Source: Leptolyngbyaceae cyanobacterium JSC-12 (GTDB taxonomy: Bacteria > Cyanobacteriota > Cyanobacteriia > Leptolyngbyales > Leptolyngbyaceae). Taken from it: DNA of 64,000 nucleotides. The notes beneath the pieces were generated by a model. The model saw nothing but the letters and a program-made list of their open reading frames with translations, had not been told where the DNA came from and made no database searches. The translations under genes were made by a program, and so were the position numbers. Shown piece by piece: positions 1-64,000 of the stretch. The DNA lies in contig CM001633.1 of assembly GCA_000309945.1 (NCBI GenBank), positions 4,351,912-4,415,911 on the forward strand. Reading direction: 5' to 3'. Position 1 is the stretch's first letter. Every line of letters begins with the position of its first letter.

Positions 1-411
1 TTAGGCTTTGGCATTGCTAACCCTAAGTTATTAAGTGGATTGTTTAAGGTCAAAGATAGCTACAACGTGGATGCGATCGCATGTTTAGTCGGTGCCGCTG
101 CCATGCGCGATCAAGCTTATAAGAATGAGTGCATCGCAAAGATTAAAGTGTCTCGTGCCAAATTAGCACTTGATTTAAAGCAGCTAGGCTTCCAGGTTTG
201 GGATTCTCAAACGAACTTTCTACTCGTTCAACCACCACAAGGTAAGGCTGAAGCAATTTATTTAGAACTGAAAGAACGCGGTATATTAGTGCGCTATTTC
301 AACCAACCGGGACTCGACGATAAACTCCGCATTACCGTCGGCACCGATGAGCAAAACCAAACCCTGACTGAAGCGCTTCTGCGTTGTCTGATGTCACTCC
401 ATCTGCACTAA
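1..411 (+). CDS. hisC: Histidinol-phosphate aminotransferase, C-terminal part
   Basis: The reading frame is open from base 1 and ends at a TAA at 409-411, so only the last 136 codons are in the window. The visible part begins LGFGIANP, which in class I/II PLP aminotransferases of the HisC type follows the PLP-lysine segment, and ends with a small C-terminal domain carrying LRITVGT, where the Arg normally contacts the substrate. HisC converts imidazole-acetol phosphate to histidinol phosphate in histidine synthesis, in the cytoplasm. The PLP lysine lies outside the window, so a related aromatic aminotransferase is possible. It converges on the xdhC gene 47 bases away. Confidence 0.8.
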   Translation, partial: LGFGIANPKLLSGLFKVKDSYNVDAIACLVGAAAMRDQAYKNECIAKIKVSRAKLALDLKQLGFQVWDSQTNFLLVQPPQGKAEAIYLELKERGILVRYFNQPGLDDKLRITVGTDEQNQTLTEALLRCLMSLHLH

Positions 412-458
412 CCACTTGAAAACGCCCATCACAAGGGGTGAAAGAAGTGGGGCGATCC

Positions 459-1463
459 CTACCAATTTGATAGACGAAGAAGCCCCTGGGACAGAGGCTT
501 TCCGCTGCCGCCGCGGCGCACGAGAATCAGTTCAGCGGCAATGCTGACGGCAATTTCTTCTGGGGTGAGAGCACCAATATCTAACCCGATTGGGGCATGG
601 ATGGATTGTAATTTGCTAACAGGAATTCCTGCTGATTCTAGGGCTTGAAATACCTGACGTACTCGCTTCTGGCTACCAATCATGCCGATGTATTGGCAGG
701 GAATGTCTCGTTGCAGTAGTGCTTTGAGCGCTTCGAGATCGTACTCATAACCGCGGGTGACCAGTGCTGCATAGAGTTGGCTGTGAGTCGCGAGGTATGA
801 AATGGCACGATCAATGGCATCAGTAAAAATGTGAACTGCTTGGGGATAGTGTTTGGCGTTTGCCCACTCTGGGCGATCGTCCTGCACGATGACTTGAAAG
901 CCAATTAAATCTGCAACCTTTGCCAATTGAATCCCGCAATGCCCTGCACCGACGATCAGGAGAGTGGGAGGCGGATAGAGGGTTTCAGTAAAGGAGGGGA
1001 AAGATAGGGCAGAGGAGGGAGATAAAGGAGAGGGGGAAGGGGAGAGGAGAAGGAAAGGCGATCGTAGTTGTTCCAATGGCGTAACGAGCGTAGCAGGTTG
1101 ACCGGACTCTAGAAGGGTGAGGATTTGCTGAACGAGGGCGATCGCGGCTTTCCCCTGCCAGCGCTCCAGCCAAACCTGCATCATGCCGCCACAAATGCCT
1201 TCCGTATTACGATGGGATGCTCCAGAAAGGTCGATTTCAACCCGCTGTTTCTCGCCCGTTTGCAGCACTTCCATTGCCTGACGAATGACTTTAGCTTCGC
1301 CTGCGCCACCGCCAATGGTGCCGATGACCTGTCCATTCGATTGAATAAACATCTTGGCTCCTACTTCGCGCGGCACTGAGCCTTTGACATCCGTGACCGT
1401 TGCCAGCACAACTGCACCTATTCGCAATGTCTGAGCCAATTGGCGATAAAAATCAAAGGACAT
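459..1463 (-). CDS. xdhC: XdhC/CoxI family molybdenum cofactor maturation protein
   Basis: XdhC proteins bind molybdenum cofactor, help its sulfuration and insert it into xanthine dehydrogenase. The N-terminal XdhC/CoxI domain has the typical VTDVKGSVPREVGAKM and GTIGGGAGEA segments and an EGICGGMMQVW motif. The C-terminal Rossmann domain starts LLIVGAGHCGIQLA and ends with GLDIGALTPEEIAVSIAAE. Between them sits a Ser/Pro-rich low-complexity linker of about 35 residues encoded by a purine-rich tract on the plus strand near 970-1065. The start is placed at an ATG (1463); a TTG nine codons upstream (1490) is an alternative. It is the last gene of the xdh operon, which fits its maturation role. 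Confidence 0.88.
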   Translation of the reverse strand: MSFDFYRQLAQTLRIGAVVLATVTDVKGSVPREVGAKMFIQSNGQVIGTIGGGAGEAKVIRQAMEVLQTGEKQRVEIDLSGASHRNTEGICGGMMQVWLERWQGKAAIALVQQILTLLESGQPATLVTPLEQLRSPFLLLSPSPSPLSPSSALSFPSFTETLYPPPTLLIVGAGHCGIQLAKVADLIGFQVIVQDDRPEWANAKHYPQAVHIFTDAIDRAISYLATHSQLYAALVTRGYEYDLEALKALLQRDIPCQYIGMIGSQKRVRQVFQALESAGIPVSKLQSIHAPIGLDIGALTPEEIAVSIAAELILVRRGGSGKPLSQGLLRLSNW

Positions 1464-1561
1464 GAATGACTTAGATTTGAAATTGACCAATTATTAGATT
1501 GAGGAATGTCTATGGGGTTTAGGTTAACGAGTAAAAGGGTTAAGTTTGAATCAGGAGGATA

Positions 1562-2314
1562 TTAAACAAGACTGTTTTTAATTCGGGTTTGGGTCTCTTC
1601 CAGAAAGGTGGTGAACACACGCACCAGTTTGTGGATGCCATCGCTGCCACCTGCGATCAAACCGCCCGTCAGCAGAGTATCTAAAGACCGAAAAATGAAG
1701 ATTTGCCCATTATAAAACATAGGTTCTTGATCAAATTCTTGAATTGTGACGAGAGTTTCTAAAGCACGAATGCCAACACCACTGATTAATAGGCCAATAA
1801 ATAATGCCAGCCAGAGTGCAATTCTGCGAGTTTCTGATTTGTATAGAGCACGCTTCAGCCTTAGATCTTTCGACCGTTCCATCTCCTGATGTAGTTGAGT
1901 ATTTAGCTCATTCGTATCACCGATTGTTTGTGCTGGATTGAATTGGGCAATAATGTCTTTTCGATCTCTGCTGGAGATCTCTTCCAGCCTAATCAGTGTT
2001 TCTAGTTGCTTATTTTCTGTTTCAATTTGTTCTTTAATTTCAGTAATTCTGCGTTCGGAATGCTTGACTTGATTATCTAAATTTTCGTCGATATCGCGTC
2101 TCCAGGGTGTGATAAATACTTCCAATGCTCGTTCTAAGAATAGTGAAATCAACAGCAGGAAGGTCAGCAATTGAATCACGTCGCTCCAGCCAAATGGTTT
2201 GAGGGTAAAGAGGTTGGGAGATTGAGAGGCGGGTAGCAAAATTGCTGTAAATAAACCAATCACCAGCAGGGTGAATAGGGGATTTCTGCTGCCAGGCTTT
2301 TGGGGAACGTTCAT
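1562..2314 (-). CDS. Membrane protein with a central coiled coil, unknown function
   Basis: This 250-residue product has two hydrophobic segments near the N-terminus (about 13-30 and 46-63), a charged region of about residues 70-150 rich in E, K, Q and R with heptad-like spacing (likely coiled coil), a hydrophobic segment at about 165-185, and a C-terminal hydrophobic or amphipathic stretch before ETQTRIKNSLV. I do not recognise a named family. It lies 13 bases downstream of xdhB and upstream of xdhC on the same strand, so it is probably co-transcribed with them. A role in anchoring or maturing the dehydrogenase is only a guess from position; it could be an unrelated insertion into the operon. 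Confidence 0.7.
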   Translation of the reverse strand: MNVPQKPGSRNPLFTLLVIGLFTAILLPASQSPNLFTLKPFGWSDVIQLLTFLLLISLFLERALEVFITPWRRDIDENLDNQVKHSERRITEIKEQIETENKQLETLIRLEEISSRDRKDIIAQFNPAQTIGDTNELNTQLHQEMERSKDLRLKRALYKSETRRIALWLALFIGLLISGVGIRALETLVTIQEFDQEPMFYNGQIFIFRSLDTLLTGGLIAGGSDGIHKLVRVFTTFLEETQTRIKNSLV

Positions 2315-2327
2315 TGCTTCATGAAGA

Positions 2328-4754
2328 CTATGACTGTGGAGTTACCCCTATCGTAGCTGCACCTTCCCTAATCTCGTCCGTTGCGTTATTGTTGACAATG
2401 GCGGGAACTGCGCCGTTGCCATTGGTGGAATTTAGCTGGGTCGTGGTAGGCTGCGATCGCAGCTGTTCGATCGCCATCAATGTTGCTTCTGGTGTAGCAG
2501 GGGAAGCAAGGGGAACATAAACGGGATTGTGTCCAAACTCAGCAACGGCAGCGCGAATTGCTTCCCGCACGGAGAGCGCCAGCATAAAGGGAGGTTCGCC
2601 TACAGCTTTGCTGCCGTAAATCGTGCCATCTTGCGAGGCGCGAGTGAGCAAGTGAACGTGGAACGCTTCAGGAATCTCACTGATGGTGGGAATTTTATAA
2701 GTGCTGGGAGCATAGGTGCGGAGCCGTCCCTGCTCATCCCATACCAATTCTTCCATTGTCAGCCAGCCCATGCCCTGGACGAATCCCCCTTCCACTTGCC
2801 CCTGATCCACTAGAGGATTCAGCGATTCGCCGACATCATGCACAATATCAACCTGACGCAGTTTGAAGGTGCCCGTGAAGCCATCGACCTCAACTTCGCT
2901 GACGGCTGCCCCGTAGGCAAAGTAGTAAAAGGGTCTGCCTTTGTAGGTTTCCTGATCCCAACACAGGTTGGGGGTGCGGTAGTAGCCAGTGGCAGAGAGT
3001 GAGACACGATTGTTGTAGGCATGTTTTACCACATCATCAAACGAGATGCGATCGCGGGGATAAGTGCGACAAAAAATCCAATCATCTTCAAACACCAATT
3101 CATCGGGCGTGTCCAGTTTCAGCATTTGCGCTGCCAGAGTTGCCAGTCGCGCTTTCACCGTTTCACAAGCATCTTTGACTGCCATGCCATTCAAATCGGC
3201 ACCGCTAGATGCTGCTGTTGCAGAAGTATTAGGCACTTTGTCGGTACTGGTGGGCATTATTCGGAAGCGATTGATATTTACACCCAGGGCTTTCGCCGCA
3301 ACTTGCAGCATTTTGGTGTGTAAGCCCTGTCCCATCTCGGTGCCACCATGGTTCAGTTGAATGCTGCCATCGGTATAGATGAGAATGAATGCACCCGCTT
3401 GATTGTACTGGGTTTTATTGAACGAGATGCCGAATTTGACAGGTGTGATTGCCAACCCGCGTTTTTTGTACGGGGTGACGCGGTTGAATTCTGCGATCGC
3501 CATCTTGCGTTCTGCAAAATTAGCATTCGCTTTTGCCTCATCCCACACACGAGCAATGCGGTTATCAAAAATCTCTTGCCCGTAGTGAGTGGTATTGGTT
3601 TCGCCCGTGCCGTGATAAAAATTGCGTTCTCGTACCACTTCGGGAGTTAAATTGAGCGATCGCGCCACCCGGTCAATTACCTCCTCAATCACGAGCATTC
3701 CCTGCGGTCCACCAAATCCTCGAAATGCCGTGCTGGAGGTTTTATTGGTTTTTGCCAGATAGCCGTGCACCTGTATGTGGGGAATATAGTAAGCGTTATC
3801 CACGTGCAACATGGCACGCAGTAGCACGGGCGGCGACAAATCCAGACTCCAACCAGCATCGGCATACAGGGCAACTTCTAATGCAGTCAATGTGCCATCG
3901 GGTTGAACCCCAACTTTGTAGCGTCCTAGATAGCCGTGGCGCTTGCCTGTAATCATCATGTCATGATGCCGCCGCAGCCGCACTCGTGCTGGTCGCCCCG
4001 TTTTGTAAGCAGCCAGTGCCACCGCTGCTGCCATTGGGTTTGCTTGCGATTCCTTTCCACCAAAGCCGCCACCCATCCGCAAACAGGTGACGACAATACG
4101 ATTGCTGGGCAGCCCCAACACCCGCCCCACAATCACCTGCGTTTCAGTAGGGTGCTGGGTAGAGGAATATACCTGGTAGTTGCCTTCCATATCGGGAATT
4201 GCCCAACTGGTGTGGGTTTCTAGGTAGAAATGATCCTGCCCGTTCATTTCCACTTCGCCTTTCAGAATGTATGCCGCTGTCTGGAATCCAATCTGCACGT
4301 CGCCGCGCCTGCAAATTTGTGGACTGGTATGGAAACTTTCGGTGGCGATCGCCTCCTGAATGGTCAAGACTGGTTTTAGTGGCTGATATTCCACTCGCAC
4401 CTTGTCCGCACCCAGTCGCGCCGCCGCTTCCGTCTCACCAACGACCCAGGCAACCACCTGCCCCCAATAGCTCACCGCATCACCAGGCAATAGCGGCTCA
4501 TCGTGGACAATCACACCCGTATCATTTTCGCCCGGAACATCGGCAGCCGTGAGGACAGTCACTACACCTTCAATCTCGTAGGCAGGAGTGGGATCAAGCT
4601 GGGTGATCACAGCTTTGGCATGGGGCGACAACACTGGATGGAGAGAGAGCATTCCCGATGGCGATCGCTGGTCATCCGTATAAACCGCTTTGCCGCTGAC
4701 GTGTCCTTCGGCGCTTTCGTGACTTTTGCGATGTCCTGCAATGCTCATGCCCAT
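2328..4754 (-). CDS. xdhB: Xanthine dehydrogenase, molybdopterin-binding subunit
   Basis: This is the large catalytic subunit, which oxidises hypoxanthine or xanthine at the molybdenum centre. The 808 residues match the usual length of bacterial XdhB. Visible motifs are GGGFGGKE and AFRGFGGPQGM in the Mo-pterin domains, GGTEMGQGLHTKM, VEGGFVQGMGW, and near the C-terminus GSKAVGEPPFMLALS, which contains the conserved catalytic Glu of the family. The ATG overlaps the end of xdhA by 10 bases, indicating translational coupling. Related molybdenum hydroxylases (aldehyde oxidase) share most motifs, but subunit organisation and the xdhC neighbour favour xanthine dehydrogenase. Confidence 0.92.
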   Translation of the reverse strand: MGMSIAGHRKSHESAEGHVSGKAVYTDDQRSPSGMLSLHPVLSPHAKAVITQLDPTPAYEIEGVVTVLTAADVPGENDTGVIVHDEPLLPGDAVSYWGQVVAWVVGETEAAARLGADKVRVEYQPLKPVLTIQEAIATESFHTSPQICRRGDVQIGFQTAAYILKGEVEMNGQDHFYLETHTSWAIPDMEGNYQVYSSTQHPTETQVIVGRVLGLPSNRIVVTCLRMGGGFGGKESQANPMAAAVALAAYKTGRPARVRLRRHHDMMITGKRHGYLGRYKVGVQPDGTLTALEVALYADAGWSLDLSPPVLLRAMLHVDNAYYIPHIQVHGYLAKTNKTSSTAFRGFGGPQGMLVIEEVIDRVARSLNLTPEVVRERNFYHGTGETNTTHYGQEIFDNRIARVWDEAKANANFAERKMAIAEFNRVTPYKKRGLAITPVKFGISFNKTQYNQAGAFILIYTDGSIQLNHGGTEMGQGLHTKMLQVAAKALGVNINRFRIMPTSTDKVPNTSATAASSGADLNGMAVKDACETVKARLATLAAQMLKLDTPDELVFEDDWIFCRTYPRDRISFDDVVKHAYNNRVSLSATGYYRTPNLCWDQETYKGRPFYYFAYGAAVSEVEVDGFTGTFKLRQVDIVHDVGESLNPLVDQGQVEGGFVQGMGWLTMEELVWDEQGRLRTYAPSTYKIPTISEIPEAFHVHLLTRASQDGTIYGSKAVGEPPFMLALSVREAIRAAVAEFGHNPVYVPLASPATPEATLMAIEQLRSQPTTTQLNSTNGNGAVPAIVNNNATDEIREGAATIGVTPQS

Positions 4755-6181
4755 ACCTCCAGGGGATACTGTTCCACTCCGCCCGTTTCCACAAAAAACT
4801 TCTCAAATAGATTAACCACCAGCAATTTGCGATATTCTGCGCTGCCTCGCAAATCAGTCAGTGGCGAGAACGCATCTTTCAATTGTTCCTTAGCCTGCTG
4901 AATTGTGGCTATATTCCACGGTTTGCCCACCAGCCATGCTTCCACCGCGATCGCTCGTGCTGGAGTTGCCGCCACTCCGCCGTATGCCAGACGCGCCTGC
5001 ATGATAGTATGGCTGGCATCCAAATCAACCGTAAAAGCCGCTGCCACAATGCTGATGTCGTCCGTCCCCCGTTTGCCAATTTTGTAAGACTGGCTCAACC
5101 GTGTCTCTGCTCCTGCTACCTTTGCTGTGGGAATTCGCACTGAGACAATCACTTCTCCCGGTTGCAAATCGGTTTGGCGATAGCCTTTAAAGAAAGTCGC
5201 CAATGGGATGACCCGCTCCCCCATGAGACTGGCAAGCCGCACCTCCGCATCCAGCGACAACAACACTGGGGGTAAATCACCAATGGGAGAAGCTGTGCCA
5301 ATATTGCCACCCAGGGTTGCCCGGTTTCGTACCTGCCGCGCCGCGAACCAGTGTAGCATTTCATCCAGGCTGGGAAATACGCCATGCAAACGGTCTTCAA
5401 TCGTGCTGAGGGGAACGGCTGCCCCAATTTCCACCCAATCCGGGGTTTGCTCCAAAAGGCTTAGTTCTTCCACCGCTTCCAGAGAAATCATCACCGGGTA
5501 GTGTTGCCGATGCCAGCTCATTTCCAGTCCCAAATCGGTGGCGCCTGCAACCAGAGTTGCAGCAGGATATTGCTGCAATAGATTCAACACGTCACTCAAC
5601 CGGGTAGGGCGGTAAAACTGTTGCTCGTTGCCCTGATAGCTCAAAGCCGGTAGCTCAACCGCGATCTGTTGCAGCTTTTCTGAGAAGCGATCGCAGGGCT
5701 GTTGATTTGCCACCAACTTAGCAGCGCGACGAATTGGCAAATAGCCCGTACAGCGACACAAATTGCCTTCCACTGCCACATCGTTCACCGTGCCTTCGTA
5801 ATAGGCAGCGAACAGGCTCATGATAAAGCCAGGAGTGCAGTAGCCGCACTGAGAGCCACCCGTTTGCACCATTGCTGCCTGTACAGGATGCAGTTGATCG
5901 TTGGCAATCCCTTCCACTGTGATGACCTCCCGTCCTGCGATCGCCCCCAGCGGGATCAGGCAACTGTTAACTGCTTGATAATGGGCTTTGCGATCGGCTC
6001 CCTGTCCTACTAAAACAACGGTGCAGGCTCCGCAATCGCCATCGCCACAGCCTTCTTTCGTGCCTACGCGACCGCTGTTTCGCAGATACTCCAGCAGTGT
6101 TGTAGTAGGGGACACTTCCTTAAGGTGAACGGTTGCTCCATTGAGTGTGAAAGTCAGGCGGTTTTCGAGGTCTGGTATCAC
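4745..6181 (-). CDS. xdhA: Xanthine dehydrogenase, iron-sulfur/FAD subunit
   Basis: This small subunit passes electrons from the molybdenum subunit through two 2Fe-2S clusters to FAD and NAD. The first cluster ligands are Cys45, Cys50, Cys53 (EGCGDGDCGACT) and Cys74; the second are Cys112, Cys115, Cys142 and Cys144 (QCGYCTPGF and GNLCRCTGY). The FAD-binding domain follows, with LVAGATDLGLE and a later ATLGGNIGTASPIGDLPP motif. The length of 478 residues fits XdhA with fused FeS and FAD domains. The reading frame begins with GTG at 6181. It is the first gene of the operon xdhA-xdhB-membrane protein-xdhC. Confidence 0.92.
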   Translation of the reverse strand: MIPDLENRLTFTLNGATVHLKEVSPTTTLLEYLRNSGRVGTKEGCGDGDCGACTVVLVGQGADRKAHYQAVNSCLIPLGAIAGREVITVEGIANDQLHPVQAAMVQTGGSQCGYCTPGFIMSLFAAYYEGTVNDVAVEGNLCRCTGYLPIRRAAKLVANQQPCDRFSEKLQQIAVELPALSYQGNEQQFYRPTRLSDVLNLLQQYPAATLVAGATDLGLEMSWHRQHYPVMISLEAVEELSLLEQTPDWVEIGAAVPLSTIEDRLHGVFPSLDEMLHWFAARQVRNRATLGGNIGTASPIGDLPPVLLSLDAEVRLASLMGERVIPLATFFKGYRQTDLQPGEVIVSVRIPTAKVAGAETRLSQSYKIGKRGTDDISIVAAAFTVDLDASHTIMQARLAYGGVAATPARAIAVEAWLVGKPWNIATIQQAKEQLKDAFSPLTDLRGSAEYRKLLVVNLFEKFFVETGGVEQYPLEVWA

Positions 6182-6296
6182 AAGTTTATTTTTTACAAGA
6201 GAATGAGCAAGGTGTATTCAACATTATTGCAACTGAAAATTACGAATCACGGCATCTCGTTAATTCTTGTTATATTGCATACTGTATACAAACAGG

Positions 6297-6326
6297 TTGA
6301 CGCTGACAAATGTTTTTCGAGATACA
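6297..6326 (+). promoter_or_regulatory. Possible sigma70-type promoter
   Basis: TTGACG at 6297-6302 is followed after 18 bases by GATACA at 6321-6326. It lies in the 274-base divergent gap between xdhA and the SH3 fragment and would read toward 6456. The -10 match is only partial, so this is tentative. Confidence 0.3.
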
Positions 6327-6455
6327 TTTTTTAGCAAGGCGTAGCGTGAATGACTTTGTTGCTCCTCTCAGCGGGTCTACACTGCTCATCAGTTTGGTAA
6401 CTGATTCAGCAAATCTGCTAAATCGGGTTCCCGTCCTTTCATTCCCAATACGTCC

Positions 6456-6818
6456 ATGAAGGAGCAAAAGGTAGGGTATGGGCTGGCAGGCGATCGCGTC
6501 ACGGTTTTAGAGCAGGTTGGCAGCAATGAGGGATATTTCTGGAACTATGTTCGCTTTGACAATACGCCCAATGCAGAAGGGTGGATACGGACAGATTACC
6601 TCTCCTTTCAGCTATCAGCAAACCAGACTCAAGGAATGCCGACTCGGCGCCAAACTTATCAAACCTCATCCCAAAGCCAGAATTACCTGGGTGATCGTCA
6701 ATCTACTGACCAGGGTACTTCTTCCTATCGCCAATCAGCCTATTCTCAACAAGCTAACTCATCAAACTCATTGTTGAACCTTCCCCAAATAATGTTGAAT
6801 TTGTTCAAAAAATCATAG
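6456..6818 (+). CDS. SH3-like domain protein, apparently 5'-truncated
   Basis: Residues 7-48 read VGYGLAGDRVTVLEQV then YFWNYVRF and AEGWIRTDYL, which are the second half of a bacterial SH3 (SH3b) domain; these domains usually bind peptidoglycan or other envelope ligands. The rest is a Ser/Gln-rich tail with no signature. A complete SH3b domain would begin with a segment like NVRSGPST upstream, but the frame is open only back to a TGA at 6402-6404 and that part does not look intact. There is no clear ribosome site before 6456 and no signal peptide. It may be a decayed gene, or a domain fragment that is still expressed. It lies 9 bases before the next gene. Confidence 0.5.
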   Translation: MKEQKVGYGLAGDRVTVLEQVGSNEGYFWNYVRFDNTPNAEGWIRTDYLSFQLSANQTQGMPTRRQTYQTSSQSQNYLGDRQSTDQGTSSYRQSAYSQQANSSNSLLNLPQIMLNLFKKS

Positions 6819-6827
6819 GTTGTTGAC

Positions 6828-7499
6828 ATGATGCAGGCTTTTCAGAGGCAGGATTCGTCTCATGCCAGTTTAATTGTGGAACATACTGTTCCGAAAGGGA
6901 AGGGGCTGTCATTTCGGTTTTGGCATGCGAATCTGACGCGCTCTGCTAAGAAGTATCCTGGCTTTATTCGGACTGATTTGTGTCCACCTGTGAAAGGTCG
7001 AGACTTAAAGTGGTACTCCATTATTCATTTCGATACGCCAGAGCATTTGAACCAATGGCTAAAGTCAGACGATCGCGAAACCCTGATCCAAGCAGGCCAA
7101 GATCTTTTCGAGTCTTATCAATTTAAGTCCTTCAACACGGGGTTGGAGGGTTGGTTTTCTACCAAAACTGGAACGGAACACATTGGATTCGGGCCACCTG
7201 CCTGGAAACAAAATTTGGCGGTTGTGTTTGGGCTGTATCCTGTCGTGATGCTTCAGTCAATGGTTTTTACAGCGTTGGGTATCATGCATGGGTGGTCACC
7301 GTCGATCGCCATGTTGATCAACAACTTAATTACATCTTCAATTTTGACCTGGATAGTGATGCCATTTGTTACTCGCTTATTAGGGTTTTGGCTGGTGCCT
7401 GCTTATCAACAAAGTGATCAACAAAAAGATGTTTTAGGGACAGTAATTATTTCACTGGCACTTATTGCGATCGCGGCTTTGTTTATGACAGTGGAATAG
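6828..7499 (+). CDS. ABM-fold domain membrane protein (first paralogue)
   Basis: The N-terminal half (about residues 10-110) resembles the antibiotic biosynthesis monooxygenase (ABM) ferredoxin-like fold of COG3224: LIVEHTVPKGKG, a FIRTDLCPPVKG segment and WYSIIHFDTPEHLNQWL. The C-terminal half has three hydrophobic segments (about 128-150, 158-180 and 200-220), so the ABM domain is membrane-anchored. Such proteins are uncharacterised; heme or small-molecule oxidation is known for other ABM members but cannot be claimed here. A paralogue of matching layout lies at 9606-10253; both share PPAWKQ, GLYP and VMPFV-RLL-FWL motifs. The glycine-rich surface protein gene lies between the two copies. 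Confidence 0.75.
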   Translation: MMQAFQRQDSSHASLIVEHTVPKGKGLSFRFWHANLTRSAKKYPGFIRTDLCPPVKGRDLKWYSIIHFDTPEHLNQWLKSDDRETLIQAGQDLFESYQFKSFNTGLEGWFSTKTGTEHIGFGPPAWKQNLAVVFGLYPVVMLQSMVFTALGIMHGWSPSIAMLINNLITSSILTWIVMPFVTRLLGFWLVPAYQQSDQQKDVLGTVIISLALIAIAALFMTVE

Positions 7500-7576
7500 G
7501 CTTGCTTGGCGCTCAGTAATCGTTCTATTTTACTTGCTGGTGTTCTCTTGTTGTTTTGAAAGCTTAAGTTCGTTGT

Positions 7577-9655
7577 ATGCTGCACAATCGTTCATATCAA
7601 TGGTTAAGCGTGAATCGAACGATTGTTGGGTTGATAGTCTGTTGCATATTTTTTTATCTTATCGGGTTGGGAGCTAAACCGGAGCAACTGAAGGCTAAGC
7701 CTGGTGCGTCGTTCAATCATCTACTCAATCAGCCCGCTCAAGTTGTCTTGATTGATGCAGCGATCGTGGATGCCCAAACGCTTATTACTCATGCCAACAC
7801 AACGGTTGTTTGGCTTGATTCAGACCACAGTGGCATTGCGACGATTACCCGTGTCCTAGCCCACTATTCCAATCTGCAAGCAATACACATTGTGTCTCAT
7901 GGAGACGTTGCTAGTCTGCAATTGGGCAGCGATCGCCTTAATCCGACAACGTTTGAAACCTATTATCCCCAACTTCAGCAATGGAACCGTTCGCTTGCGC
8001 CTGGCGCTGATGTTTTGTTCTACGGTTGTGATGTGGCGAAAGGGGTGGCGGGCATTGCATTTGTCCAGGCACTTAGTCAAACATTACAGGCAGATATTGC
8101 AGCATCGACTGATTTAACCGGAAGCGGCAGCAATTGGACTTTAGAGTTCAATACTGGAACAATTGAAACACCTATCGCTTTCACCCCGGCTTCCCTAAAA
8201 GCCTACAAGAATGTACTCAAGCAGTTGCAAGTTACCACTTTGAATGATGACGGAGATGGTTCGCTGCGTTGGGCGATCGCCGAGGCAAATGCCAGCCCCG
8301 AAGATGATGTAATTGATCTGAACCGGGTCAGTGGCAAGATCGCCCTACAGGCACCTCTACCCGCGATCGCTGGCAATCTGATGATTCGGGCGGATGGAAA
8401 CGATATACTCAGCGGCGAGAATGCCCATCGAGTCCTGTCGGTTGATTGGGGAGAGGTCACCCTTGCCCGTCTCACAATCGCCAATGGTTTAGCCCGGGGC
8501 AGTAATGGCTTCAACGGGGCAGGTGGAGCAGCAGGCATGGGCGGTGGCTTATTTGTAAAAGAGGGGACTATCACTCTGAATGAAGTTGCATTTGTTCACA
8601 ACCGAGCCGTGGGTGGTAGCGGCACTCCTCATACTCGTGACATTGGCAGCCAGATTACTAGCGACAAAAATAAGTTTGAGGTAAACCGGGGTGCCATCAT
8701 CGGCATCAACGGCATCAGTTTCAGTGACCTGGATAACCTCAACCCCACCACGGATGAGGTAAAAATTGCGACCAATGCTAATAAATTCAATGTGAACCGG
8801 GGGGCGATCGCCAATGTCAACGGCATTGGAGTCGGTGGCATCGGCAGTATTGCCTTTGGTGGCGGTGGTGGTTTTGGCGGCTTTGGTAACGCAGGCAACG
8901 GCGGCAATGGCGGCAACGGCGGTGCTAATGGTGGCAATGGTGGCAACGGCGGCGACGGTGGCAATGGCGGGGTTGGCATCTTTGGCGCAATGGGCATTTG
9001 GGAGGGCGAAGGCGCAATTGGAACGATCGCCTTTGGCGGTGGTGGTGGCTTTGGTGGCTTTGGTAATGGGGGCAATGGGGGCAATGGGGGCAACGCGGTG
9101 ATGGTAGCGACTGGTGGGAATGGCGGCAATGGCGGCAATGGCGGTTTTGGCGGCGGCGGCGGTAGCGGCGGCTTTGGGGGGCAGGGTGGCAAAGGGGCGA
9201 TTGCCGGAAAACCTGGAAAGCCTGGTCAGGGAGGTTTTGGCGCAGGCAACGGTGGATTGGGCTTTGGTGGGAGTGGTGGCGGTTTTGGGGGTGCCATCTT
9301 TATCCGCTCTGGCAGCTTGATTTTGAACAATACCCGCTTTGAGAATAACCACGCGATCGCTGGTTCTGGCATCCATCCAGGCTTAGGCAAAGGTGGTGCA
9401 ATTTTTGCTATTCCCGAAACTCTAAAAGATGAAGCCGCGATCGCCCGCGTTCCTCATATCACCTCCCTCAAATCGCCCCCCCTCTTTATCAGTAACTCCG
9501 CTTCCAATGCGGGCACCACCCCAACCGACAACGCCAACATTTACGGACAAATCACTATTCACGAATCCCCCATCCTCCATTACCCACTCACCCCATTACC
9601 CACCCATGTCTCCTCACCAACTCCAAAAGCTCCGCAGTTCCAGCTACGTGATTGA
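7577..9655 (+). CDS. DUF4347 and glycine-rich repeat surface protein
   Basis: The N-terminus has a hydrophobic segment (about 14-32) that may be a signal anchor. Residues about 52-215 match DUF4347 (VVLIDAAIVDAQTLI, AIHIVSHGDVASLQLG, ADVLFYGCDVAKG), a domain found at the start of large cyanobacterial adhesin-like proteins. Residues about 215-355 (TLNDDGDGSLRWAIAEAN, GGGLFVKEGTITLNEVAF) look like a right-handed beta-helix. Then comes a motif seen twice, NKF-VNRGAI---NGI, and two Gly/Asn-rich blocks (IAFGGGGGFGGFGN followed by NGG units), and a last beta-helix-like rung GGAIFIRSGSLILNN. At 692 residues it is short for DUF4347 adhesins. It overlaps the start of the next gene by 50 bases. Confidence 0.8.
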   Translation: MLHNRSYQWLSVNRTIVGLIVCCIFFYLIGLGAKPEQLKAKPGASFNHLLNQPAQVVLIDAAIVDAQTLITHANTTVVWLDSDHSGIATITRVLAHYSNLQAIHIVSHGDVASLQLGSDRLNPTTFETYYPQLQQWNRSLAPGADVLFYGCDVAKGVAGIAFVQALSQTLQADIAASTDLTGSGSNWTLEFNTGTIETPIAFTPASLKAYKNVLKQLQVTTLNDDGDGSLRWAIAEANASPEDDVIDLNRVSGKIALQAPLPAIAGNLMIRADGNDILSGENAHRVLSVDWGEVTLARLTIANGLARGSNGFNGAGGAAGMGGGLFVKEGTITLNEVAFVHNRAVGGSGTPHTRDIGSQITSDKNKFEVNRGAIIGINGISFSDLDNLNPTTDEVKIATNANKFNVNRGAIANVNGIGVGGIGSIAFGGGGGFGGFGNAGNGGNGGNGGANGGNGGNGGDGGNGGVGIFGAMGIWEGEGAIGTIAFGGGGGFGGFGNGGNGGNGGNAVMVATGGNGGNGGNGGFGGGGGSGGFGGQGGKGAIAGKPGKPGQGGFGAGNGGLGFGGSGGGFGGAIFIRSGSLILNNTRFENNHAIAGSGIHPGLGKGGAIFAIPETLKDEAAIARVPHITSLKSPPLFISNSASNAGTTPTDNANIYGQITIHESPILHYPLTPLPTHVSSPTPKAPQFQLRD
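8845..9190 (+). repeat. Coding tandem repeats rich in GGCAATGGC units
   Basis: Two blocks of GGNGG-encoding DNA, each opening with a stretch that encodes IAFGGGGGFGGFGN, form an imperfect internal duplication within the DUF4347 gene. Short units such as GGCAATGGC and GGCAACGGC recur. Slippage and length variation between strains are expected here. Confidence 0.75.
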
Positions 9656-10253
9656 ACATGATGTTGCAAAAGAAAAGGAAAACGCTTTTCGTGAATGGCA
9701 AACTCAAATTACCGAAGCTGCCAGTCGGTATGAAGGCTATTTGGGAACAGATGTTTGCCCACCAGTCGAAGCAGACCAGAATCGGTGGTACATCATGGTG
9801 CATTTCGACTCCTCAGAAAACCTTTCCCACTGGTTAGACTCTGACGTACGTCAAGCCCTGATAGAACGTGGCAAAACCATCTTCTCATCCACCAAAATCA
9901 CTTACTACAAAACTGGTTTAGAACGTTGGTTTCTCTATCGCAAAACAAACCCGCCTGCCTGGAAGCAAATCATGGCAACTCTGCTAGGGCTGTATCCTAC
10001 AGTCATGATTTTGCTGCTACTGCAATCCTCTTTAGAATTCATGAATAGACTTTCCCAGGCAGATGCCATGTTGATCAGCAATCTCTTATCCTGCTGTTTG
10101 TTAACCCTGTTCGTTATGCCCTTTGTTGCTCGCCTGCTGAAATTCTGGCTCCAGCCTGCCCATCAAACCTCTCCTCAAAATAATTGGATCGGACTTCTCT
10201 TGATTCTTGCTGCTCTTGGTTTCATGCGTTCCTTCTTTGTTTGGCAAGGCTAA
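9606..10253 (+). CDS. ABM-fold domain membrane protein (second paralogue)
   Basis: This is a paralogue of the protein at 6828-7499. It has an N-terminal ABM-like domain (YVIEHDVAKEKENAF, YLGTDVCPPVEADQNRWYI, SENLSHWLDSD) followed by NPPAWKQ and three hydrophobic segments ending VMPFVARLLKFWLQPAHQ. The frame is open further upstream to 9429, but those residues are Pro/Ser-rich shadow of the surface protein gene; the ATG at 9606 gives a product of 215 residues that aligns with the first paralogue from its N-terminus. The 50-base overlap with the surface protein gene suggests coupled expression. Function unknown. Confidence 0.75.
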   Translation: MSPHQLQKLRSSSYVIEHDVAKEKENAFREWQTQITEAASRYEGYLGTDVCPPVEADQNRWYIMVHFDSSENLSHWLDSDVRQALIERGKTIFSSTKITYYKTGLERWFLYRKTNPPAWKQIMATLLGLYPTVMILLLLQSSLEFMNRLSQADAMLISNLLSCCLLTLFVMPFVARLLKFWLQPAHQTSPQNNWIGLLLILAALGFMRSFFVWQG

Positions 10254-10269
10254 GGAACTACCAGGAATC

Positions 10270-10475
10270 ATAGGGTTTAGATGGCAGATTGGAGGAATTA
10301 GAAGTCACAAGCCAGGAGATAAAGGGTAGAGAAGATAAGGAAGTGAAGGTGGTAGGGAGTGGATGAGTGAGCGAGGGAGTGAAATTCCATCCATCCATCC
10401 CTATCATCTTTCTTATCTTCTTCCTCCCTCCCTTATCCCCTTATCCCTCCACCTCCTCTTCCTTAACCCTTTGTG
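10270..10475. repeat. Polypurine then polypyrimidine low-complexity tract
   Basis: The plus strand is purine-rich from about 10270 to 10383 (units like GGAGATAAAGGG, AGATAAGGAAG) and pyrimidine-rich from about 10386 to 10470 (CTTATCTTCTTCC, CTTATCCCC). The two halves are partly complementary and could fold into a long imperfect hairpin in the gap before the ABC exporter. Similar purine-rich units occur inside xdhC. No gene is visible in 10254-10548. Confidence 0.6.
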
Positions 10476-10548
10476 TGACAAACGCAGGGTTGCTCAAATT
10501 CTGCTATAAGCTGAAAGCCGAGACTGTCTTTGTTTCGTTGAGGAGCCA

Positions 10549-13539
10549 ATGAGTACCACAACTGGCACTACTCAGGAGTTTTTGGCAACTATCCCGCCGT
10601 TTGATCGCCTGCAGCCTGAGAGCTTAACCCGGTTAATTGCGTCAACGCAATTGCTGCGCTATCGAATGGGTCAACCAATTGTGGTGAAGGAAAAAATGCC
10701 TGCCTATGTCTCGGTATTGTTCCAGGGGCAGGCGCGGTTGCTGGGTTACGATCCCAATAGTCAGATGCCACTCACCCTCCAGCGTCTAGACCCAGGAGCA
10801 ATTTTGGGATGGGCGAGTTTATTACGGGGGGTGTCGTGTGAAACAGCGATCGCCTCGACTGAAGCAGTTTGTATTACGATTCCGGCGATTACGTTTCTTA
10901 AGCTGCTAGAACAAGAACCCGATTTTGCTACTTATTTTACCGATCAGCCTGCTCTGGTGGAGGTGTTTGATCTCCTCGCAACTGATTTGAAGGGACGGGC
11001 AGACACTGATCTGCTTTTGAAAAGTGCAGGCGTAGAAGATTTGCGCCAGTTTGCCTTAAAGTTACTACCCCAGGCAATGGTTGTGAATTTAAATGGGGCG
11101 ACTCTCCAAGAACAACCCCTGGAGCGCGATCGCAAATGGTTTATCAGCGGTGGCAAACCCGCGACCGATCTTCCCATTGGGCAATTCTATGATCCAGACC
11201 ATCCTCCCCTTCGTCCATTTAACAGCGTTGCACGGTTAGTTGGCTTTGATCCAGCATTACTTACCCCAGCTCCCTTACCGGTCGTCCCAGAGGTGCCAGT
11301 CGCTCAAGTGGCTGACGGTGATGAAATTCCCTATGCGCCAGATTATCCTTCTGAACCAGAGTATTTACTGGATGGTGCTCACAAAAAACAGTATCCCTAC
11401 GTGCGCGGTGGAGGTGGGCAGGTTGATGCCGTGCTGGCTTGCTTTCAGATGTTGGCGCAACACTTATCAATCCCTTTTCGCCGAGATACGATTCGTAAAG
11501 TGTTGGTCAATCAACAGCAACGGATTGGCTCCCTGTCCTTAATGACTTGTGGTGCTGTTGCAGAACTGATGAACCTCAGTGCTCAACTCGTGACAGTTCC
11601 CGCGACTAGCATTGGACGGTTGCAGGCACCCGCCATTATTGCCTGGAATGATAGCTTCGCTATTCTATACGAAATTAGCGAAAAGATGATAGTGCTGGGG
11701 GTGCCGCAAGTTGGGATTCTTCGACAGAAAACCAGCGAATTTGTGCAGGTATGGGGTGAACAGGGACAAGTATTGCTGCTTCAACCAACTCAGTATACCC
11801 AGCAGCAAAAATTTGGCTTGAGCTGGTTTTTGCCTTACCTCTCCAAATACCGCACAGTGTTGATCGAGGTATTGATCGCATCTTTCTTTGTGCAACTGTT
11901 TGGATTGGCAAACCCGTTGATGACACAGGTGATCATTGACAAGGTGCTGGTGCAAAACAGTCCAGATACACTGCAAGTGCTGGGGATTTTCCTGATCGTG
12001 ATTGCCTTGTTTGAAGCGTTGCTCACTAGTTTGCGAACCTTTTTATTTGTCGACACCACAAACCGCATTGACCTGGCATTAGGCACTGAAATTATTAACC
12101 ATTTGTTACGATTGCCGCTCCGCTATTTTGAACGCCGCCCGGTTGGGGAACTGTCTACTCGTGTTAATGAGTTGGAAAATATTCGCCAATTTATGACCAC
12201 GACTGCCCTGACGGTTGTGCTAGATGCGGTGTTTTCGGTGATTTACATTGTGGTGATGGTGTTTTATAGCTGGCAATTAACGCTGGTGGCGTTGGTCACG
12301 ATTCCGCTATTTGCACTGTTAACGGCGTTTGTATCCCCGATTGTGCGACGGCAGTTGCGGATTAAGGCAGAACGGAATGCCGAAACCCAGTCTTATTTGG
12401 TAGAGGTGCTATCTGGCATCCAGACGGTGAAGGCGCAGAACATTGAGCTGCGATCGCGCTGGCAATGGCAGGAACGCTACGCCCGCTATGTAAGTGCTGG
12501 CTTTAAAACTGTGCAAACTGTGACAGCAGCGAGTTCCACCAGTCAGTTCCTCAACCAGCTTTCTAGCTTGTTAGTGTTGTGGGTGGGTGCTTACCTGGTG
12601 TTAAAGCAAGAGCTAACTCTGGGGCAATTGATTGCCTTTCGAATTATCGCGGGCTATGTCACCAGTCCTTTGTTGCGCCTGACTCAGCTTTGGCAGAACT
12701 TTCAGGAAACAGCACTATCGCTGGAACGTCTAGCAGACATTGTGGATACCCCAATGGAGTCGGACGAGAGCGATCGCACTAACATTTCCATGCCGTTGAT
12801 CAAGGGCGATGTTAAGTTTGATAACGTTTCGTTCCGCTTCAACCCCAGTGGTCCTATGCAATTAAGCAATATCACCCTGGAATTTCCGGCAGGGGCGTTT
12901 GTTGGGATTGTGGGGCAGAGTGGTTCTGGTAAGAGTACCTTGATGAAACTGCTACCGCGCTTATACCCCTTGGAGTCTGGGCGCATCTTGATTGATGGCT
13001 ACGACATTAGCAAAGTGGAACTTTACTCCTTACGTAGACAAATTGGTATCGTCCCGCAGGATACCTTATTGTTTGAAGGCACGATTCAAGACAATATTTC
13101 CTTGAATTATCCAGAGGCAACGAATGAAGAAGTAATTGAGGCTGCCCGAATCGCAGCGGCGCACGACTTCATCATGAGCTTAGCAAATGGTTACAATACT
13201 CAGGTTGGCGAACGTGGATCGGCGCTTTCCGGTGGGCAGCGACAACGCATCGCGATCGCCCGCACTGTTCTGCAAAACCCCAATCTGCTGATCTTAGACG
13301 AAGCTACCAGTGCTCTAGACTACGAATCGGAGCGTCAAGTCTGTCTCAATTTGGCAGAAGCCTTTAAGGGACGCACGGTTTTCTTTATTACCCACCGCCT
13401 CAGCACCATCCGCAATGCTGACATCATCCTCATGATGGATCAGGGCGTGGTGGTTGAACAGGGTACCCACGATGAACTGATGGCAATGAAAGGGCGGTAT
13501 TTCTGCCTCTACCGTCAGCAAGAAGCCGCCAGCGTCTAA
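10549..13539 (+). CDS. ABC exporter with cyclic-nucleotide-binding and C39-like domains
   Basis: The order is: an N-terminal cyclic-nucleotide-binding-like domain (about 15-130), a linker, a C39 peptidase-like domain (about 283-425), a six-helix type 1 exporter membrane domain (about 435-715), and an ATPase domain with Walker A GQSGSGKST, signature LSGGQ and Walker B LLILDEATSALD. Type I secretion exporters of this kind move peptides or proteins across the envelope. In the C39-like domain the expected Asp-Cys-Gly at the Gln motif reads GQVDAVLAC, so the catalytic Cys is absent and the domain probably only binds substrate. The layout resembles HetC-type cyanobacterial exporters. No HlyD-type adaptor gene is adjacent. 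The ATG follows GAGG nine bases upstream. Confidence 0.88.
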   Translation: MSTTTGTTQEFLATIPPFDRLQPESLTRLIASTQLLRYRMGQPIVVKEKMPAYVSVLFQGQARLLGYDPNSQMPLTLQRLDPGAILGWASLLRGVSCETAIASTEAVCITIPAITFLKLLEQEPDFATYFTDQPALVEVFDLLATDLKGRADTDLLLKSAGVEDLRQFALKLLPQAMVVNLNGATLQEQPLERDRKWFISGGKPATDLPIGQFYDPDHPPLRPFNSVARLVGFDPALLTPAPLPVVPEVPVAQVADGDEIPYAPDYPSEPEYLLDGAHKKQYPYVRGGGGQVDAVLACFQMLAQHLSIPFRRDTIRKVLVNQQQRIGSLSLMTCGAVAELMNLSAQLVTVPATSIGRLQAPAIIAWNDSFAILYEISEKMIVLGVPQVGILRQKTSEFVQVWGEQGQVLLLQPTQYTQQQKFGLSWFLPYLSKYRTVLIEVLIASFFVQLFGLANPLMTQVIIDKVLVQNSPDTLQVLGIFLIVIALFEALLTSLRTFLFVDTTNRIDLALGTEIINHLLRLPLRYFERRPVGELSTRVNELENIRQFMTTTALTVVLDAVFSVIYIVVMVFYSWQLTLVALVTIPLFALLTAFVSPIVRRQLRIKAERNAETQSYLVEVLSGIQTVKAQNIELRSRWQWQERYARYVSAGFKTVQTVTAASSTSQFLNQLSSLLVLWVGAYLVLKQELTLGQLIAFRIIAGYVTSPLLRLTQLWQNFQETALSLERLADIVDTPMESDESDRTNISMPLIKGDVKFDNVSFRFNPSGPMQLSNITLEFPAGAFVGIVGQSGSGKSTLMKLLPRLYPLESGRILIDGYDISKVELYSLRRQIGIVPQDTLLFEGTIQDNISLNYPEATNEEVIEAARIAAAHDFIMSLANGYNTQVGERGSALSGGQRQRIAIARTVLQNPNLLILDEATSALDYESERQVCLNLAEAFKGRTVFFITHRLSTIRNADIILMMDQGVVVEQGTHDELMAMKGRYFCLYRQQEAASV

Positions 13540-13540
13540 C

Positions 13541-14146
13541 TTATCCCTGCCGGTTCATTCGGTATAACAGCCACAGAGAAGCGACCAATCCCAAAAAATG
13601 TGCCAGAATCAGGTTCACACTTGCCTGCACGACCAAAATATCCAGTGAATTCACTGCTTGAGTTGGGCTAGCAGTTACAAAGCCTGGACCCTGCCGAAAT
13701 GCTATCACTGCAACGGTTCCAATAATGGCGAAGCTTCCTAAAATCCCTAGCAACATGCCTGTCAAACTAGCAAGCAAACCTGTACGGATTAACTGGGTCA
13801 CTTCTGATTTTTTTGGACGAGCAGGTGCATCTCTCCGCAGTTGTCGCCCCACGACCACATATCGAAATGCCCAGTAAATGGTAAATCCCATGACTGCGAT
13901 CGCCCCAAATGTTAGCAGCCCACCCACACCCGCACTGGGATTGGGTGCCGCCGGAATGGCAACGCCAGGAACGGTTGGGTTGATAACAGGTGCACGCACC
14001 GCAGTTGCCGCCACGATCAAAATAATGCTGGAAATAATCACCAGCACAACCTGTGACCACAAACTAATCCAACCTGTGCGGCGAAATTCATTAGAAATCT
14101 GTTGGATAACAGGAGAGGGCGAAGAGTAGCTAGACCTGGCGCTCAT
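13541..14146 (-). CDS. DUF3611 family membrane protein
   Basis: The 201-residue product has four hydrophobic segments (about 28-48, 78-98, 125-150 and 168-195) and the patterns FRRTGWISLWSQVVL and YRMNRQG near the ends that I associate with DUF3611, a membrane family of cyanobacteria and plastids without assigned biochemical role. A 25-residue Pro/Ala-rich loop (PVINPTVPGV and following) separates the first two segments. It converges on the ABC exporter with one base between stop codons. Confidence 0.75.
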   Translation of the reverse strand: MSARSSYSSPSPVIQQISNEFRRTGWISLWSQVVLVIISSIILIVAATAVRAPVINPTVPGVAIPAAPNPSAGVGGLLTFGAIAVMGFTIYWAFRYVVVGRQLRRDAPARPKKSEVTQLIRTGLLASLTGMLLGILGSFAIIGTVAVIAFRQGPGFVTASPTQAVNSLDILVVQASVNLILAHFLGLVASLWLLYRMNRQG

Positions 14147-14359
14147 TGAAGTGATAATCCCATCGATTCCTTGCGGGAAGCTTTCTTGACTATCCTAGCT
14201 TCCAAAGTGCTTTACCGATAACTCTACATCTCATAAAAATCGCTGTAGGATGTGAAGCACGGCTTCCAGGATCAGAGATTCCCACCATTAGGAAAATCCA
14301 TTCCTAAACCTGTAGTCCATTCCGTCCAGCATTATTTGGTTTTAATTCTAGGTTCTTGC

Positions 14360-15034
14360 ATGGTTAACGCCCCTTCATCACAAAACCTTCCACCCGATCT
14401 CCCTCCTTTAAAGGTTCTGATTGTGGAAGATGATCCCATGATGCAATTGGGACTGGAGCAAACATTAGGAGACTATCCTCAACTAACTATTGTGGGGCAG
14501 GCTGCTGATGGCTATATCGCAGTGGACATGGCTCAAAAGTTAAAACCAGATGTAATCGTTATGGATATAGGGTTACCGCGACAGGACGGCATTGCAGCAA
14601 CTCAGCAAATTAAAGCAGTCATGCCGGATGTGCGAATCGTTATGCTGACTTCCCACACCACCGAAACCGAAGTCATTGCTGCACTCTCTAGCGGTGCAGA
14701 TGCTTATTGCATTAAGGGAATGAATGTGGATCGCTTAATTGCTGCGATCGCCGCTGCCCAAGAAGGCGCAACTTACCTTGACCCTCAAATTGCTCGCCGC
14801 GTGATTGAACATCTGAAGCCCCCCTCCACCACTAATCTAGTTGGTCAACTGTCACAACGAGAGTTGGAAGTTCTCAAACTCATGGTTGACGGTAAAAGTA
14901 ACCCAGAAATCGCGGCTGAACTCTATCTCAGCCCAAATACTGTTAAAACCCATATTCGAGGAATTATGAACAAACTGGCAGTGGACGATCGCGTCCAGGC
15001 GGCGGTCGTAGCCCTCCGGGCAGGCTTAGTCTAA
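14360..15034 (+). CDS. NarL/FixJ-type response regulator
   Basis: A receiver domain (LKVLIVEDDPMMQLGLE, phosphoacceptor Asp in VIVMDIGLPRQDG, later Thr/Ser in MLTSHT) is followed by a LuxR-type helix-turn-helix with LSQRELEVLKLMVDGKSNPEIA and LSPNTVKTHI. It would bind DNA when phosphorylated by a histidine kinase; no kinase gene is adjacent. The frame is open from 14252, but the ATG at 14360 gives the usual length and begins shortly before the receiver domain. Confidence 0.88.
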   Translation: MVNAPSSQNLPPDLPPLKVLIVEDDPMMQLGLEQTLGDYPQLTIVGQAADGYIAVDMAQKLKPDVIVMDIGLPRQDGIAATQQIKAVMPDVRIVMLTSHTTETEVIAALSSGADAYCIKGMNVDRLIAAIAAAQEGATYLDPQIARRVIEHLKPPSTTNLVGQLSQRELEVLKLMVDGKSNPEIAAELYLSPNTVKTHIRGIMNKLAVDDRVQAAVVALRAGLV

Positions 15035-15659
15035 AGAATGCTGCGCATAAGTAACAAGGCTCGGTTACCATAAATGCGGCAATCATTGTTTTCAATTCAA
15101 CTGGCACTCTCACATATCACGATCGCTATTTTTTCTGTCAGAATGGTATTCACTTAGTAGTTCCTGGACTCGGTAACTGACTCACTCATAGCCCCCTTCT
15201 GCGTTGACTCTTGTGATGTAAGTCTAAAGCTACCCATTGTTCCTCGATGCAGCACTATAGACACGATGCTCATGGCTCATTAGTTATCAGTGGTTTGTGG
15301 TCTCACAACATCTTCCACTTTCAATTTTCAATTTGAGGAACAAGTTTCACCTGTTAACTGTCTTGAGACTAAAAAATCTTTGACTGTTAACAACAATTAC
15401 AAGGTGCCTACTGATTAGTCGTTTATGCTCAGTCATGCCCCCTTGATTGTGATTGAACCGACTACAGTCTAATGGAGTCTTCTAAGCAAGAATGCTTGAA
15501 AGTTAGACTGCTCCAGTGTTTTCTCTCGAAGATGGATTTAATTCTTTTGGTTGATTCATGTTACAAGTTTTTCTTGTTAATTTTGAAATAACCCTGCCAA
15601 AAGGGTAAATTCATCGAATATTCTGTTTCACCTACTTGACTGTCGCCTGGATGGGAAAA
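15035..15659. other. 625-base gap without a recognisable gene
   Basis: No coding frame with family features was found on either strand. The gap is AT-richer than its neighbours and contains the inverted repeat at 15465-15510. It probably holds the control region of the PadR gene that follows. Confidence 0.5.
15465..15510. repeat. Inverted repeat upstream of the PadR gene
   Basis: CAGTCTAA at 15465-15472 pairs with TTAGACTG at 15503-15510, and inside it AAGCA at 15484-15488 pairs with TGCTT at 15493-15497. PadR regulators bind inverted repeats, often autoregulating, so this is a candidate operator about 150 bases before the gene. Confidence 0.4.
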
Positions 15660-16046
15660 ATGAAGTTCGAAGATATCTACAAATTTTTTCAAGCTCCCCC
15701 ACCGTTCTATCTCAATAAAGAGTTAGCGGTTTGTTATGTTCTTGCAGTGTTGAATCGAGGAGATTCCTACGGAACGGAATTGATTCAATTGCTCGAAACT
15801 GAATACCCTGCTTATCGCCTTTCAGACACAGTACTTTATAGCGCGCTCAAGTTCCTGGAAGAAGAAGGAATCATCACAGGATACTGGAAGAAAGTCGAAG
15901 GTCGTGGTCGTCCACGTCGAATGTATCAAATACAGGCAGATTCTGGACAGAGAGCCCAAGAGTTATCTCGCCTTTGGCAAGATTACGTCAAGAAATATCA
16001 TGCTGTACCCCACTCACCGGGGCTAGCTCATAGCGGAACCAGTTGA
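15660..16046 (+). CDS. PadR family transcriptional regulator
   Basis: The winged-helix domain runs from about residue 18 to 95 (ELAVCYVLAVLNRGDSYGTELI, LSDTVLYSALKFLEEEGII, GRPRRMYQI), matching PadR. Cyanobacterial members include the period-extender Pex, which represses kaiA, but the residues seen do not allow that assignment. The start is placed at ATG 15660 (MKFEDIYKFF); in-frame starts at 15651 and 15636 are possible. The protein would act as a small dimeric DNA-binding repressor. Confidence 0.85.
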   Translation: MKFEDIYKFFQAPPPFYLNKELAVCYVLAVLNRGDSYGTELIQLLETEYPAYRLSDTVLYSALKFLEEEGIITGYWKKVEGRGRPRRMYQIQADSGQRAQELSRLWQDYVKKYHAVPHSPGLAHSGTS

Positions 16047-16148
16047 CTGTTTAATCCTGGTTGTTTAGGAGGACAAGCGATCGCTGTAACATCCCCAACG
16101 GGTGCTCTAATAGACGTTAGTTGACGAGAATAACCGAAGCTGAACGTT

Positions 16149-16685
16149 ATGAGTATTGTTGTCTTGTCCTCCACTTTCTGTCTGACTCTACTTCTATTGG
16201 TTGGGCTTTTCTTTTTTATTCGTGCATCTGTCAAGGATCGCACCCAAACTGTGAGATTAGTGTCAGATTTGCCTGAGGAATCATTAGCTGGGCAGTTGCA
16301 ACACTACTTCTCACAGCGTGCTTATCAAGTGACTGATGTAGATGCCGAAAGCAATCAAATTGCTTTTGAAGGAGTTGTTCGTCCCAGCTTTTTTATGGCT
16401 CTATTTTTGACAACTCTCACGGCTGTTGGAACTCTCTGTCTATCTTTGGTCTTGTCAATTCTGCTACCTGATTTTACGAGGATAGTGTTTTTATTGGTTG
16501 CACTCTCACCGCTTGCTGGGGTTTTCTACTGGAAAAACGCAAAACGTCCAGAAAGAGTATTGTTAAGAGTGGAGTCTGAACAAAGCGAGAATCAGATAGG
16601 GCAGAGTGTTCTCACTGTAGTCGCCCATCGAGATGAGCTTTTGGAGTTGCAGCGAGCGTTAACCTTTAAACCTGTGGATGAGTAG
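16149..16685 (+). CDS. Cofactor assembly of complex C subunit B (CCB1-like)
   Basis: The 178-residue product has an N-terminal transmembrane helix (about 5-25) followed by FFFIRASVKDRT, a soluble stretch, and a pair of hydrophobic segments (about 78-102 and 106-125) followed by FYWKNAKRPERVLLRVE. I recognise this as the CCB1-like family. CCB proteins attach heme c(i) to cytochrome b6 of the b6f complex at the thylakoid membrane. The assignment rests on recall of family patterns; CCB2/CCB4-type relatives are the alternative. A strong hairpin follows the stop. Confidence 0.6.
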   Translation: MSIVVLSSTFCLTLLLLVGLFFFIRASVKDRTQTVRLVSDLPEESLAGQLQHYFSQRAYQVTDVDAESNQIAFEGVVRPSFFMALFLTTLTAVGTLCLSLVLSILLPDFTRIVFLLVALSPLAGVFYWKNAKRPERVLLRVESEQSENQIGQSVLTVVAHRDELLELQRALTFKPVDE

Positions 16686-16689
16686 AAGC

Positions 16690-16727
16690 AGCAAATCCCA
16701 CTTGACAATCTTCAAGCGGGATTTGCT
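16690..16727. terminator. Bidirectional hairpin terminator
   Basis: AGCAAATCCC at 16690-16699 pairs with GGGATTTGCT at 16718-16727, and CTTGA/TCAAG extend the stem inward. It sits between the convergent CCB1-like and DUF3155 genes and is followed by a short T/A-rich run, so it can serve both. Confidence 0.75.
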
Positions 16728-16753
16728 TTAAAAATTCTTAAACTAAGTGTGTT

Positions 16754-17071
16754 TCAAGACTTACGGACTGAAACAGCTACTTCAACTGGCTCATCATCGG
16801 AAGGTCTGAGGCTAGGGAAGAGGAAGTGATTCTCTTCAACATACTGCGCCCCAAACAATCCCTTCTCAGCCCAAAAGTACCGATCTGTGGTATGCTCATT
16901 ACGCTTAACCAGAAGTAGTGCAGGTGGAAGGATTCCTTCTGCATGAATAAACTTCCTGGCAGCTGTAACGGGCTTGTCCTCACCACATTCGATGCTGAAC
17001 TGAGGCACGTGCTCAAGAATTCTACGCCCCTCCTGCCGACGGCGGCTCTTACGCTTGCGTCTCCTTGCCAA
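16754..17071 (-). CDS. DUF3155 family protein
   Basis: The sequence has a strongly basic N-terminus (ARRRKRKSRRRQEGRRI) and the conserved core LLLVKRNEHTTDRYFWAEKG followed by LFGAQYVEENHFLFPSL, matching the cyanobacterial DUF3155 family of unknown function. The start is set at a TTG (17071) because AAAGGGGG lies just upstream of it with good spacing; an ATG at 17092 would place this ribosome site inside the coding region. The basic N-terminus suggests nucleic acid binding, which is inference only. Confidence 0.82.
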   Translation of the reverse strand: MARRRKRKSRRRQEGRRILEHVPQFSIECGEDKPVTAARKFIHAEGILPPALLLVKRNEHTTDRYFWAEKGLFGAQYVEENHFLFPSLRPSDDEPVEVAVSVRKS

Positions 17072-17283
17072 GTTGTCCCCCTTTCTGGTCAAGTGTAGTT
17101 TTAGTTACAAAATACGTCGCAAGTATATCGGTTTCAAGCCAAAATTTCAATTTCTTTTAACCCATTGATACAAACTTTAAATCTATCTAAAGGTTTAGGT
17201 TCGCTTGAATGGTCAAAGGTAACGCTATTGATACGTTTGTGCTCCGATGGTTGAGTGAATGCAGGTAGGCGATCGCTAACTTT

Positions 17284-18747
17284 ATGCTAATGCCCGTCAG
17301 TTCTGAATTTGTGGCTCTTTGCCGGGCGCAAATTATGCTCCTGACTCAGGCATTGGGGGCATCAATCAGTGTTATTTACCTCACTCAAGATTTGGTCGAG
17401 GGAGCGCAAACGCAACTGGTGCCAATTGCTGCCTATCCTGAAACCTTTACAGAATGGGATAGACAGCCCCAGCCATTGCGTTTAGCAGCGGCGTTAACCC
17501 CAGCAGAACCCTTTCTTAAAGAATTGGCAGGTTATCCCCCCCTTGTTTCAGCAACCGAAGACTCTGGGCTAAACGAGGTGGAGGAACATGGAGCGGGGAC
17601 TGCGATCGCTGATGATGTTGCATCTACGCACTCTACAACTGCGAATGCTCATACTCAGATGGAAAGCGCGATCGCGGATCAACGTCAAATCGTTTTACCG
17701 TTAATGCATGAATCAATGGTATTTGGGTTGCTAGTTACCCAGCGCGATGATCGAGCGTGGGAAGCATGGGAACATCAGCAAATTGAACGAATTGCAACAA
17801 CACTCTCACTTGCTTGCGTAATGGATCAGCGTTATCAGTGGGGGCAACAGGAACGCGAACAAGAGAAACTAGTGCAACTTCAGCAGCGCGATTTAATGGA
17901 TAACCTGTTGCATCAGCTTCGGAATTCCCTAACTGCTTTACAAACCTTCGGCAAGCTCATCTTGCGGCGACTGGTTCCGGGCGATCGCAGCTATGAACTG
18001 GCAACCAGTATTACCCGTGAAACCGAGCGTTTACGAGAACTGGCGCAACAGATAGAGTTAGTATTGGATGTGGGGCTACTCTCCACACCACGTGCACTCC
18101 CACCTGGCGACAGTGACCAACCAAACTCAGATGAGGAGCAATTGGGTGAGGCAACCCTGGATCCTCGCCCTATTCATGCATTGCCAACGGTTGGGTTGTT
18201 GCCTGGTGTGGCTTTAACCCTTGAGCGATGCCTAGTAGAAACAGTGTTAGAGCCATTATTGGCATCAGCGACCACTATTGCTCAAGAAAAAAATATTTCA
18301 ATCTGGGTGAGTTTGCCAGACGATCTTCCACCAGTATGGGCAAACCCTCAAGCACTTCGCGAGGTGTTCAATAACTTAATCGAAAATGCTATTAAGTACA
18401 CTCCTACCAATGGACATATTTGGGTAGAAGCAGATGTACCAGACAACAAAGCTTACTTAGAGATCTCGGTGTCGGATACGGGGCCCGGAATTCCACCTGA
18501 CGATTTATTGCATTTGTTTGAGCGCTACTATCGAGGAGTACAGGCAAAGGGCACGATTCCTGGTACTGGGTTGGGGTTAGCGATCGCCCGCTCGTTAGTT
18601 GAACAAATGGACGGCAAAATCCAGGCATTTAGTCCAGCTTTGCCAGCTAAACAAACCATGCCTGGAGAACTGCCTTCCCGGACTCTTACTCCGGGAACCA
18701 CGTTTATCGTTCAACTGCCGTTGGTAATCAACAATCAGGAGCCATGA
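17284..18747 (+). CDS. Sensor histidine kinase with GAF-like input domain
   Basis: Residues about 5-185 form a GAF-like region with a low-complexity insertion. The HisKA helix has the phospho-accepting His210 in LLHQLRNSLTALQTFGKL. The ATPase domain shows the N box NLIENAIKYTP, G1 DTGPGIP, F box LFERYYRG and G2 GTGLGLAIARS. There is no transmembrane segment, so it is cytoplasmic. The linker between HisKA and the ATPase domain contains about 45 extra residues rich in Pro, Asp and Glu. No response regulator is adjacent. Start ATG at 17284 or 17290. Confidence 0.88.
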   Translation: MLMPVSSEFVALCRAQIMLLTQALGASISVIYLTQDLVEGAQTQLVPIAAYPETFTEWDRQPQPLRLAAALTPAEPFLKELAGYPPLVSATEDSGLNEVEEHGAGTAIADDVASTHSTTANAHTQMESAIADQRQIVLPLMHESMVFGLLVTQRDDRAWEAWEHQQIERIATTLSLACVMDQRYQWGQQEREQEKLVQLQQRDLMDNLLHQLRNSLTALQTFGKLILRRLVPGDRSYELATSITRETERLRELAQQIELVLDVGLLSTPRALPPGDSDQPNSDEEQLGEATLDPRPIHALPTVGLLPGVALTLERCLVETVLEPLLASATTIAQEKNISIWVSLPDDLPPVWANPQALREVFNNLIENAIKYTPTNGHIWVEADVPDNKAYLEISVSDTGPGIPPDDLLHLFERYYRGVQAKGTIPGTGLGLAIARSLVEQMDGKIQAFSPALPAKQTMPGELPSRTLTPGTTFIVQLPLVINNQEP

Positions 18748-18801
18748 GAAAGCAAGCCCTTGAAGATAAGGGGACGCTGTTAATTTCATCCCCTCTGTCA
18801 T

Positions 18802-20061
18802 CTAGCGAGGGGTGGCTGCTGGCACAATTTCCAGATCGGAATTGAGTGTTAGGGTGAGATCAGTATTGGGGTTGATTGCAAATAACTCAATGCGATCGCG
18901 GAACAGCAAGCTCAAACCTGCACCCACAACTGCCCCTGGCAATACTTCCCATGCCTCCACTCGGCGATCGCCCGTAACAGCGGCGATCCCAGCAGCAGCA
19001 CCAGCCCCAACAACCGTACCAGCAACTAACTTCCCAGTACTTACTCCTTTCGTAATCGTTTCAGTCGTGGTGATAAAGTTAGAAGATGCATCCATTGCAA
19101 GGCGTCTTCCATTTGGAAACACCAGCTCTCTTGCCAGGAATTGAGCACCCCTTGGAGTCGTTTGTAGTGTCCCCACCACATCACTTCCTGCCGGAATCAG
19201 CACTTGCCCTTGCTGCGTAATCACGTTCTGTGCCACTTTCATCGTGAAAGGAATAGGTGCTTCATCCTTTGCCAACAGAATCTTTTGAGCACCTTCAAAC
19301 CGAACAGGAATTTGAGTACCAGCCGGAATCTTCACGCCTGCAATAGGAGCACCACCCCCCACAATGTAAGGAGAGTTGATCCGAGCTACCTGATTTGTTG
19401 CAACCAGCGCTTGATAAATGTTCGCTGCAACTTCAGCCCGAGTCGCAGCACGGTTAGGATTCAATAACCGCACATCAGGAAAGTTAACCACCATTTGCCG
19501 TTCGGTGGCAGCCGCAACACTAGGTCTGGCATAGTTTGGAATTGCACTTGCATCTGCAAATATGCCTATCGTCTGGTCTATTGAAACAGCAGGAGAGGGA
19601 GCAAATCCCAGTCCATTGGTTAGAGAAACCAGGATTTGAGCCCGTGGGATATTTTCAGAGGGTCTAAAAACTTGCCCCGGATACCCTGCCATAAAGCCAG
19701 TAGTATAAGCACGATCAATTGCGCCGCGTCCCCAAAAGTTAGCAGGCACATCAACAAAGGTAATGGGTGGACGAATTTGGGGACTATTTGGAAAAGCCCG
19801 ATTGATCATGGCTGCAAATTCAGCCCGAGTGACAGGTGCTTCTGGGCGGAAGGTTCCGTCTTCAGGAAACCCCGCAATCACACCACGGGTTGAGAGTTCA
19901 TTAATAAAAGGAGCTGCCCAATATCCCGCAGGGACATCTTTAAAAGCAGTTGGCTGAGCAATAGCCGGAACGGTCATCACAATGGGCGCAACGCTGCCTG
20001 TTGCAATTCCTAAAGCAACGAGTAAAGCGGTCCCTGACTTCCAAGCGTTGGAATTCACCAT
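18802..20061 (-). CDS. SLH-domain envelope protein with VirB10/TrbI-like C-terminal region
   Basis: After a signal peptide there are three S-layer homology domains: FKDVPAGYWAAPFINEL, FVDVPANFWGRGAIDRAY, and a more divergent FADASAIPNYARPSV with RAEVAANIYQAL. SLH domains bind pyruvylated cell wall polymer or peptidoglycan. The C-terminal half has IPAGTQIPVRFEG and later QVLIPAGSDVVGTLQ, similar in style to VirB10/TrbI beta-barrel regions, and a Gly/Ala-rich hydrophobic segment. There is no OprB porin barrel. The start is set at ATG 20061 because GGAGAA lies nine bases upstream; that site coincides with the alternative TTG start at 20076. Confidence 0.82.
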   Translation of the reverse strand: MVNSNAWKSGTALLVALGIATGSVAPIVMTVPAIAQPTAFKDVPAGYWAAPFINELSTRGVIAGFPEDGTFRPEAPVTRAEFAAMINRAFPNSPQIRPPITFVDVPANFWGRGAIDRAYTTGFMAGYPGQVFRPSENIPRAQILVSLTNGLGFAPSPAVSIDQTIGIFADASAIPNYARPSVAAATERQMVVNFPDVRLLNPNRAATRAEVAANIYQALVATNQVARINSPYIVGGGAPIAGVKIPAGTQIPVRFEGAQKILLAKDEAPIPFTMKVAQNVITQQGQVLIPAGSDVVGTLQTTPRGAQFLARELVFPNGRRLAMDASSNFITTTETITKGVSTGKLVAGTVVGAGAAAGIAAVTGDRRVEAWEVLPGAVVGAGLSLLFRDRIELFAINPNTDLTLTLNSDLEIVPAATPR

Positions 20062-20076
20062 GGGAGAGTTCTCCAA

Positions 20077-20765
20077 AGAAACATCGACTACTTGTTAGGT
20101 ATGTTGACCTTACACAAGGTAAGAAGGTTCCTGGGGGGATAAACAGCGAAAATTGGCAGTTTTTGGCAGAAATGCTCTGATTTTAAGAGTTGATGTTCGA
20201 TCGCTACACAGTTTTACTATGAAACGGTATCGCCAATAAAAACTAGACATTTCCAACAGACGAGTTGTCCTCCCAAGGTGCGAAAGCAAGACAACTTAGA
20301 CGACTAAACGGTACCCCTCTACATTGATACTTGTTCCTGGAAGATTGCCAGGGATCGCAGCGCAATGATTTGTAGGAGCACCAAAGACGCCTCATCAGAG
20401 CGATTTCTGAGTCTTGCAACTGAATGATACCCCCAGAATGGTTTATTGAACGATTAATCGTTCATCTCATGATTCAATAAATCCTAATTGGGATGGGGGG
20501 CGTAATATCAGAGATCCTTCATTCTGGGATTCTTGTGTGGTTAACGTTAGAATTCTCATCAACAGTTATTTCATCCGGATGGTTCAAGTGATGTTGTAGT
20601 AGCACTAGAAAACACAAAGTCAACGGTAGAGGGTGTGCAATCTGGAACACATTAGCCAACTTCGTTTCTGAGTAAGCTGAATGGAGTCTAATTAGGCTGA
20701 ATGGAGGAGCAAGAATTCGGTTCGCAAGACAGTACTATCTGCACTATTCAAGTGGGCACGAAAGT
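20077..20765. other. 689-base divergent intergenic region
   Basis: No coding frame with family features was found. It separates the SLH gene (minus) from a histidine kinase (plus) and should hold both promoters. A structured inverted repeat lies at 20433-20500. Confidence 0.5.
20442..20481. repeat. Nested palindrome in the SLH/kinase gap
   Basis: GAACGATTAATCGTTC at 20448-20463 is a perfect 16-base palindrome. TTTATTGAA at 20442-20450 also pairs with TTCAATAAA at 20473-20481, and outside this CCCCCA near 20430 faces TGGGGGG near 20495. It could be a regulator binding site or the remnant of a mobile element end. Confidence 0.5.
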
Positions 20766-22436
20766 ATGATCGTGGGTCACAATCATTTGCAAGAAATTCG
20801 GGCATTCTGCCGAGACGAGGAAGCGTATCGGCGAATGCTTGAGTTGCTCACTCGAGCTTATTTAGACAGTAATGAGCAGCAATTAATTGCTCAACAAAAT
20901 CAGGATCATTACACAGCAATTTTGAATTTATTGCCGGATCGTGTCTTTCGGGTAAATCGCAATGGGGACGGGTTGGACTTTAAAGGTACTCAGGAAGATA
21001 CTGAACATGGAATACGCCGAGAGGATGTAGTGGGTACAAATTTGCGCAATTGTTTACCCTCTGATATCGCCCAGCAGATTCTCAATGCGATCGCCCGCAC
21101 GCTAGAAACAGGAACCCTTCAAACTATTGAGTATCAACTTCCCAAAGCCTGGGAACCAAACGTTGGGGAAATACGGGACTATGAAGTGCGATTAGTGGTT
21201 TGTGGGGAAAACGAGGTACTGGCAATCGAGCGAGACATTAGCGATCGCAAACGTTCTGAAGAGGCATTGCGGCGTAGCGAAGCCCGGAACACCGCCTTTC
21301 TAAACGCCATTCCTGACCTGATGTTTCGTATCCAGCGAGATGGGACATACCTGGATGCCAGAGCTAACAATGCCAATGACCTGGCCATTTCGCCTAGTGA
21401 GATGATTGGCAAGAATATTTACGAGGTGCTCCCGCCAGATATTGCCCAACAGCGGATGTATTACGTTGAGCAAGCAATCCAGACTGGGCAACCACAACAA
21501 TTTGAATATCAATTTCCGGTGCATGGGGTGCTGAGAGATTACGAAGCTCGAATCGTTGTCAGCGGTCCCAATGAAGTACTGGCGATTATGCGAGATATTA
21601 CCGAACGCAAGCAAGCCGAGCGTCAACTGGCAGAAAGTGCAACCCGGCAAGCAGAACTGTATCAGCAACTGCAAGCACTCAATGCTAGTCTGGAATCGCT
21701 TGTAGAAGAGCGAACGGCTCAGCTTCAGCAAAAGATGGTAGAGCTTCAGGAACTTAGTGATCTGAAAGATGAGTTTCTGCATGCGGTTTCCCATGACCTG
21801 CGGACACCCATGATGGGAATGCGCCTGGTTTTGCAAAATTTGCAGCAAAAATCGGAAGATCCGATTGTCATTTCGCACTCAGTGCTGGATCGCATGGTGC
21901 AAAGTCTGGATCGTCAACTGGCGATGATCCGCTCTTTGTTGGAAGCTCAGTCGAGTGATGTTCAGGGTATTCGTCTGAGTTATGAAGCGGTGAATTTGGG
22001 TGAACTGGTTGGAGTGATCGTTGAAGATTTGGCTCCTATCCTGGGGCAATATCAAGCAACCTTAAGCAACAATGTTCCGGTTCAACTTCCCCTGGTTCTC
22101 GTTGACCCTGACCAAATTCGGCGTGTCTTAGAAAATCTCCTCACCAACGCCTTGCAGCACAATCCGCCTGGTCTTCACCTCACCTTAAACGCTTGGGTAG
22201 AAAGCAAATTTGTGTTTTTCCAGGTACAGGACAACGGTGTTGGCATGTCCCAGGAAGAATGTAACTCCTTATTTGATCGCTACGTTCGTGGTGCTCGTGC
22301 CCGTCGAGGGGTTGGGGTTGGGTTGGGATTATATCTCTGCAAGCAAATCATCGAAGCCCACGGGGGCGAGATTGGAGTAAGCAGCCTCCCTGGTGAAGGT
22401 GCAACCTTCTGGTTTACATTGCCGCTGAAAAAATAG
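20766..22436 (+). CDS. PAS-PAS sensor histidine kinase
   Basis: Two PAS domains (about 45-165 and 172-285) each end in a PAC-like segment (EVLAIERDISDRKRSEEAL; EVLAIMRDITERKQAERQL). A coiled coil (about 285-330) leads to HisKA with His343 in HAVSHDLRTPMMGMRL, and to an ATPase domain with NLLTNALQHNPP, DNGVGMS, LFDRYVRG and GVGLGLYLCKQI. No transmembrane segment is seen, so the signal is cytoplasmic. The PAS domains are similar to each other, pointing to internal duplication. The partner regulator is not adjacent. Confidence 0.88.
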   Translation: MIVGHNHLQEIRAFCRDEEAYRRMLELLTRAYLDSNEQQLIAQQNQDHYTAILNLLPDRVFRVNRNGDGLDFKGTQEDTEHGIRREDVVGTNLRNCLPSDIAQQILNAIARTLETGTLQTIEYQLPKAWEPNVGEIRDYEVRLVVCGENEVLAIERDISDRKRSEEALRRSEARNTAFLNAIPDLMFRIQRDGTYLDARANNANDLAISPSEMIGKNIYEVLPPDIAQQRMYYVEQAIQTGQPQQFEYQFPVHGVLRDYEARIVVSGPNEVLAIMRDITERKQAERQLAESATRQAELYQQLQALNASLESLVEERTAQLQQKMVELQELSDLKDEFLHAVSHDLRTPMMGMRLVLQNLQQKSEDPIVISHSVLDRMVQSLDRQLAMIRSLLEAQSSDVQGIRLSYEAVNLGELVGVIVEDLAPILGQYQATLSNNVPVQLPLVLVDPDQIRRVLENLLTNALQHNPPGLHLTLNAWVESKFVFFQVQDNGVGMSQEECNSLFDRYVRGARARRGVGVGLGLYLCKQIIEAHGGEIGVSSLPGEGATFWFTLPLKK

Positions 22437-22649
22437 AGGCGATAAGTCTAAACCTTGTCCACGTCCAAATCCGTAGTTTTTCCCTTAGAAAAACCTCCAG
22501 TTTTCGATCTGGACGTAGGTTCGAGGCGATAAATTGTCGAGTCGTCAAATTGCCAATCATGCCAAACTGTTAGAGTATGCTGGAATACGCGCCTGGAACT
22601 CCACAGGAATGTTGAACTGGTTAAGCAGCAGGGAACTGACACGAACTCG

Positions 22650-24287
22650 ATGAATCTAATCTCGTTTCTATTGCGATCGTCCTGGAAGGTGGTAGCGATC
22701 GCAATCTTCACTGGATTTTTGAGTGGGGGAAGCAGCGCTGCACTGATCGCACTCATCAGTCGTTCCATTAGTCGGGGGATTGGCACTTCGTTAGACACGA
22801 TCGCGATCGCTTTTGGCTGTTTAGCCTTCATTGCTCTCGCTTCCAGCATTACCTCCCAAATCATGCTCATTCGGTTAGCACAGCAGGCTATTTTTCAATT
22901 GCGTCTCAGTCTCAGCCGCCAAATTTTGGGTACAGAACTGGCACATCTGGAAAAACTTGGAACCCCTCTGCTGCTCGCCACTCTCACGGATGATGTTCAA
23001 GCAGTCTCCGATGCTGTGCGACTCGTGCCGTTTCTCTGCATTGATATGGCGATCGTCGCGGGCTGCTTGAGCTACATCATCTGGCTCTCCTGGCAAGTTT
23101 TCTTTCTGGTGATGCTGCTGACCGTTGTGGCATTGGGCAGTTGTCGCTGGTTGTTGAAAACTGGACAAAAATGGCTGGTGAAGGCGCGAGAAGAGCAAGA
23201 TAGCCTGTTCAAACATTTCCGCACCGTGACTGATGGGACGAAGGAACTCAAACTGCATTACCGTCGCCGTCAAGCATTTCTCACTGAAGATTTGCAACAG
23301 TCTGCTGCTGCCTATCGCCGCTACAATACCCGTGGCTTAACCCTATTCGCCATGACTTCTAGCTGGGGCAAACTGATTTTCTTCTTTGCGATCGGCTTTG
23401 TGCTGTTTGCCCTACCTAAGTTGATGACGCTTACCCCACAAACCTTGTCTGGCTATGTGCTAACTTTCACTTACTTAATGTTGCCGATGGATAACCTCGT
23501 CAACTCATTGCCTGTATTAGGGCGGGCAGGCGTAGCCCTGAAAAAAATTGACTCCCTCGGTATTTCCTTGGCGAATCGGGCAGAAGCAACCATCACGCCA
23601 GCCCCTATTCGTCAGCAATGGAAAGAGTTGCAACTCAACAATGTTACTCATACCTATCAGACTGAACAGGACGATCGCGGCTTTGAAGTGGGACCTATTG
23701 ATTTGACCCTGTACCCAGGCGAACTGATTTTTATCGTGGGAGGGAATGGCAGTGGTAAGTCTACCCTAGCAAAGCTGATTCTCGGACTATACATTCCCGA
23801 ATCGGGCAAGATTTTGCTAGATGGTACTCCTATTAATGACCAGAACCGTGAGTGGTATCGGCAACATTTCGCTGTAGTGTTTGCCGACTTTTTCTTGTTC
23901 GATCGCCTCTTAGGACTGGATTGTGATGATTTAGATGCCGAAGCCGAGGCTTACCTGAAATGTTTGCGTCTGGATCACAAAGTTACAGTTAATCAGGGCA
24001 AACTGTCCACCACTTCACTTTCCCAAGGGCAGCGTAAACGGCTGGCACTGCTCACTGCGTTCCTGGAACAACGTCCCATTTTTCTATTTGATGAATGGGC
24101 AGCAGATCAAGATCCTGTGTTTAAAGATGTGTTTTACACGCAACTCTTGCCACAACTCCGCAGCCAGGGCAGAACCATCCTGTGTATCAGCCATGATGAT
24201 CATTACTTTCATCTGGCAGACCGCATCATCAAGCTCGACTATGGGCAAATCGAATATGACAAGCGTTTACCATTGCGATCGCCTTAG
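22650..24287 (+). CDS. SyrD/PvdE-type cyclic peptide export ABC transporter
   Basis: The 545-residue half-transporter has six predicted helices in the first 310 residues and an ATPase domain with Walker A GGNGSGKST, signature LSQGQRKR and a Walker B region IFLFDEWAADQDP. The DEWAADQDP wording is typical of the SyrD/PvdE cyclic-peptide exporter family, as is the N-terminal FLSGGSSAALIALI. Known relatives export cyclic lipopeptides, pyoverdine precursors or ribosomal peptides. No peptide synthetase or precursor gene is visible nearby, so the cargo is unknown. It converges on the sulfurtransferase gene with three bases between. Confidence 0.85.
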   Translation: MNLISFLLRSSWKVVAIAIFTGFLSGGSSAALIALISRSISRGIGTSLDTIAIAFGCLAFIALASSITSQIMLIRLAQQAIFQLRLSLSRQILGTELAHLEKLGTPLLLATLTDDVQAVSDAVRLVPFLCIDMAIVAGCLSYIIWLSWQVFFLVMLLTVVALGSCRWLLKTGQKWLVKAREEQDSLFKHFRTVTDGTKELKLHYRRRQAFLTEDLQQSAAAYRRYNTRGLTLFAMTSSWGKLIFFFAIGFVLFALPKLMTLTPQTLSGYVLTFTYLMLPMDNLVNSLPVLGRAGVALKKIDSLGISLANRAEATITPAPIRQQWKELQLNNVTHTYQTEQDDRGFEVGPIDLTLYPGELIFIVGGNGSGKSTLAKLILGLYIPESGKILLDGTPINDQNREWYRQHFAVVFADFFLFDRLLGLDCDDLDAEAEAYLKCLRLDHKVTVNQGKLSTTSLSQGQRKRLALLTAFLEQRPIFLFDEWAADQDPVFKDVFYTQLLPQLRSQGRTILCISHDDHYFHLADRIIKLDYGQIEYDKRLPLRSP

Positions 24288-24290
24288 TAT

Positions 24291-25124
24291 CTATTCCACT
24301 AGATAGGAACACCAATCGCTCCAACTTCCAGCATAGAGTTTTGCAGTGGAAATGCCTGCCAGTTCTAGAGAGAGAAGATTGACACAGGCAGTTACTCCGG
24401 AGCCACAGTAGACAATGATTTCGTCTGCGTCAGCTAAAGCTTGCCAGCGCTGCTGTTGCGCTTCTAGTGATCGCGCCAATCCCTGGTCAGTGGTAACTTC
24501 CTGCCAGGGATAGTTTACTGCTCCGGGAATATGTCCAGCAATTGGGTCAATCGGTTCTCGTTCTCCCCGGTAGCGATCGTTTTCCCGAGAATCTACCAGA
24601 ACAACGGTTGGTAAATCTTTTCGTGCTTTGACTTGCTCAATGGTTACCACCTGTTCTGGGTGGGGCTGGGGTGTAAAGTTGCCAGCCTTAGTTGCCGGAA
24701 TTTCTGTTGTAACCGGGTAACCTGCTGCCTTCCAGGCTGTCCAGCCACCATCCAACACGGCTACGTTCGTATGCCCCAAATATCGCAAGAGCCACCAGAG
24801 CCGTGATGCGAAGGCAAATCGGGAATCATCATAAGCAACTACAAGGGTCGCACCATCAGGCGATACAGAATTCACGCCCATTTGCCGCAATGTCTGAGCA
24901 AGGTTATCAGGGTTGGGTAGGGGATGCCGTCCGCCGTGCTTTTTAACCGGGCTGGAAAGATCTCGGTTGAGATCGAGATAGTAAGCACCTGGAATATGCC
25001 CATCCTGGTATTGCTGTTCTCCTGAATCGGGTTGCATTAAGGAAAAGCGACAATCTGCGATCGCTACATGAGGATCATCAAGATGCTCATACAACCATGA
25101 AACCGAAACCAGGGGAGAACTCAT
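24291..25124 (-). CDS. sseA: Thiosulfate or 3-mercaptopyruvate sulfurtransferase
   Basis: There are two rhodanese domains. The first (about 1-140) lacks a catalytic Cys, and the second (about 165-277) has the active-site loop CGSGVTACVNLL with Cys at the start, as in TST/MST enzymes. The enzyme moves sulfane sulfur from thiosulfate or 3-mercaptopyruvate to cyanide or thiols in the cytoplasm. CGSGVTA fits the mercaptopyruvate type (CGSGVTA) better than the thiosulfate type (CRKGVTA), but substrate is not proven. The length of 277 residues is usual. Confidence 0.85.
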   Translation of the reverse strand: MSSPLVSVSWLYEHLDDPHVAIADCRFSLMQPDSGEQQYQDGHIPGAYYLDLNRDLSSPVKKHGGRHPLPNPDNLAQTLRQMGVNSVSPDGATLVVAYDDSRFAFASRLWWLLRYLGHTNVAVLDGGWTAWKAAGYPVTTEIPATKAGNFTPQPHPEQVVTIEQVKARKDLPTVVLVDSRENDRYRGEREPIDPIAGHIPGAVNYPWQEVTTDQGLARSLEAQQQRWQALADADEIIVYCGSGVTACVNLLSLELAGISTAKLYAGSWSDWCSYLVE

Positions 25125-25175
25125 TCAGAATCAGCCTTAAAACAAAAGTTAGGTAGACGACAAAACTTGAAACTA

Positions 25176-26468
25176 ATGGCGAAGATTATGCGTCTTCTGT
25201 CCGGATATGCATCTGCTAACGGCGTAGATTGGTTATTAATCTACCCATTTATTAAACGCTTTATGTCTGCCAGTACGCCATTTGTTCGTTCATCTGCGCG
25301 CATCTCCTGGTTTCCTGCTCCATGGGTAGTCTGGTCAATTCTAGCGGGATGTGGCTTTACCCTGGCAACAACCCTCCTCTATTTTGCCTGGGCATCGCAC
25401 CCGTTCCAACGAGTCAAAATTGCTGAAGTTGTCAGCAAAGCTGGAACTGAGAATGTGTTTGTAGACAGCAAACCTGTACAAGCGGGAGCCGAAGTTTCAG
25501 TCGGGCAGCAGATTTTAACCTTGGAAAATGCCAGAGTTGGGCTGCAACAAGCCGAGATGGTTGTGGTGCGGTTAGGAACTCAGTCATCTGTCACTCTGGA
25601 GCGAGACTGCATCCAACTGGGTGAAGGGCAGATTGTAGTTTCTGACACGCACGGCTGTATTGGTGCGGCGATCGTGCGCGGACAGGATGCAGTATACGTT
25701 TTGGAACGGTTAGGAACCCTGGGTGAAATCAAAGTTCTCGCTGGTCGGGTAGAGGTTATTGTTCCTAGCAATCCAGTGGCTCAATCTATCTCGTTAACCG
25801 CTAAACAAAAGGTTATTTTCAGTTTAACGGGAGATGAAATTGGTCCAGTGCGGTTAATGTTACCTGCTGAAGTAGATCGCATCCTTCAAGGAGAACTGTT
25901 TCAAGGGTTTCAACTGGCACTTGCAAACCAAATGACAATTGCTGGTCTACCACCTGCTGCGATCGCCCCCAGCCCAGCCCCAACCGTTACGCCTACATCG
26001 GCTCCTGCACCTGCCAACCCCCCACACCTTCCCCAACAACCCCCTACAAAAGTAACTCCTCAGCCTGTTGTCCCAGCCCACCCCCAGCCTGTTGTCAGTA
26101 GCCAAGTATCAAGCCATCCGGTTGGTTCCGATTTCAGTGCCGACGATTTCTATACAAAAAGCATCGATTCCAGTCGCAGTTCAGTTAATCGCGTTTACCG
26201 TCGCCGCTGGGTGCAAGAGCCAGCTTACGAGTCATATACTTACCGCCGCAAGTGGCGATCGCCCTACGCATCAGCCAATACCTACCGTCGTCGCCCCTCC
26301 TACTCATCCTCCGAGCATTCTGCACCCACGTCTGACCTGCCCTCAGTCCACGAAGCTCCTAAGCCAGAAGCCCCCTCCCCAATAGAATTGCCTCCAGCAA
26401 CACTACCGGATGCTGGTCCCTTGCCGCCTCCAATTATGGTGGAGCCACCTTTGGAAGCACCGAAATAA
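25176..26468 (+). CDS. FecR-like domain membrane protein with Pro-rich and Tyr/Arg-rich tail
   Basis: A transmembrane helix (about 46-68) precedes a FecR-like periplasmic domain (about 70-240: IGAAIVRGQDAVYVLERLG, VLAGRVEVIV). The C-terminal third is Pro-rich, then carries three similar short units VYRRRWVQ, YRRKW and YRRRPSY, and ends in another Pro-rich stretch. FecR domains occur in anti-sigma-type signalling proteins and in standalone envelope proteins; no sigma factor gene is adjacent, so an envelope role is more likely. TTG at 25167 is an alternative start to ATG 25176. Confidence 0.65.
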   Translation: MAKIMRLLSGYASANGVDWLLIYPFIKRFMSASTPFVRSSARISWFPAPWVVWSILAGCGFTLATTLLYFAWASHPFQRVKIAEVVSKAGTENVFVDSKPVQAGAEVSVGQQILTLENARVGLQQAEMVVVRLGTQSSVTLERDCIQLGEGQIVVSDTHGCIGAAIVRGQDAVYVLERLGTLGEIKVLAGRVEVIVPSNPVAQSISLTAKQKVIFSLTGDEIGPVRLMLPAEVDRILQGELFQGFQLALANQMTIAGLPPAAIAPSPAPTVTPTSAPAPANPPHLPQQPPTKVTPQPVVPAHPQPVVSSQVSSHPVGSDFSADDFYTKSIDSSRSSVNRVYRRRWVQEPAYESYTYRRKWRSPYASANTYRRRPSYSSSEHSAPTSDLPSVHEAPKPEAPSPIELPPATLPDAGPLPPPIMVEPPLEAPK

Positions 26469-26550
26469 AGGCTTTTCTAGATTTGGCAGCAAGATATCCT
26501 TAGAAGAGGAGAATTCTCCGTTGCCATAAACAGAGACCCATCCTGATAAG

Positions 26551-26810
26551 GATGTCGTCAGCCTCAGCGCAAGTGAGCGTGAGCGACTTAAAGAGATTGG
26601 ACGATAACCCTCATGCTCGCTGTGACCGAAATTGAGTTAAGTGGTTTGCACCAACAGGAGCTTGAGCAGTGTATTGGTGAGCCGCTCACACTTGCCAAAA
26701 AACTGGCAACTTGGCAGCAGCGCAATGCAAAACAAGCGGATGTTGTTTAGTGCTTGACCACTCAAGCTGCCAGAATTAAGTGGCGTCGCCTTTCCTCTAA
26801 CCCAGCAAAT
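26551..26810 (+). pseudogene. Decayed IS630-family transposase remnant
   Basis: A short frame at 26551-26607 reads DVVSLSASERERLKEIGR and stops; it resembles the extreme N-terminus of IS630-type transposases. From 26613 a second frame reads MLAVTEIELSGLHQQEL and later LATWQQRNAKQADVV, then TAG at 26748, then CLTTQAARIKWRRL in the same frame. IS630 transposases end with a segment of this kind (NxAEIELS, then xWxFTTxDARIKLxRL). The TAG falls where the family has Trp (TGG), so one base change explains it. The catalytic core is deleted. No terminal repeats were identified. Confidence 0.65.
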
Positions 26811-26911
26811 TCAGCTTGCTGCACTAGTAGGATGAGTTAGCCGTAGCCTAAACCATGTGGGGTTGGGTTTCGGATCTCAACCCAACCTATGCCTCACAAC
26901 CTTCCATCGTC

Positions 26912-26940
26912 GTTCTTCTCCCATGGCTGATCGATATAAT
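26912..26940 (+). promoter_or_regulatory. Probable trpB promoter
   Basis: A perfect TATAAT lies at 26935-26940. About 17 bases upstream is TTCTTC, a weak -35. The predicted transcription start would be near 26947, about 23 bases before the GTG of trpB. Confidence 0.4.
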
Positions 26941-26969
26941 GAAGGCTGTCCCGTAATTCCATCCAGCTT

Positions 26970-28214
26970 GTGACTACGACTCCTATTCGCTCTGGCTCCC
27001 AGTTTAACTCGTCTTCCCAGTACCCCGACGCACAAGGGCGATTTGGTAAGTTTGGCGGCAAATACGTGCCTGAAACTCTGATGCCAGCACTGGCAGAACT
27101 AGAAGCAGCGTTCCATACTTTCAAAACCGATCCCGACTTTCAGCAAGAACTATCAGGGCTATTGCGAGACTACGTGGGACGACCCAGCCCCCTCTACTTT
27201 GCTGAACGGCTCACGGCGCACTATGCTCGCCCAGATGGTAGCGGTGCCCAGATTTATCTGAAACGAGAAGACTTGAACCATACTGGAGCGCACAAAATCA
27301 ACAATGCGCTGGCGCAGGTGCTACTGGCAAAACGGATGGGCAAACAGCGCATCATTGCTGAAACTGGAGCCGGACAACATGGTGTTGCTACCGCTACGGT
27401 TTGTGCTCGCTTTGGACTGAAATGTGTAATCTACATGGGTGTGCATGACATGGAGCGGCAGGCTCTTAATGTATTTCGGATGCGGCTGATGGGGGCAGAA
27501 GTTTCTCCAGTTGAATCGGGGACGGGCACGTTGAAAGATGCTACCTCTGAAGCTATTCGGGACTGGGTGACCAATGTGGAAACCACGCATTACATCCTCG
27601 GTTCTGTTGCGGGTCCCCATCCCTATCCCATGCTGGTACGAGACTTCCAGGCGGTGATTGGGCAAGAAACTCGATACCAGTGCCAGGAAAAATGGGGCGG
27701 ATTGCCAGATATTTTGCTGGCATGTGTGGGAGGTGGCTCTAATGCGATGGGGCTGTTCCATGAATTTGTGCAGGAGTCAGCGGTGCGGTTAATTGGCGTG
27801 GAAGCGGCTGGACATGGTGTGGCAAGCGGGAAACATGCCGCTACATTAACGGCTGGGCGAGTAGGCGTGTTGCATGGTGCAATGAGTTACTTGTTACAGG
27901 ATGAAGATGGGCAGGTGATTGAGCCACACTCAATCAGTGCTGGACTGGACTATCCTGGTGTGGGACCAGAGCACAGCTATTTGATGGAACTGGGACGGGC
28001 GGAATACTACAGCGTGACGGATGAAGAAGCACTCACTGCCTTTCAGCGCCTATCTCAATTAGAGGGAATCATTCCAGCCTTGGAAACAGCACATGCGATC
28101 GCTTATTTAGAAACCCTTTGCCCACAGCTTTCCGGGAATCCGCGGATTGTGATCAACTGCTCTGGGCGAGGCGATAAAGATGTGCAAACCGTTGCGAAAT
28201 TATTAAATCCTTAG
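26970..28214 (+). CDS. trpB: Tryptophan synthase beta chain
   Basis: TrpB condenses indole and serine to tryptophan with PLP in the cytoplasm. The N-terminal [19 protein letters not shown], the PLP-lysine motif [11 protein letters not shown], the [12 protein letters not shown] loop and the phosphate-binding [10 protein letters not shown] are all present, and the length of 414 residues is typical. The start codon is GTG at 26970. trpA is not adjacent, as is common in cyanobacteria. Confidence 0.97.
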
Positions 28215-28250
28215 GTGTCAGTGGAATCCGCTAACTTTGTATTAACTTTA

Positions 28251-28296
28251 ACTGTTCCTTATTGGGAATTTAAGGAACAGTGACTAGTGTCTTTTT
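28251..28296 (+). terminator. Hairpin terminator after trpB
   Basis: ACTGTTCCTTA at 28251-28261 pairs perfectly with TAAGGAACAGT at 28271-28281, with a nine-base loop. A run of T at 28291-28296 follows. It lies 37 bases after the trpB stop. Confidence 0.7.
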
Positions 28297-28506
28297 TCCT
28301 TGAAGCTTGGAAAACAGAGATTCTACGGATGGTAGGGTGAGGGTATGTAAATCCACGGGTTCGATAACTTGAACCTTCATCAGCAGTTCATTCATGTGGT
28401 GCATTGTCTGGCTGATCCAGAAGCGATACCAACCGAGAGGGTGTATCGGATGCATCTGAAAGATTGATCGCTCAAAACGCTTGTAGGAGTTTCTCCATGA
28501 AAACAA
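28270..28506 (-). CDS. Doubtful small ORF, 78 residues
   Basis: The product has a plausible amino acid mix (HPLGWYRFWISQTMHHMNEL and a C-terminal LPSVESLFSKLQGKK) but matches no family I know, has no clear ribosome site, and its last codons fall within the trpB terminator hairpin. It overlaps the start of the small plus-strand ORF at 28497. It may be a fragment of a lost gene. Confidence 0.25.
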   Translation of the reverse strand: MFSWRNSYKRFERSIFQMHPIHPLGWYRFWISQTMHHMNELLMKVQVIEPVDLHTLTLPSVESLFSKLQGKKTLVTVP

Positions 28507-28631
28507 ATTTTTTCAAGCAGTCCAGTTGTCCTTTTTTGTTTACTTGGCTAGATAACGCTGTTGTGAACGCTGTTTTGGCAGTTGTTTGGACGCTGAGTAA
28601 CCCGTTTGACAATGACCAAGTGTTGGATTAG
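28497..28631 (+). CDS. Small protein of 44 residues, hypothetical
   Basis: An ATG at 28497 is preceded by AGGAG at 28485-28489 with seven bases spacing, one of the best ribosome sites in the window. The product starts MKTNFFKQSSCPFLFTW and has a mildly hydrophobic middle (NAVVNAVLAVVWTL) and an acidic end. It is too short to classify. Its stop overlaps the convergent stop of the RarA-fusion gene by four bases. It could be a small membrane-associated protein or a chance ORF. Confidence 0.45.
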   Translation: MKTNFFKQSSCPFLFTWLDNAVVNAVLAVVWTLSNPFDNDQVLD

Positions 28632-30880
28632 TTGCAACCCTTGTTGCAACTCACACTGCCGTGAATAAAGGCGATCGTACTTTGCCACACAACCGATTGA
28701 TTGCAAAGGTACTCTGTGAAGCGATCGCGAACAGTGATGATATTTGCCTGGCTGAGGAAGTGGCTGAGATGATCGGCGTAGGTCAGTTGTTGGGTTCCCT
28801 GGGAAAACCAGCGCTCGATGAGAGTCGGTGTGATGAGTCGTTCGGTTCTAATTGTCTCTAACTGAATGTCAACCCAAAATCCAGCCGCTTCCAGTAAGGG
28901 TTGCAAGTCTACCCCATCCCAGAACCATTTTTCCCCCATTGGTTGAGCATAGATTTTTTCCTCCGCCTGGGCTAACTGCTGATGCAATATTGAGCCGATC
29001 CAATCAGGGTGAAGTAACTGGTAAAGCCGCTGTGCTCGCCGAGGAACTACTTCCATTAGAGCTAGAAAAGTTTGTGCAGAGTTGTTGGCTGATGCAAAAA
29101 GCTGCCTGAGAACCTCGATAGCCTGGTCTAAACTGGGTGCTGCTGCCAGTACATTTCGCCCCACAACGGCATCAAACTGAACTCCGGCAGCTTCTACCGC
29201 TAGCAATTGGGGGAACTCTACCAGGGGCGATCGCAACACTATAGGGCGCATCAACTCCGGCAATGCCTGACTTTGCTCTATCAAAGCCTCTGCCTCTTTG
29301 ACGGTTTGCACCCAGGCATACACGCCCCCTTCCGGCACTCGCCGAATCGCTTCCCAGGTGAGCAAGCCACTCCCCGCATTCAGATCCAGCACTACCGAAT
29401 GACGTTGCAGTTGAACTAGCGAAAACAGGCGATCGCGAATGGCTGCCCACTGCTCCCCAGCCTGCCCTAAGGTGCGTTGCAGCCAGCGTTCCTGAGTGGA
29501 ATTGGTAGGGCTAAACGTTAATCCTTCCGCTGGAGCCATCCCCATTCCATCAACTATTGCTGCCAGTTGTGCCTCTCGTCGTTGTGCCACTTTGTTTTGA
29601 ATGGTTGCTTCATAGCCTTGATTGGAGGGTTGATAAAACATCTGCCCCTGGAGACTAGAGGGCAAATACTGCTGCTCCACCCAGTGATCTCGGTATGCAT
29701 GGGGATAGAGGTATCCGGCTCCATGACCAAACCCCTTCTTATCTCGATTAGCATCCCGCAACGGTGAAGGCACCTCTGCCTCTCGCTCTTGCTCTACGGC
29801 AGACAACGCATCAAAAAAGCCCATCACACTGTTGGACTTGGGGCAGGTTGCCAGATACAGGGTTGCCTGCGCCAGTGGGTAGCGTCCTTCTGGCATGCCC
29901 ACCCGGTCAAAGGCTTCAGCACAGGCATTTACCACCACAACAGCATTGGGATCGGCTAACCCCACATCTTCTCCTGCTAGAATTAACAATCGCCGAAAAA
30001 TAAAGCGGGGATCTTCGCCTGCGTATACCATCCGCGCCAGCCAATACAATGCTGCATCAGGATCGGAGCCGCGCACACTTTTGATGAAAGCGCTGATTGT
30101 ATCAAAGTGGGCATCTCCTTCCTTGTCGTAGAGTACGGCTCGTCGTTGAATCGATTCTTCTGCTACATCTAGAGTGATGTGGATTATGCCATTTGCGTCT
30201 GGAGCCGTGGTTTCAACTGCTAGTTCCAGGGCATTTAGCAGGGCACGGGCATCGCCGTTGGCAACGTTTACCAGATGATCCAGGGCAATGTCGTCAATCT
30301 GCACGTCCAGCTTGCCGTAGCCCCGATCTGAGTCGGTCAGTGCTTGCTGTGCTACCTGCCGCAACGCTGCTTTATCTAATGGTTTGAGCTGAAACAGGCG
30401 CGATCGCGAGACCAGTGCTTTATTCACTTCAAAATAGGGATTTTCCGTCGTGGCACCGATTAAAATTACTGTGCCGTTTTCCACCCAGGGCAATAATGCA
30501 TCCTGTTGAGCTTTGTTGAATCGATGCACCTCATCCACAAACAAAATTGTGCGCTGATTGTACATTCCCCGCTTTTCTTGAGCCGTGGCGATCGCGTCTC
30601 GAATTTCTTTCACTCCTGCCAACACGGCATTGATTGCAATGAAATGGGCTTTTGTGGTGTTAGCAATAATTCGTGCCAGGGTCGTTTTTCCTGTTCCGGG
30701 TGATCCGTAAAAAATCAGCGAGGATAGTTGATCGGCTTGAATTGCTCGTCGTAGTAGGCGTCCTGGTCCCAGGATCGCATCCTGTCCCACAAATTCCTCT
30801 AGCGATCGCGGCCGCATCCGAGCCGCTAGAGGAGCCTCGGCTTCTGTCACTTGTTGGCGATGCTGGTCGAACAAGTCCAT
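28628..30880 (-). CDS. rarA: RarA/MgsA-type AAA ATPase fused to a methyltransferase-like domain
   Basis: Residues about 1-430 are the replication-associated recombination factor RarA (MgsA/WRNIP1): RPRSLEEFVGQD, Walker A GSPGTGKTT, Walker B ILFVDEVHRFNKAQQDALL, sensor GATTENPYFEVN, and a C-terminal clamp domain with FDALSAVEQEREAEVP and YPHAYRDHW. RarA acts at stalled replication forks with SSB. Residues about 475-740 form a second domain with VVLDLNAGSGLLTWEAIRR, which looks like a class I SAM-binding motif, and DAVVGRNVL. Fusions like this are known in cyanobacteria; a methyl acceptor is not known, and the normal SAM-binding pattern is imperfect, so it may not be catalytic. Confidence 0.88.
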   Translation of the reverse strand: MDLFDQHRQQVTEAEAPLAARMRPRSLEEFVGQDAILGPGRLLRRAIQADQLSSLIFYGSPGTGKTTLARIIANTTKAHFIAINAVLAGVKEIRDAIATAQEKRGMYNQRTILFVDEVHRFNKAQQDALLPWVENGTVILIGATTENPYFEVNKALVSRSRLFQLKPLDKAALRQVAQQALTDSDRGYGKLDVQIDDIALDHLVNVANGDARALLNALELAVETTAPDANGIIHITLDVAEESIQRRAVLYDKEGDAHFDTISAFIKSVRGSDPDAALYWLARMVYAGEDPRFIFRRLLILAGEDVGLADPNAVVVVNACAEAFDRVGMPEGRYPLAQATLYLATCPKSNSVMGFFDALSAVEQEREAEVPSPLRDANRDKKGFGHGAGYLYPHAYRDHWVEQQYLPSSLQGQMFYQPSNQGYEATIQNKVAQRREAQLAAIVDGMGMAPAEGLTFSPTNSTQERWLQRTLGQAGEQWAAIRDRLFSLVQLQRHSVVLDLNAGSGLLTWEAIRRVPEGGVYAWVQTVKEAEALIEQSQALPELMRPIVLRSPLVEFPQLLAVEAAGVQFDAVVGRNVLAAAPSLDQAIEVLRQLFASANNSAQTFLALMEVVPRRAQRLYQLLHPDWIGSILHQQLAQAEEKIYAQPMGEKWFWDGVDLQPLLEAAGFWVDIQLETIRTERLITPTLIERWFSQGTQQLTYADHLSHFLSQANIITVRDRFTEYLCNQSVVWQSTIAFIHGSVSCNKGCN

Positions 30881-30982
30881 CAGGATTGGCGTTTTCGTGA
30901 GGTGCGGTTTGGCGGAATCGGGTGTAGGGGATGTGTTATGTAAGTGAAACTAGAGTAGCGACTCTCATAGTGCTATTGAATC

Positions 30983-32011
30983 ATGGAACTTGCGATAGAC
31001 GCTTTGCTGCAAGAGTCCAATCCGGTCGAGAAATTAGGGGATGCTGCCTGCTACTTTCCGCTGGCAAATGGGCGGTATGAGGTGAAGCCTGGTTTGATAC
31101 CGTTTGGCACGGATTTTGGGAATGGTGTCCGCGATCGCCATGTGTTTCAACTTGATGCTAATTTTGCGCACTGTCGCCAAATGAAGCAGCAAGCAAGGGC
31201 AGAGCAACTGGATAAGTATGTGCAGACCTGGAATTATTCGGATGCAGTAGCAGGGGCGATCGCTCAGTTCATCACCCAGCGTTTAATTCAAGACCACCCT
31301 AATTACTTTCAGCGAGAAGCCCGCTCCGATAGAAATTTCAACTTTCACAATCAACTCACAGGCGAAACACTAATTCTGAATGCGGATTATCAATTGCAGC
31401 AAGCGCTTTCATCCCACAATGAGCCAACTCCTCCCTACAGTTCTGCGCTAGATGCCCTGGCAATGCAAATCCAGGAGGATCTGACAGTTGTAAGCCGATC
31501 TGGAGGACAGCATTGGGTCAGTGCCATCCATCTCTGCTTTCCCAACTATTGGGCAGCGACAGAAAAAATTGGCAAAAACTTCGCTACTGTTCATGCGCCT
31601 GTCGCTGGCATGGATGCCATGAATCGTCGAGGAGATGCGATTGTGAACACAATGATTTCTCGTCCACCTGCAGTGCGTTTTGCCTGGGGCTTGAGTACAG
31701 ATACACGTCTAAACCACCACCCAGAACCGCCACCAACTGTTACACGGGATCGCTGGCAGGGTAGACAGTTCAATCCCCAAAACCCCCGCCTGTACTTACG
31801 AATTGAACGTCAGGTGATCTGGGGATTGCCTCATGTCGATGCTGCTTTGTTTAGCATTCGCACCTATTTTCGAGACTGTCGTCAACTAAAGCAAGATCCT
31901 GGTTTGCGCTCCTGCCTGATTGCCGCACTACAATCTATGTCTGCAGAAGCCCTGGTATATAAGGGATTGTCCGAAAGCCGAAGCGCAATTTTAGCCTGGC
32001 TAAGTGAGTAA
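30983..32011 (+). CDS. DUF3445 protein, heme-dependent N-demethylase alpha-like
   Basis: The 342-residue product contains DRHVFQLDANFAH, a mid-protein LTVVSRSGGQHWVSAIHLCFPNYW and a C-terminal RIERQVIWGLPHVDAALFSIRTY, patterns of DUF3445, the family of the alpha subunit of heme-dependent oxidative N-demethylases. In known enzymes this subunit binds heme and acts on dimethylamine with three other subunits. None of those partners is encoded nearby, so the cyanobacterial protein probably works alone or with distant partners, on an unknown substrate. Confidence 0.75.
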   Translation: MELAIDALLQESNPVEKLGDAACYFPLANGRYEVKPGLIPFGTDFGNGVRDRHVFQLDANFAHCRQMKQQARAEQLDKYVQTWNYSDAVAGAIAQFITQRLIQDHPNYFQREARSDRNFNFHNQLTGETLILNADYQLQQALSSHNEPTPPYSSALDALAMQIQEDLTVVSRSGGQHWVSAIHLCFPNYWAATEKIGKNFATVHAPVAGMDAMNRRGDAIVNTMISRPPAVRFAWGLSTDTRLNHHPEPPPTVTRDRWQGRQFNPQNPRLYLRIERQVIWGLPHVDAALFSIRTYFRDCRQLKQDPGLRSCLIAALQSMSAEALVYKGLSESRSAILAWLSE

Positions 32012-32216
32012 TGAATGAGAATTATCGCGGTAGCCTCTCAAATAGTCTGAGTTTTTGCCTGCAGGCTCTTTCTCAATTGGTCTTTTTGCGATGTCTCTCA
32101 TAGTGATTTTCTCCAATTCAGCCCATCTAGCGTTCTATGAACGGGTGCAGCGATAGGTGCTGTTTGGCGACGTTATTTCTAAACCTTAACGTTGGTAGTT
32201 TGGCGGCTTGGTATGT

Positions 32217-32558
32217 CTACTGTCCACAGCAGCGATCGATGCCCAAACTGTCTAGCAACAAATCGCTAACTGCATTAGCAACGGCAAACTGCCCATAAAA
32301 ACTGTCAGAGAAATCAAATGCTTCCATTTCTGTAACAATTGCCATTACCAGAGAAATGAGATCATTTTCTCCTTCCATGCGCTGTCGTACAAAAATCTGC
32401 GCTGCCTGAGCTGCAATTTGTTCATTCACTTGTTCTGGCAGAAACTCTTGATTGAGCCAATTCAATAATGCACTTTTCAGCCAAATTCCTTCTTGTTCGG
32501 GTTTTTGGGCTGGAGGTAGGGTAATGTTGGGGATTGGGTCAATCATGGCATTTCTCAT
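32217..32558 (-). CDS. Conserved hypothetical protein
   Basis: This acidic protein of 113 residues has NITLPPAQKPEQEG near the start, then helical segments (LLNWLNQEFLPEQVNEQIA, IFVRQRMEGENDLISLVM) and no transmembrane helix. It looks like a small cyanobacterial protein of unknown role. The start at 32558 has AAGG a few bases upstream; an ATG at 32546 is the alternative. It diverges from aat. Confidence 0.55.
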   Translation of the reverse strand: MRNAMIDPIPNITLPPAQKPEQEGIWLKSALLNWLNQEFLPEQVNEQIAAQAAQIFVRQRMEGENDLISLVMAIVTEMEAFDFSDSFYGQFAVANAVSDLLLDSLGIDRCCGQ

Positions 32559-32661
32559 CTGCCTTCTCTAGCTAGTCTGCCATGGGGAAGGCAGTTTTGA
32601 GCACACCCCACGACTCCGTTACCATGAGTAAAAACTAAAAAGGCGGGAAGGGGCGATCGCG

Positions 32662-33249
32662 TTGGTGAACACTCGGTTTGATATTCATTCCATCGTGCAG
32701 GGATATGCTCAGGGCTACTTTCTCATGTCGGATGAATCAGGCAAAGACTTAGGTTGGTATTCCAGCCGTCAACGTACCCTTATTCCCCTGGATGACCGCT
32801 TTCGTTACCCCAGATCGCTACGGCGAGTGCTCAATCAAAACTGGTTTAGCGTTGCCGTGAACCGAGACTTCAAATCCGTAGTCGAAGGGTGTGCCAATCG
32901 TGAAACCACCTGGATTTCAGACCAACTCAAGGAGATTTACTTAGCCTTGCATGAAGCTGGTTGGGCACACAGCTTTGAAACCTGGCAAGGCGATCAGCTT
33001 GCAGGCGGGATTCTTGGTATCGTCATTGGGGGGGCTTTCATCGGAGAGTCAATGTTTTTTCGCATCCCCAATGGCTCCAAAGTGGCAATGGTCAAGCTGG
33101 TAGAACGGCTACGTCAGCAACAATTCATCCTGTTTGATGCTCAGATGATGAACCCCCATCTAGAGCGATTTGGGGCTTACATCATCCGGAATGATGATTA
33201 CCGTGACCTGTTGCGAGAAGCCTTGCTGGTACGTTGCTCCCTGGAATAG
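32662..33249 (+). CDS. aat: Leucyl/phenylalanyl-tRNA-protein transferase
   Basis: Aat transfers Leu or Phe from tRNA to N-terminal Lys or Arg, creating N-degrons recognised by ClpS. The core has [46 protein letters not shown] (split), [15 protein letters not shown] and an ending [10 protein letters not shown]-like segment. At 195 residues it is close to the usual cyanobacterial length but shorter than the 234-residue E. coli enzyme. Start codon is TTG at 32662 or GTG at 32665. A ClpS-like protein is encoded at 45662-46351 in the same window. Confidence 0.9.
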
Positions 33250-33264
33250 GGGTTCAGCAGCAAA

Positions 33265-34038
33265 TCAATATGGCTTTTGCCCTACATAGTTTCCAGGTGG
33301 ATTGTAATTACAGACCCATACTTCCTTGCCATTGCCCCGTGCCATGCCGCAGCCTACCTGTTTTGTATTGCGCCAAACAAGTTGGGTATAGTGGCCACAC
33401 ATTTTTCCAGGCTTACAGGAGTTTGTTGCGTAATTGTAGTCTTTCACTTCCTCGCCCCACATCGTTACTACGCGCTCTGGACTCAACTGCTGACCGCCTG
33501 CCCATGCTAGGTTTTCACCATAGGACAGGTTTTTACGGTGTTCAAAGCGATTTTCTCGTAAGAGCTTCGTTGCCCATTCTTGAGCGTAGGCTGCCAGTTG
33601 GGGTGACCAGGTTAATGCTGGGACATTATACCGTTTGCGCCAGCGATTATGAGCATCTAACATTTGTTGCACCCCTGCTGAACTGGAGAGATCGTACACA
33701 GTTTTAGCGATGCCTCTGCGCTGAGCTTCCTGCAAAGACAGAATGCGAGAAGCAGGAACGCCTTGTTCGGTGCTGTTATCGTGGGTATATTGCACGGTGT
33801 AAATGGTGCCAATGGCGTTGCTGGTGCGGTAGCCTTGCAGGTAAGCTTCTTGCCAGGAGCCATTTCGCTGCACGTATACGGGCTTGCCATCCAGTTGGAA
33901 CGGGACTTGAGCCACTCGGACTTGAGGCATTTGTCTTTGAGCAGAGGCTGGTGGGGAATTCAGCCCGGATCCTGCTGCCAGAGATACTAGTCCAATGGCA
34001 GTTGCTAAGACGTAGAGTTTAGATTGTTTTGCCATCAT
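33265..34038 (-). CDS. Secreted CAP (SCP/PR1) domain protein
   Basis: After a signal peptide (AKQSKLYVLATAIGLVSLAA) and a spacer with two short beta-rich units, residues about 125-257 form a CAP domain: MLDAHNRWRKRYNVPALTWS, YAQEWATKL, FEHRKNLSYGENLAWAG, CGHYTQLVWRNTKQVGCGMA and VWVCNYNPPGNYVGQKPY. The motif order matches SCP/PR1 proteins of eukaryotes, with the paired Cys. CAP proteins are secreted, with roles in lipid binding or host contact; the cyanobacterial role is unknown. The start at ATG 34038 (or 34035) is chosen because the signal peptide begins there. Confidence 0.88.
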   Translation of the reverse strand: MMAKQSKLYVLATAIGLVSLAAGSGLNSPPASAQRQMPQVRVAQVPFQLDGKPVYVQRNGSWQEAYLQGYRTSNAIGTIYTVQYTHDNSTEQGVPASRILSLQEAQRRGIAKTVYDLSSSAGVQQMLDAHNRWRKRYNVPALTWSPQLAAYAQEWATKLLRENRFEHRKNLSYGENLAWAGGQQLSPERVVTMWGEEVKDYNYATNSCKPGKMCGHYTQLVWRNTKQVGCGMARGNGKEVWVCNYNPPGNYVGQKPY

Positions 34039-34231
34039 TGCCTTGCTACCAAGAACATTCGATCGGGTTAATTGCATTCATATTGATGTTAAGCAATGCA
34101 AAGTTGTTGAATGTTTGCTGAATGTTATGAAGCCGTTGGGTTGTTCTAGGTTCCAGGAATTCTTGTTCTTTCGCGATCGCGCTGGCATATGATGAGCGTG
34201 TCTTCGGACGGCACAAAATAAGTTGGCACGT

Positions 34232-34696
34232 ATGGAAGGTTCCTCTGTTCCGATATCTGTCAAGATTTTCGGGATTTTGCACACCCTTTTTGGTAGCGTT
34301 TCAGCGGTGATTGGGCTGTACAACCTGGTCAATTTCCGTAATGCGATCGCTGCTTTTGAACTATTGGGTTTTACAGACACTGGAATTACCTGGTTGCAGG
34401 TGAGCAGTGTTATTGGTTTCATTGCTGCTCTAATCTTGTTGACATTGGGCATTGGGCTACTAGCTAAAAAGCCATGGGCACGCTCCAGTGCGGTTCTTTT
34501 TGGGTATCTATCAATTGCACTAAATATTGTTAATGCCCTGGCACTGGTGTTGACGCTTCCAAACCTCAACTCAACTAGAACACTGTTCATTGCTGGGGCG
34601 ATTGTTGGAACTATCCTGCAGTCTGTCTATCCCCTTTTGACTATTATTTTCATGAGCCGTCCGGCTGTTAAAGCTGCCTTTGATCGCCGGAGATGA
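34232..34696 (+). CDS. Small four-helix membrane protein, unknown function
   Basis: The 154-residue product has four hydrophobic segments (about 8-28, 48-75, 83-108 and 118-142) with short loops. No catalytic residues or family signature is evident. A TTG three codons upstream (34223) is an alternative start. It converges on the DUF3598 gene with nine bases between. Confidence 0.65.
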   Translation: MEGSSVPISVKIFGILHTLFGSVSAVIGLYNLVNFRNAIAAFELLGFTDTGITWLQVSSVIGFIAALILLTLGIGLLAKKPWARSSAVLFGYLSIALNIVNALALVLTLPNLNSTRTLFIAGAIVGTILQSVYPLLTIIFMSRPAVKAAFDRRR

Positions 34697-34705
34697 GTCG
34701 TTACT

Positions 34706-35542
34706 TCAGAGCCTGTTTTCGGTTACGAGGGTCAGGCTGTTCCATTCTCCTTTATCGCCATAACTGCGAATTAGTCGCTGTCGCAGATTGGGTCTTAGTA
34801 GCCAGCCTAGTTCTAGGAAAAAGGGCTGCCCAGTTTTGATCTGAGTAGGACAGGTGGAAGACCCGCCATCCGGTAGCAGCAGGACCTGAACCATTTGTGC
34901 GCCCTGGGTGAAGGTTAGAACAGAGCCAGAAATTGCAGCCGATGAGGTGATAATGGTTTCTGAACTGCCGATTTTGAGCTGTTGCATTAAGCGATCGCCC
35001 CAGCGCTCAATGTGTAGCGTTGTGGTGTAGGTTTTGGGAGCTTGCCAGTCGGGATACACCGTGACGGCTTCGCCTTGCCAGGTACCTAGTAAATCATTCA
35101 CGGTTAAGAGTGGACGTTCCGGAGCGTTGGTACCCGCACGATATTCTCGAATCAGGGTGAGTTGATGAAGCTGGCTTTCCCGGTTGTAGAGTTGCACCAG
35201 ACGCAAGCGGCGATCGCCTGGACTATTATCTTCTCTCGTTTCAATCAGTCCCAGTTCTGCGCCAAATTCTGAAAAAGGTCCAAACTGAATGGACCCTTGC
35301 GAAAAGGCCCCCGTGTCTAAAAATAAGACTCCCCGCCCTAAGCTGCTGTATTCCAGGATTTTTTCATCGGGTGGGGATGTCAGTCGGCGGATGGTTTGTC
35401 GCATCGTTTGGTTATGGTTTAACCCCTGTAGGGACACAACCGTAGCAGTTTCTTCGATGCACTCACCGTTTGGTGATAGGCGAGTAAACGACCCATGCCA
35501 CTCACCCAAATTTTGCAACAGACAATCCCATTGAGATTTCAT
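34706..35542 (-). CDS. DUF3598 family lipocalin-like protein
   Basis: The product begins MKSQWDCLLQNLGEWHGSFT and has a second repeat near VNDLLGTWQGEAVTVYPDW, two lipocalin-like barrels as in DUF3598, a cyanobacterial and plastid family. Related lipocalin-like proteins include CpcS-type bilin lyases, but no function is established for this one. Its ATG overlaps the ftsX stop by four bases (ATGA), so translation is coupled to ftsX. Confidence 0.78.
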   Translation of the reverse strand: MKSQWDCLLQNLGEWHGSFTRLSPNGECIEETATVVSLQGLNHNQTMRQTIRRLTSPPDEKILEYSSLGRGVLFLDTGAFSQGSIQFGPFSEFGAELGLIETREDNSPGDRRLRLVQLYNRESQLHQLTLIREYRAGTNAPERPLLTVNDLLGTWQGEAVTVYPDWQAPKTYTTTLHIERWGDRLMQQLKIGSSETIITSSAAISGSVLTFTQGAQMVQVLLLPDGGSSTCPTQIKTGQPFFLELGWLLRPNLRQRLIRSYGDKGEWNSLTLVTENRL

Positions 35543-36444
35543 GACTTGAAGGCAATCTTACGAACAGCGAATAAACTACCCATTAAACCAACCCCACTCC
35601 CAAATCCTAATAAGATCCCAGCCAGCAAAATTGTTTTGAAAAAACTAAGTTGTAATCCACTGGTCAGCAGTTGAACAAATTCGGGCTGTTGTGCCAGGAG
35701 TTGCTGCAGAAATTGTTGCAGACTCAGCAATAGGGACCAAGCGAGCGCGGCTCCTGCCAGCCCAAACGTCATACCTTGCAGCAAAAACGGCAAATAAATC
35801 CAGCTTGTGGTAGCGCCTACGAGTTGCATTACTTCAATTTCTCGACGACGTGCCATCACAATTAGGCGAATCGTTGTAGTGATAACCGCGATCGCCGTCA
35901 ACGTTAACACTAACACTATGACAAAACTCACCCAACGGATGCCCTGATTGAGCTGTGCTACCTGTTGCACGGCTTCGTCTACGTACTGTACCTCATCTAC
36001 CCCTGATAGTTTTGCCAGTTTTGTCGCTAAATTGGGAACTGCTTGCGACGATGTGGCTTTGACCTTTAATTCATCCACCAGGGGGTTCCCTTCTAGTTGG
36101 CGTGTCGCTCCGTTGATTTCAGATAATCCTAAATCTTTGACTAGTCGTGCCCAGGCTTCTTCTTTAGAGACGGTTTGCACTTCTGCCACATCAGGAAATT
36201 TCTCAACCAGTGGTTTAAGCTCGCGAGCTTGTACTCCTGTATCCAGATAAACAGAGACCTCAAGTTGACTGCCAAAGCGGTTGAGCAACCCTTCCAGTTG
36301 CCAGGAGGTCTGCAAGCTGATGCCAAACAGGAAGAGCAACACCGCAACTGTACTGATGGCAGCCCAATTCATCCAGCCACCACGCCTCAGTCCCAGCAGA
36401 GTTTCGCGCAGCAGGTAGTCAGTTTTGGTCAAACTCCGAAGCAC
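35539..36444 (-). CDS. ftsX: Cell division protein FtsX
   Basis: FtsX is the membrane partner of the FtsE ATPase and controls peptidoglycan hydrolases at the septum. The protein has an N-terminal transmembrane helix (about 25-45), an extracellular loop with VSVYLDTGVQARELKPLVEK (split), a second helix near 175-198 and two C-terminal helices, with RREIEVMQLVGAT at the cytoplasmic turn, all typical. The length of 301 residues is usual. ftsE is not adjacent. Confidence 0.88.
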   Translation of the reverse strand: MLRSLTKTDYLLRETLLGLRRGGWMNWAAISTVAVLLFLFGISLQTSWQLEGLLNRFGSQLEVSVYLDTGVQARELKPLVEKFPDVAEVQTVSKEEAWARLVKDLGLSEINGATRQLEGNPLVDELKVKATSSQAVPNLATKLAKLSGVDEVQYVDEAVQQVAQLNQGIRWVSFVIVLVLTLTAIAVITTTIRLIVMARRREIEVMQLVGATTSWIYLPFLLQGMTFGLAGAALAWSLLLSLQQFLQQLLAQQPEFVQLLTSGLQLSFFKTILLAGILLGFGSGVGLMGSLFAVRKIAFKS

Positions 36445-36542
36445 TTAGCATACCTCTATCTACAAAATAGACGTGGTTCACGTTAGACGCTGAAGCCGCG
36501 ATCGTCAAGAGTTCTAGTGCTATCAGAATAAAGTTTCAGATT

Positions 36543-37397
36543 TTAAGGAGATGGTTTCTTGCTAGAAAAATTTGCATCCACTACGTCTCCCAGCTTGCCA
36601 AGCGGTTTGGCTTCACCGTGATTGTGGGAAACAAGGACTGCACCTGCATTACCTGCTCGAATAGAGACGTTGTTCTTAGCGGTCCAGGTTCGCTGTTCCC
36701 CTTTTGCCAGAATGCCTTCAAACTCTACTTTTCCGTCAGCAACAACTTCCATCCAGGAGCGATCAGTCAGGCTGATGTCCACCTGTACAGGTTCACCAGA
36801 AGCTGGTTTCGGGGTGGCTGCAATCGTTGGTTGTGGGGCGATCGCATCTGAACTGGAGACTTCTGGTCTGGGAACTGGATCTGATTGGCTAACTGTGCTA
36901 GGGCTAGATGGAACGTTTACTGCGGTATTTGCTGCAGGTTTAAACACACTAGCAAGACCAATCGCGATCGCTCCCAGCACTGCCACGGCTGCAATTCCAG
37001 ACAACGCATAGGTGATTACAGGATGCTTAGAGCGTTGATCTGTAACTTTCTGGGGTTGAACCTGCCTCTGTTGAGGCTCAGCAGGATCGGTTGATGATTC
37101 CCTGGGTGACTCGGCGATTGCTTGTGGAACGGGAGCCAGATCGATGTCAAAGGCATCCGCAATTTCAGAACCATCTAGCCCCAAGGCATCGCCATAGCGG
37201 CGAATAAAACCCTTGACGTACACAGGTTCTGGTAGCCGCTCAATTTCAGACGCTTCCAACGCTTGCAAAAGTCGCAAAGGAATGAACGTCTCTTGCGAGA
37301 CCCGATCCAACGCAACGGCTTGTTGCTCTCGAACGCGGCGAAGATAATCTCCAATTTGCCGCAGTTGCTCAACCTGAATGGCGTCTAACCCTTTCAT
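36543..37397 (-). CDS. RodZ-like membrane protein with HTH and DUF4115
   Basis: The N-terminal 80 residues are a Cro-like helix-turn-helix as in RodZ (LRQIGDYLRRVREQQAVALD, TFIPLRLLQALEASE, VYVKGFIRRYGDALGLD). A transmembrane helix lies at about 130-150, a Pro/Ser/Thr-rich linker follows, and the C-terminal DUF4115 domain has VDISLTDRSWMEVVADGK and LAKGEQRTWTAKNNVSIRAG. RodZ links MreB to the cell wall machinery; in cyanobacteria the role is less clear. Confidence 0.85.
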   Translation of the reverse strand: MKGLDAIQVEQLRQIGDYLRRVREQQAVALDRVSQETFIPLRLLQALEASEIERLPEPVYVKGFIRRYGDALGLDGSEIADAFDIDLAPVPQAIAESPRESSTDPAEPQQRQVQPQKVTDQRSKHPVITYALSGIAAVAVLGAIAIGLASVFKPAANTAVNVPSSPSTVSQSDPVPRPEVSSSDAIAPQPTIAATPKPASGEPVQVDISLTDRSWMEVVADGKVEFEGILAKGEQRTWTAKNNVSIRAGNAGAVLVSHNHGEAKPLGKLGDVVDANFSSKKPSP

Positions 37398-37560
37398 TAC
37401 TTACCCTGCTCTCCTGTAAACCTGGTGTAGACTGCGCTTAACTGCTAAACCCAACGCCAAACCTGTCTAGATAACGTCACGTTTTAACGTCGTCAGTATG
37501 ATAGGAAATAAAGTGAAGGAATGTAAAGCGGCAACCTAAGCAATGTCAGCGTTTTCAGGC

Positions 37561-38175
37561 TTAACGTAGAAAACTGCTGATCAGCCACAGAACCAGAAAA
37601 GTGAAAGCACTGGCAAACTCATCTATCCCAACTACAAATGCAGGAAATTGGGAGTAAATCAGTCCATACAACAATCCACCAACGACTAGACCAATTAACA
37701 AGCCTGCGAAGCTCAGTAATACCGTCCGTCCCAGTTTTTGTTCTTTGCGGTACAAAAAGTAAAAAGCAGCGCCTACACCCAGAATCAGCGCCAATTGCAC
37801 GGCATTTGGGACAAAGATGGCGATCGCCATCAGTGCCGTCATAACTCCAGCAGGCATCCAAATATCAGCAGATGACGGTGTATCTATCAACCTATCTAAC
37901 CAGGCAGGACGCGACTTAACTATTGATTTAGGAGGATTTGGTGGCGATTCTGCTTGTCGTTCCGCGAAGCGAATACCATCAGGAACTTTGATTCGTCCCT
38001 CCTGCCGCATCTTTAGCCGATCCATCAAAACCGCATCGTATGCCGCCTCAATTTTTTTCAGTTGCTCGGCATCCCCCTGAAGCTCAGCGCACAAACGGTT
38101 TCGAGCAGACTGAATCTCATCAAAACTGGCTCCTTCTGAAACCCCCAACTGATCGTATGGGTTTTGCTCGCTCAT
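37561..38175 (-). CDS. CPP1-like (DUF3353) J-domain-like membrane protein
   Basis: The N-terminus NPYDQLGVSEGASFDEIQSARN resembles a DnaJ J-domain but lacks HPD. After a KKIEAAYDAVLMDRLKMRQEGRI segment come three or four hydrophobic helices. This matches CPP1-like proteins; the plant relative CPP1 supports protochlorophyllide oxidoreductase import and stability. ATG 38175 starts MSEQNPYDQ; the frame continues to 38190. It is a membrane protein, probably thylakoid or inner membrane. Confidence 0.82.
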   Translation of the reverse strand: MSEQNPYDQLGVSEGASFDEIQSARNRLCAELQGDAEQLKKIEAAYDAVLMDRLKMRQEGRIKVPDGIRFAERQAESPPNPPKSIVKSRPAWLDRLIDTPSSADIWMPAGVMTALMAIAIFVPNAVQLALILGVGAAFYFLYRKEQKLGRTVLLSFAGLLIGLVVGGLLYGLIYSQFPAFVVGIDEFASAFTFLVLWLISSFLR

Positions 38176-38190
38176 ACTATTCTCCAGCAT

Positions 38191-38533
38191 CTCTCCAAGC
38201 TAATTAGAGCCTATCTGAAAAAATTGGTACTTACAAACCTGTGTGAATCTTTTTCCGGAAAAGTAGAGCTTCTTAGAGCATCTTATCTATACGTAGGGCA
38301 TACTAATGCTGATATAACATGACTCTTTTTCCAAGATCAGGGTGAACAGGATGTGATTTGCAATGGTTGAAACATCGACTCTATCGAGATTTGAACCATT
38401 TTTATAAGCCAAAAGACCATTTGGATTGACTAGAATATTGGCTACGCAATTGTAAATTAATTATGGAGGTGGGTGGTTGCCTACCGGATATTCCCGAACC
38501 CTGAACTCTATTAGCCCTCATCAAAGCAAGGTT
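38191..38533. other. 343-base divergent gap
   Basis: It separates the CPP1-like gene (minus) and the OmpR-type regulator (plus). No gene or strong repeat is seen. Both promoters should lie here. Confidence 0.5.
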
Positions 38534-39253
38534 ATGGATATGGCTCCTGCCAAGATTCTTGTAGTCGATGACGACCCCGCAATCAGAAATCTGATTTCTC
38601 GTTTCCTAACTCGCCAAAGCTACCAGATGGAGTCTGCCGAGGATGGAAAAAGTGCCATGGCGGTTTTTGAGTCGTTTAATCCAGATCTCGTGATTTTGGA
38701 TGTTAATTTGCCTGATGCCAATGGCTACAACCTCTGCCAGCAGATGCAAAGCCGTACAGGAGTGTTCGTCCTGATGTTGACTAGTCGCACAGATGAGGCA
38801 GATAAAATTCGCGGGTTTACTCAAGGAGCCGACGATTACATTACTAAACCGTTTGGACTAAGTGAACTGGGTGCGCGAGTAGGGGCGATTTTGAAGCGCC
38901 AGCGCACAGTCACCACGGGTGAACAGCAATGTTTTATATTTGACAAATTAGTGATTGATCCGGTGCGCCGCGAAGTGAAACTGGATGGTGACTTGGTGCC
39001 GTTGACAGCTCTGGAATTTGATCTTTTGTATTTTTTAGCAAAGAACCCTGGGCGGGTTTGGCGACGGGCTGAATTGATTCAGGAGGTGTGGGATTACGAG
39101 TATGTGGGCGATCAGCGGGTTGTGGATGTGCACATTGGTCAAATCCGCAAGAAGATTGAGATTGACACTAGCCAGCCAGCTTTGATTCAAACGGTTCGAG
39201 GGGTCGGCTATAAGTTTGAAGCGCCTAACGGTGCCAAACCTGAAATTGAGTAA
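38534..39253 (+). CDS. OmpR/PhoB-type response regulator
   Basis: The receiver domain has KILVVDDDPAIRNLISRFL, Asp in DLVILDVNLPDANGYNLC, Thr/Ser in MLTSRTDEADK, and the invariant Lys in DDYITKPFG. The winged-helix DNA-binding domain has LTALEFDLLYFLAKNPGRV, LIQEVWDYEYVGDQRVVDVH (split) and TVRGVGYKF. It differs from RpaA and RpaB at the N-terminus. It resembles regulators sometimes annotated as NblR-like, but I cannot be sure. The start is set at 38534 with AAGG upstream; the frame is open to 38477. Confidence 0.9.
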   Translation: MDMAPAKILVVDDDPAIRNLISRFLTRQSYQMESAEDGKSAMAVFESFNPDLVILDVNLPDANGYNLCQQMQSRTGVFVLMLTSRTDEADKIRGFTQGADDYITKPFGLSELGARVGAILKRQRTVTTGEQQCFIFDKLVIDPVRREVKLDGDLVPLTALEFDLLYFLAKNPGRVWRRAELIQEVWDYEYVGDQRVVDVHIGQIRKKIEIDTSQPALIQTVRGVGYKFEAPNGAKPEIE

Positions 39254-39352
39254 GGAGACTTGGCCAGTTCTGGGTTCATGATGTTCCTTTGATAGGCTGT
39301 TCATGATTTCATTCTAGGATCTAAAGGATCTGCTGGTTGGACGGTCGGGAAC

Positions 39353-41116
39353 ATGGCTCAATCTCGGTTACGAAAGTTAGGGGAATATTTGCATCCCCAT
39401 TGGCGGTTGTCTGCACTTGGCGTTCTGGCACTATTCGTTGTCAATGTGCTGGGGATGTATATTCCACTGCTCATCCGGGATGGGATTGATCGCCTGCAGG
39501 TCGCGTTTAGTTTTAGTCAGGTTCTGTATTACGTAGTGTTGGTGCTGGTGTTGGCATCAGCAATGTGGGTTGTCCGAATGGCGTCCCGCATTTGGCTATT
39601 TGGTGTAGGGCGGCAGGTTGAGTTTGACCTGAAGCAGAAGATTTTTAAGCATCTGCTGACGCTGGAACCCTCTTATTTTTCGGCGAATACTGTGGGGGAT
39701 CTGATTAATCGGGCGACTAGCGATGTGGACAATATTCGGCGTTTGCTCGGGTTCGCGGTGCTGAGTTTGGCGAATATGATTTTTGCCTATGGGTTAACGT
39801 TACCTGTGATGCTGGCGATCGACTGGAAACTCAGTTTGCTATCGCTGTCGGTGTATCCGTTGATGTTTGTGGTGGTGGTGCTGTCGAGCGATCGCCTGCG
39901 AACTGAACAGCAAAACGTACAGGAGGAGCTTTCTAACATCAGCGAACTGATTCAGGAAGACATGAGCGGTATTGCCTTGATCAAAATTTATGCTCAAGAA
40001 GAAAATGAACGCCGTGCTTTTGCAGCGCTGAATCAAAACTTGCTGGAAGTCAACCTAACTCTGGCGAAAACGCGCAACATTTTGTTCTCATTGCTGCGGG
40101 GCTTGGCTAGTGTCAGTTTGCTAGTAGTGCTGTGGTTTGGCACCCAGGCGATTAACAGTGGATCAATTTCGGTGGGAGATTTTGTGGCGCTGCTGCTGTA
40201 CGTGGAACGGTTAGTATTTCCTACAGCATTGCTGGGATTTACGATCACTGCCTATCAGCGGGGCGAGGTGAGTATTGATCGGATAGAAACAATTCTTACG
40301 GTTGAACCAAAGATTGTAGATCAAGCTGATGCAATTCCACTTCCGCGATCGCAGGTGCGAGGAGAACTGATGGCTGAAAATCTCACCTTTGCTTATCCAG
40401 CCCTTGCCAATGCTAAATCGTCCCATCCGGCACTCGATCAAGTTTCTTTTCAACTGAAGCCACAGGAAACGGTTGCCATTGTGGGACCGATTGGCTCAGG
40501 AAAGTCCACACTGGCAAACGCTTTACCCCGATTACTGGAGATTGCACCGGGTCAAATTTTTTTAGATGGATACGACATTACTAGACTGCGCTTAGATGAT
40601 TTGCGAAGCGCGATCGCTTACGTGCCGCAAGAGAGTTTTTTGTTCAGTACCAGTATTCGCAATAACATTCGCTATGGCGACCCCTACGCTGAGGATGCGC
40701 TTGTTATTCAAGCAGCACAACAAGCCCAAATTCATGACGAAATCCTCAACTTTCCACAGCGTTATGATACGGTAGTGGGCGAGCGCGGCATTACCCTTTC
40801 TGGTGGGCAGCGTCAGCGAACTGCTCTAGCTCGCGCCTTACTAGTTGATGCGCCCATTTTGATTCTGGATGATGCTCTCTCTAGTGTGGATAACGAAACG
40901 GCAACTCGAATTTTGAAGAATCTTTCAGAGGGCACGGATCGTAAAACGGTTTTGTTTATCTCCCACCAACTCCCTGCTGCTGCAACCGCCGATCACATTT
41001 TGGTAATGGATGCAGGCAGAATTGTGCAGGCTGGAACACATCAAACACTGGTTTCCCAGGAAGGGTTATATCAATCCCTCTGGGAGCAGCAGCGCTTTGA
41101 AGAAGCTTTGCAATAG
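39353..41116 (+). CDS. MsbA/multidrug-type ABC half-transporter
   Basis: Six membrane helices in the first 320 residues (ABC type 1 exporter, with YFSANTVGDLINRATSDVDN as the coupling segment) are followed by an ATPase domain with Walker A GPIGSGKST, Q loop YVPQESFLF, signature LSGGQRQRTAL and Walker B ILILDDALSSVD. The H loop His is in FISHQL. The Walker B catalytic base is Asp (LDD), not Glu (LDE), which can impair hydrolysis in some half-transporters that then need a partner. Substrate unknown. Confidence 0.88.
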   Translation: MAQSRLRKLGEYLHPHWRLSALGVLALFVVNVLGMYIPLLIRDGIDRLQVAFSFSQVLYYVVLVLVLASAMWVVRMASRIWLFGVGRQVEFDLKQKIFKHLLTLEPSYFSANTVGDLINRATSDVDNIRRLLGFAVLSLANMIFAYGLTLPVMLAIDWKLSLLSLSVYPLMFVVVVLSSDRLRTEQQNVQEELSNISELIQEDMSGIALIKIYAQEENERRAFAALNQNLLEVNLTLAKTRNILFSLLRGLASVSLLVVLWFGTQAINSGSISVGDFVALLLYVERLVFPTALLGFTITAYQRGEVSIDRIETILTVEPKIVDQADAIPLPRSQVRGELMAENLTFAYPALANAKSSHPALDQVSFQLKPQETVAIVGPIGSGKSTLANALPRLLEIAPGQIFLDGYDITRLRLDDLRSAIAYVPQESFLFSTSIRNNIRYGDPYAEDALVIQAAQQAQIHDEILNFPQRYDTVVGERGITLSGGQRQRTALARALLVDAPILILDDALSSVDNETATRILKNLSEGTDRKTVLFISHQLPAAATADHILVMDAGRIVQAGTHQTLVSQEGLYQSLWEQQRFEEALQ

Positions 41117-41128
41117 GGAAACACACAT

Positions 41129-43138
41129 CTAGCGATTTGGGGGGGGAGGAATTGGCTCAAAAGGCTGAGAGAGTGGCGGTGGCGGCGGCTCTTTTGGCGC
41201 GGGGGCAGGTTCATAGGGAGCATAGGGTGCGACTGGTGGATACGTAGGGACTGGCGGCGGTTCGGTTCCGGGTGGATAGATACTGGTAGGTGGCACAGTA
41301 ATTGTTGTGGGAGGAGCGTAGGGAGACTGGGATGGCTGAACATTGGGTATCGGCGGCGTATCAGGAGCAGGTTCACCCTTGATCGCGTCAAAATTTAATG
41401 ATTCATCAGAGGCGGGTGCATTAGGATCAAAGGGTTCTTTACGGGCTTTGGTCGCTTCTAATTCGCGTTGTCTGGCAAGTTCTGCGGTGCGAAGGGTTGC
41501 CTGCCAGTTACCAATCGCTGCTTGCGCTTCCCAATACAAAGCTCGTCCTGAGCCAACTCTGGCAGCAACCTGGATGGCAGCGTTCAAGTTACCCTGATTT
41601 GCTAATGCCCGGGCACGATCTAAAGTTGGCCGATCTTCAATTACCTGAATTTTCTGAGTCCAGCCTGCAATGAGCAGTTGAGCCTCTTTCCGCAAGGGAC
41701 GGTTGAGAGTAATAAACTGTGCCTGGGCGATCGCGTCTTGGTAGGCTTGAATCGTACCTTTTGCTGCAACCTGACGGGCATAGAGTAAATAAGGATTGTC
41801 CTCCAATTTACGAATTCCCAACTGCCAGTAAGAAATCAGCGTTTGGGCTTGAGCACGGCGAGGACGCTCTGGAGATACTTGGCTGGCTTGCCAGATAGCA
41901 AACTGCTTGGCGATAGCTTGCGGCACTTCTCCAAATCCCCAAGCAAGTTGTAACAGGCTTAAATCCTGAAACTGTGTTTGCCAGTTTTTCAGGTTTGCCT
42001 GTGCCTGAGGGTAATACCGACTGGATGACTGAATTAAGTCAGCCGTTGCAATAGCCGCACTCAGGTTCCAGAGTTGGGGGAGAGTGGGTTTTAAGCTAAC
42101 TGCGCTGGCGATCGCGTGCTTCCGAGACTGACTCAGCCACAGCAGTTCTTGAGCCGTTTGCGCCAGGTTAGGGTTTTTCAAAACAGGGGTTGCCAGTGCC
42201 ATCGCCTGGTTCAAGTCTCCCTTTTTCCAGTTTTGGAAGCCCAATGTCAGCAAGATTTCACTCCATTGCTTCAGAGGAGCTTGCGCATCCAACCAGGCGT
42301 AGGTGCGGGTGTCCATCTGGCTAAGCAGTGCGATCGCCATTCCTAACTGGGCAGGCTGTTGGGTTTTAGCAACCTCAATCGCCTGCGCCAGCAATCGTCG
42401 TCCCTGCTGTTCTGCGGTTACCAACTGAGAGAGCGTATTTGCTCTATCAAACCGCCAGTACTGCTGACTAAAGTCTTTCAGCAATAAAATTTTCTCGTTT
42501 GCTAGTGCCCAATTTTGGGCTTTCATCGCATTGCGAGCCGCTTTGGAAATTTCTTCACCTTTTTGCCAGTATCGCTTCCAGTCAGCGATCGCTGATTGCG
42601 CCTCCTTATACGAGGGGCTGGTTTTGGGGATACGACTAGCAAGTTCTACGGCTCCTCTTAAATCGCTTTGCTCGATCTTGGCATGAGCAGCTACCAAAAT
42701 TGGGTTAGACCACTCTGCAATTAACCGCTGCGCTTCCCGATAGAGGGGATGATCAGGGGACCATTGTTCCAATACCTCTAATCCTGCCAGGATCTCTTGT
42801 AAATCACCAGAGCGGGCACTCTCCTGAGCACAGAGGAGTTTTTCCATATCCGTTGCCAGAGGTGAAAGCTGCTGGCAGTCTGGGGAGGGGGGAGGGGTTG
42901 TTAACCACCAAAATGCTGCTCCCCCAATGCCTCCAAACACACCGCAAACTCCCAAAGCAAGGAACCAGAGTTTCCACCCATTTTTTGGCGCTGGGAGGGG
43001 CAGCTTTGCGCTGGGATGGATTTGCTGGTCTCGGGACAACAGGTCAACATCTACTGTTGAAACGTCCACCCCTTGATGCAACTCATCAATTTCACCAATC
43101 TCAAACGGATTTGATTGTTTCCGCATCATCCGTCTCAC
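41129..43138 (-). CDS. Single-pass membrane protein with repeated helical units
   Basis: A cytoplasmic N-terminus of about 50 residues, one transmembrane helix (about 52-72) and a long extracytoplasmic region built of repeating helical units, each ending in a pattern like LYREAQRLIAEW or ALYWEAQAAIGNW. The last 110 residues are Pro-rich with many PPPP and YAPYEP-type stretches. It is a paralogue of the protein at 60176-62302: both share CQ or CP after the helix, LCAQ/ECARIA, and D-RP-LD-AR-----GNL--AI. No enzyme motif is seen. A role as a scaffold of the envelope is inference. It converges on the ABC gene. Confidence 0.75.
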   Translation of the reverse strand: MRRMMRKQSNPFEIGEIDELHQGVDVSTVDVDLLSRDQQIHPSAKLPLPAPKNGWKLWFLALGVCGVFGGIGGAAFWWLTTPPPSPDCQQLSPLATDMEKLLCAQESARSGDLQEILAGLEVLEQWSPDHPLYREAQRLIAEWSNPILVAAHAKIEQSDLRGAVELASRIPKTSPSYKEAQSAIADWKRYWQKGEEISKAARNAMKAQNWALANEKILLLKDFSQQYWRFDRANTLSQLVTAEQQGRRLLAQAIEVAKTQQPAQLGMAIALLSQMDTRTYAWLDAQAPLKQWSEILLTLGFQNWKKGDLNQAMALATPVLKNPNLAQTAQELLWLSQSRKHAIASAVSLKPTLPQLWNLSAAIATADLIQSSSRYYPQAQANLKNWQTQFQDLSLLQLAWGFGEVPQAIAKQFAIWQASQVSPERPRRAQAQTLISYWQLGIRKLEDNPYLLYARQVAAKGTIQAYQDAIAQAQFITLNRPLRKEAQLLIAGWTQKIQVIEDRPTLDRARALANQGNLNAAIQVAARVGSGRALYWEAQAAIGNWQATLRTAELARQRELEATKARKEPFDPNAPASDESLNFDAIKGEPAPDTPPIPNVQPSQSPYAPPTTITVPPTSIYPPGTEPPPVPTYPPVAPYAPYEPAPAPKEPPPPPLSQPFEPIPPPPNR

Positions 43139-43413
43139 TCCTCTAACCCTGGTTCAGCGCTCGCCTTCACTTTAAAGCCCTAATCCAAAGTGCTGCAAAT
43201 TCTCTGTGAATATGATTACCGCCCATTGGTTAATTTTCAGGACAATTTCAGGACAACTTAATGCTTTATGCTTTCTTTTCCACGGGCATTTCTTTCAAGT
43301 CAGCAATGTTGCCATTGCAACCTGATCATGAACTGCCAGGTGTAGGGCAATTCTACTCGCAAACTATCGAAATGCCAGCGATCGCAGTTTTCCAAGACTG
43401 AACGTTAGTCTGG

Positions 43414-45279
43414 CTACTGAAGGGGCGTTGTTGCTGCTGAAACTGTGCAGTTAGTTGCAGTTGTACCTGATGGAGGAACTAAGCCAACCACATGGGGCAC
43501 TGGACGGGGAGTGTAACCTACCAAAGATTGTCCCTTAAATGCCAGGGATGTACTGGCTCCAGAGTCGAGCATCACTGCATCCCGAAATCCAGCTTTTGCC
43601 AACGCAATTCCCAAATCTACCGAGCCAATTGGCTCAACTGAGACACCAATTTGGGGTTGCCCCTGCTGGTTGATCCCCCAAAATGCTCGGTGACGCGGCT
43701 CATTGGCATCGTACAATCTGCCAAATCGCTCAATGGGTTGGGGGCGTCCGTTCTCAACCAACCAGCCTGCCGCAACAAAGGCATCTGTCATGTCTGGTAG
43801 CTCTGCCTGAACGCCCTCCAGGGTGTTGTGTTGCTTGTGCTTGAAAGGAATAAACTTAACAGATTTGGGTCCAATCAATACCAGCGGACGGTTTTCTAAG
43901 AAGGGAATTTCGCCCCGCTTGCCAGGGATAAACTGACCATGACTCTGGCTGTAAACGGGACCCAGCATGTAGTTGGAGTCTAATAATTCAAGGTTGAAGA
44001 AGCCCCCATCTACCCCTGCGATCGCAGGGGTATTTGCCAGAATCACAGGTACCTGAGCGCGGGTGTGATGATGAATCGTAATGGGTTTGCCACCTGCGAT
44101 GAAAATGAATGGCACATCATTGATGGTTGCGTCCAGTCTGCGCACGGGAGAAGAAAAATCAAACCCCAGAGACATCGAAGGAAGAGGCGCACCACCCCAA
44201 GCAATATCTACCATTTCTTGAATGCGGGATTGCCCGATCCGCCCAATCGCAAGTATATTTGCGGATTCTCCAGCCAGTTGCTCATCCAGATCATTCATCG
44301 TGAAAGCCGCCGTATACCCTGCCTGTTTCACTGCGTCCCAGGCGGCTTGATCAAATTTCCCCTCTGGGTAAGTAAAGTAGTGAATCGGAATCCCCAATTC
44401 AGCTTCTAGGATGCGCTTTGACTCTTGCGTTTCGAGCAACAGTTGCTCTGGGGAAAGCCCTTCCATCACCGTATGGCTAACACTATGGGAGGCAATTGTC
44501 ACCAGAGGATCTTTTGCCATCTCGCGCAATTGCTGCCAATTCAGGCTAGAGCGCCCCATTTTCTTACCAACTTTTTGGGTGTAAATGGAGAATACAGCAG
44601 GATAGTTATATTTTTTCAATAAAGGATAGACGTATTTGTAATGTCCTTCGTAGCCATCATCGAAGGTCAGCAAAATCGGTTTGGAGGGGAGTGGTAGCCC
44701 TGTGCGGAGATGATTGACCAACTGATCCATCGTGATTGGCGTCAGCCCTTTTTGCTTGATCAGTTTCAGGTGTGCTTCAAATTCGTTTGGGGTGACATCA
44801 AAAAAGACTTGCTTCTCTGCCAGAATGTCGTGATACATCATGACAGGGACTTTTGCTTGCCGGGCGGCTGGATGAATGTCTGGAAATGGGGTGGGGTTGA
44901 GATATGCCAATAGCTGAGGCGCAATCTGACTCGCGATCGCACCCATCCCAATCGCAGGCTGTTCAATCAAGCTGACTGTTTGCGAAATGTTACTCACCAA
45001 TTGGGCAAGCTCTGTTTTGTGAACCGTTTGAGGTGGCTTGCAAACGGTATTTAAAGCAGGAGCCGCTGGTTCGGTTAAACTTTCCGGTGATTGTAAGTCT
45101 CCAGGCTGCAACCCAGGAGCAGTCTCAGGAACCAATTCAGTTGCAGAATCGGGAAGGGCATTCCCATCATTTTCCCACAGCAGCAAAGTCGATAAGCTTA
45201 CAATCAGCGCAACACAAAAGCGATTACGGCGATGTTGCAAGGTGCAAACTGAGGCAGCAGCGTTCCGGGCAGTTGTCAT
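43414..45279 (-). CDS. Polysaccharide deacetylase fused to a phosphodiester glycosidase domain
   Basis: After a signal peptide or anchor (about 20-36) comes a polysaccharide deacetylase (NodB) domain with VPVMMYHDIL, TFDDGY at 205-210 (catalytic and metal Asp) and the metal-binding SHSVSH, then FTYPEGKFD. From about residue 385 a second domain with GVDGGFFNLELLDSNYMLG, RHRAFWGI and DAVMLDSGASTSLAF matches the NAGPA/phosphodiester glycosidase family. It would act on cell-surface polysaccharides in the periplasm. Both domains keep their key residues. Confidence 0.87.
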   Translation of the reverse strand: MTTARNAAASVCTLQHRRNRFCVALIVSLSTLLLWENDGNALPDSATELVPETAPGLQPGDLQSPESLTEPAAPALNTVCKPPQTVHKTELAQLVSNISQTVSLIEQPAIGMGAIASQIAPQLLAYLNPTPFPDIHPAARQAKVPVMMYHDILAEKQVFFDVTPNEFEAHLKLIKQKGLTPITMDQLVNHLRTGLPLPSKPILLTFDDGYEGHYKYVYPLLKKYNYPAVFSIYTQKVGKKMGRSSLNWQQLREMAKDPLVTIASHSVSHTVMEGLSPEQLLLETQESKRILEAELGIPIHYFTYPEGKFDQAAWDAVKQAGYTAAFTMNDLDEQLAGESANILAIGRIGQSRIQEMVDIAWGGAPLPSMSLGFDFSSPVRRLDATINDVPFIFIAGGKPITIHHHTRAQVPVILANTPAIAGVDGGFFNLELLDSNYMLGPVYSQSHGQFIPGKRGEIPFLENRPLVLIGPKSVKFIPFKHKQHNTLEGVQAELPDMTDAFVAAGWLVENGRPQPIERFGRLYDANEPRHRAFWGINQQGQPQIGVSVEPIGSVDLGIALAKAGFRDAVMLDSGASTSLAFKGQSLVGYTPRPVPHVVGLVPPSGTTATNCTVSAATTPLQ

Positions 45280-45661
45280 AAGGCGTAAGGTTATACAGAA
45301 TCCCCTAAAAAGATCTACCCTATAACGATGGATTTGTCAGTTTTTCTGGAATACATCTTCGTAGTAAATATACCTATTCTAATAAGGGCAGGGATTCAAA
45401 TTAAGTGCGATCGCTCAAATTGGCAACATTTAACGGTTAAGTGCAGCGGCGGCAGATGAACTTGAACTCAGAGCACTAGCAGTCTTCTTCCGTTCGCTGC
45501 CATGACGTGTTAGCTGACGATCGCTTTCAGTACTCCTGAGATCGTAATTAAGAACGCTCCAATAGTTCCTGCCGGTTCAGAATCTGAATGATATCAATAT
45601 CGATAGTAGAATTCCACCATCCAGCCAATAAAGCACGATGCATGCGATCGCACATTCGAGC
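45280..45661. other. 382-base gap without a clear gene
   Basis: On the minus strand a frame just after the ClpS-like stop reads MHRALLAGWWNSTIDIDI then ILNRQELLERS and stops; this may be a fragment of a lost gene, but I cannot name it. No repeat was noticed. Confidence 0.4.
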
Positions 45662-46351
45662 TTACCTCCACTCACTTTCAACCGTGAACCGTAGGGGGTA
45701 TTTTTTTACTTTGCTGCGCTGATGAGCGATCGCAACTTTCTCCTGAGCTTCCGTCAAGGGCAGGGCGATGACAAAATGTCGCCCTAGTTGGTGGGTATGA
45801 ATCATGCATTGAATCGCCAGATTCTTCGGTAGTTCAAATACTTGCTCCAGCACTTCCACCACAAATTCCATCGTCGTCGCGTTGTCATTGTGCAGATAAA
45901 CTGGAACCACCGAGGGATGCTCCCAGGGGCACTCTGGGATGGATTGGGTTGCTTCTGCCGACAGATATGGAGAAGTAACCCAACGGAGGTTTTGCAGCGG
46001 TTCCACGGGTTTTTGGGACAGGTTGTTATGCCCACAGCGGGTACAAACCCAGGAGCGCTTTGGCCTTCGGTTTCTGAGCAGTGGGGTGAGGAACGACCGT
46101 CGCAGGGCAAGGCTTTCGTAGAGGTTGCGTCCGCCGCAGCGAGGGCAGGCATCGGGAAAAATTTCCAGATATTCCGCCAGGGTTTGGGGACCACCTTGAG
46201 CCAGAATGCGCTGGGCGCGATCGCGTCGCTGCCTCCAAGTCTGTCTGGATTGAGCCAAGGGGTCAGGTTCCGAATGATCCCACTCAAATTTGATGGCATT
46301 CACTAGACAAATCAGCAGCAACAGCCCCATTAAACTGATAAACCAGATCAT
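45662..46351 (-). CDS. Membrane-anchored zinc-ribbon protein with C-terminal ClpS-like domain
   Basis: The order is an N-terminal transmembrane helix (about 3-20), an Arg/Gln-rich helix, a zinc-ribbon-like part with Cys69, Cys72, Cys103 and Cys106 (CPRC and CTRC), and a ClpS-like domain at about 148-228. In the latter, VYLHNDNATTMEFVVEVLEQ aligns with the ClpS start; Asn155, Asp156, Met161 and His187 match the N-degron-binding residues Asn34, Asp35, Met40 and His66 of E. coli ClpS, while Asp36 is Asn157. ClpS delivers N-degron proteins to ClpAP/ClpC. Known ClpS proteins are about 100 residues and soluble; this layout would present the domain at a membrane. Confidence 0.8.
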   Translation of the reverse strand: MIWFISLMGLLLLICLVNAIKFEWDHSEPDPLAQSRQTWRQRRDRAQRILAQGGPQTLAEYLEIFPDACPRCGGRNLYESLALRRSFLTPLLRNRRPKRSWVCTRCGHNNLSQKPVEPLQNLRWVTSPYLSAEATQSIPECPWEHPSVVPVYLHNDNATTMEFVVEVLEQVFELPKNLAIQCMIHTHQLGRHFVIALPLTEAQEKVAIAHQRSKVKKYPLRFTVESEWR

Positions 46352-46551
46352 AAACCCTCTCTCCTCTGCTTGTTAGGTCGCCTTAGCCTCCGGTTGTGTT
46401 TGCTGCCAACACGGGGATCAACGGTAATAAAGGCTTGTTTTTTAGGAATCAAAAGAATTTGTTTTAGCCAGTCTTAGACGAGCAAATAGGTTCGATCCGT
46501 GCTATCGTTACTATCTAGGCATTGAAAAGTACGCATTTACTATTTAAGGGT

Positions 46552-47490
46552 ATGGCTCAAGCAAGCTGTAAGCAATTAGGGTTATTTGAAAAGAGGAAAA
46601 TAACCGGGCAATCAGAAGTCGATAGTCAGCCTTATTACACTCAGACTTACGGAGCAGTGTACTTAGGAGATAGCCTTGAGCTTATAAAAAACCTTAAAGA
46701 TAGCAGTGTCAACCTAATTTTGACATCCCCCCCATTTGCACTTACCCGCAAGAAGGAATATGGAAATGAAAGTGCAGAAACTTACGTGGATTGGTTTCTT
46801 CCGTTTGCATATGAGTTTAAGAGGGTGCTTACTGAAGATGGATCATTTGTAGTTGATTTAGGGGGGGCTTATCTTCCTGGTAATCCAGTTCGTAGCATCT
46901 ATCAATATGAACTGCTAGTTAGGCTTTGTAAGGAAGTTGGTTTTTTCTTGGCTCAAGAGTTTTATCACTACAATCCTGCTAGGCTTCCCACACCTGCGGA
47001 ATGGGTTACTGTTAGGCGTATTCGAGTAAAAGATTCTGTCAATACTGTTTGGTGGTTATCAAAAACCGAAAATCCAAAAGCTGATAACAGGAAGGTTTTG
47101 AAGCCCTATAGTGAAAGCATGAAACAGCTTTTGAAGAATGGCTATAAAGCTAAATTACGTCCCAGTGGTCACGATATTTCTACCAAGTTTAAAAAAGATA
47201 ACTCAGGAGCGATTCCACCTAATCTTATTGAAGCAGCAAACACGGAATCGAATAGTTCTTATCTGCGGAAATGCAAAGAATCAGGAATGAAACCTCATCC
47301 AGCACGCTTCCCTGCATCTTTTGCCGAGTTCTTCATTAATTTCCTGACTGATGAAAATGATCTTGTACTAGACCCCTTTGCCGGTTCAAACACAACAGGA
47401 TTTGTTGCAGAAAATTTACAAAGACGATGGATGGCTTTTGAGTTGAATGAGGAATACTTGATCGGAAGCCAATATCGTTTTGAGGAGTGA
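46552..47490 (+). CDS. Type II DNA methyltransferase, N4-cytosine or N6-adenine (beta class)
   Basis: Motif IV is LTSPPF, as in N4-cytosine or some N6-adenine enzymes, and motif I is DPFAGSNTTGFVAEN near the C-terminus, so IV precedes I (beta class). FELNEEY ends the SAM region. The middle is presumably the target recognition region. TSPPF/Y favours N4-cytosine. It protects its own DNA from the nuclease encoded next. The start is ATG at 46552; a TTG at 46522 would also work. Codon use is more AT-rich than neighbours. Confidence 0.88.
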   Translation: MAQASCKQLGLFEKRKITGQSEVDSQPYYTQTYGAVYLGDSLELIKNLKDSSVNLILTSPPFALTRKKEYGNESAETYVDWFLPFAYEFKRVLTEDGSFVVDLGGAYLPGNPVRSIYQYELLVRLCKEVGFFLAQEFYHYNPARLPTPAEWVTVRRIRVKDSVNTVWWLSKTENPKADNRKVLKPYSESMKQLLKNGYKAKLRPSGHDISTKFKKDNSGAIPPNLIEAANTESNSSYLRKCKESGMKPHPARFPASFAEFFINFLTDENDLVLDPFAGSNTTGFVAENLQRRWMAFELNEEYLIGSQYRFEE

Positions 47491-47509
47491 TTTTACTGCG
47501 GGGAGAATT

Positions 47510-48514
47510 GTGCCTAGACTTACTAAGGATGATCTTCTCAGTGTTATCACACGCTCTATTTCAGAGTGTGGCTGGAGTATTCTTTATTTAGAAAGTCCGG
47601 TTACTCATCCTTTCAGGCTACAAATTTACAAGAATGATGAAAGCTATCGACTTCGCATTTATATTTGGAATTTGACTCATGGAGGAGGATCGGCGAGACC
47701 TAGAAGCGAATACCGAATTCAAATCACAGGCTTACCTACTAGCTACTTTGAGCCTGAAATCGGGGGGAAAACTCTAATTCTTGGTTGGTGGGATGAAGTT
47801 GGAGTTTTTGCAGGTTTTGACTATAACAAGCATTCTGGAATGCTTGGATCTTCACCCTCAATCCAGATCCGTGAACAATACCTTCGCAATGCCCACATTA
47901 ATGGATTTTCTGCTTGTGACAAAGGAAATGAAGAAATAGCAATTGCATTTAAGCCTAGCTTCTTTATTGAATATGTCAGAGATTTAGAGTCTCTACACGG
48001 TTTTGGAGAATCTGAATATGACCTCGGTGTTCTTGAAACTGTAGCTGAGAACCCTTATGCAGTAAATGATGCAGTAATTGAATCAACTAGTTGGAATCGT
48101 CAAACAGTAATTCAGACTGTCAAGAAAAGATTAAGAGATTCCAGTTTCCAAGACCGAGTTTTGACTGCCTATAGTTACCGATGTGCCATGTGCGGCGTGC
48201 AGCTTGATTTAGTACAAGCAGCCCATATTGTACCAGTAAGCCATGAGAACGGAACTGATCGCACTTCTAATGGGATGGCGTTATGTGCATTGCATCACTA
48301 CGCTTATGATCGCGGTCTTGTATTTGTGGATGAGGACTACTCAATTGAGCTAAATGAAAGGAAGATCAGAAAACTTCGCGCAATATCACGGGATGAAGGG
48401 TTAGAAAAATTTACTGAGGCTCTAAGAGCTTTAATTCTTCTTCCTCCAGCCACATCCGATCGTCCCCATAGGGATTATTTGATTGTTGCCAATTCCTTAC
48501 GTCTTGCAGCCTGA
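47510..48514 (+). CDS. HNH restriction endonuclease, partner of the methyltransferase
   Basis: The C-terminal HNH zinc domain is clear: YRCAMCGVQ, AAHIVPVSHENGTD, NGMALCALHHYAYDRGL. The N-terminal two thirds (LRIYIWNLTHGGGSARP, TLILGWWDEVGVFAGFDY) probably recognise DNA. The gene follows the methyltransferase directly, forming a type II restriction-modification pair. The start is set at GTG 47510 with GGGGAG upstream; a TTG at 47480 would overlap the methyltransferase by 11 bases. Recognition sequence unknown. Confidence 0.82.
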   Translation: MPRLTKDDLLSVITRSISECGWSILYLESPVTHPFRLQIYKNDESYRLRIYIWNLTHGGGSARPRSEYRIQITGLPTSYFEPEIGGKTLILGWWDEVGVFAGFDYNKHSGMLGSSPSIQIREQYLRNAHINGFSACDKGNEEIAIAFKPSFFIEYVRDLESLHGFGESEYDLGVLETVAENPYAVNDAVIESTSWNRQTVIQTVKKRLRDSSFQDRVLTAYSYRCAMCGVQLDLVQAAHIVPVSHENGTDRTSNGMALCALHHYAYDRGLVFVDEDYSIELNERKIRKLRAISRDEGLEKFTEALRALILLPPATSDRPHRDYLIVANSLRLAA

Positions 48515-48644
48515 TAGCATGGAGCTAGAGTTTATACAATTACTAGCAGTCGGCAGCCCAACACTGCACCGCAATGGAGGGAACACAGATTTCGGTGGTG
48601 TTCCAAAGGTTGTCTGCCAATGTTGAGGTTTACTGTTAGCCCTA

Positions 48645-49115
48645 TCAACTCCCCGGACTGATGGTGGTTTTGCCAAAGGTCATGAACACTAGGGTGGTGC
48701 CCGCAGGGCCACGATAGGCTCCCTCGGCGTGGCAGAGACCGCAGGCAAGGGCGGTGAGTTCCCAGGCTTCCTGTTCCGAACAGTGCAGTTTGCGGGTGGT
48801 GAGTCGTTCTACTCCCTGGGCTTCCCCATAGGTTCGCAGGGTGCGGGCATGGTTCTGGAGAACGGGTGCCACGGAGGGATGATCCCACCCCCAGAGCCAA
48901 GTGCCATCCAGGGTGTTGTAGGTACCAATGATTTGTACCGGGGCGGTGATGATCTGTCCTCTGGGGTTGGTGAACAGGATGGTGCCCTGGGCTTGATCGA
49001 CCTGCCAATCACACTGTCCCATCTGCCAGAGGCTATCCTGGGCTTGAGTTTTGAAACGGAGTTCTTCCACGCTGCGGGCCAGCAGGATGGGGTATTCCGG
49101 TGGTTCAGGATTCAT
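48645..49115 (-). CDS. DUF6882-like protein
   Basis: The 156-residue product contains WQVDQAQGTILFTNPRGQII, a GTYNTLDGTWLWGWDHPSV segment and CHAEGAYRGPAGTTLVFM, patterns I associate with DUF6882, small proteins of unknown role seen among polymorphic-toxin immunity-like genes. No signal peptide or membrane helix. It is the 3'-most gene of a minus-strand run that starts near 53419. Confidence 0.6.
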   Translation of the reverse strand: MNPEPPEYPILLARSVEELRFKTQAQDSLWQMGQCDWQVDQAQGTILFTNPRGQIITAPVQIIGTYNTLDGTWLWGWDHPSVAPVLQNHARTLRTYGEAQGVERLTTRKLHCSEQEAWELTALACGLCHAEGAYRGPAGTTLVFMTFGKTTISPGS

Positions 49116-49142
49116 GACTTTCCTCCTTACGTTTGAGCCGTC

Positions 49143-50435
49143 TCAAGAGGTCAGCTTTTTTATCCAGTACCCAGGGGGCGCTTGGGGAGGTTGGGTGCGA
49201 CCGTAAATATCGAGGAGGCTGTTATAGCGGCTCAAGGCTGCTTCGTATCGCCCTAACTGCTCCAGAAGCAGGGCTTGATTTTGCCAGCAGCGATCGTTGT
49301 CAGGGTCGATCGCCAACGCTCCTGCATAGCTGATCACTGCTTCCTCTAGCCGTTGCAGTTTGGTGAGCAGTAATGCCTGGTTATACCAGCAGCCCACATC
49401 GCCGGGGTCAATGGCTAAAGAACGGTCGAAACTGGCCAGTGCCGCTTCTGCCCTATCGGAGTGGGTGCTGAGCAGCATGGCTCGTTTGTACCAAAGCTGG
49501 GCATTGTCTGGATAGCGTTCTAACGCCCGGTCATAGTTTTCCAAGAGCAGCGTAAAAATTTCCTGCTGGGGATAATTCAATTTCTCCAAGGCATCATTCA
49601 CGGCCAAATCATGCCAATCGGGGTTTAACTCGAAGGCTGTTTGATAGGCGGCTAGTGCTTCTTGATAACGCTCAGCTTGCATCAAAACATCACCCTTGCG
49701 TCTCCAGATCCAATCCGGTGTTTCGCCATATTGATTCGGGTGATTATTGCCTTCGGGAAATTCGCTCAGTTGTTGATCATAGGCATCCAGAAGTTCCTGT
49801 TCTCGACCAAGCAGGGCATAGGCTTTGCAGCGATTTTCCTGGGCTGTTGCCTCTAGACAATAAGCTTGGTTGTAGGTATCAATAGCCTCTGCATAGCGCC
49901 CCAGACTGAACAGAATATTCCCCTTGTCTCCGTAATAGGCCCCCAATGCCTGATCGTTCTCTAGATCATCTTCTGCCTCTAAAAGGGCGATCGCTTCGTT
50001 GTAGCTGGCGATCGCCTCGTCTAATCGTCCCAAGTGAGCCAATAAACTGCCCCGGTTCGCCCACAAATCGCTGTAATCTAACACATCCACATCAGGCAGA
50101 TCCGCAAACCCCGCTAGTGCCCGTTCGTAGCTGGCGATCGCGTCTGTAAACCGCTGGAGGTCATGCAGTGCCGCGGCGCGACAGGCCCAAGCAGGGCTGT
50201 GGTCTGGATCAAGCGCGAGGATGCGATCGCAGGAAACCAGCGCTTCGGCATAGTCTCCGGTTTCCCTCTGCTGTTTGGCTAGCTCATACCAGGCATCGAG
50301 GTGCTCAGGGTCTAGTGCGACAGCTTGCCGAAACAGGGCGATCGCGTCCTGACGGGTAGACCCATCTGCTAATGCCGCAAACCCAGCCTGATAATAGTCC
50401 TCAGCACTTGAGTACAGTGGCAATTCTTGACTCAT
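49143..50435 (-). CDS. Tetratricopeptide repeat protein
   Basis: The 430 residues are made almost entirely of TPR units, about eight to ten (for example AWYELAKQQRETGDYAEALV, AWACRAAALHDLQRFTDAIA and CWYNQALLLTKLQRLEEAVI). TPR proteins bind partner proteins. There is no signal peptide. Its ATG overlaps the VOC gene stop by four bases, so the two are coupled. Confidence 0.85.
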   Translation of the reverse strand: MSQELPLYSSAEDYYQAGFAALADGSTRQDAIALFRQAVALDPEHLDAWYELAKQQRETGDYAEALVSCDRILALDPDHSPAWACRAAALHDLQRFTDAIASYERALAGFADLPDVDVLDYSDLWANRGSLLAHLGRLDEAIASYNEAIALLEAEDDLENDQALGAYYGDKGNILFSLGRYAEAIDTYNQAYCLEATAQENRCKAYALLGREQELLDAYDQQLSEFPEGNNHPNQYGETPDWIWRRKGDVLMQAERYQEALAAYQTAFELNPDWHDLAVNDALEKLNYPQQEIFTLLLENYDRALERYPDNAQLWYKRAMLLSTHSDRAEAALASFDRSLAIDPGDVGCWYNQALLLTKLQRLEEAVISYAGALAIDPDNDRCWQNQALLLEQLGRYEAALSRYNSLLDIYGRTQPPQAPPGYWIKKLTS

Positions 50436-50812
50436 ACCGTTTGCGCCTCCTCATTTTGGGAAAGGAGATGCACTACCCCTGAGGGGTCTGAAATCCAGTG
50501 GCCTCGAAAGTCGCCAAGGGGTTCCAATTCATCGCGAACCGGGGTTTGGGCTGCTGTCAGATAGGCCACTGCCCCCTCCAAGTCGTTGGTGGATAGCTCC
50601 AACCATACATCCGCCTGACTGTAGTGGGGTACTTCATCCAACCACAGTCGCATCGCTCCAAACTGAAATACATGGGAGGTGTCCCGTTGTCCTAGGTAAG
50701 GTAATCGCAATGTATCTCGATAGAAGGCAACGGTTTTTGCAAATCGAAATCGAGGAATTTTGAGGGCAATATTGCTGCCTCCTGAAAACCTAGGCTGAGG
50801 ATTTGGAAGCAT
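50432..50812 (-). CDS. VOC (glyoxalase/bleomycin resistance) family protein
   Basis: One paired beta-alpha-beta-beta-beta module of about 126 residues: TVAFYRDTLRLPYLG, FGAMRLWLDEVPHY, DVWLELSTNDLEGAVAYL, and WISDPSGVVHLLSQ. VOC proteins bind metal or small ligands as dimers; no clear metal triad is assigned here. ATGA overlap with the TPR gene suggests translational coupling. Confidence 0.8.
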   Translation of the reverse strand: MLPNPQPRFSGGSNIALKIPRFRFAKTVAFYRDTLRLPYLGQRDTSHVFQFGAMRLWLDEVPHYSQADVWLELSTNDLEGAVAYLTAAQTPVRDELEPLGDFRGHWISDPSGVVHLLSQNEEAQTV

Positions 50813-50836
50813 GATGTTTTCCTAAAATTGAGTGAA

Positions 50837-51750
50837 TTAGCGATCGCTATAAAACAAAACATTTGTGAAATTTCCACTTTGCAAGTCCGAGGGTTGAACC
50901 AAACAATAAAGAGTCGAGTCATGCAGTTCTACCCCCAGTTGGCCTACCACACGAAATAGCAATTCATAGACCGGAAAGCTTTCACCAAATGCCAGGGGAA
51001 ACAGTTGCTTGCGGGGATCAGACTGGCGAAAGGCGGGGTAGCCGCCCAATCGGTGTCCGTCACCATAGAGAAGGTATAGTGCTTCTTCTAATAAAGGATC
51101 ATTGCTGGCGCGATCGCGGAGTTCTCCCAGGGCGTAGTCATAGTTTTCAGCAAAGAATTCGCTTGTGCTTAAGGCTTCAACCCAGGTGGTTAGCCCCCCT
51201 GCATCCATCGGGGCAAGTTTGATTTGAAACCGCAGACTTAACCGTTCAGGGACGATGGGATGCTCAAAGGGGGTAGAAAGCTAAAGTCAGTGATGAGATC
51301 TTCAACGGAGAGAATCGGGTCTGGGAAAAAGAGAACTTTTGCCCCTGCTAATTCCATCAATTCTGAATAGGACATCGAGGCTCGTGCTTCTGTGGCAAAC
51401 CAGGTATGGTTCCATTCCCAGGTGGGTTTATCCACTACATAAAATTGCAAGATCCCTGATGTGGGAAACCCTTCCAGCGGAGGGACTTCGGCGAAGTTCA
51501 TCTGGGCTAACAAGGAAGCTGGTTTGTCGTCAATGTAGGGATAGTCTATGCCTGTAGGAAGATAGGGTGTTCCTCCGAAATGGCTTTCCCAGGGTAGGGG
51601 TGAGTTACCTTGAGAACCGATAGTTTCGATCGCAACAAAGGGTCGAATGGTAGATTCGATCGCCGCAATTTCTGCGTCTGAAATTTCTTCCCGCAGAATC
51701 TGACGGAGTGCTTCACTGCAACCTAAATTTTCGAGTCGATAATTTGTCAT
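50837..51750 (-). pseudogene. DUF1963 (YwqG-like) gene broken by a frameshift
   Basis: The first part (51750 to 51238) reads PLPWESHFGGTPYLPTGIDY, LLAQMNFAEVPPLEGFP and DFSFLPPLSIP, then a stop at 51238. The second part continues in another frame to 50837 with RFQIKLAPMDAGG, GDGHRLGGYPAFRQSDPRK and ends LFYSDR. In YwqG/DUF1963 proteins these parts are one protein, with GHKIGGYPxFxQxDPR after the FxF segment. Shifting frame at the run AAAGGGGG (plus strand 51266-51274) joins them as FLPPFEHPIVPERLSLRF. A single base is missing, so the gene is either inactivated, slipped by polymerase, or a sequencing error. Confidence 0.75.
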
Positions 51751-51964
51751 TTTTCCAACTCTGATCCTATTGTTTAGAGGATGTTCTGAAGGTTTGGCTT
51801 CTAGTAATTTGGACGACTAAAGTCGTTACTACAAACATAAGAATACGACATAAGAATACAGATGAATTCGGCTTTCTTTTTTGCGTTTGTAGTGATGGGT
51901 CAAATATATCTGCCCTTTTTAAACACTCTTTTAGGTAGATTTTTCAAGACAATTAGGATAGTTT

Positions 51965-52630
51965 TCATGATTCAATCATTTGTCCTATTTTTAGAAGGTT
52001 GCCATCTGGATCAACGATGTGAAATTCCCGCATTCCCCAGGGTTTGTCTTCTAAGGAGCTAATGCGAGGAATACCTGCGGTGGGTAAATTCAACGTTTGG
52101 AATGCCTGGAAGAATTCATCGATATGCGTGACTCGTAAATAGCAGGCCAGATAGGATTCGGCGGGCACAATATCTGGGAAAAAACTGAGATGAATTTCCA
52201 GAGCACCCCGATATAGAATGGCATAATCAGCGTTTGGATTGCTCGGATAATGACTCTCAAATCCAAGTTTTTGATAGAAGTCAACACTTTTAGCAATATC
52301 TCGTGAAACTAAAATAGGAATGGCTTGATCAGATAGCATCACTAAGGTTCTCCACTGATTGAGTAAGGTTTTCCAGGCGGTGTAGTCGCCCCAAAAGTTG
52401 AGTTGGTCAGAGCAATAGGTGCAGGTTTCATCAGCAATGGAGCGAGCGAGTTCCCACCACTGATCACGCAACTGACTGAGGGTTTGAGCCTCTGTTGCAG
52501 CGATCCAGTTCTGAACATATTTAGGGCTAAAATCAAAGGCATCTAGACCGCAGCAGGCGGCGACGCAATGGACTTCGCAGCAGCGTAGCAGCGACCAGAG
52601 GGGTTTGGGAATGGTGATTTCTTGTGCCAT
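51965..52630 (-). CDS. DUF6331-like domain fused to a VOC domain
   Basis: Residues about 1-100 contain PLWSLLRCCEVHCVAACCGLDAFDF with many Cys and match a DUF6331-like pattern; residues about 105-221 are a VOC module (AIPILVSRDIAKSVDFYQKL, LEIHLSFFPD, GMREFHIVDPDGNLLKIGQ). The fusion of these two is uncommon in my experience. The VOC end FHIVDPDGNLL is typical of the bleomycin-resistance branch. No membrane segment. Confidence 0.7.
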   Translation of the reverse strand: MAQEITIPKPLWSLLRCCEVHCVAACCGLDAFDFSPKYVQNWIAATEAQTLSQLRDQWWELARSIADETCTYCSDQLNFWGDYTAWKTLLNQWRTLVMLSDQAIPILVSRDIAKSVDFYQKLGFESHYPSNPNADYAILYRGALEIHLSFFPDIVPAESYLACYLRVTHIDEFFQAFQTLNLPTAGIPRISSLEDKPWGMREFHIVDPDGNLLKIGQMIES

Positions 52631-52645
52631 CTGCCTGTCCTGACA

Positions 52646-53419
52646 TCAGCGCTTGTGGGCCAAATAGAGGCGGGTGGTGTAGAGCAGGCGCACCTGTCCC
52701 TCGGAGTTGGCGTTGCGATCGCACAGTGCTGCAAGCTTTGCTGCAAGTTTTTCTAGCGCCACCCCTGACTGGGGTGTAAACCCTTGGCTACGAGCCAACC
52801 CAATTAACCCCTCCAGATCTAGAAACTGCTCAAAGGTGAAGGTGTATCGTCGCAGGTTCTCAAAATAGGGCAGGTAGATGCCAAACCAAAAAAGCTGATA
52901 ACTGAGGGCGTTAATTACCCCCTTGAGGGAGGGCATTTCTATCGGTTTCAGATATCGGTCTGCCGGTTTAGATGCCTGGTAGAGGTATTTTGTGTAGGTT
53001 TGAGAAACAGCATCCTGCTGATCCCAGAAATTCCAGACCAAGGCCAAACGACCACCGGGTTTGAGGATGCGGCGGAACTCCTTTAGGCTCTGGGCAAAGT
53101 CAAACCAGTGAAACGCCTGGAAGGCGGTGACTAAATCCACTGAGTCTGTTTCCAGCGGTATCTGCTCAGCAGTTCCAGCCACGAATTTCACACCGTCATA
53201 GGGCATCGCGCCATTCCGCATCTCAGCCCTTGGCTCTACGGCGGTCACCTGCACCCCGCAATCTGCCAGTTGTCGGGAGCCAATACCTGTCCCGGCCCCG
53301 ATGTCGGCAGCCAAGATAGGATTGGCCGTTAAGCCGGAAAGGATTTGGGCGATCGCCGCCTGCGGATACGGCGCACGATAGCGGTCATATCCCTCATAAA
53401 ACGGAAACGGTTCAGCCAT
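52646..53419 (-). CDS. SAM-dependent class I methyltransferase
   Basis: Motif I is AADIGAGTGIGSRQLAD, followed by VTAVEPRAEMR, FVAGTAEQIPL, DLVTAFQAFHWFD and ILKPGGRLALVWNFWD, typical of the UbiE/SmtA-like small-molecule methyltransferases. The C-terminal part is variable. Substrate unknown. It is divergent to the AraC regulator at 53690 with about 270 bases between. A degraded fragment of a second copy lies at 56250-56355. Confidence 0.85.
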   Translation of the reverse strand: MAEPFPFYEGYDRYRAPYPQAAIAQILSGLTANPILAADIGAGTGIGSRQLADCGVQVTAVEPRAEMRNGAMPYDGVKFVAGTAEQIPLETDSVDLVTAFQAFHWFDFAQSLKEFRRILKPGGRLALVWNFWDQQDAVSQTYTKYLYQASKPADRYLKPIEMPSLKGVINALSYQLFWFGIYLPYFENLRRYTFTFEQFLDLEGLIGLARSQGFTPQSGVALEKLAAKLAALCDRNANSEGQVRLLYTTRLYLAHKR

Positions 53420-53689
53420 AGCACCTCAATGACACCCCTCGCCAGTCGGTATGCCTTTGTCTCCTGACACAGTTCCTTACCGATGGATCGAGATGCCGCT
53501 AGAAACTGCGATCAACGTCCAAGAACGTCTCTACCCTAGCGCCTCCCTTGAGTGTTGTCTTGCCTACCGTTGCTCAAACTTGCCTCCAGTTGCCTTTTGT
53601 CCGGTCGATCGGGCAAAGCTTGCCAATTCAAACGGGCTATGCGAAATAGATTATTTTAGGAAATCACTGACACTCTTTCAGCCGCCACC

Positions 53690-54586
53690 GTGCTAAAGTC
53701 ACCTGCCTGGCTCGATTATCATCAAGGACTTGAGTACGCCAAGCTATTACCCTCCCCGCCGCTGCTACTGAGCCAGGGGCACTGGCAGGGCTTAGTGTTG
53801 GAACACCATGACACGCCGCCTTGGGAAATCCCTGAATCTTGCGTTTCCCACCATCACATCGGCGTGTTGCTTGGCCCCTGGCGCGGTGAGCGATGGATCG
53901 ACGGTCGCCACCGTTCGGAAATGGCCCCTAAAGGCAGTCTCTCCATCATCCCGGCTGGCGTACCCTTTGCTTCGCGCTGGCAAAATCGATCGCAGGCAAT
54001 TGTGCTGGCGATCGATCCAACGTTGCTAGGACGACTAGCCCATGAAGCGGTCGATGGCGATCGCCTCAGGCTCAACTTTTGTTGGTTGCACGATGGCGAT
54101 CCCTTCATCAGCCAGATCCTGCACTTACTCAAAACCGATACCGAGTCCGGTCACCCGCTTGGCCCCATCTATGGAGATTCTCTGGGTACCGCTCTGGCAG
54201 CCCATCTACTCAGGCACTACGCAACACGTTCCTTCACCTTGCCAGCCTATACCGGAGGAATGCCCAGATACAGACTCATCCCAGTCCTAGAATACATCGA
54301 CGCCCATCTCCAACATCCCCTCAGCCTACAAGAACTGGCCGCTGTCGCAAACATGAGTCAGTACTACTTCTGCCGCATGTTTCGACAAACGCTGGGAATT
54401 GCCCCATTTCAGTATGTGCGCCAGCAGCGGATTGAAAGGGCGAAGAAATTGCTTGAGCAGCCCCACCTGAGCATTTTAGAGGTGGGGTTGCAGTGCGGAT
54501 TTACCAGCCCCAGCCACTTTACCCGACAGTTTCGCCAGATTGTTGGGGTAACACCAAAAGCTTACCGCAACGCTTTTTTACCCTAA
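53690..54586 (+). CDS. AraC family transcriptional regulator
   Basis: The C-terminal 100 residues hold two helix-turn-helix motifs of the AraC family (LSLQELAAVANMSQYYFCRM and ILEVGLQCGFTSPSHFTRQF), ending VGVTPKAYRNAF. The N-terminal 190 residues are an effector-sensing region with HHIGVLLGPW and IIPAGVPFASRW. Start is GTG at 53690. It likely controls the divergent methyltransferase. The last 235 bases and 65 bases beyond are duplicated at 56377. Confidence 0.88.
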   Translation: MLKSPAWLDYHQGLEYAKLLPSPPLLLSQGHWQGLVLEHHDTPPWEIPESCVSHHHIGVLLGPWRGERWIDGRHRSEMAPKGSLSIIPAGVPFASRWQNRSQAIVLAIDPTLLGRLAHEAVDGDRLRLNFCWLHDGDPFISQILHLLKTDTESGHPLGPIYGDSLGTALAAHLLRHYATRSFTLPAYTGGMPRYRLIPVLEYIDAHLQHPLSLQELAAVANMSQYYFCRMFRQTLGIAPFQYVRQQRIERAKKLLEQPHLSILEVGLQCGFTSPSHFTRQFRQIVGVTPKAYRNAFLP

Positions 54587-54753
54587 TAAACGGAACGGGC
54601 TAATCAAAATTTGACTGCGTGTTTATGTGCGATCTGGACATCGTTTATCCTATCAAATCGCCTTTAAGGATGGGAGGAAATCACTAGATAGACTTGCTGT
54701 ATTTGGATTGGGTTAGGAAACGGATTGAATGGCGATCGGTTGCAATTGCCGAA

Positions 54754-54894
54754 GGGTGCATCCCAGTTTTGCAAATCAGCCCTCATCCCCCAGCCCCTTC
54801 TCCCAAAAGTGGGAGAAGGAGAGCTAGATCAAAGTCCCTCTCCCAAAATTGGGAGAGGGATTTAGGGTGAGGGCTACAAAAGTGGGATGCACTC
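54754..54894. repeat. MITE-like element with terminal inverted repeats
   Basis: GGGTGCATCCCAGTTTTG at 54754-54771 is nearly the inverse of CAAAAGTGGGATGCACTC at 54877-54894. Inside are paired units CCCTTCTCCCAAAAGTGGGAGAAGG and CCCTCTCCCAAAATTGGGAGAGGG, a repeat style common in filamentous cyanobacteria. The 141-base element encodes no protein. Its last two bases form part of the stop codon of the histidine kinase. Confidence 0.75.
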
Positions 54895-56170
54895 ATTGCC
54901 GAATTGGTAATTCCAGGCAAAATTCTGTTCCATGCCCCAACTCAGACTGAAAACTTAAGTGGCCACCATGCTTCTCTTCAATAATTTGGCGACTGATGGC
55001 TAACCCTAATCCAGTTCCCTTACCAATCGGTTTTGTTGTGAAGAAACTTTCAAATACTTTGGACTGAAGATCAGTAGGAATTCCACAACCATTATCCTTG
55101 ATCCAAATCGCAATCGCATCTGGATTGATCTGACTCGTCCGAATGGTAATTATAGGAGTGAGGCACTGATCGACATGATCAATCAATGCATCGATCGCAT
55201 TACTCAGGATGTTCATAAACACCTGATTCAACTGACTGAGCGAACAATAGAGGGCTGGAATTTTTCCATATTCCTTCACGACTTGAATTCGACGGTTACC
55301 AGTAGGGTCATTAAGGCGATGTTTTAGAATGAGCAGAGTACTCTCTAAGCCTTCATGGATATCCGCATAGTCAAACTTTTGATCATTACTGTAGGAGAAA
55401 GTCCGCAGCGCTCGCAAAATCTCCTGAATGCGATCGCTCCCGATTTGAATAGATTGGAGGATACGCTCAAAGTCTTCCAGGATAAACTCTAAATCCACAC
55501 TATTGATCTGGTCTTGGAGTGCTTGGGGCGGATGGGGATAGTGAAGTTGATAAGCAGTAATCAACCCAATCAATTCATGGGCATAATCCTTGACATAGGA
55601 CACATTTCCATGAATAAAATTAACTGGATTACGGATTTCATGAGCAATTCCGGTAACTAATCGCCCTAAACTGGACAATTTTTCTGCCTGAACAAGTTGC
55701 ATCTGAGCTGCTAAATATTGCTCATTACTTTCCTGTTGATACTGCCAAACTACTTGATCGAGAGCAGTTAGCAGATGATGCCGTGCCATATTGAGGACAT
55801 CTTGGATGAGTTGTGCATCAGGACATAATGAGTCATCCTGGGCAAGAATTGTTTTCACTTTATCGATATATTGCCGCACCAGTTTATCAAGATGAACAGG
55901 GGCTTCAAAGTACAGCGATCGAATAATAGGTGAAGGATTTCCTGGTAGATCCCAATCCTCTTTTCCCGCTAGTAAACTATTGTGTGAAAGCTCGAACAGT
56001 TCAATGGTAGCGCAGAGTTCCTGACGGATATCCTGCCGTTGCTCCACTGTCAAATTAGGCATCAACAGCTGCGATGCAAACATCGCTGCCCGCTGGGAAA
56101 GCATGCGCTGACGACCACTAATGTTAACAACGGCTGCATTCATAGGATGACATTGGAACGTGGAAATCAT
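54893..56170 (-). CDS. Histidine kinase with PilJ-like N-terminal sensor
   Basis: The N-terminus has VVNISGRQRMLSQRAAMFA, the motif of the PilJ/NarX-type sensor domain. HisKA has the phospho-His in GIAHEIRNPVNFIHGNVSYV, and the ATPase domain has NILSNAIDALIDH, DNGCGIPTDLQSKVFESFFT and GKGTGLGLAISRQI. No transmembrane segments flank the PilJ-like domain, unlike most members, so it appears soluble. ATG 56170 is chosen; TTG 56191 and ATG 56143 are alternatives. Its stop codon is shared with the MITE-like element. Confidence 0.85.
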   Translation of the reverse strand: MISTFQCHPMNAAVVNISGRQRMLSQRAAMFASQLLMPNLTVEQRQDIRQELCATIELFELSHNSLLAGKEDWDLPGNPSPIIRSLYFEAPVHLDKLVRQYIDKVKTILAQDDSLCPDAQLIQDVLNMARHHLLTALDQVVWQYQQESNEQYLAAQMQLVQAEKLSSLGRLVTGIAHEIRNPVNFIHGNVSYVKDYAHELIGLITAYQLHYPHPPQALQDQINSVDLEFILEDFERILQSIQIGSDRIQEILRALRTFSYSNDQKFDYADIHEGLESTLLILKHRLNDPTGNRRIQVVKEYGKIPALYCSLSQLNQVFMNILSNAIDALIDHVDQCLTPIITIRTSQINPDAIAIWIKDNGCGIPTDLQSKVFESFFTTKPIGKGTGLGLAISRQIIEEKHGGHLSFQSELGHGTEFCLELPIRQ

Positions 56171-56315
56171 GGAGTCTAGGCGACCAAGCAATTCCCTGAC
56201 TTCCCTAATATACTCACTTGCCTAAAAATCTTTACCGTGAAAATCAGGAAATTGCTATTTGGGTTGTAAGACATACAAGAACTTTGGGTTTGCCAGACGA
56301 GCACCGCCTATGCTC

Positions 56316-56660
56316 AGCGTTTCTATCGGCTTCAGATACTGATCCGCTGGGACAGGATTTGGGCAACATTGCTGGGATGAGTCAGTACTACTTCTGCCGC
56401 ATGTTTCGACAGACGATGGGAATTGCCCCATTTCAGTATGTGCGTCAGCAGCGCATTGAAAAAGCCAAAAAATTGCTTGAGCAGCCCCACCTGAGCATTC
56501 TAGAGGTGGGGTTGCAGTGCGGATTTACCAGCCCCAGCCACTTTACCCGACAGTTTCACCAGATTGTTGGGGTAACACCAAAAGCTTACCGCAACGCTTT
56601 TTTACCCTAATAAACGGGCTAATCAAAGTTTGACTGCGTGTTTGTGTGCGATCTGGACCG
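56316..56660 (+). pseudogene. Decayed copy of the methyltransferase/AraC pair
   Basis: From 56377 the DNA is nearly identical to the AraC gene at 54352 and continues about 60 bases past its stop. Just upstream, DPLGQDLGNIAGMSQ aligns with HPLSLQELAAVANMSQ of the intact protein. On the opposite strand at 56318-56352 the codons read PADQYLKPIET, matching PADRYLKPIEM of the methyltransferase at 52646-53419, with changes mainly at third positions. Thus the segment joins the middle of a methyltransferase gene to the end of an AraC gene, with the parts between deleted. The HTH frame is open from a TTG at 56218, so a short HTH protein is possible. Confidence 0.75.
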
Positions 56661-56788
56661 AGTTAAATTAAATCTCATCTCAACCACTCAAGTTTTGCAA
56701 CTGCCGTATCATCACTGCCTAATTCTGTCCAAACCATTGTTAAAAACTCTATTCCCTTGGTACAAATTTTCCTAGGAGAACCGATGTC

Positions 56789-58852
56789 CTATTCCACAGT
56801 TACAGACTTGGCAAGGTTGCGTGGTTGATCTACATCTAACCCTCTTCGTGCCGCAATGTGATAAGCCAGCAATTGTAATGGAATTACTGTGACCAAAGGT
56901 GACAAAATTTCATCCACATGGGGCACAGGAATTAAGGTATCAAAGGTATCTTCTGCATCCTGTTCATCCATTGGTGTTACGCCAATCAGGCGGGCATCGC
57001 GGGCGCGAGCTTCTTGCGCATTGGAGAGTACCTTTTCAAATACGCTTCCGGGCATGGCGATCGTGACAACTGGAACCTTAGCATCTAGAAGTGCAATCGG
57101 GCCATGTTTCATCTCACCAGCAGGATAACCCTCTGCATGAATGTAGCTAATTTCCTTCAGTTTCAGGGCACCTTCGAGGGCGATCGGGAAATTAATACCC
57201 CGTCCCAAAAAGATGAAATCTTGAGTTTCAGCAAAGTCATGCGCGAGTTCTTCGATATAACGCTCCTGACTTTCCAAAATCATCTCAATTTCTGCTGGAA
57301 GTTGTCGCAAGCCATCCAACAGTTTTTCTATCTGGTCAGCGGAGAGGGTTCTACGATAGTGGGCGATATCCAGAGCCAGCAGATAAAAGGCAATCAGTTG
57401 GGCAGCAAAGGTCTTGGTCGCAGCTACTCCAATTTCAATGCCAGCATGGGTATCGATAATATGAGGCACCAGTTGACCCAACGTACTTTCCGGGCGATTT
57501 GTAATCCCTAACATCCGAGGTTGATACTCGGGTGCCAGATTTTTGCGGCGTTGCAGTTCCATTTCCAGAGCTGCTAAGGTGTCAGCCGTTTCGCCCGATT
57601 GGGTTACCCCGATGGTGAGGGTGTTGGGCGTGAGTGGGGATGGAGCATAGCGGAATTCTGAGGCATATTGTACCTGGGTTGGAATACCTGCCAATTGTTC
57701 CAACACATATTTCCCAACTAATCCAGCATGCCAACTGGTGCCACAAGCAACGATCTGGATCTGTTGTAGATTGGCATAGAGTTCAATGGGGAGATTGAGG
57801 TGGACGGGAGAGGAAGGGTTAGGGGCTAGAGACTGAGGTCCGGGGGGAGCACTCAACTTCTGACTCCTAATTTCTGGCTCCTGACTCCATTCTGGATTTA
57901 GATAGGTTTCCAAACATGCCCTGACTACTCCAGGTTGCTCATAAATTTCTTTAAGCATGAAATGTTTGAAGCCCTGCTTTTCCACCATCACGGGGTTCCA
58001 GTTGAGAGTACGGGGTGCTTTTTTGAGGCGATGCCCGTCAAAGTTGTAGACTTCTGCTCCAAGTGGAGTGAGTCGTGCCAGTTCACCGTTTTCTAGCGGC
58101 AGCACAGCGCGGGTATGGGGAACGATCGCAGGCGTATCTGAGGCGCAGAAAAACTCACCTTGCCCAAAACCTAATACGAGGGGAGCTTGTTGTCGCGCCA
58201 CGATCAGCTCATCTGGAAAATCAGCGCTAATGACGGCGATCGCAAATGCTCCTTCTAGTTTATTGACTGACCGACGAACGGCTTCAAGTAAGAAAGAGGA
58301 GCTAAGGGAATTGGTGATGGGTGCTTGGGAAAGAGGGCTAGGGGCAATTCCATAGCCGATACCCCGCATCTGATACTCTGTTTCTGCTCCTTCTAACTTC
58401 TGACTTCTGATTTCCGCTTCCTGTCCTTCTAACAGAAGCTTTAACTCTTCGGCAATTAAATGCGGAATCACTTCAGTATCGGTATCAGAGCGAAACTCGT
58501 GTCCTAATGCCTTCAGGTCTTCTCGGAGTTTTTGATAGTTCTCGATAATGCCATTTTGAACAACAGCAATGCGGCGAGCCGTGTCCATATGGGGATGAGC
58601 GTTGTATTCTTCTGGTTTACCATGGGTTGCCCAGCGAGTGTGTCCAATCCCCAGTTGTGCTGGGTTTTGCTCTCCTTCCAGCTTTTCTTGCAGGTTCTGC
58701 AGCTTGCCTTTAGCTCGCACACAGTGAATATCACCTTTCAAAACTGTAGCAATTCCGGCAGAGTCGTATCCTCGATATTCCAGTTTTCGCAGTCCTTCTA
58801 ACAAAATATTGCTGGCTGCTTGAGTTCCGATATAGCCGACAATTCCACACAT
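56789..58852 (-). CDS. glmS: Glutamine-fructose-6-phosphate aminotransferase
   Basis: GlmS makes glucosamine-6-phosphate, the first step to UDP-GlcNAc, in the cytoplasm. The glutaminase domain starts with Cys2 in MCGIVGYIG and has GHTRWATHG; the isomerase domain has VACGTSWHAG, TQSGETADTLAAL and the C-terminal RNLAKSVTVE. The length of 687 residues exceeds the usual 610-635. Two low-complexity insertions (about residues 141-185 and 315-350) contain the same EIRSQKL motif, encoded by repeat DNA in frame. Whether they affect activity is unknown. No ribozyme was identified upstream. Confidence 0.95.
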   Translation of the reverse strand: MCGIVGYIGTQAASNILLEGLRKLEYRGYDSAGIATVLKGDIHCVRAKGKLQNLQEKLEGEQNPAQLGIGHTRWATHGKPEEYNAHPHMDTARRIAVVQNGIIENYQKLREDLKALGHEFRSDTDTEVIPHLIAEELKLLLEGQEAEIRSQKLEGAETEYQMRGIGYGIAPSPLSQAPITNSLSSSFLLEAVRRSVNKLEGAFAIAVISADFPDELIVARQQAPLVLGFGQGEFFCASDTPAIVPHTRAVLPLENGELARLTPLGAEVYNFDGHRLKKAPRTLNWNPVMVEKQGFKHFMLKEIYEQPGVVRACLETYLNPEWSQEPEIRSQKLSAPPGPQSLAPNPSSPVHLNLPIELYANLQQIQIVACGTSWHAGLVGKYVLEQLAGIPTQVQYASEFRYAPSPLTPNTLTIGVTQSGETADTLAALEMELQRRKNLAPEYQPRMLGITNRPESTLGQLVPHIIDTHAGIEIGVAATKTFAAQLIAFYLLALDIAHYRRTLSADQIEKLLDGLRQLPAEIEMILESQERYIEELAHDFAETQDFIFLGRGINFPIALEGALKLKEISYIHAEGYPAGEMKHGPIALLDAKVPVVTIAMPGSVFEKVLSNAQEARARDARLIGVTPMDEQDAEDTFDTLIPVPHVDEILSPLVTVIPLQLLAYHIAARRGLDVDQPRNLAKSVTVE
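57855..57888 (+). repeat. Repeat inserted in glmS, copy 1
   Basis: AACTTCTGACTCCTAATTTC followed by TGGCTCCTGACTCC (plus strand) is a TTCTGACTCC-type short repeat. It sits in frame in the linker between the glutaminase and isomerase domains of GlmS and resembles the second copy at 58395. Confidence 0.65.
58395..58428 (+). repeat. Repeat inserted in glmS, copy 2
   Basis: AACTTCTGACTTCTGATTTC followed by CGCTTCCTGTCC (plus strand) resembles the repeat at 57855. It lies in frame inside the glutaminase domain and encodes EIRSQKL on the minus strand. Confidence 0.65.
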
Positions 58853-59052
58853 CGTTAAGCCTCACTCTGCACCAATTCTTTCGGCACTACGTTTACACAT
58901 ATCGGGCACTCACTTAATCCAGGCACACTTCCGCTTGTTTTAGAAGATTTAGGACATTTTGGCAAGAGCTTAAACCGAAAAGCGATCGCCTACTCACTGA
59001 CCTCAACGCTTAGAATAGAAGCAGACTCATGTAAAGAAATGTAAGGTATTTC

Positions 59053-59955
59053 ATGGCGGATCAGCTAATTCGAGCGACAGCAGCAAACGGGGGTATTCGT
59101 GCTGTTGGCGTGATTACGACGCGCTTAACCGAGGAAGCTAGAGTTAGACATCAGCTTTCCTTTGTTGCCACTGCTGCTCTAGGACGCACAATGGCAGCCG
59201 CACTTCTCTTTGCCTCTAGCATGAAGCGGGAAGGCTCACGAGTCAACATTCGGATTAAGGGAGACGGTCCACTGGGTGGCATCTTAGTCGATGCGGGGTT
59301 AGACGGAACAGTACGGGGCTACGTGGAGCAACCAGACGTAGAATTGCCTCCGACTCCCAAAGGCAAACTGGATGTGGGAGGTGCCGTTGGACATACCGGT
59401 TACTTGTATGTTATTCGAGATGTCGGCTATGGCTATCCCTATTCCAGTACTGTAGAACTGGTTTCTGGAGAAATTGGAGATGACCTGATCCATTATCTGG
59501 CAACTTCAGAGCAAACCCCTTCTGCATTGATGGTGGGTGTTTTTATGGATGAAACTGGGGTAATCGCAGCAGGTGGCTTGTTGATTCAAGTATTGCCTAA
59601 AGCAGCGAGAGACGAGGCACTGGTGGAACTGCTAGAGTCACGTTTAGCAAACCTGACCGGCTTTACGACATTGCTGCGTTCTGGCAAAAGCCTGCATGAT
59701 ATTTTTGAGCAGTTGCTTGGCGATAGGGGACTGGAAATTCTGCCAGAAGCACAACTTGTTCGGTTCCACTGTGGTTGTTCCCATGAAAAGGTGCTGGGTG
59801 CACTGAAGTTGTTTGGGCAAGCAGAGTTACAGGACATGATTGAGCAGGACAAGGGGGCTGAAGCGACCTGTGATTTTTGTGGCATGAAGTATCAAGCCAG
59901 TGAAACTGAGTTGATGCAACTTTTGGATGAAATCCGATCTGAAAGCAGGAGATAG
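59053..59955 (+). CDS. hslO: Hsp33 redox-regulated chaperone
   Basis: Hsp33 binds unfolding proteins when oxidised. The N-terminal domain has LIRATAANGGIRAVGV and GDGPLGGILVDAG; the C-terminal zinc module has four Cys in FHCGCSHEKV and CDFCGMKY. The length of 300 residues is typical. The start ATG at 59053 follows TAAGG. Divergent to glmS. Confidence 0.95.
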   Translation: MADQLIRATAANGGIRAVGVITTRLTEEARVRHQLSFVATAALGRTMAAALLFASSMKREGSRVNIRIKGDGPLGGILVDAGLDGTVRGYVEQPDVELPPTPKGKLDVGGAVGHTGYLYVIRDVGYGYPYSSTVELVSGEIGDDLIHYLATSEQTPSALMVGVFMDETGVIAAGGLLIQVLPKAARDEALVELLESRLANLTGFTTLLRSGKSLHDIFEQLLGDRGLEILPEAQLVRFHCGCSHEKVLGALKLFGQAELQDMIEQDKGAEATCDFCGMKYQASETELMQLLDEIRSESRR

Positions 59956-60175
59956 GTAGTGGAAAGTGTGAGTAATCTGGTGAAGTCGAGTACTATTATT
60001 GCTCGTTTACTGTTCTCCCGATGCTTTGTCTTTTGGAAAGTTCGGAGTAGGATGGCAACTAGATTTCTCGCAACAATTCCTTTGTCAGTTGTGATTTCAG
60101 GTTCAGAGTTAGCGCTTGGGCGAGAGATTGGTCGATGGTTTGAGGACGTGATACGGTGCGGCTTCCCAATTGCTT

Positions 60176-62302
60176 ATGTCTTTAGAACAAGGAAAACCAG
60201 ATCGTCCATTGCGGCGCCAGCCTTCATATCCTGAGGAGCGGCGACGGGTAAAACCATTTTCGCCTGAAAAGGCTTCCTTTGCTATGCAGGATGCGATCGC
60301 AAAACCAGCGAAGCCATTGAATCCGCATCCATCGCGAACAGTTGCAGCTGAACCTCCGCCTTCTTTCACAGAACCATTTCGCGATCGCAACTCTAAATCC
60401 ATCCCCCGCCCTCGTTCTCAGCGGCGGTTTTTAAGTAGACTGTTGCGATCTCTGAGGCGTTTAATCACAGGTTTAAGAACTTGGTTGAGTTGGCTAGTTA
60501 CCCGCTGGCAGTTTTTGATCGCAGCAGCATTTTTTGTCTGTCTTAGTTCTGCTATTCTTGCCATTGCTTTCATTTTTCAACTTCCAGCCTTGCCTAACTG
60601 TCCAGCAGTATTTTGGCCCTTGGCATCTGCCTCCATGCGATTTGAGTGTGCTCGGATTGCTGCTAGTAAGCAAACAGCAAAGGATTTGCTGGAAGCCATT
60701 TCACTGGTGGATGGGCTACCCCCTGATCATGCCATGCGTCCAGAGGCAGATCGGTTGATCGAACTTTGGTCACAGGAAGTGCTGAAGTTGGCCGAGGAGC
60801 TATTTCATCAGGGGAATTTGCAGGAAGCGATCGCGGCTGCTCAGAAAATTCCAGCCAAAGTTGCGGCTTACCGCTTGGTTGAAGAACGAGTCAACCACTG
60901 GCAAAGTATCTGGTCAAAAGCAGAGGGAATCTACAAAAAAGCTGAAGCAGCCCTGCGCAAGCGAGATTGGCGAGGGGCGTTTGAGTTAGCTGTTGGCTTG
61001 CTGGATATTGACAATAAGTACTGGCAAACCACGCGCTACGACGACCTGAATCATCGCATTAACACTGCTCGAGTGGATGGCAATAAACTGTTCAAAGCCG
61101 AGTGGTTAGCTGATGAGGGAACTGTTTCAGCCTTGCTGCAAGCCATTAAATTAGCAGAAGAAATTCGCCCGGATAGTTACATTTATGATTTAGCCCAGGT
61201 TAAAATCCAGCTTTTTGGACGAAACCTGCTGGATTTGGCTCAAAAAGCACTGGATCGACGTAACCTCCAGGAAGCGCTTTCAATCATTAATCAGATTCCT
61301 AAACAAGCCAAAGTGGAGTCGGAGAAGCGAGACCTGACGGTGTTGGCAAATGCGCAGTCCCTGTCGTGGCAAGATACGGTAGAAGGGTTAGAAGCTGCGA
61401 TTGCCCAGGCACAGCGAATCTTACCCAGTCAGCCGCTGTATCCTAAAGCTCAACAGTTTATTGTACGCTGGCAGTATGAAATTGAAGGACTGGCTCAAAT
61501 TGAACGTGCCCGGTTGCTGGCGCAAGCTGGAACAGTCGAAGCATTGCTAAACGCTATTGCGGCGGCCTCTCAGGTTTCTTCTGCCAACCCTCGCTGGAAT
61601 CAAGCGCAGCAAGAGATTCAGAAGTGGAAAGCCGACACTCAAACGATTACTGATCGCCCAGTGCTGGATCAAGCAGAACAATTTGCCAGTGGTGGCGATA
61701 TTAACTCCCTCATGGCAGCCGTTGAGCAGGCAAACCAAATTGCACCAGGGCGATCGCTGTATAACGAAGCTCAGGGGAGAGTCCGGGAATGGACACGCCA
61801 AATTCAGCAAACTCAGGATCAGCCCTATCTTGACCAGGCACGGGCATATGCCTTTGCGGGCAACCTCAAAACTGCCATTGGCGTAGCAGAGCAAATTCGT
61901 CCCGGACGAGCGCTCTACAACAAAGCTCAAGCCGATATTGCCAAGTGGCGCAATCAGATTCGGGCGCAAGTTGAGCAGGCACAAGCACAGGTAGCTCAAG
62001 CGCAGGCTCAACAAAATTTACAGGAAGCTCGCCAACTTGCAAGTGTGGGCAATCCCAATGCGCTAGCAAATGCAATTCGGGTTGCTAGTCAGGTCTCTAC
62101 ATCTGGAGCCATCCAAACTGAAATTGATGCCGCAGTTAACGAGTGGAGTTGGCAACTGCTCCAGCAGGCAAAAGACCAGGCGCTGGGGTTAAATCTGGCG
62201 GGCGCGATCGCGATCGCCCAGAGAATTCCCCAACGAGCCAAAGCCTACGCCGAAGCCCAGGCAAATATCCAGACCTGGCAACAGCAATCCATCAAGCAAT
62301 AA
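60176..62302 (+). CDS. Single-pass membrane protein with repeated helical units (second paralogue)
   Basis: A basic, Pro-rich cytoplasmic N-terminus of about 115 residues is followed by one transmembrane helix (about 117-140) and a long region of repeated helical units with patterns such as [26 protein letters not shown] and D-P-LDQA----A-GN---AI. It resembles the protein at 41129-43138 over the helical region. The TPR-like units would form a superhelix outside the cytoplasm. Function unknown. TTG 60170 is an alternative start. The stop overlaps the convergent miaB stop by 11 bases. Confidence 0.72.
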
Positions 62303-63656
62303 CCAGTGCTCCTACCTCAACCGCTTCTCCCGTTAAGCTAAAGGCACGAGCTTCCGTGATTCGCACGTTGACCAGTTGCCCTTGCAATTGATGAATCTCT
62401 CCAGGGAAGAAGGTAAGCCGATTACTACGAGTCCGCCCCATCACTTGGTGAGGGGCTTTCTCGTTGCGATCTTCCACCAACACTTCTTCAATTCGTCCCA
62501 GATAACGTTGCGATCGCTCCGCAGCTTTGATAGCAACCAAGTGATTCAGCCGTTGCAAGCGATCACTTTTCACCTCATCACTTAGTTGGTTATCCCAAAC
62601 GGCTGCTGGTGTGCCCGGACGCGGAGAATAGGCTGCCGTGTTTAATTGATCAAAACCAACCTCCTCCACCAGTTTCAACGTATTCTCAAATTGCGCTTCT
62701 GTCTCACCCGGAAACCCCACAATCGCATCTCCACTAATCGCTGCATCCGGGATATAGGAACGAATCATATCAATAATCCGACGATAGCGTTCATGGGTAT
62801 ACCCCCGTCCCATCGCTCTCAATACCTCGTTATCACCTGATTGAAACGGAATATGGAAATGCTCACACAGCTTGGGCAGCTCCGCACAGGCACGGATCAG
62901 GCGTTCAGTAAAGTAACGGGGATGACTGGTCGCAAACCGAATTCGCTCAATTCCGGGAACATCATGCACAAAATACAACAGATCTGTCAGGGTATGTAAA
63001 TGGCGTCCCTCAACCTTCACTCCTGGCAAATCTCGCCCATAGGCATCAATGTTTTGTCCCAGTAATGTGACCTCCTTATAACCCTGTCGTCCCAGTTCTT
63101 CCATCTCAGATCGAATCGCTTCCGGTGTCCGAGATTGCTCTACACCTCGCACATTCGGTACAACACAATAGGTACACCGCTCGTTACAGCCATAAATTAC
63201 ATTTACCCAGGCAGTAACTGCACTGTCTCGCCGAGGCTTGGTGATGTCTTCCATGATGTGCACAGGGTCAGTAGCGACAACCTGGTTACCGTTAAACACT
63301 TGCTCCAACAAACTTTCTAGTTGGTTAGCATGTTGCGGTCCCATGACTAAATCCAATTCGGGTACTCGACGCAGTAACTTCTCCCCTTCTTGTTGTGCCA
63401 CACAACCTGCCACAACCAAAGTCAGATCCGGTTGTTCTTGTTTCCGCTTTGCCTGGCGTCCCAGGTATGAGTACACTTTTTGTTCAGCATTATCTCGAAT
63501 GGTGCAAGTGTTATACAAAACAAGATTGGCGTTCTCTGGCTCGTCTGCCCACTCAAACCCCATTTTTTCCAAAATGCCAGCCATTCGTTCAGAGTCAGCT
63601 TTGTTCATCTGACAACCGAATGTTGTGATGTGGTAGCGTCGAGAAGCCGTAGACAT
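62292..63656 (-). CDS. miaB: tRNA-2-methylthio-N6-dimethylallyladenosine synthase
   Basis: MiaB adds a methylthio group to i6A37 of tRNA. The N-terminal domain has [18 protein letters not shown] and the second cluster Cys residues; the radical-SAM motif is [16 protein letters not shown] (CxxxCxxC). The TRAM domain is at the C-terminus ([14 protein letters not shown]). The length of 454 residues is typical. The start ATG is at 63656. Confidence 0.95.
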
Positions 63657-64000
63657 GGATACCGTAAGTTGTTGTTGAGTGTTGATAGGGACAATTCTTT
63701 ATTGTGACGCATTTCAATCATTTCCACGTCTGAACCTGTTGTTTCTCTCAGGGAAAACTCCAGGTCTCTAGCTGGATAATTGAAGTGAGAATGGGCGGGT
63801 GGGAAAAAGTCGAAAATCAGGAAATTAATGATAATTACTATTAGGTAAATCTTATGCCAGCCATTATGAAGTTAAATGTATGGCAGTCCATAGGAGTCCA
63901 GTAGAATCAAGAGTGATTTTGACTGCATTCGCAGCAAGATTATCATTTCCTTTAGAATTCACAGGACTTTAAAGCTCTAGACGATTTTTCAGGTCTGATG
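63657..64000. other. 344-base end region without a gene
   Basis: AT-rich sequence upstream of miaB. No coding frame, RNA gene or strong repeat is seen. The next gene lies outside the window. Confidence 0.5.

Follow-up and report, generated by a model that had tools for sequence, protein, structure and literature searches.

A predicted membrane-anchored ClpS fusion protein of cyanobacteria, a candidate N-degron receptor with an altered Clp-docking face

The genome of Leptolyngbyaceae cyanobacterium JSC-12 encodes a 229-aa protein in which a predicted membrane helix, a CxxC/CxxC module and a ClpS domain follow one another in a single chain. The gene has an ATG start and lies at 45662..46351 on the minus strand of the window, the whole stretch of 64,000 nucleotides analysed here. 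What might a cell do with such a protein? We give about even weight to an anchored N-degron receptor that would concentrate or withhold its substrates. Such a receptor would cross the membrane once, and its cytoplasmic part would consist of the CxxC/CxxC module, probably a zinc ribbon, and the ClpS domain. The ClpS domain would bind proteins that begin with a bulky hydrophobic residue, such ends arising from proteolysis or from Aat, and these proteins would be held at the cytoplasmic face of the membrane, while the ribbon may mediate oligomerisation or the binding of a partner or nucleic acid. Because a free N-terminal tail is absent and the docking residue Glu82 is lost, any hand-over to ClpC would have to differ from that of E. 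coli. Delivery to ClpC is a tentative possibility, and so is a role that consists mainly in sequestering or sensing without Clp; our estimates for the receptor, for a ClpC adaptor, for a reused domain and for a passenger gene overlap.

Domain architecture and the N-degron pocket

The ORF is preceded by a Shine-Dalgarno-like stretch, GGAGAGAGGG; a scan for promoters and terminators gave no more signals than shuffled sequences did. The initial annotation had placed a transmembrane helix ahead of the ClpS domain, and this is borne out by the hydrophobic, uncharged residues 2-20 (46292..46348, minus strand). In the window copy the 19-residue span that starts at residue 2 has a mean Kyte-Doolittle value of 2.55, and the stretch is modelled as part of a helix spanning 2-26 or 2-27. 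Residues 1-20 are uncharged and hold the hydrophobic maximum in all three full-length copies that we found. Positive and negative charges are near balance (seven and six) across residues 21-60 of the window copy, and the cytoplasmic placement of the remainder is a predicted topology. From these sequence features we consider it highly probable that the protein is membrane-anchored.

The zinc ribbon proposed alongside the helix stands in part. Both cysteine pairs are present (C69/C72 and C103/C106, 46034..46147, minus strand), and C69xxC72 and C103xxC106 are identical in the protein of genome G476 and the translation from genome G026. Zinc binding itself is putative, since the fusion protein falls short of the cut-off of every Pfam zinc-ribbon model (those listed have E values of 0.03 upward) and the CxxC region is modelled at low confidence. 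When the N-terminal module was modelled alone, the mean pLDDT was 65 and none of the Foldseek matches had E<=0.001; the best match was a PARP-1 zinc domain (E 1.3, probability 0.06).

Is the C-terminal part a ClpS domain or merely something with the shared L7/L12 fold? As the initial annotation had it, residues 145-229 (45665..45919, minus strand) form a ClpS domain: PF02617 matches residues 146-223 with E=2.1e-20 and 72.7 bits against a cut-off of 23, and sequence comparison of the fusion protein with ClpS chains in the PDB gives matches from E=5e-8. An AlphaFold prediction, made from 37 rows (the window protein, its relative from contig L038 and 35 viral-contig ClpS sequences), has a pLDDT of 95-98 over residues 151-220, with the CxxC region poorly modelled. 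Comparison of the predicted structure with E. coli ClpS, which the annotation had put forward as a check, shows the fold to be present: VIA-align on the Foldseek PDB matches gives Z 16.4 and an rmsd of 1.0 A over 82 residues for E. coli ClpS (2wa8_C). The same method gives Z 8.6 for L7/L12 and Z 8.9 for yeast Ubr1, which argues for a ClpS domain rather than the shared L7/L12 fold alone. No Pfam row for L7/L12 appeared on the fusion protein in a search at E<=10, in which the HMMER filters drop most matches above 0.1.

In Caulobacter ClpS, according to the accessible part of PMC12493166, the alpha-amino group of the N-degron is contacted by Asn47, Asp49 and His79, and eleven residues are listed for the specificity pocket. 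Compared with E. coli and Caulobacter ClpS, the window copy keeps N155, D156, T159, M161, V164, M183, H187 and L220, and the equivalents of N34, D35, T38, M40 (the gatekeeper methionine), V43, M62, H66 and L99 are retained in all three full copies. The Asn, Asp, Met and His pocket residues that had been picked out from the window sequence are therefore all in place. Three positions depart: D36 is N157 (Caulobacter Asp49), V65 is T186 (Val78) and V33 is H154 (Leu46), the last also being His in the cyanobacterial ClpS1 compared. Thus the fusion keeps the Asn and the His of the alpha-amino-contacting residues and has Asn for the Asp, giving an NDN motif at residues 155-157 (45881..45889, minus strand).

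The replacement of Asp36 by Asn, likewise noticed earlier, proves not to be peculiar to the fusion. Among the 72 cyanobacterial rows, ClpS1 of G476 alone has it, and the NDN motif is common to the fusion and 33 of 60 viral-contig rows, a fraction that is biased because the search pattern admitted only Asp or Asn at this position and the 80 most query-like of 153 relatives were kept. As judged from these alignments, the substitution is not unique and by itself is no argument against N-degron binding. The Asn in place of a residue that touches the alpha-amino group, together with the Thr in place of V65, does count against the receptor. With most of the pocket retained, we think it likely that the ClpS domain binds N-degrons.

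The docking face and the host Clp machinery

Could the bound substrates be passed on to a Clp protease? ClpS docks through Glu79, Glu82 and Lys84, with Glu82 forming a salt bridge to E. coli ClpA (PMC12493166, in the part available). The corresponding face of the fusion spans residues 200-205 (45737..45754, minus strand) and includes T200 (Glu79), Q203 (Glu82) and K205 (Lys84), so the docking set is incomplete: Thr/Gln/Lys in the window copy and Glu/Gln/Lys in G026 and G476. All three full copies have Gln in place of Glu82, against Glu in 136 of 137 other ClpS rows (60 viral, 72 cyanobacterial, four plasmid and one distant phylum member, G088, which is the exception with Thr); the three targets and two NACHT-fusion rows were set apart from this count. 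Lys84 is kept in the fusion and likewise in 59 of the 60 viral rows and all four plasmid rows, whereas 71 of the 72 cyanobacterial ClpS1 and ClpS2 rows have Tyr.

The N-terminal side of the domain differs as well. E. coli ClpS has a free N-terminal extension that is taken into the channel of ClpA, and delivery is inhibited when this entry is blocked (PMC9663308, from the accessible text). The fusion has no free disordered extension; its ClpS core is preceded by 144 residues that include the N-terminal hydrophobic helix. With the tail replaced by a linker behind the CxxC module and the helix, classical delivery would be unlikely without some change.

The initial annotation had raised the possibility of a membrane-tethered adaptor feeding Clp protease, and that proposal is weakened by the changes at Glu82 and, in the window copy, Glu79, and by the anchored linker in place of a free tail. 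An active adaptor at the membrane would dock ClpC through the ClpS domain and feed it N-degron proteins, for example cleaved membrane proteins. It could draw on the retained Lys84, on the Glu79 of G026 and G476, and on a tandem proline at the junction of linker and core in those two of the three copies; the lysine and the prolines would suit Clp docking and count against the anchored receptor. A ClpC is also present in the window genome, where a Clp_N search found three two-repeat proteins, one of them ClpC-like (N-domain against chloroplast ClpC1, E=3e-83) and the other two read as ClpB from their size and sequence. Yet nearly all cyanobacterial ClpS1 and ClpS2 have Tyr at position 84, so the host ClpC may be adapted to a different surface. 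On balance we hold an active ClpC adaptor to be unlikely, though the strongest of the alternatives to the anchored receptor.

The fusion is not the only ClpS of its host. As the annotation had asked, a normal clpS is also found in the window genome, which has two further ClpS frames of 98 and 111 aa, and G026 and G476 each have two more ClpS besides the fusion; we read these pairs, by sequence, as ClpS1 and ClpS2. The aat gene reported from the same window is real (32662-33249, plus strand; PF03588, 207.9 bits), but at about 12 kb from the fusion gene it is ordinary context.

If the protein has kept the pocket but lost the free tail and some of its docking residues, it might be a horizontally spreading membrane N-degron receptor uncoupled from the Clp unfoldase, which would shield, sense or relocate N-degron proteins independently of Clp. 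This stricter version of the receptor is a doubtful proposition, more so than the adaptor. If true, it would be a Clp-independent use of ClpS in bacteria. A third, membrane-anchored ClpS whose pocket is mostly intact and whose docking face is altered would make the separability of N-degron recognition from Clp delivery testable: the domain is a small one, ready variants exist in the three natural copies, and every change can be tested separately.

Related ClpS proteins and membrane partners

How does the fusion compare with known ClpS proteins? With E. coli and Caulobacter ClpS, and with those of phages and viral contigs, it shares the fold, most pocket residues and Lys84. It differs from all of these in having an anchor and CxxC module rather than a free disordered tail, in the loss of Glu82 and in its long branch. 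ClpS1 and ClpS2 are the ClpS adaptors named in a review of cyanobacterial Clp (PMC7966870), the available portion of which contains none of the terms 'transmembrane', 'zinc' or 'ClpS3'. These two have the pocket core in common with the fusion, and all three would act with one and the same host ClpC; the ClpS1 and ClpS2 sequences retrieved are about 78-113 aa long and lack its N-terminal module, those in the alignment have a shorter third helix, and the fusion is additional to both.

A protein with TM, zinc ribbon and ClpS together was not found in the literature on ClpS fusions, membrane adaptors and cyanobacterial Clp, as far as the accessible texts go. The nearest case there is the partner of the Skillet-2 lipocone (PMC12419801, in the part available), in which a single TM is combined either with a zinc ribbon or with an HTH plus a ClpS-L7/L12 domain. 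The likeness lies in one TM followed by a cytoplasmic zinc ribbon or ClpS/L12-fold domain; the difference is that ribbon and ClpS/L12 are alternatives in the Skillet-2 partners, while the fusion has both in one protein. No lipocone-type match was obtained among the cassette neighbours scanned with Pfam, which may have no model for that domain.

A second alternative is that the ClpS domain has been put to another use, simple protein-protein contact without N-degron binding, for instance in signalling or sensing within a conflict-related cassette. Besides occurring in the single-TM partners of Skillet-2, L12/ClpS domains are inserted in vWA components of conflict systems (PMC7159879, accessible sections), and the fusion gene moves together with a set of genes for DUF proteins. 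The retention of the N34, D35, M40 and H66 equivalents speaks against such reuse, and neither the fusion protein nor its DUF6882 neighbour has a PADLOC match at E<=0.001, giving no link to a catalogued defence system. We judge it improbable, and the anchored receptor remains the reading that we prefer.

ClpS genes have also been reported from jumbo phages (PMC7824862) and from a JAB/ThiS operon (PMC1779556), both according to the parts of these papers available. IMG/VR viral contigs hold many ClpS genes, with 153 relatives in one scan, of which 80 were kept (L126-L205); a few of them look like host clpS of the E. coli type (e.g. L164, L166). A very divergent ClpS at L051:4611-4943 (G047) has an NDP pocket motif and Val at position 84.

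Two long proteins combine NACHT, TPR and ClpS, one of 820 aa at L124:4421-6883 (G039) and one of 791 aa at L125:2612-4987 (G113). Each carries a NACHT NTPase and TPR, a Gly-rich middle that by eye is probably membrane-spanning, and, at the C-terminus, a domain like that of ClpS2 (E values of 2.3e-10 and 5.6e-10 for Pfam ClpS). The His66 equivalent is Asp in one of the two, and position 82 is Glu in one and Ala in one. These proteins represent another type of cyanobacterial ClpS fusion, resembling the one described here in having a ClpS domain on a probable membrane protein and differing in that the domain is ClpS2-like and sits on a NACHT NTPase of about 800 aa.

Distribution, selection and the mobile cassette

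The fusion is full-length in three genomes of two families, with decayed pieces in two more. A search across cyanobacteria for the TM-zinc ribbon-ClpS architecture, suggested by the annotation, added two full copies to that of the window: one in G026, of the same family (84% identity), and one in G476, of a different family (86% identity). The latter genome contains the contig of L038, the MAG record Thermosynechococcus sp. M98_K2018_005. The G026 and G476 proteins are 95% identical to each other. A 254-bp piece in G039 has 96.9% DNA identity to both G026 and G476 and 81% protein identity to residues 124-212 of the window copy; a 293-bp piece in G486 lies at a contig edge, contains an internal stop and is 96-97% identical in DNA to G476 and G026.

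These copies were recovered from phylum, class, family and order genome sets that overlap. The 386 phylum genomes gave five matches, namely the window genome (G000) at full length, the G039 piece and three ClpS-domain matches. Eight matches came from 42 family genomes, two of them full length and six to the ClpS domain (E 4e-4 to 8e-4), and the order-level search, over the same 42 genomes, had the fusion in two. The N-terminal module alone, searched in 388 class genomes, had 21 matches: the three full copies, the two pieces and 16 weak ones (E 4.5e-4 to 0.0094, identity 25-37%), 14 of these 16 with internal stops. Among 29 genomes of the G476 family there were three matches, one full length and two to canonical ClpS1. 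A collection of 84,980 species, scanned by a method that detects close relatives only and possibly omitting the window's own genome, returned one relative, L038. No full-protein homologue was obtained in plasmids and none was confirmed in viral contigs; in phages there was likewise no full-protein homologue, and the one match, to the CxxC region, was in a single phage at E=0.9.

The matches listed also include longer ClpS frames, among them frames of 212 and 625 aa, so that further ClpS fusions may exist; three of these longer frames were inspected. Those of G052 (267 aa), G047 (198 aa) and G071 (336 aa) have by eye no TM-ClpS architecture and, from their sequences, look like upstream read-through or alternative starts. 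The matches with internal stops in G546 and G527 are canonical ClpS1 with upstream sequence.

Is the gene maintained? Whole-gene dN/dS by NG86 is 0.16 (window-G476), 0.23 (window-G026) and 0.23 (G026-G476), which points to purifying selection. The CxxC region (residues 61-115) has the lowest values in both window comparisons (0.09 and 0.10) and 0 between G026 and G476, and the ClpS part has 0.19, 0.31 and 0.33. YN00 gives higher values, 0.21, 0.28 and 0.38 for the whole gene and up to 0.56 for the ClpS part. This evidence of conservation is thin, since only three copies are full length and two of these have proteins that are 95% identical.

Where the domain came from is less clear-cut. A tree was built from 64 rows with 85 columns. 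It unites the three targets in a single clade (99/100), whose branch has a length of 3.49 changes per site, and the best tree places them on the non-cyanobacterial side, outside ClpS1 and ClpS2. The sample behind this tree is non-random, with few columns and a long target branch: cyanobacterial and plasmid rows were taken by a regular expression that misses L102, L103 and L105; L104, L034 and viral rows shorter than 80 aa were left out; and exact duplicates were removed, near-copies staying in the residue counts. AU tests reject neither a grouping of the targets with the cyanobacterial and NACHT rows (p 0.396) nor one with the viral rows (p 0.136). An origin from phage ClpS is suggested by the NDN motif, and the AU tests favour no single placement.

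The fusion gene belongs to a row of genes best seen in G476, where a DUF6331-glyoxalase gene, DUF1963, glyoxalase, TPR, DUF6882 and finally the fusion gene are tightly packed; the two short genes that come next resemble a toxin-antitoxin pair. The window row is the same at 77-86% DNA identity, and all of its genes are on the minus strand: the DUF6331-glyoxalase protein (51965..52630), DUF1963 (50837..51750, split into ORFs 50837-51208 and 51238-51750 where G476 has a single 304-aa ORF), the glyoxalase-like protein (50432..50812; PF00903 E=0.003, below cut-off, with a counterpart in G476), the TPR protein (49143..50435) and DUF6882 (48645..49115; PF21813 E=2e-39), which in G476 is the immediate neighbour of the fusion gene. 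In the window these two genes are separated by a 2.3-kb block of an N6_N4 methyltransferase and an MTaX1-HNH gene (46366..48636). G476 lacks this block, and 8 bp lie between its two flanking alignments; the block is likely a small restriction-modification system. This module is compact and begins about 14 bp upstream of the fusion start codon.

In G026 the row lies in two parts. The fusion gene and the genes that follow it are at 5.01 Mb (1589 bp, 95.7% to G476) and the rest at 4.46 Mb (93.5-95.2% to G476); their break points map to one place in the G476 row, to within a few bases, and both break ends carry the same transposase-like ORFs. An insertion sequence therefore most likely split a contiguous row in G026. 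The DNA identity of 93-96% between G026 and G476 across families, together with the patchy presence of the gene, argues for recent horizontal transfer. The cassette DNA had no megablast match in plasmids. DUF6882 is not named in the literature searched, and polymorphic-toxin immunity is one idea for a cassette holding DUF1963, DUF6882 and DUF6331.

That the fusion gene is a mere passenger, carried along on a mobile cassette in decay and playing no lasting part in the host, as the fragments in G039 and G486, the transposase-like ORFs and restriction-modification block around the gene and the broken neighbours could suggest, is the least probable of the alternatives, given that the gene is full length in three genomes under the whole-gene dN/dS reported above and has stayed intact in all three while DUF1963 broke in the window and TPR and DUF6882 in G026. 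Just downstream of the fusion cassette, at L038:7702-10816, there is a prokaryotic Argonaute (PADLOC pAgo, 1017.6 bits) that adjoins a short Cmr2 N-terminal ORF.
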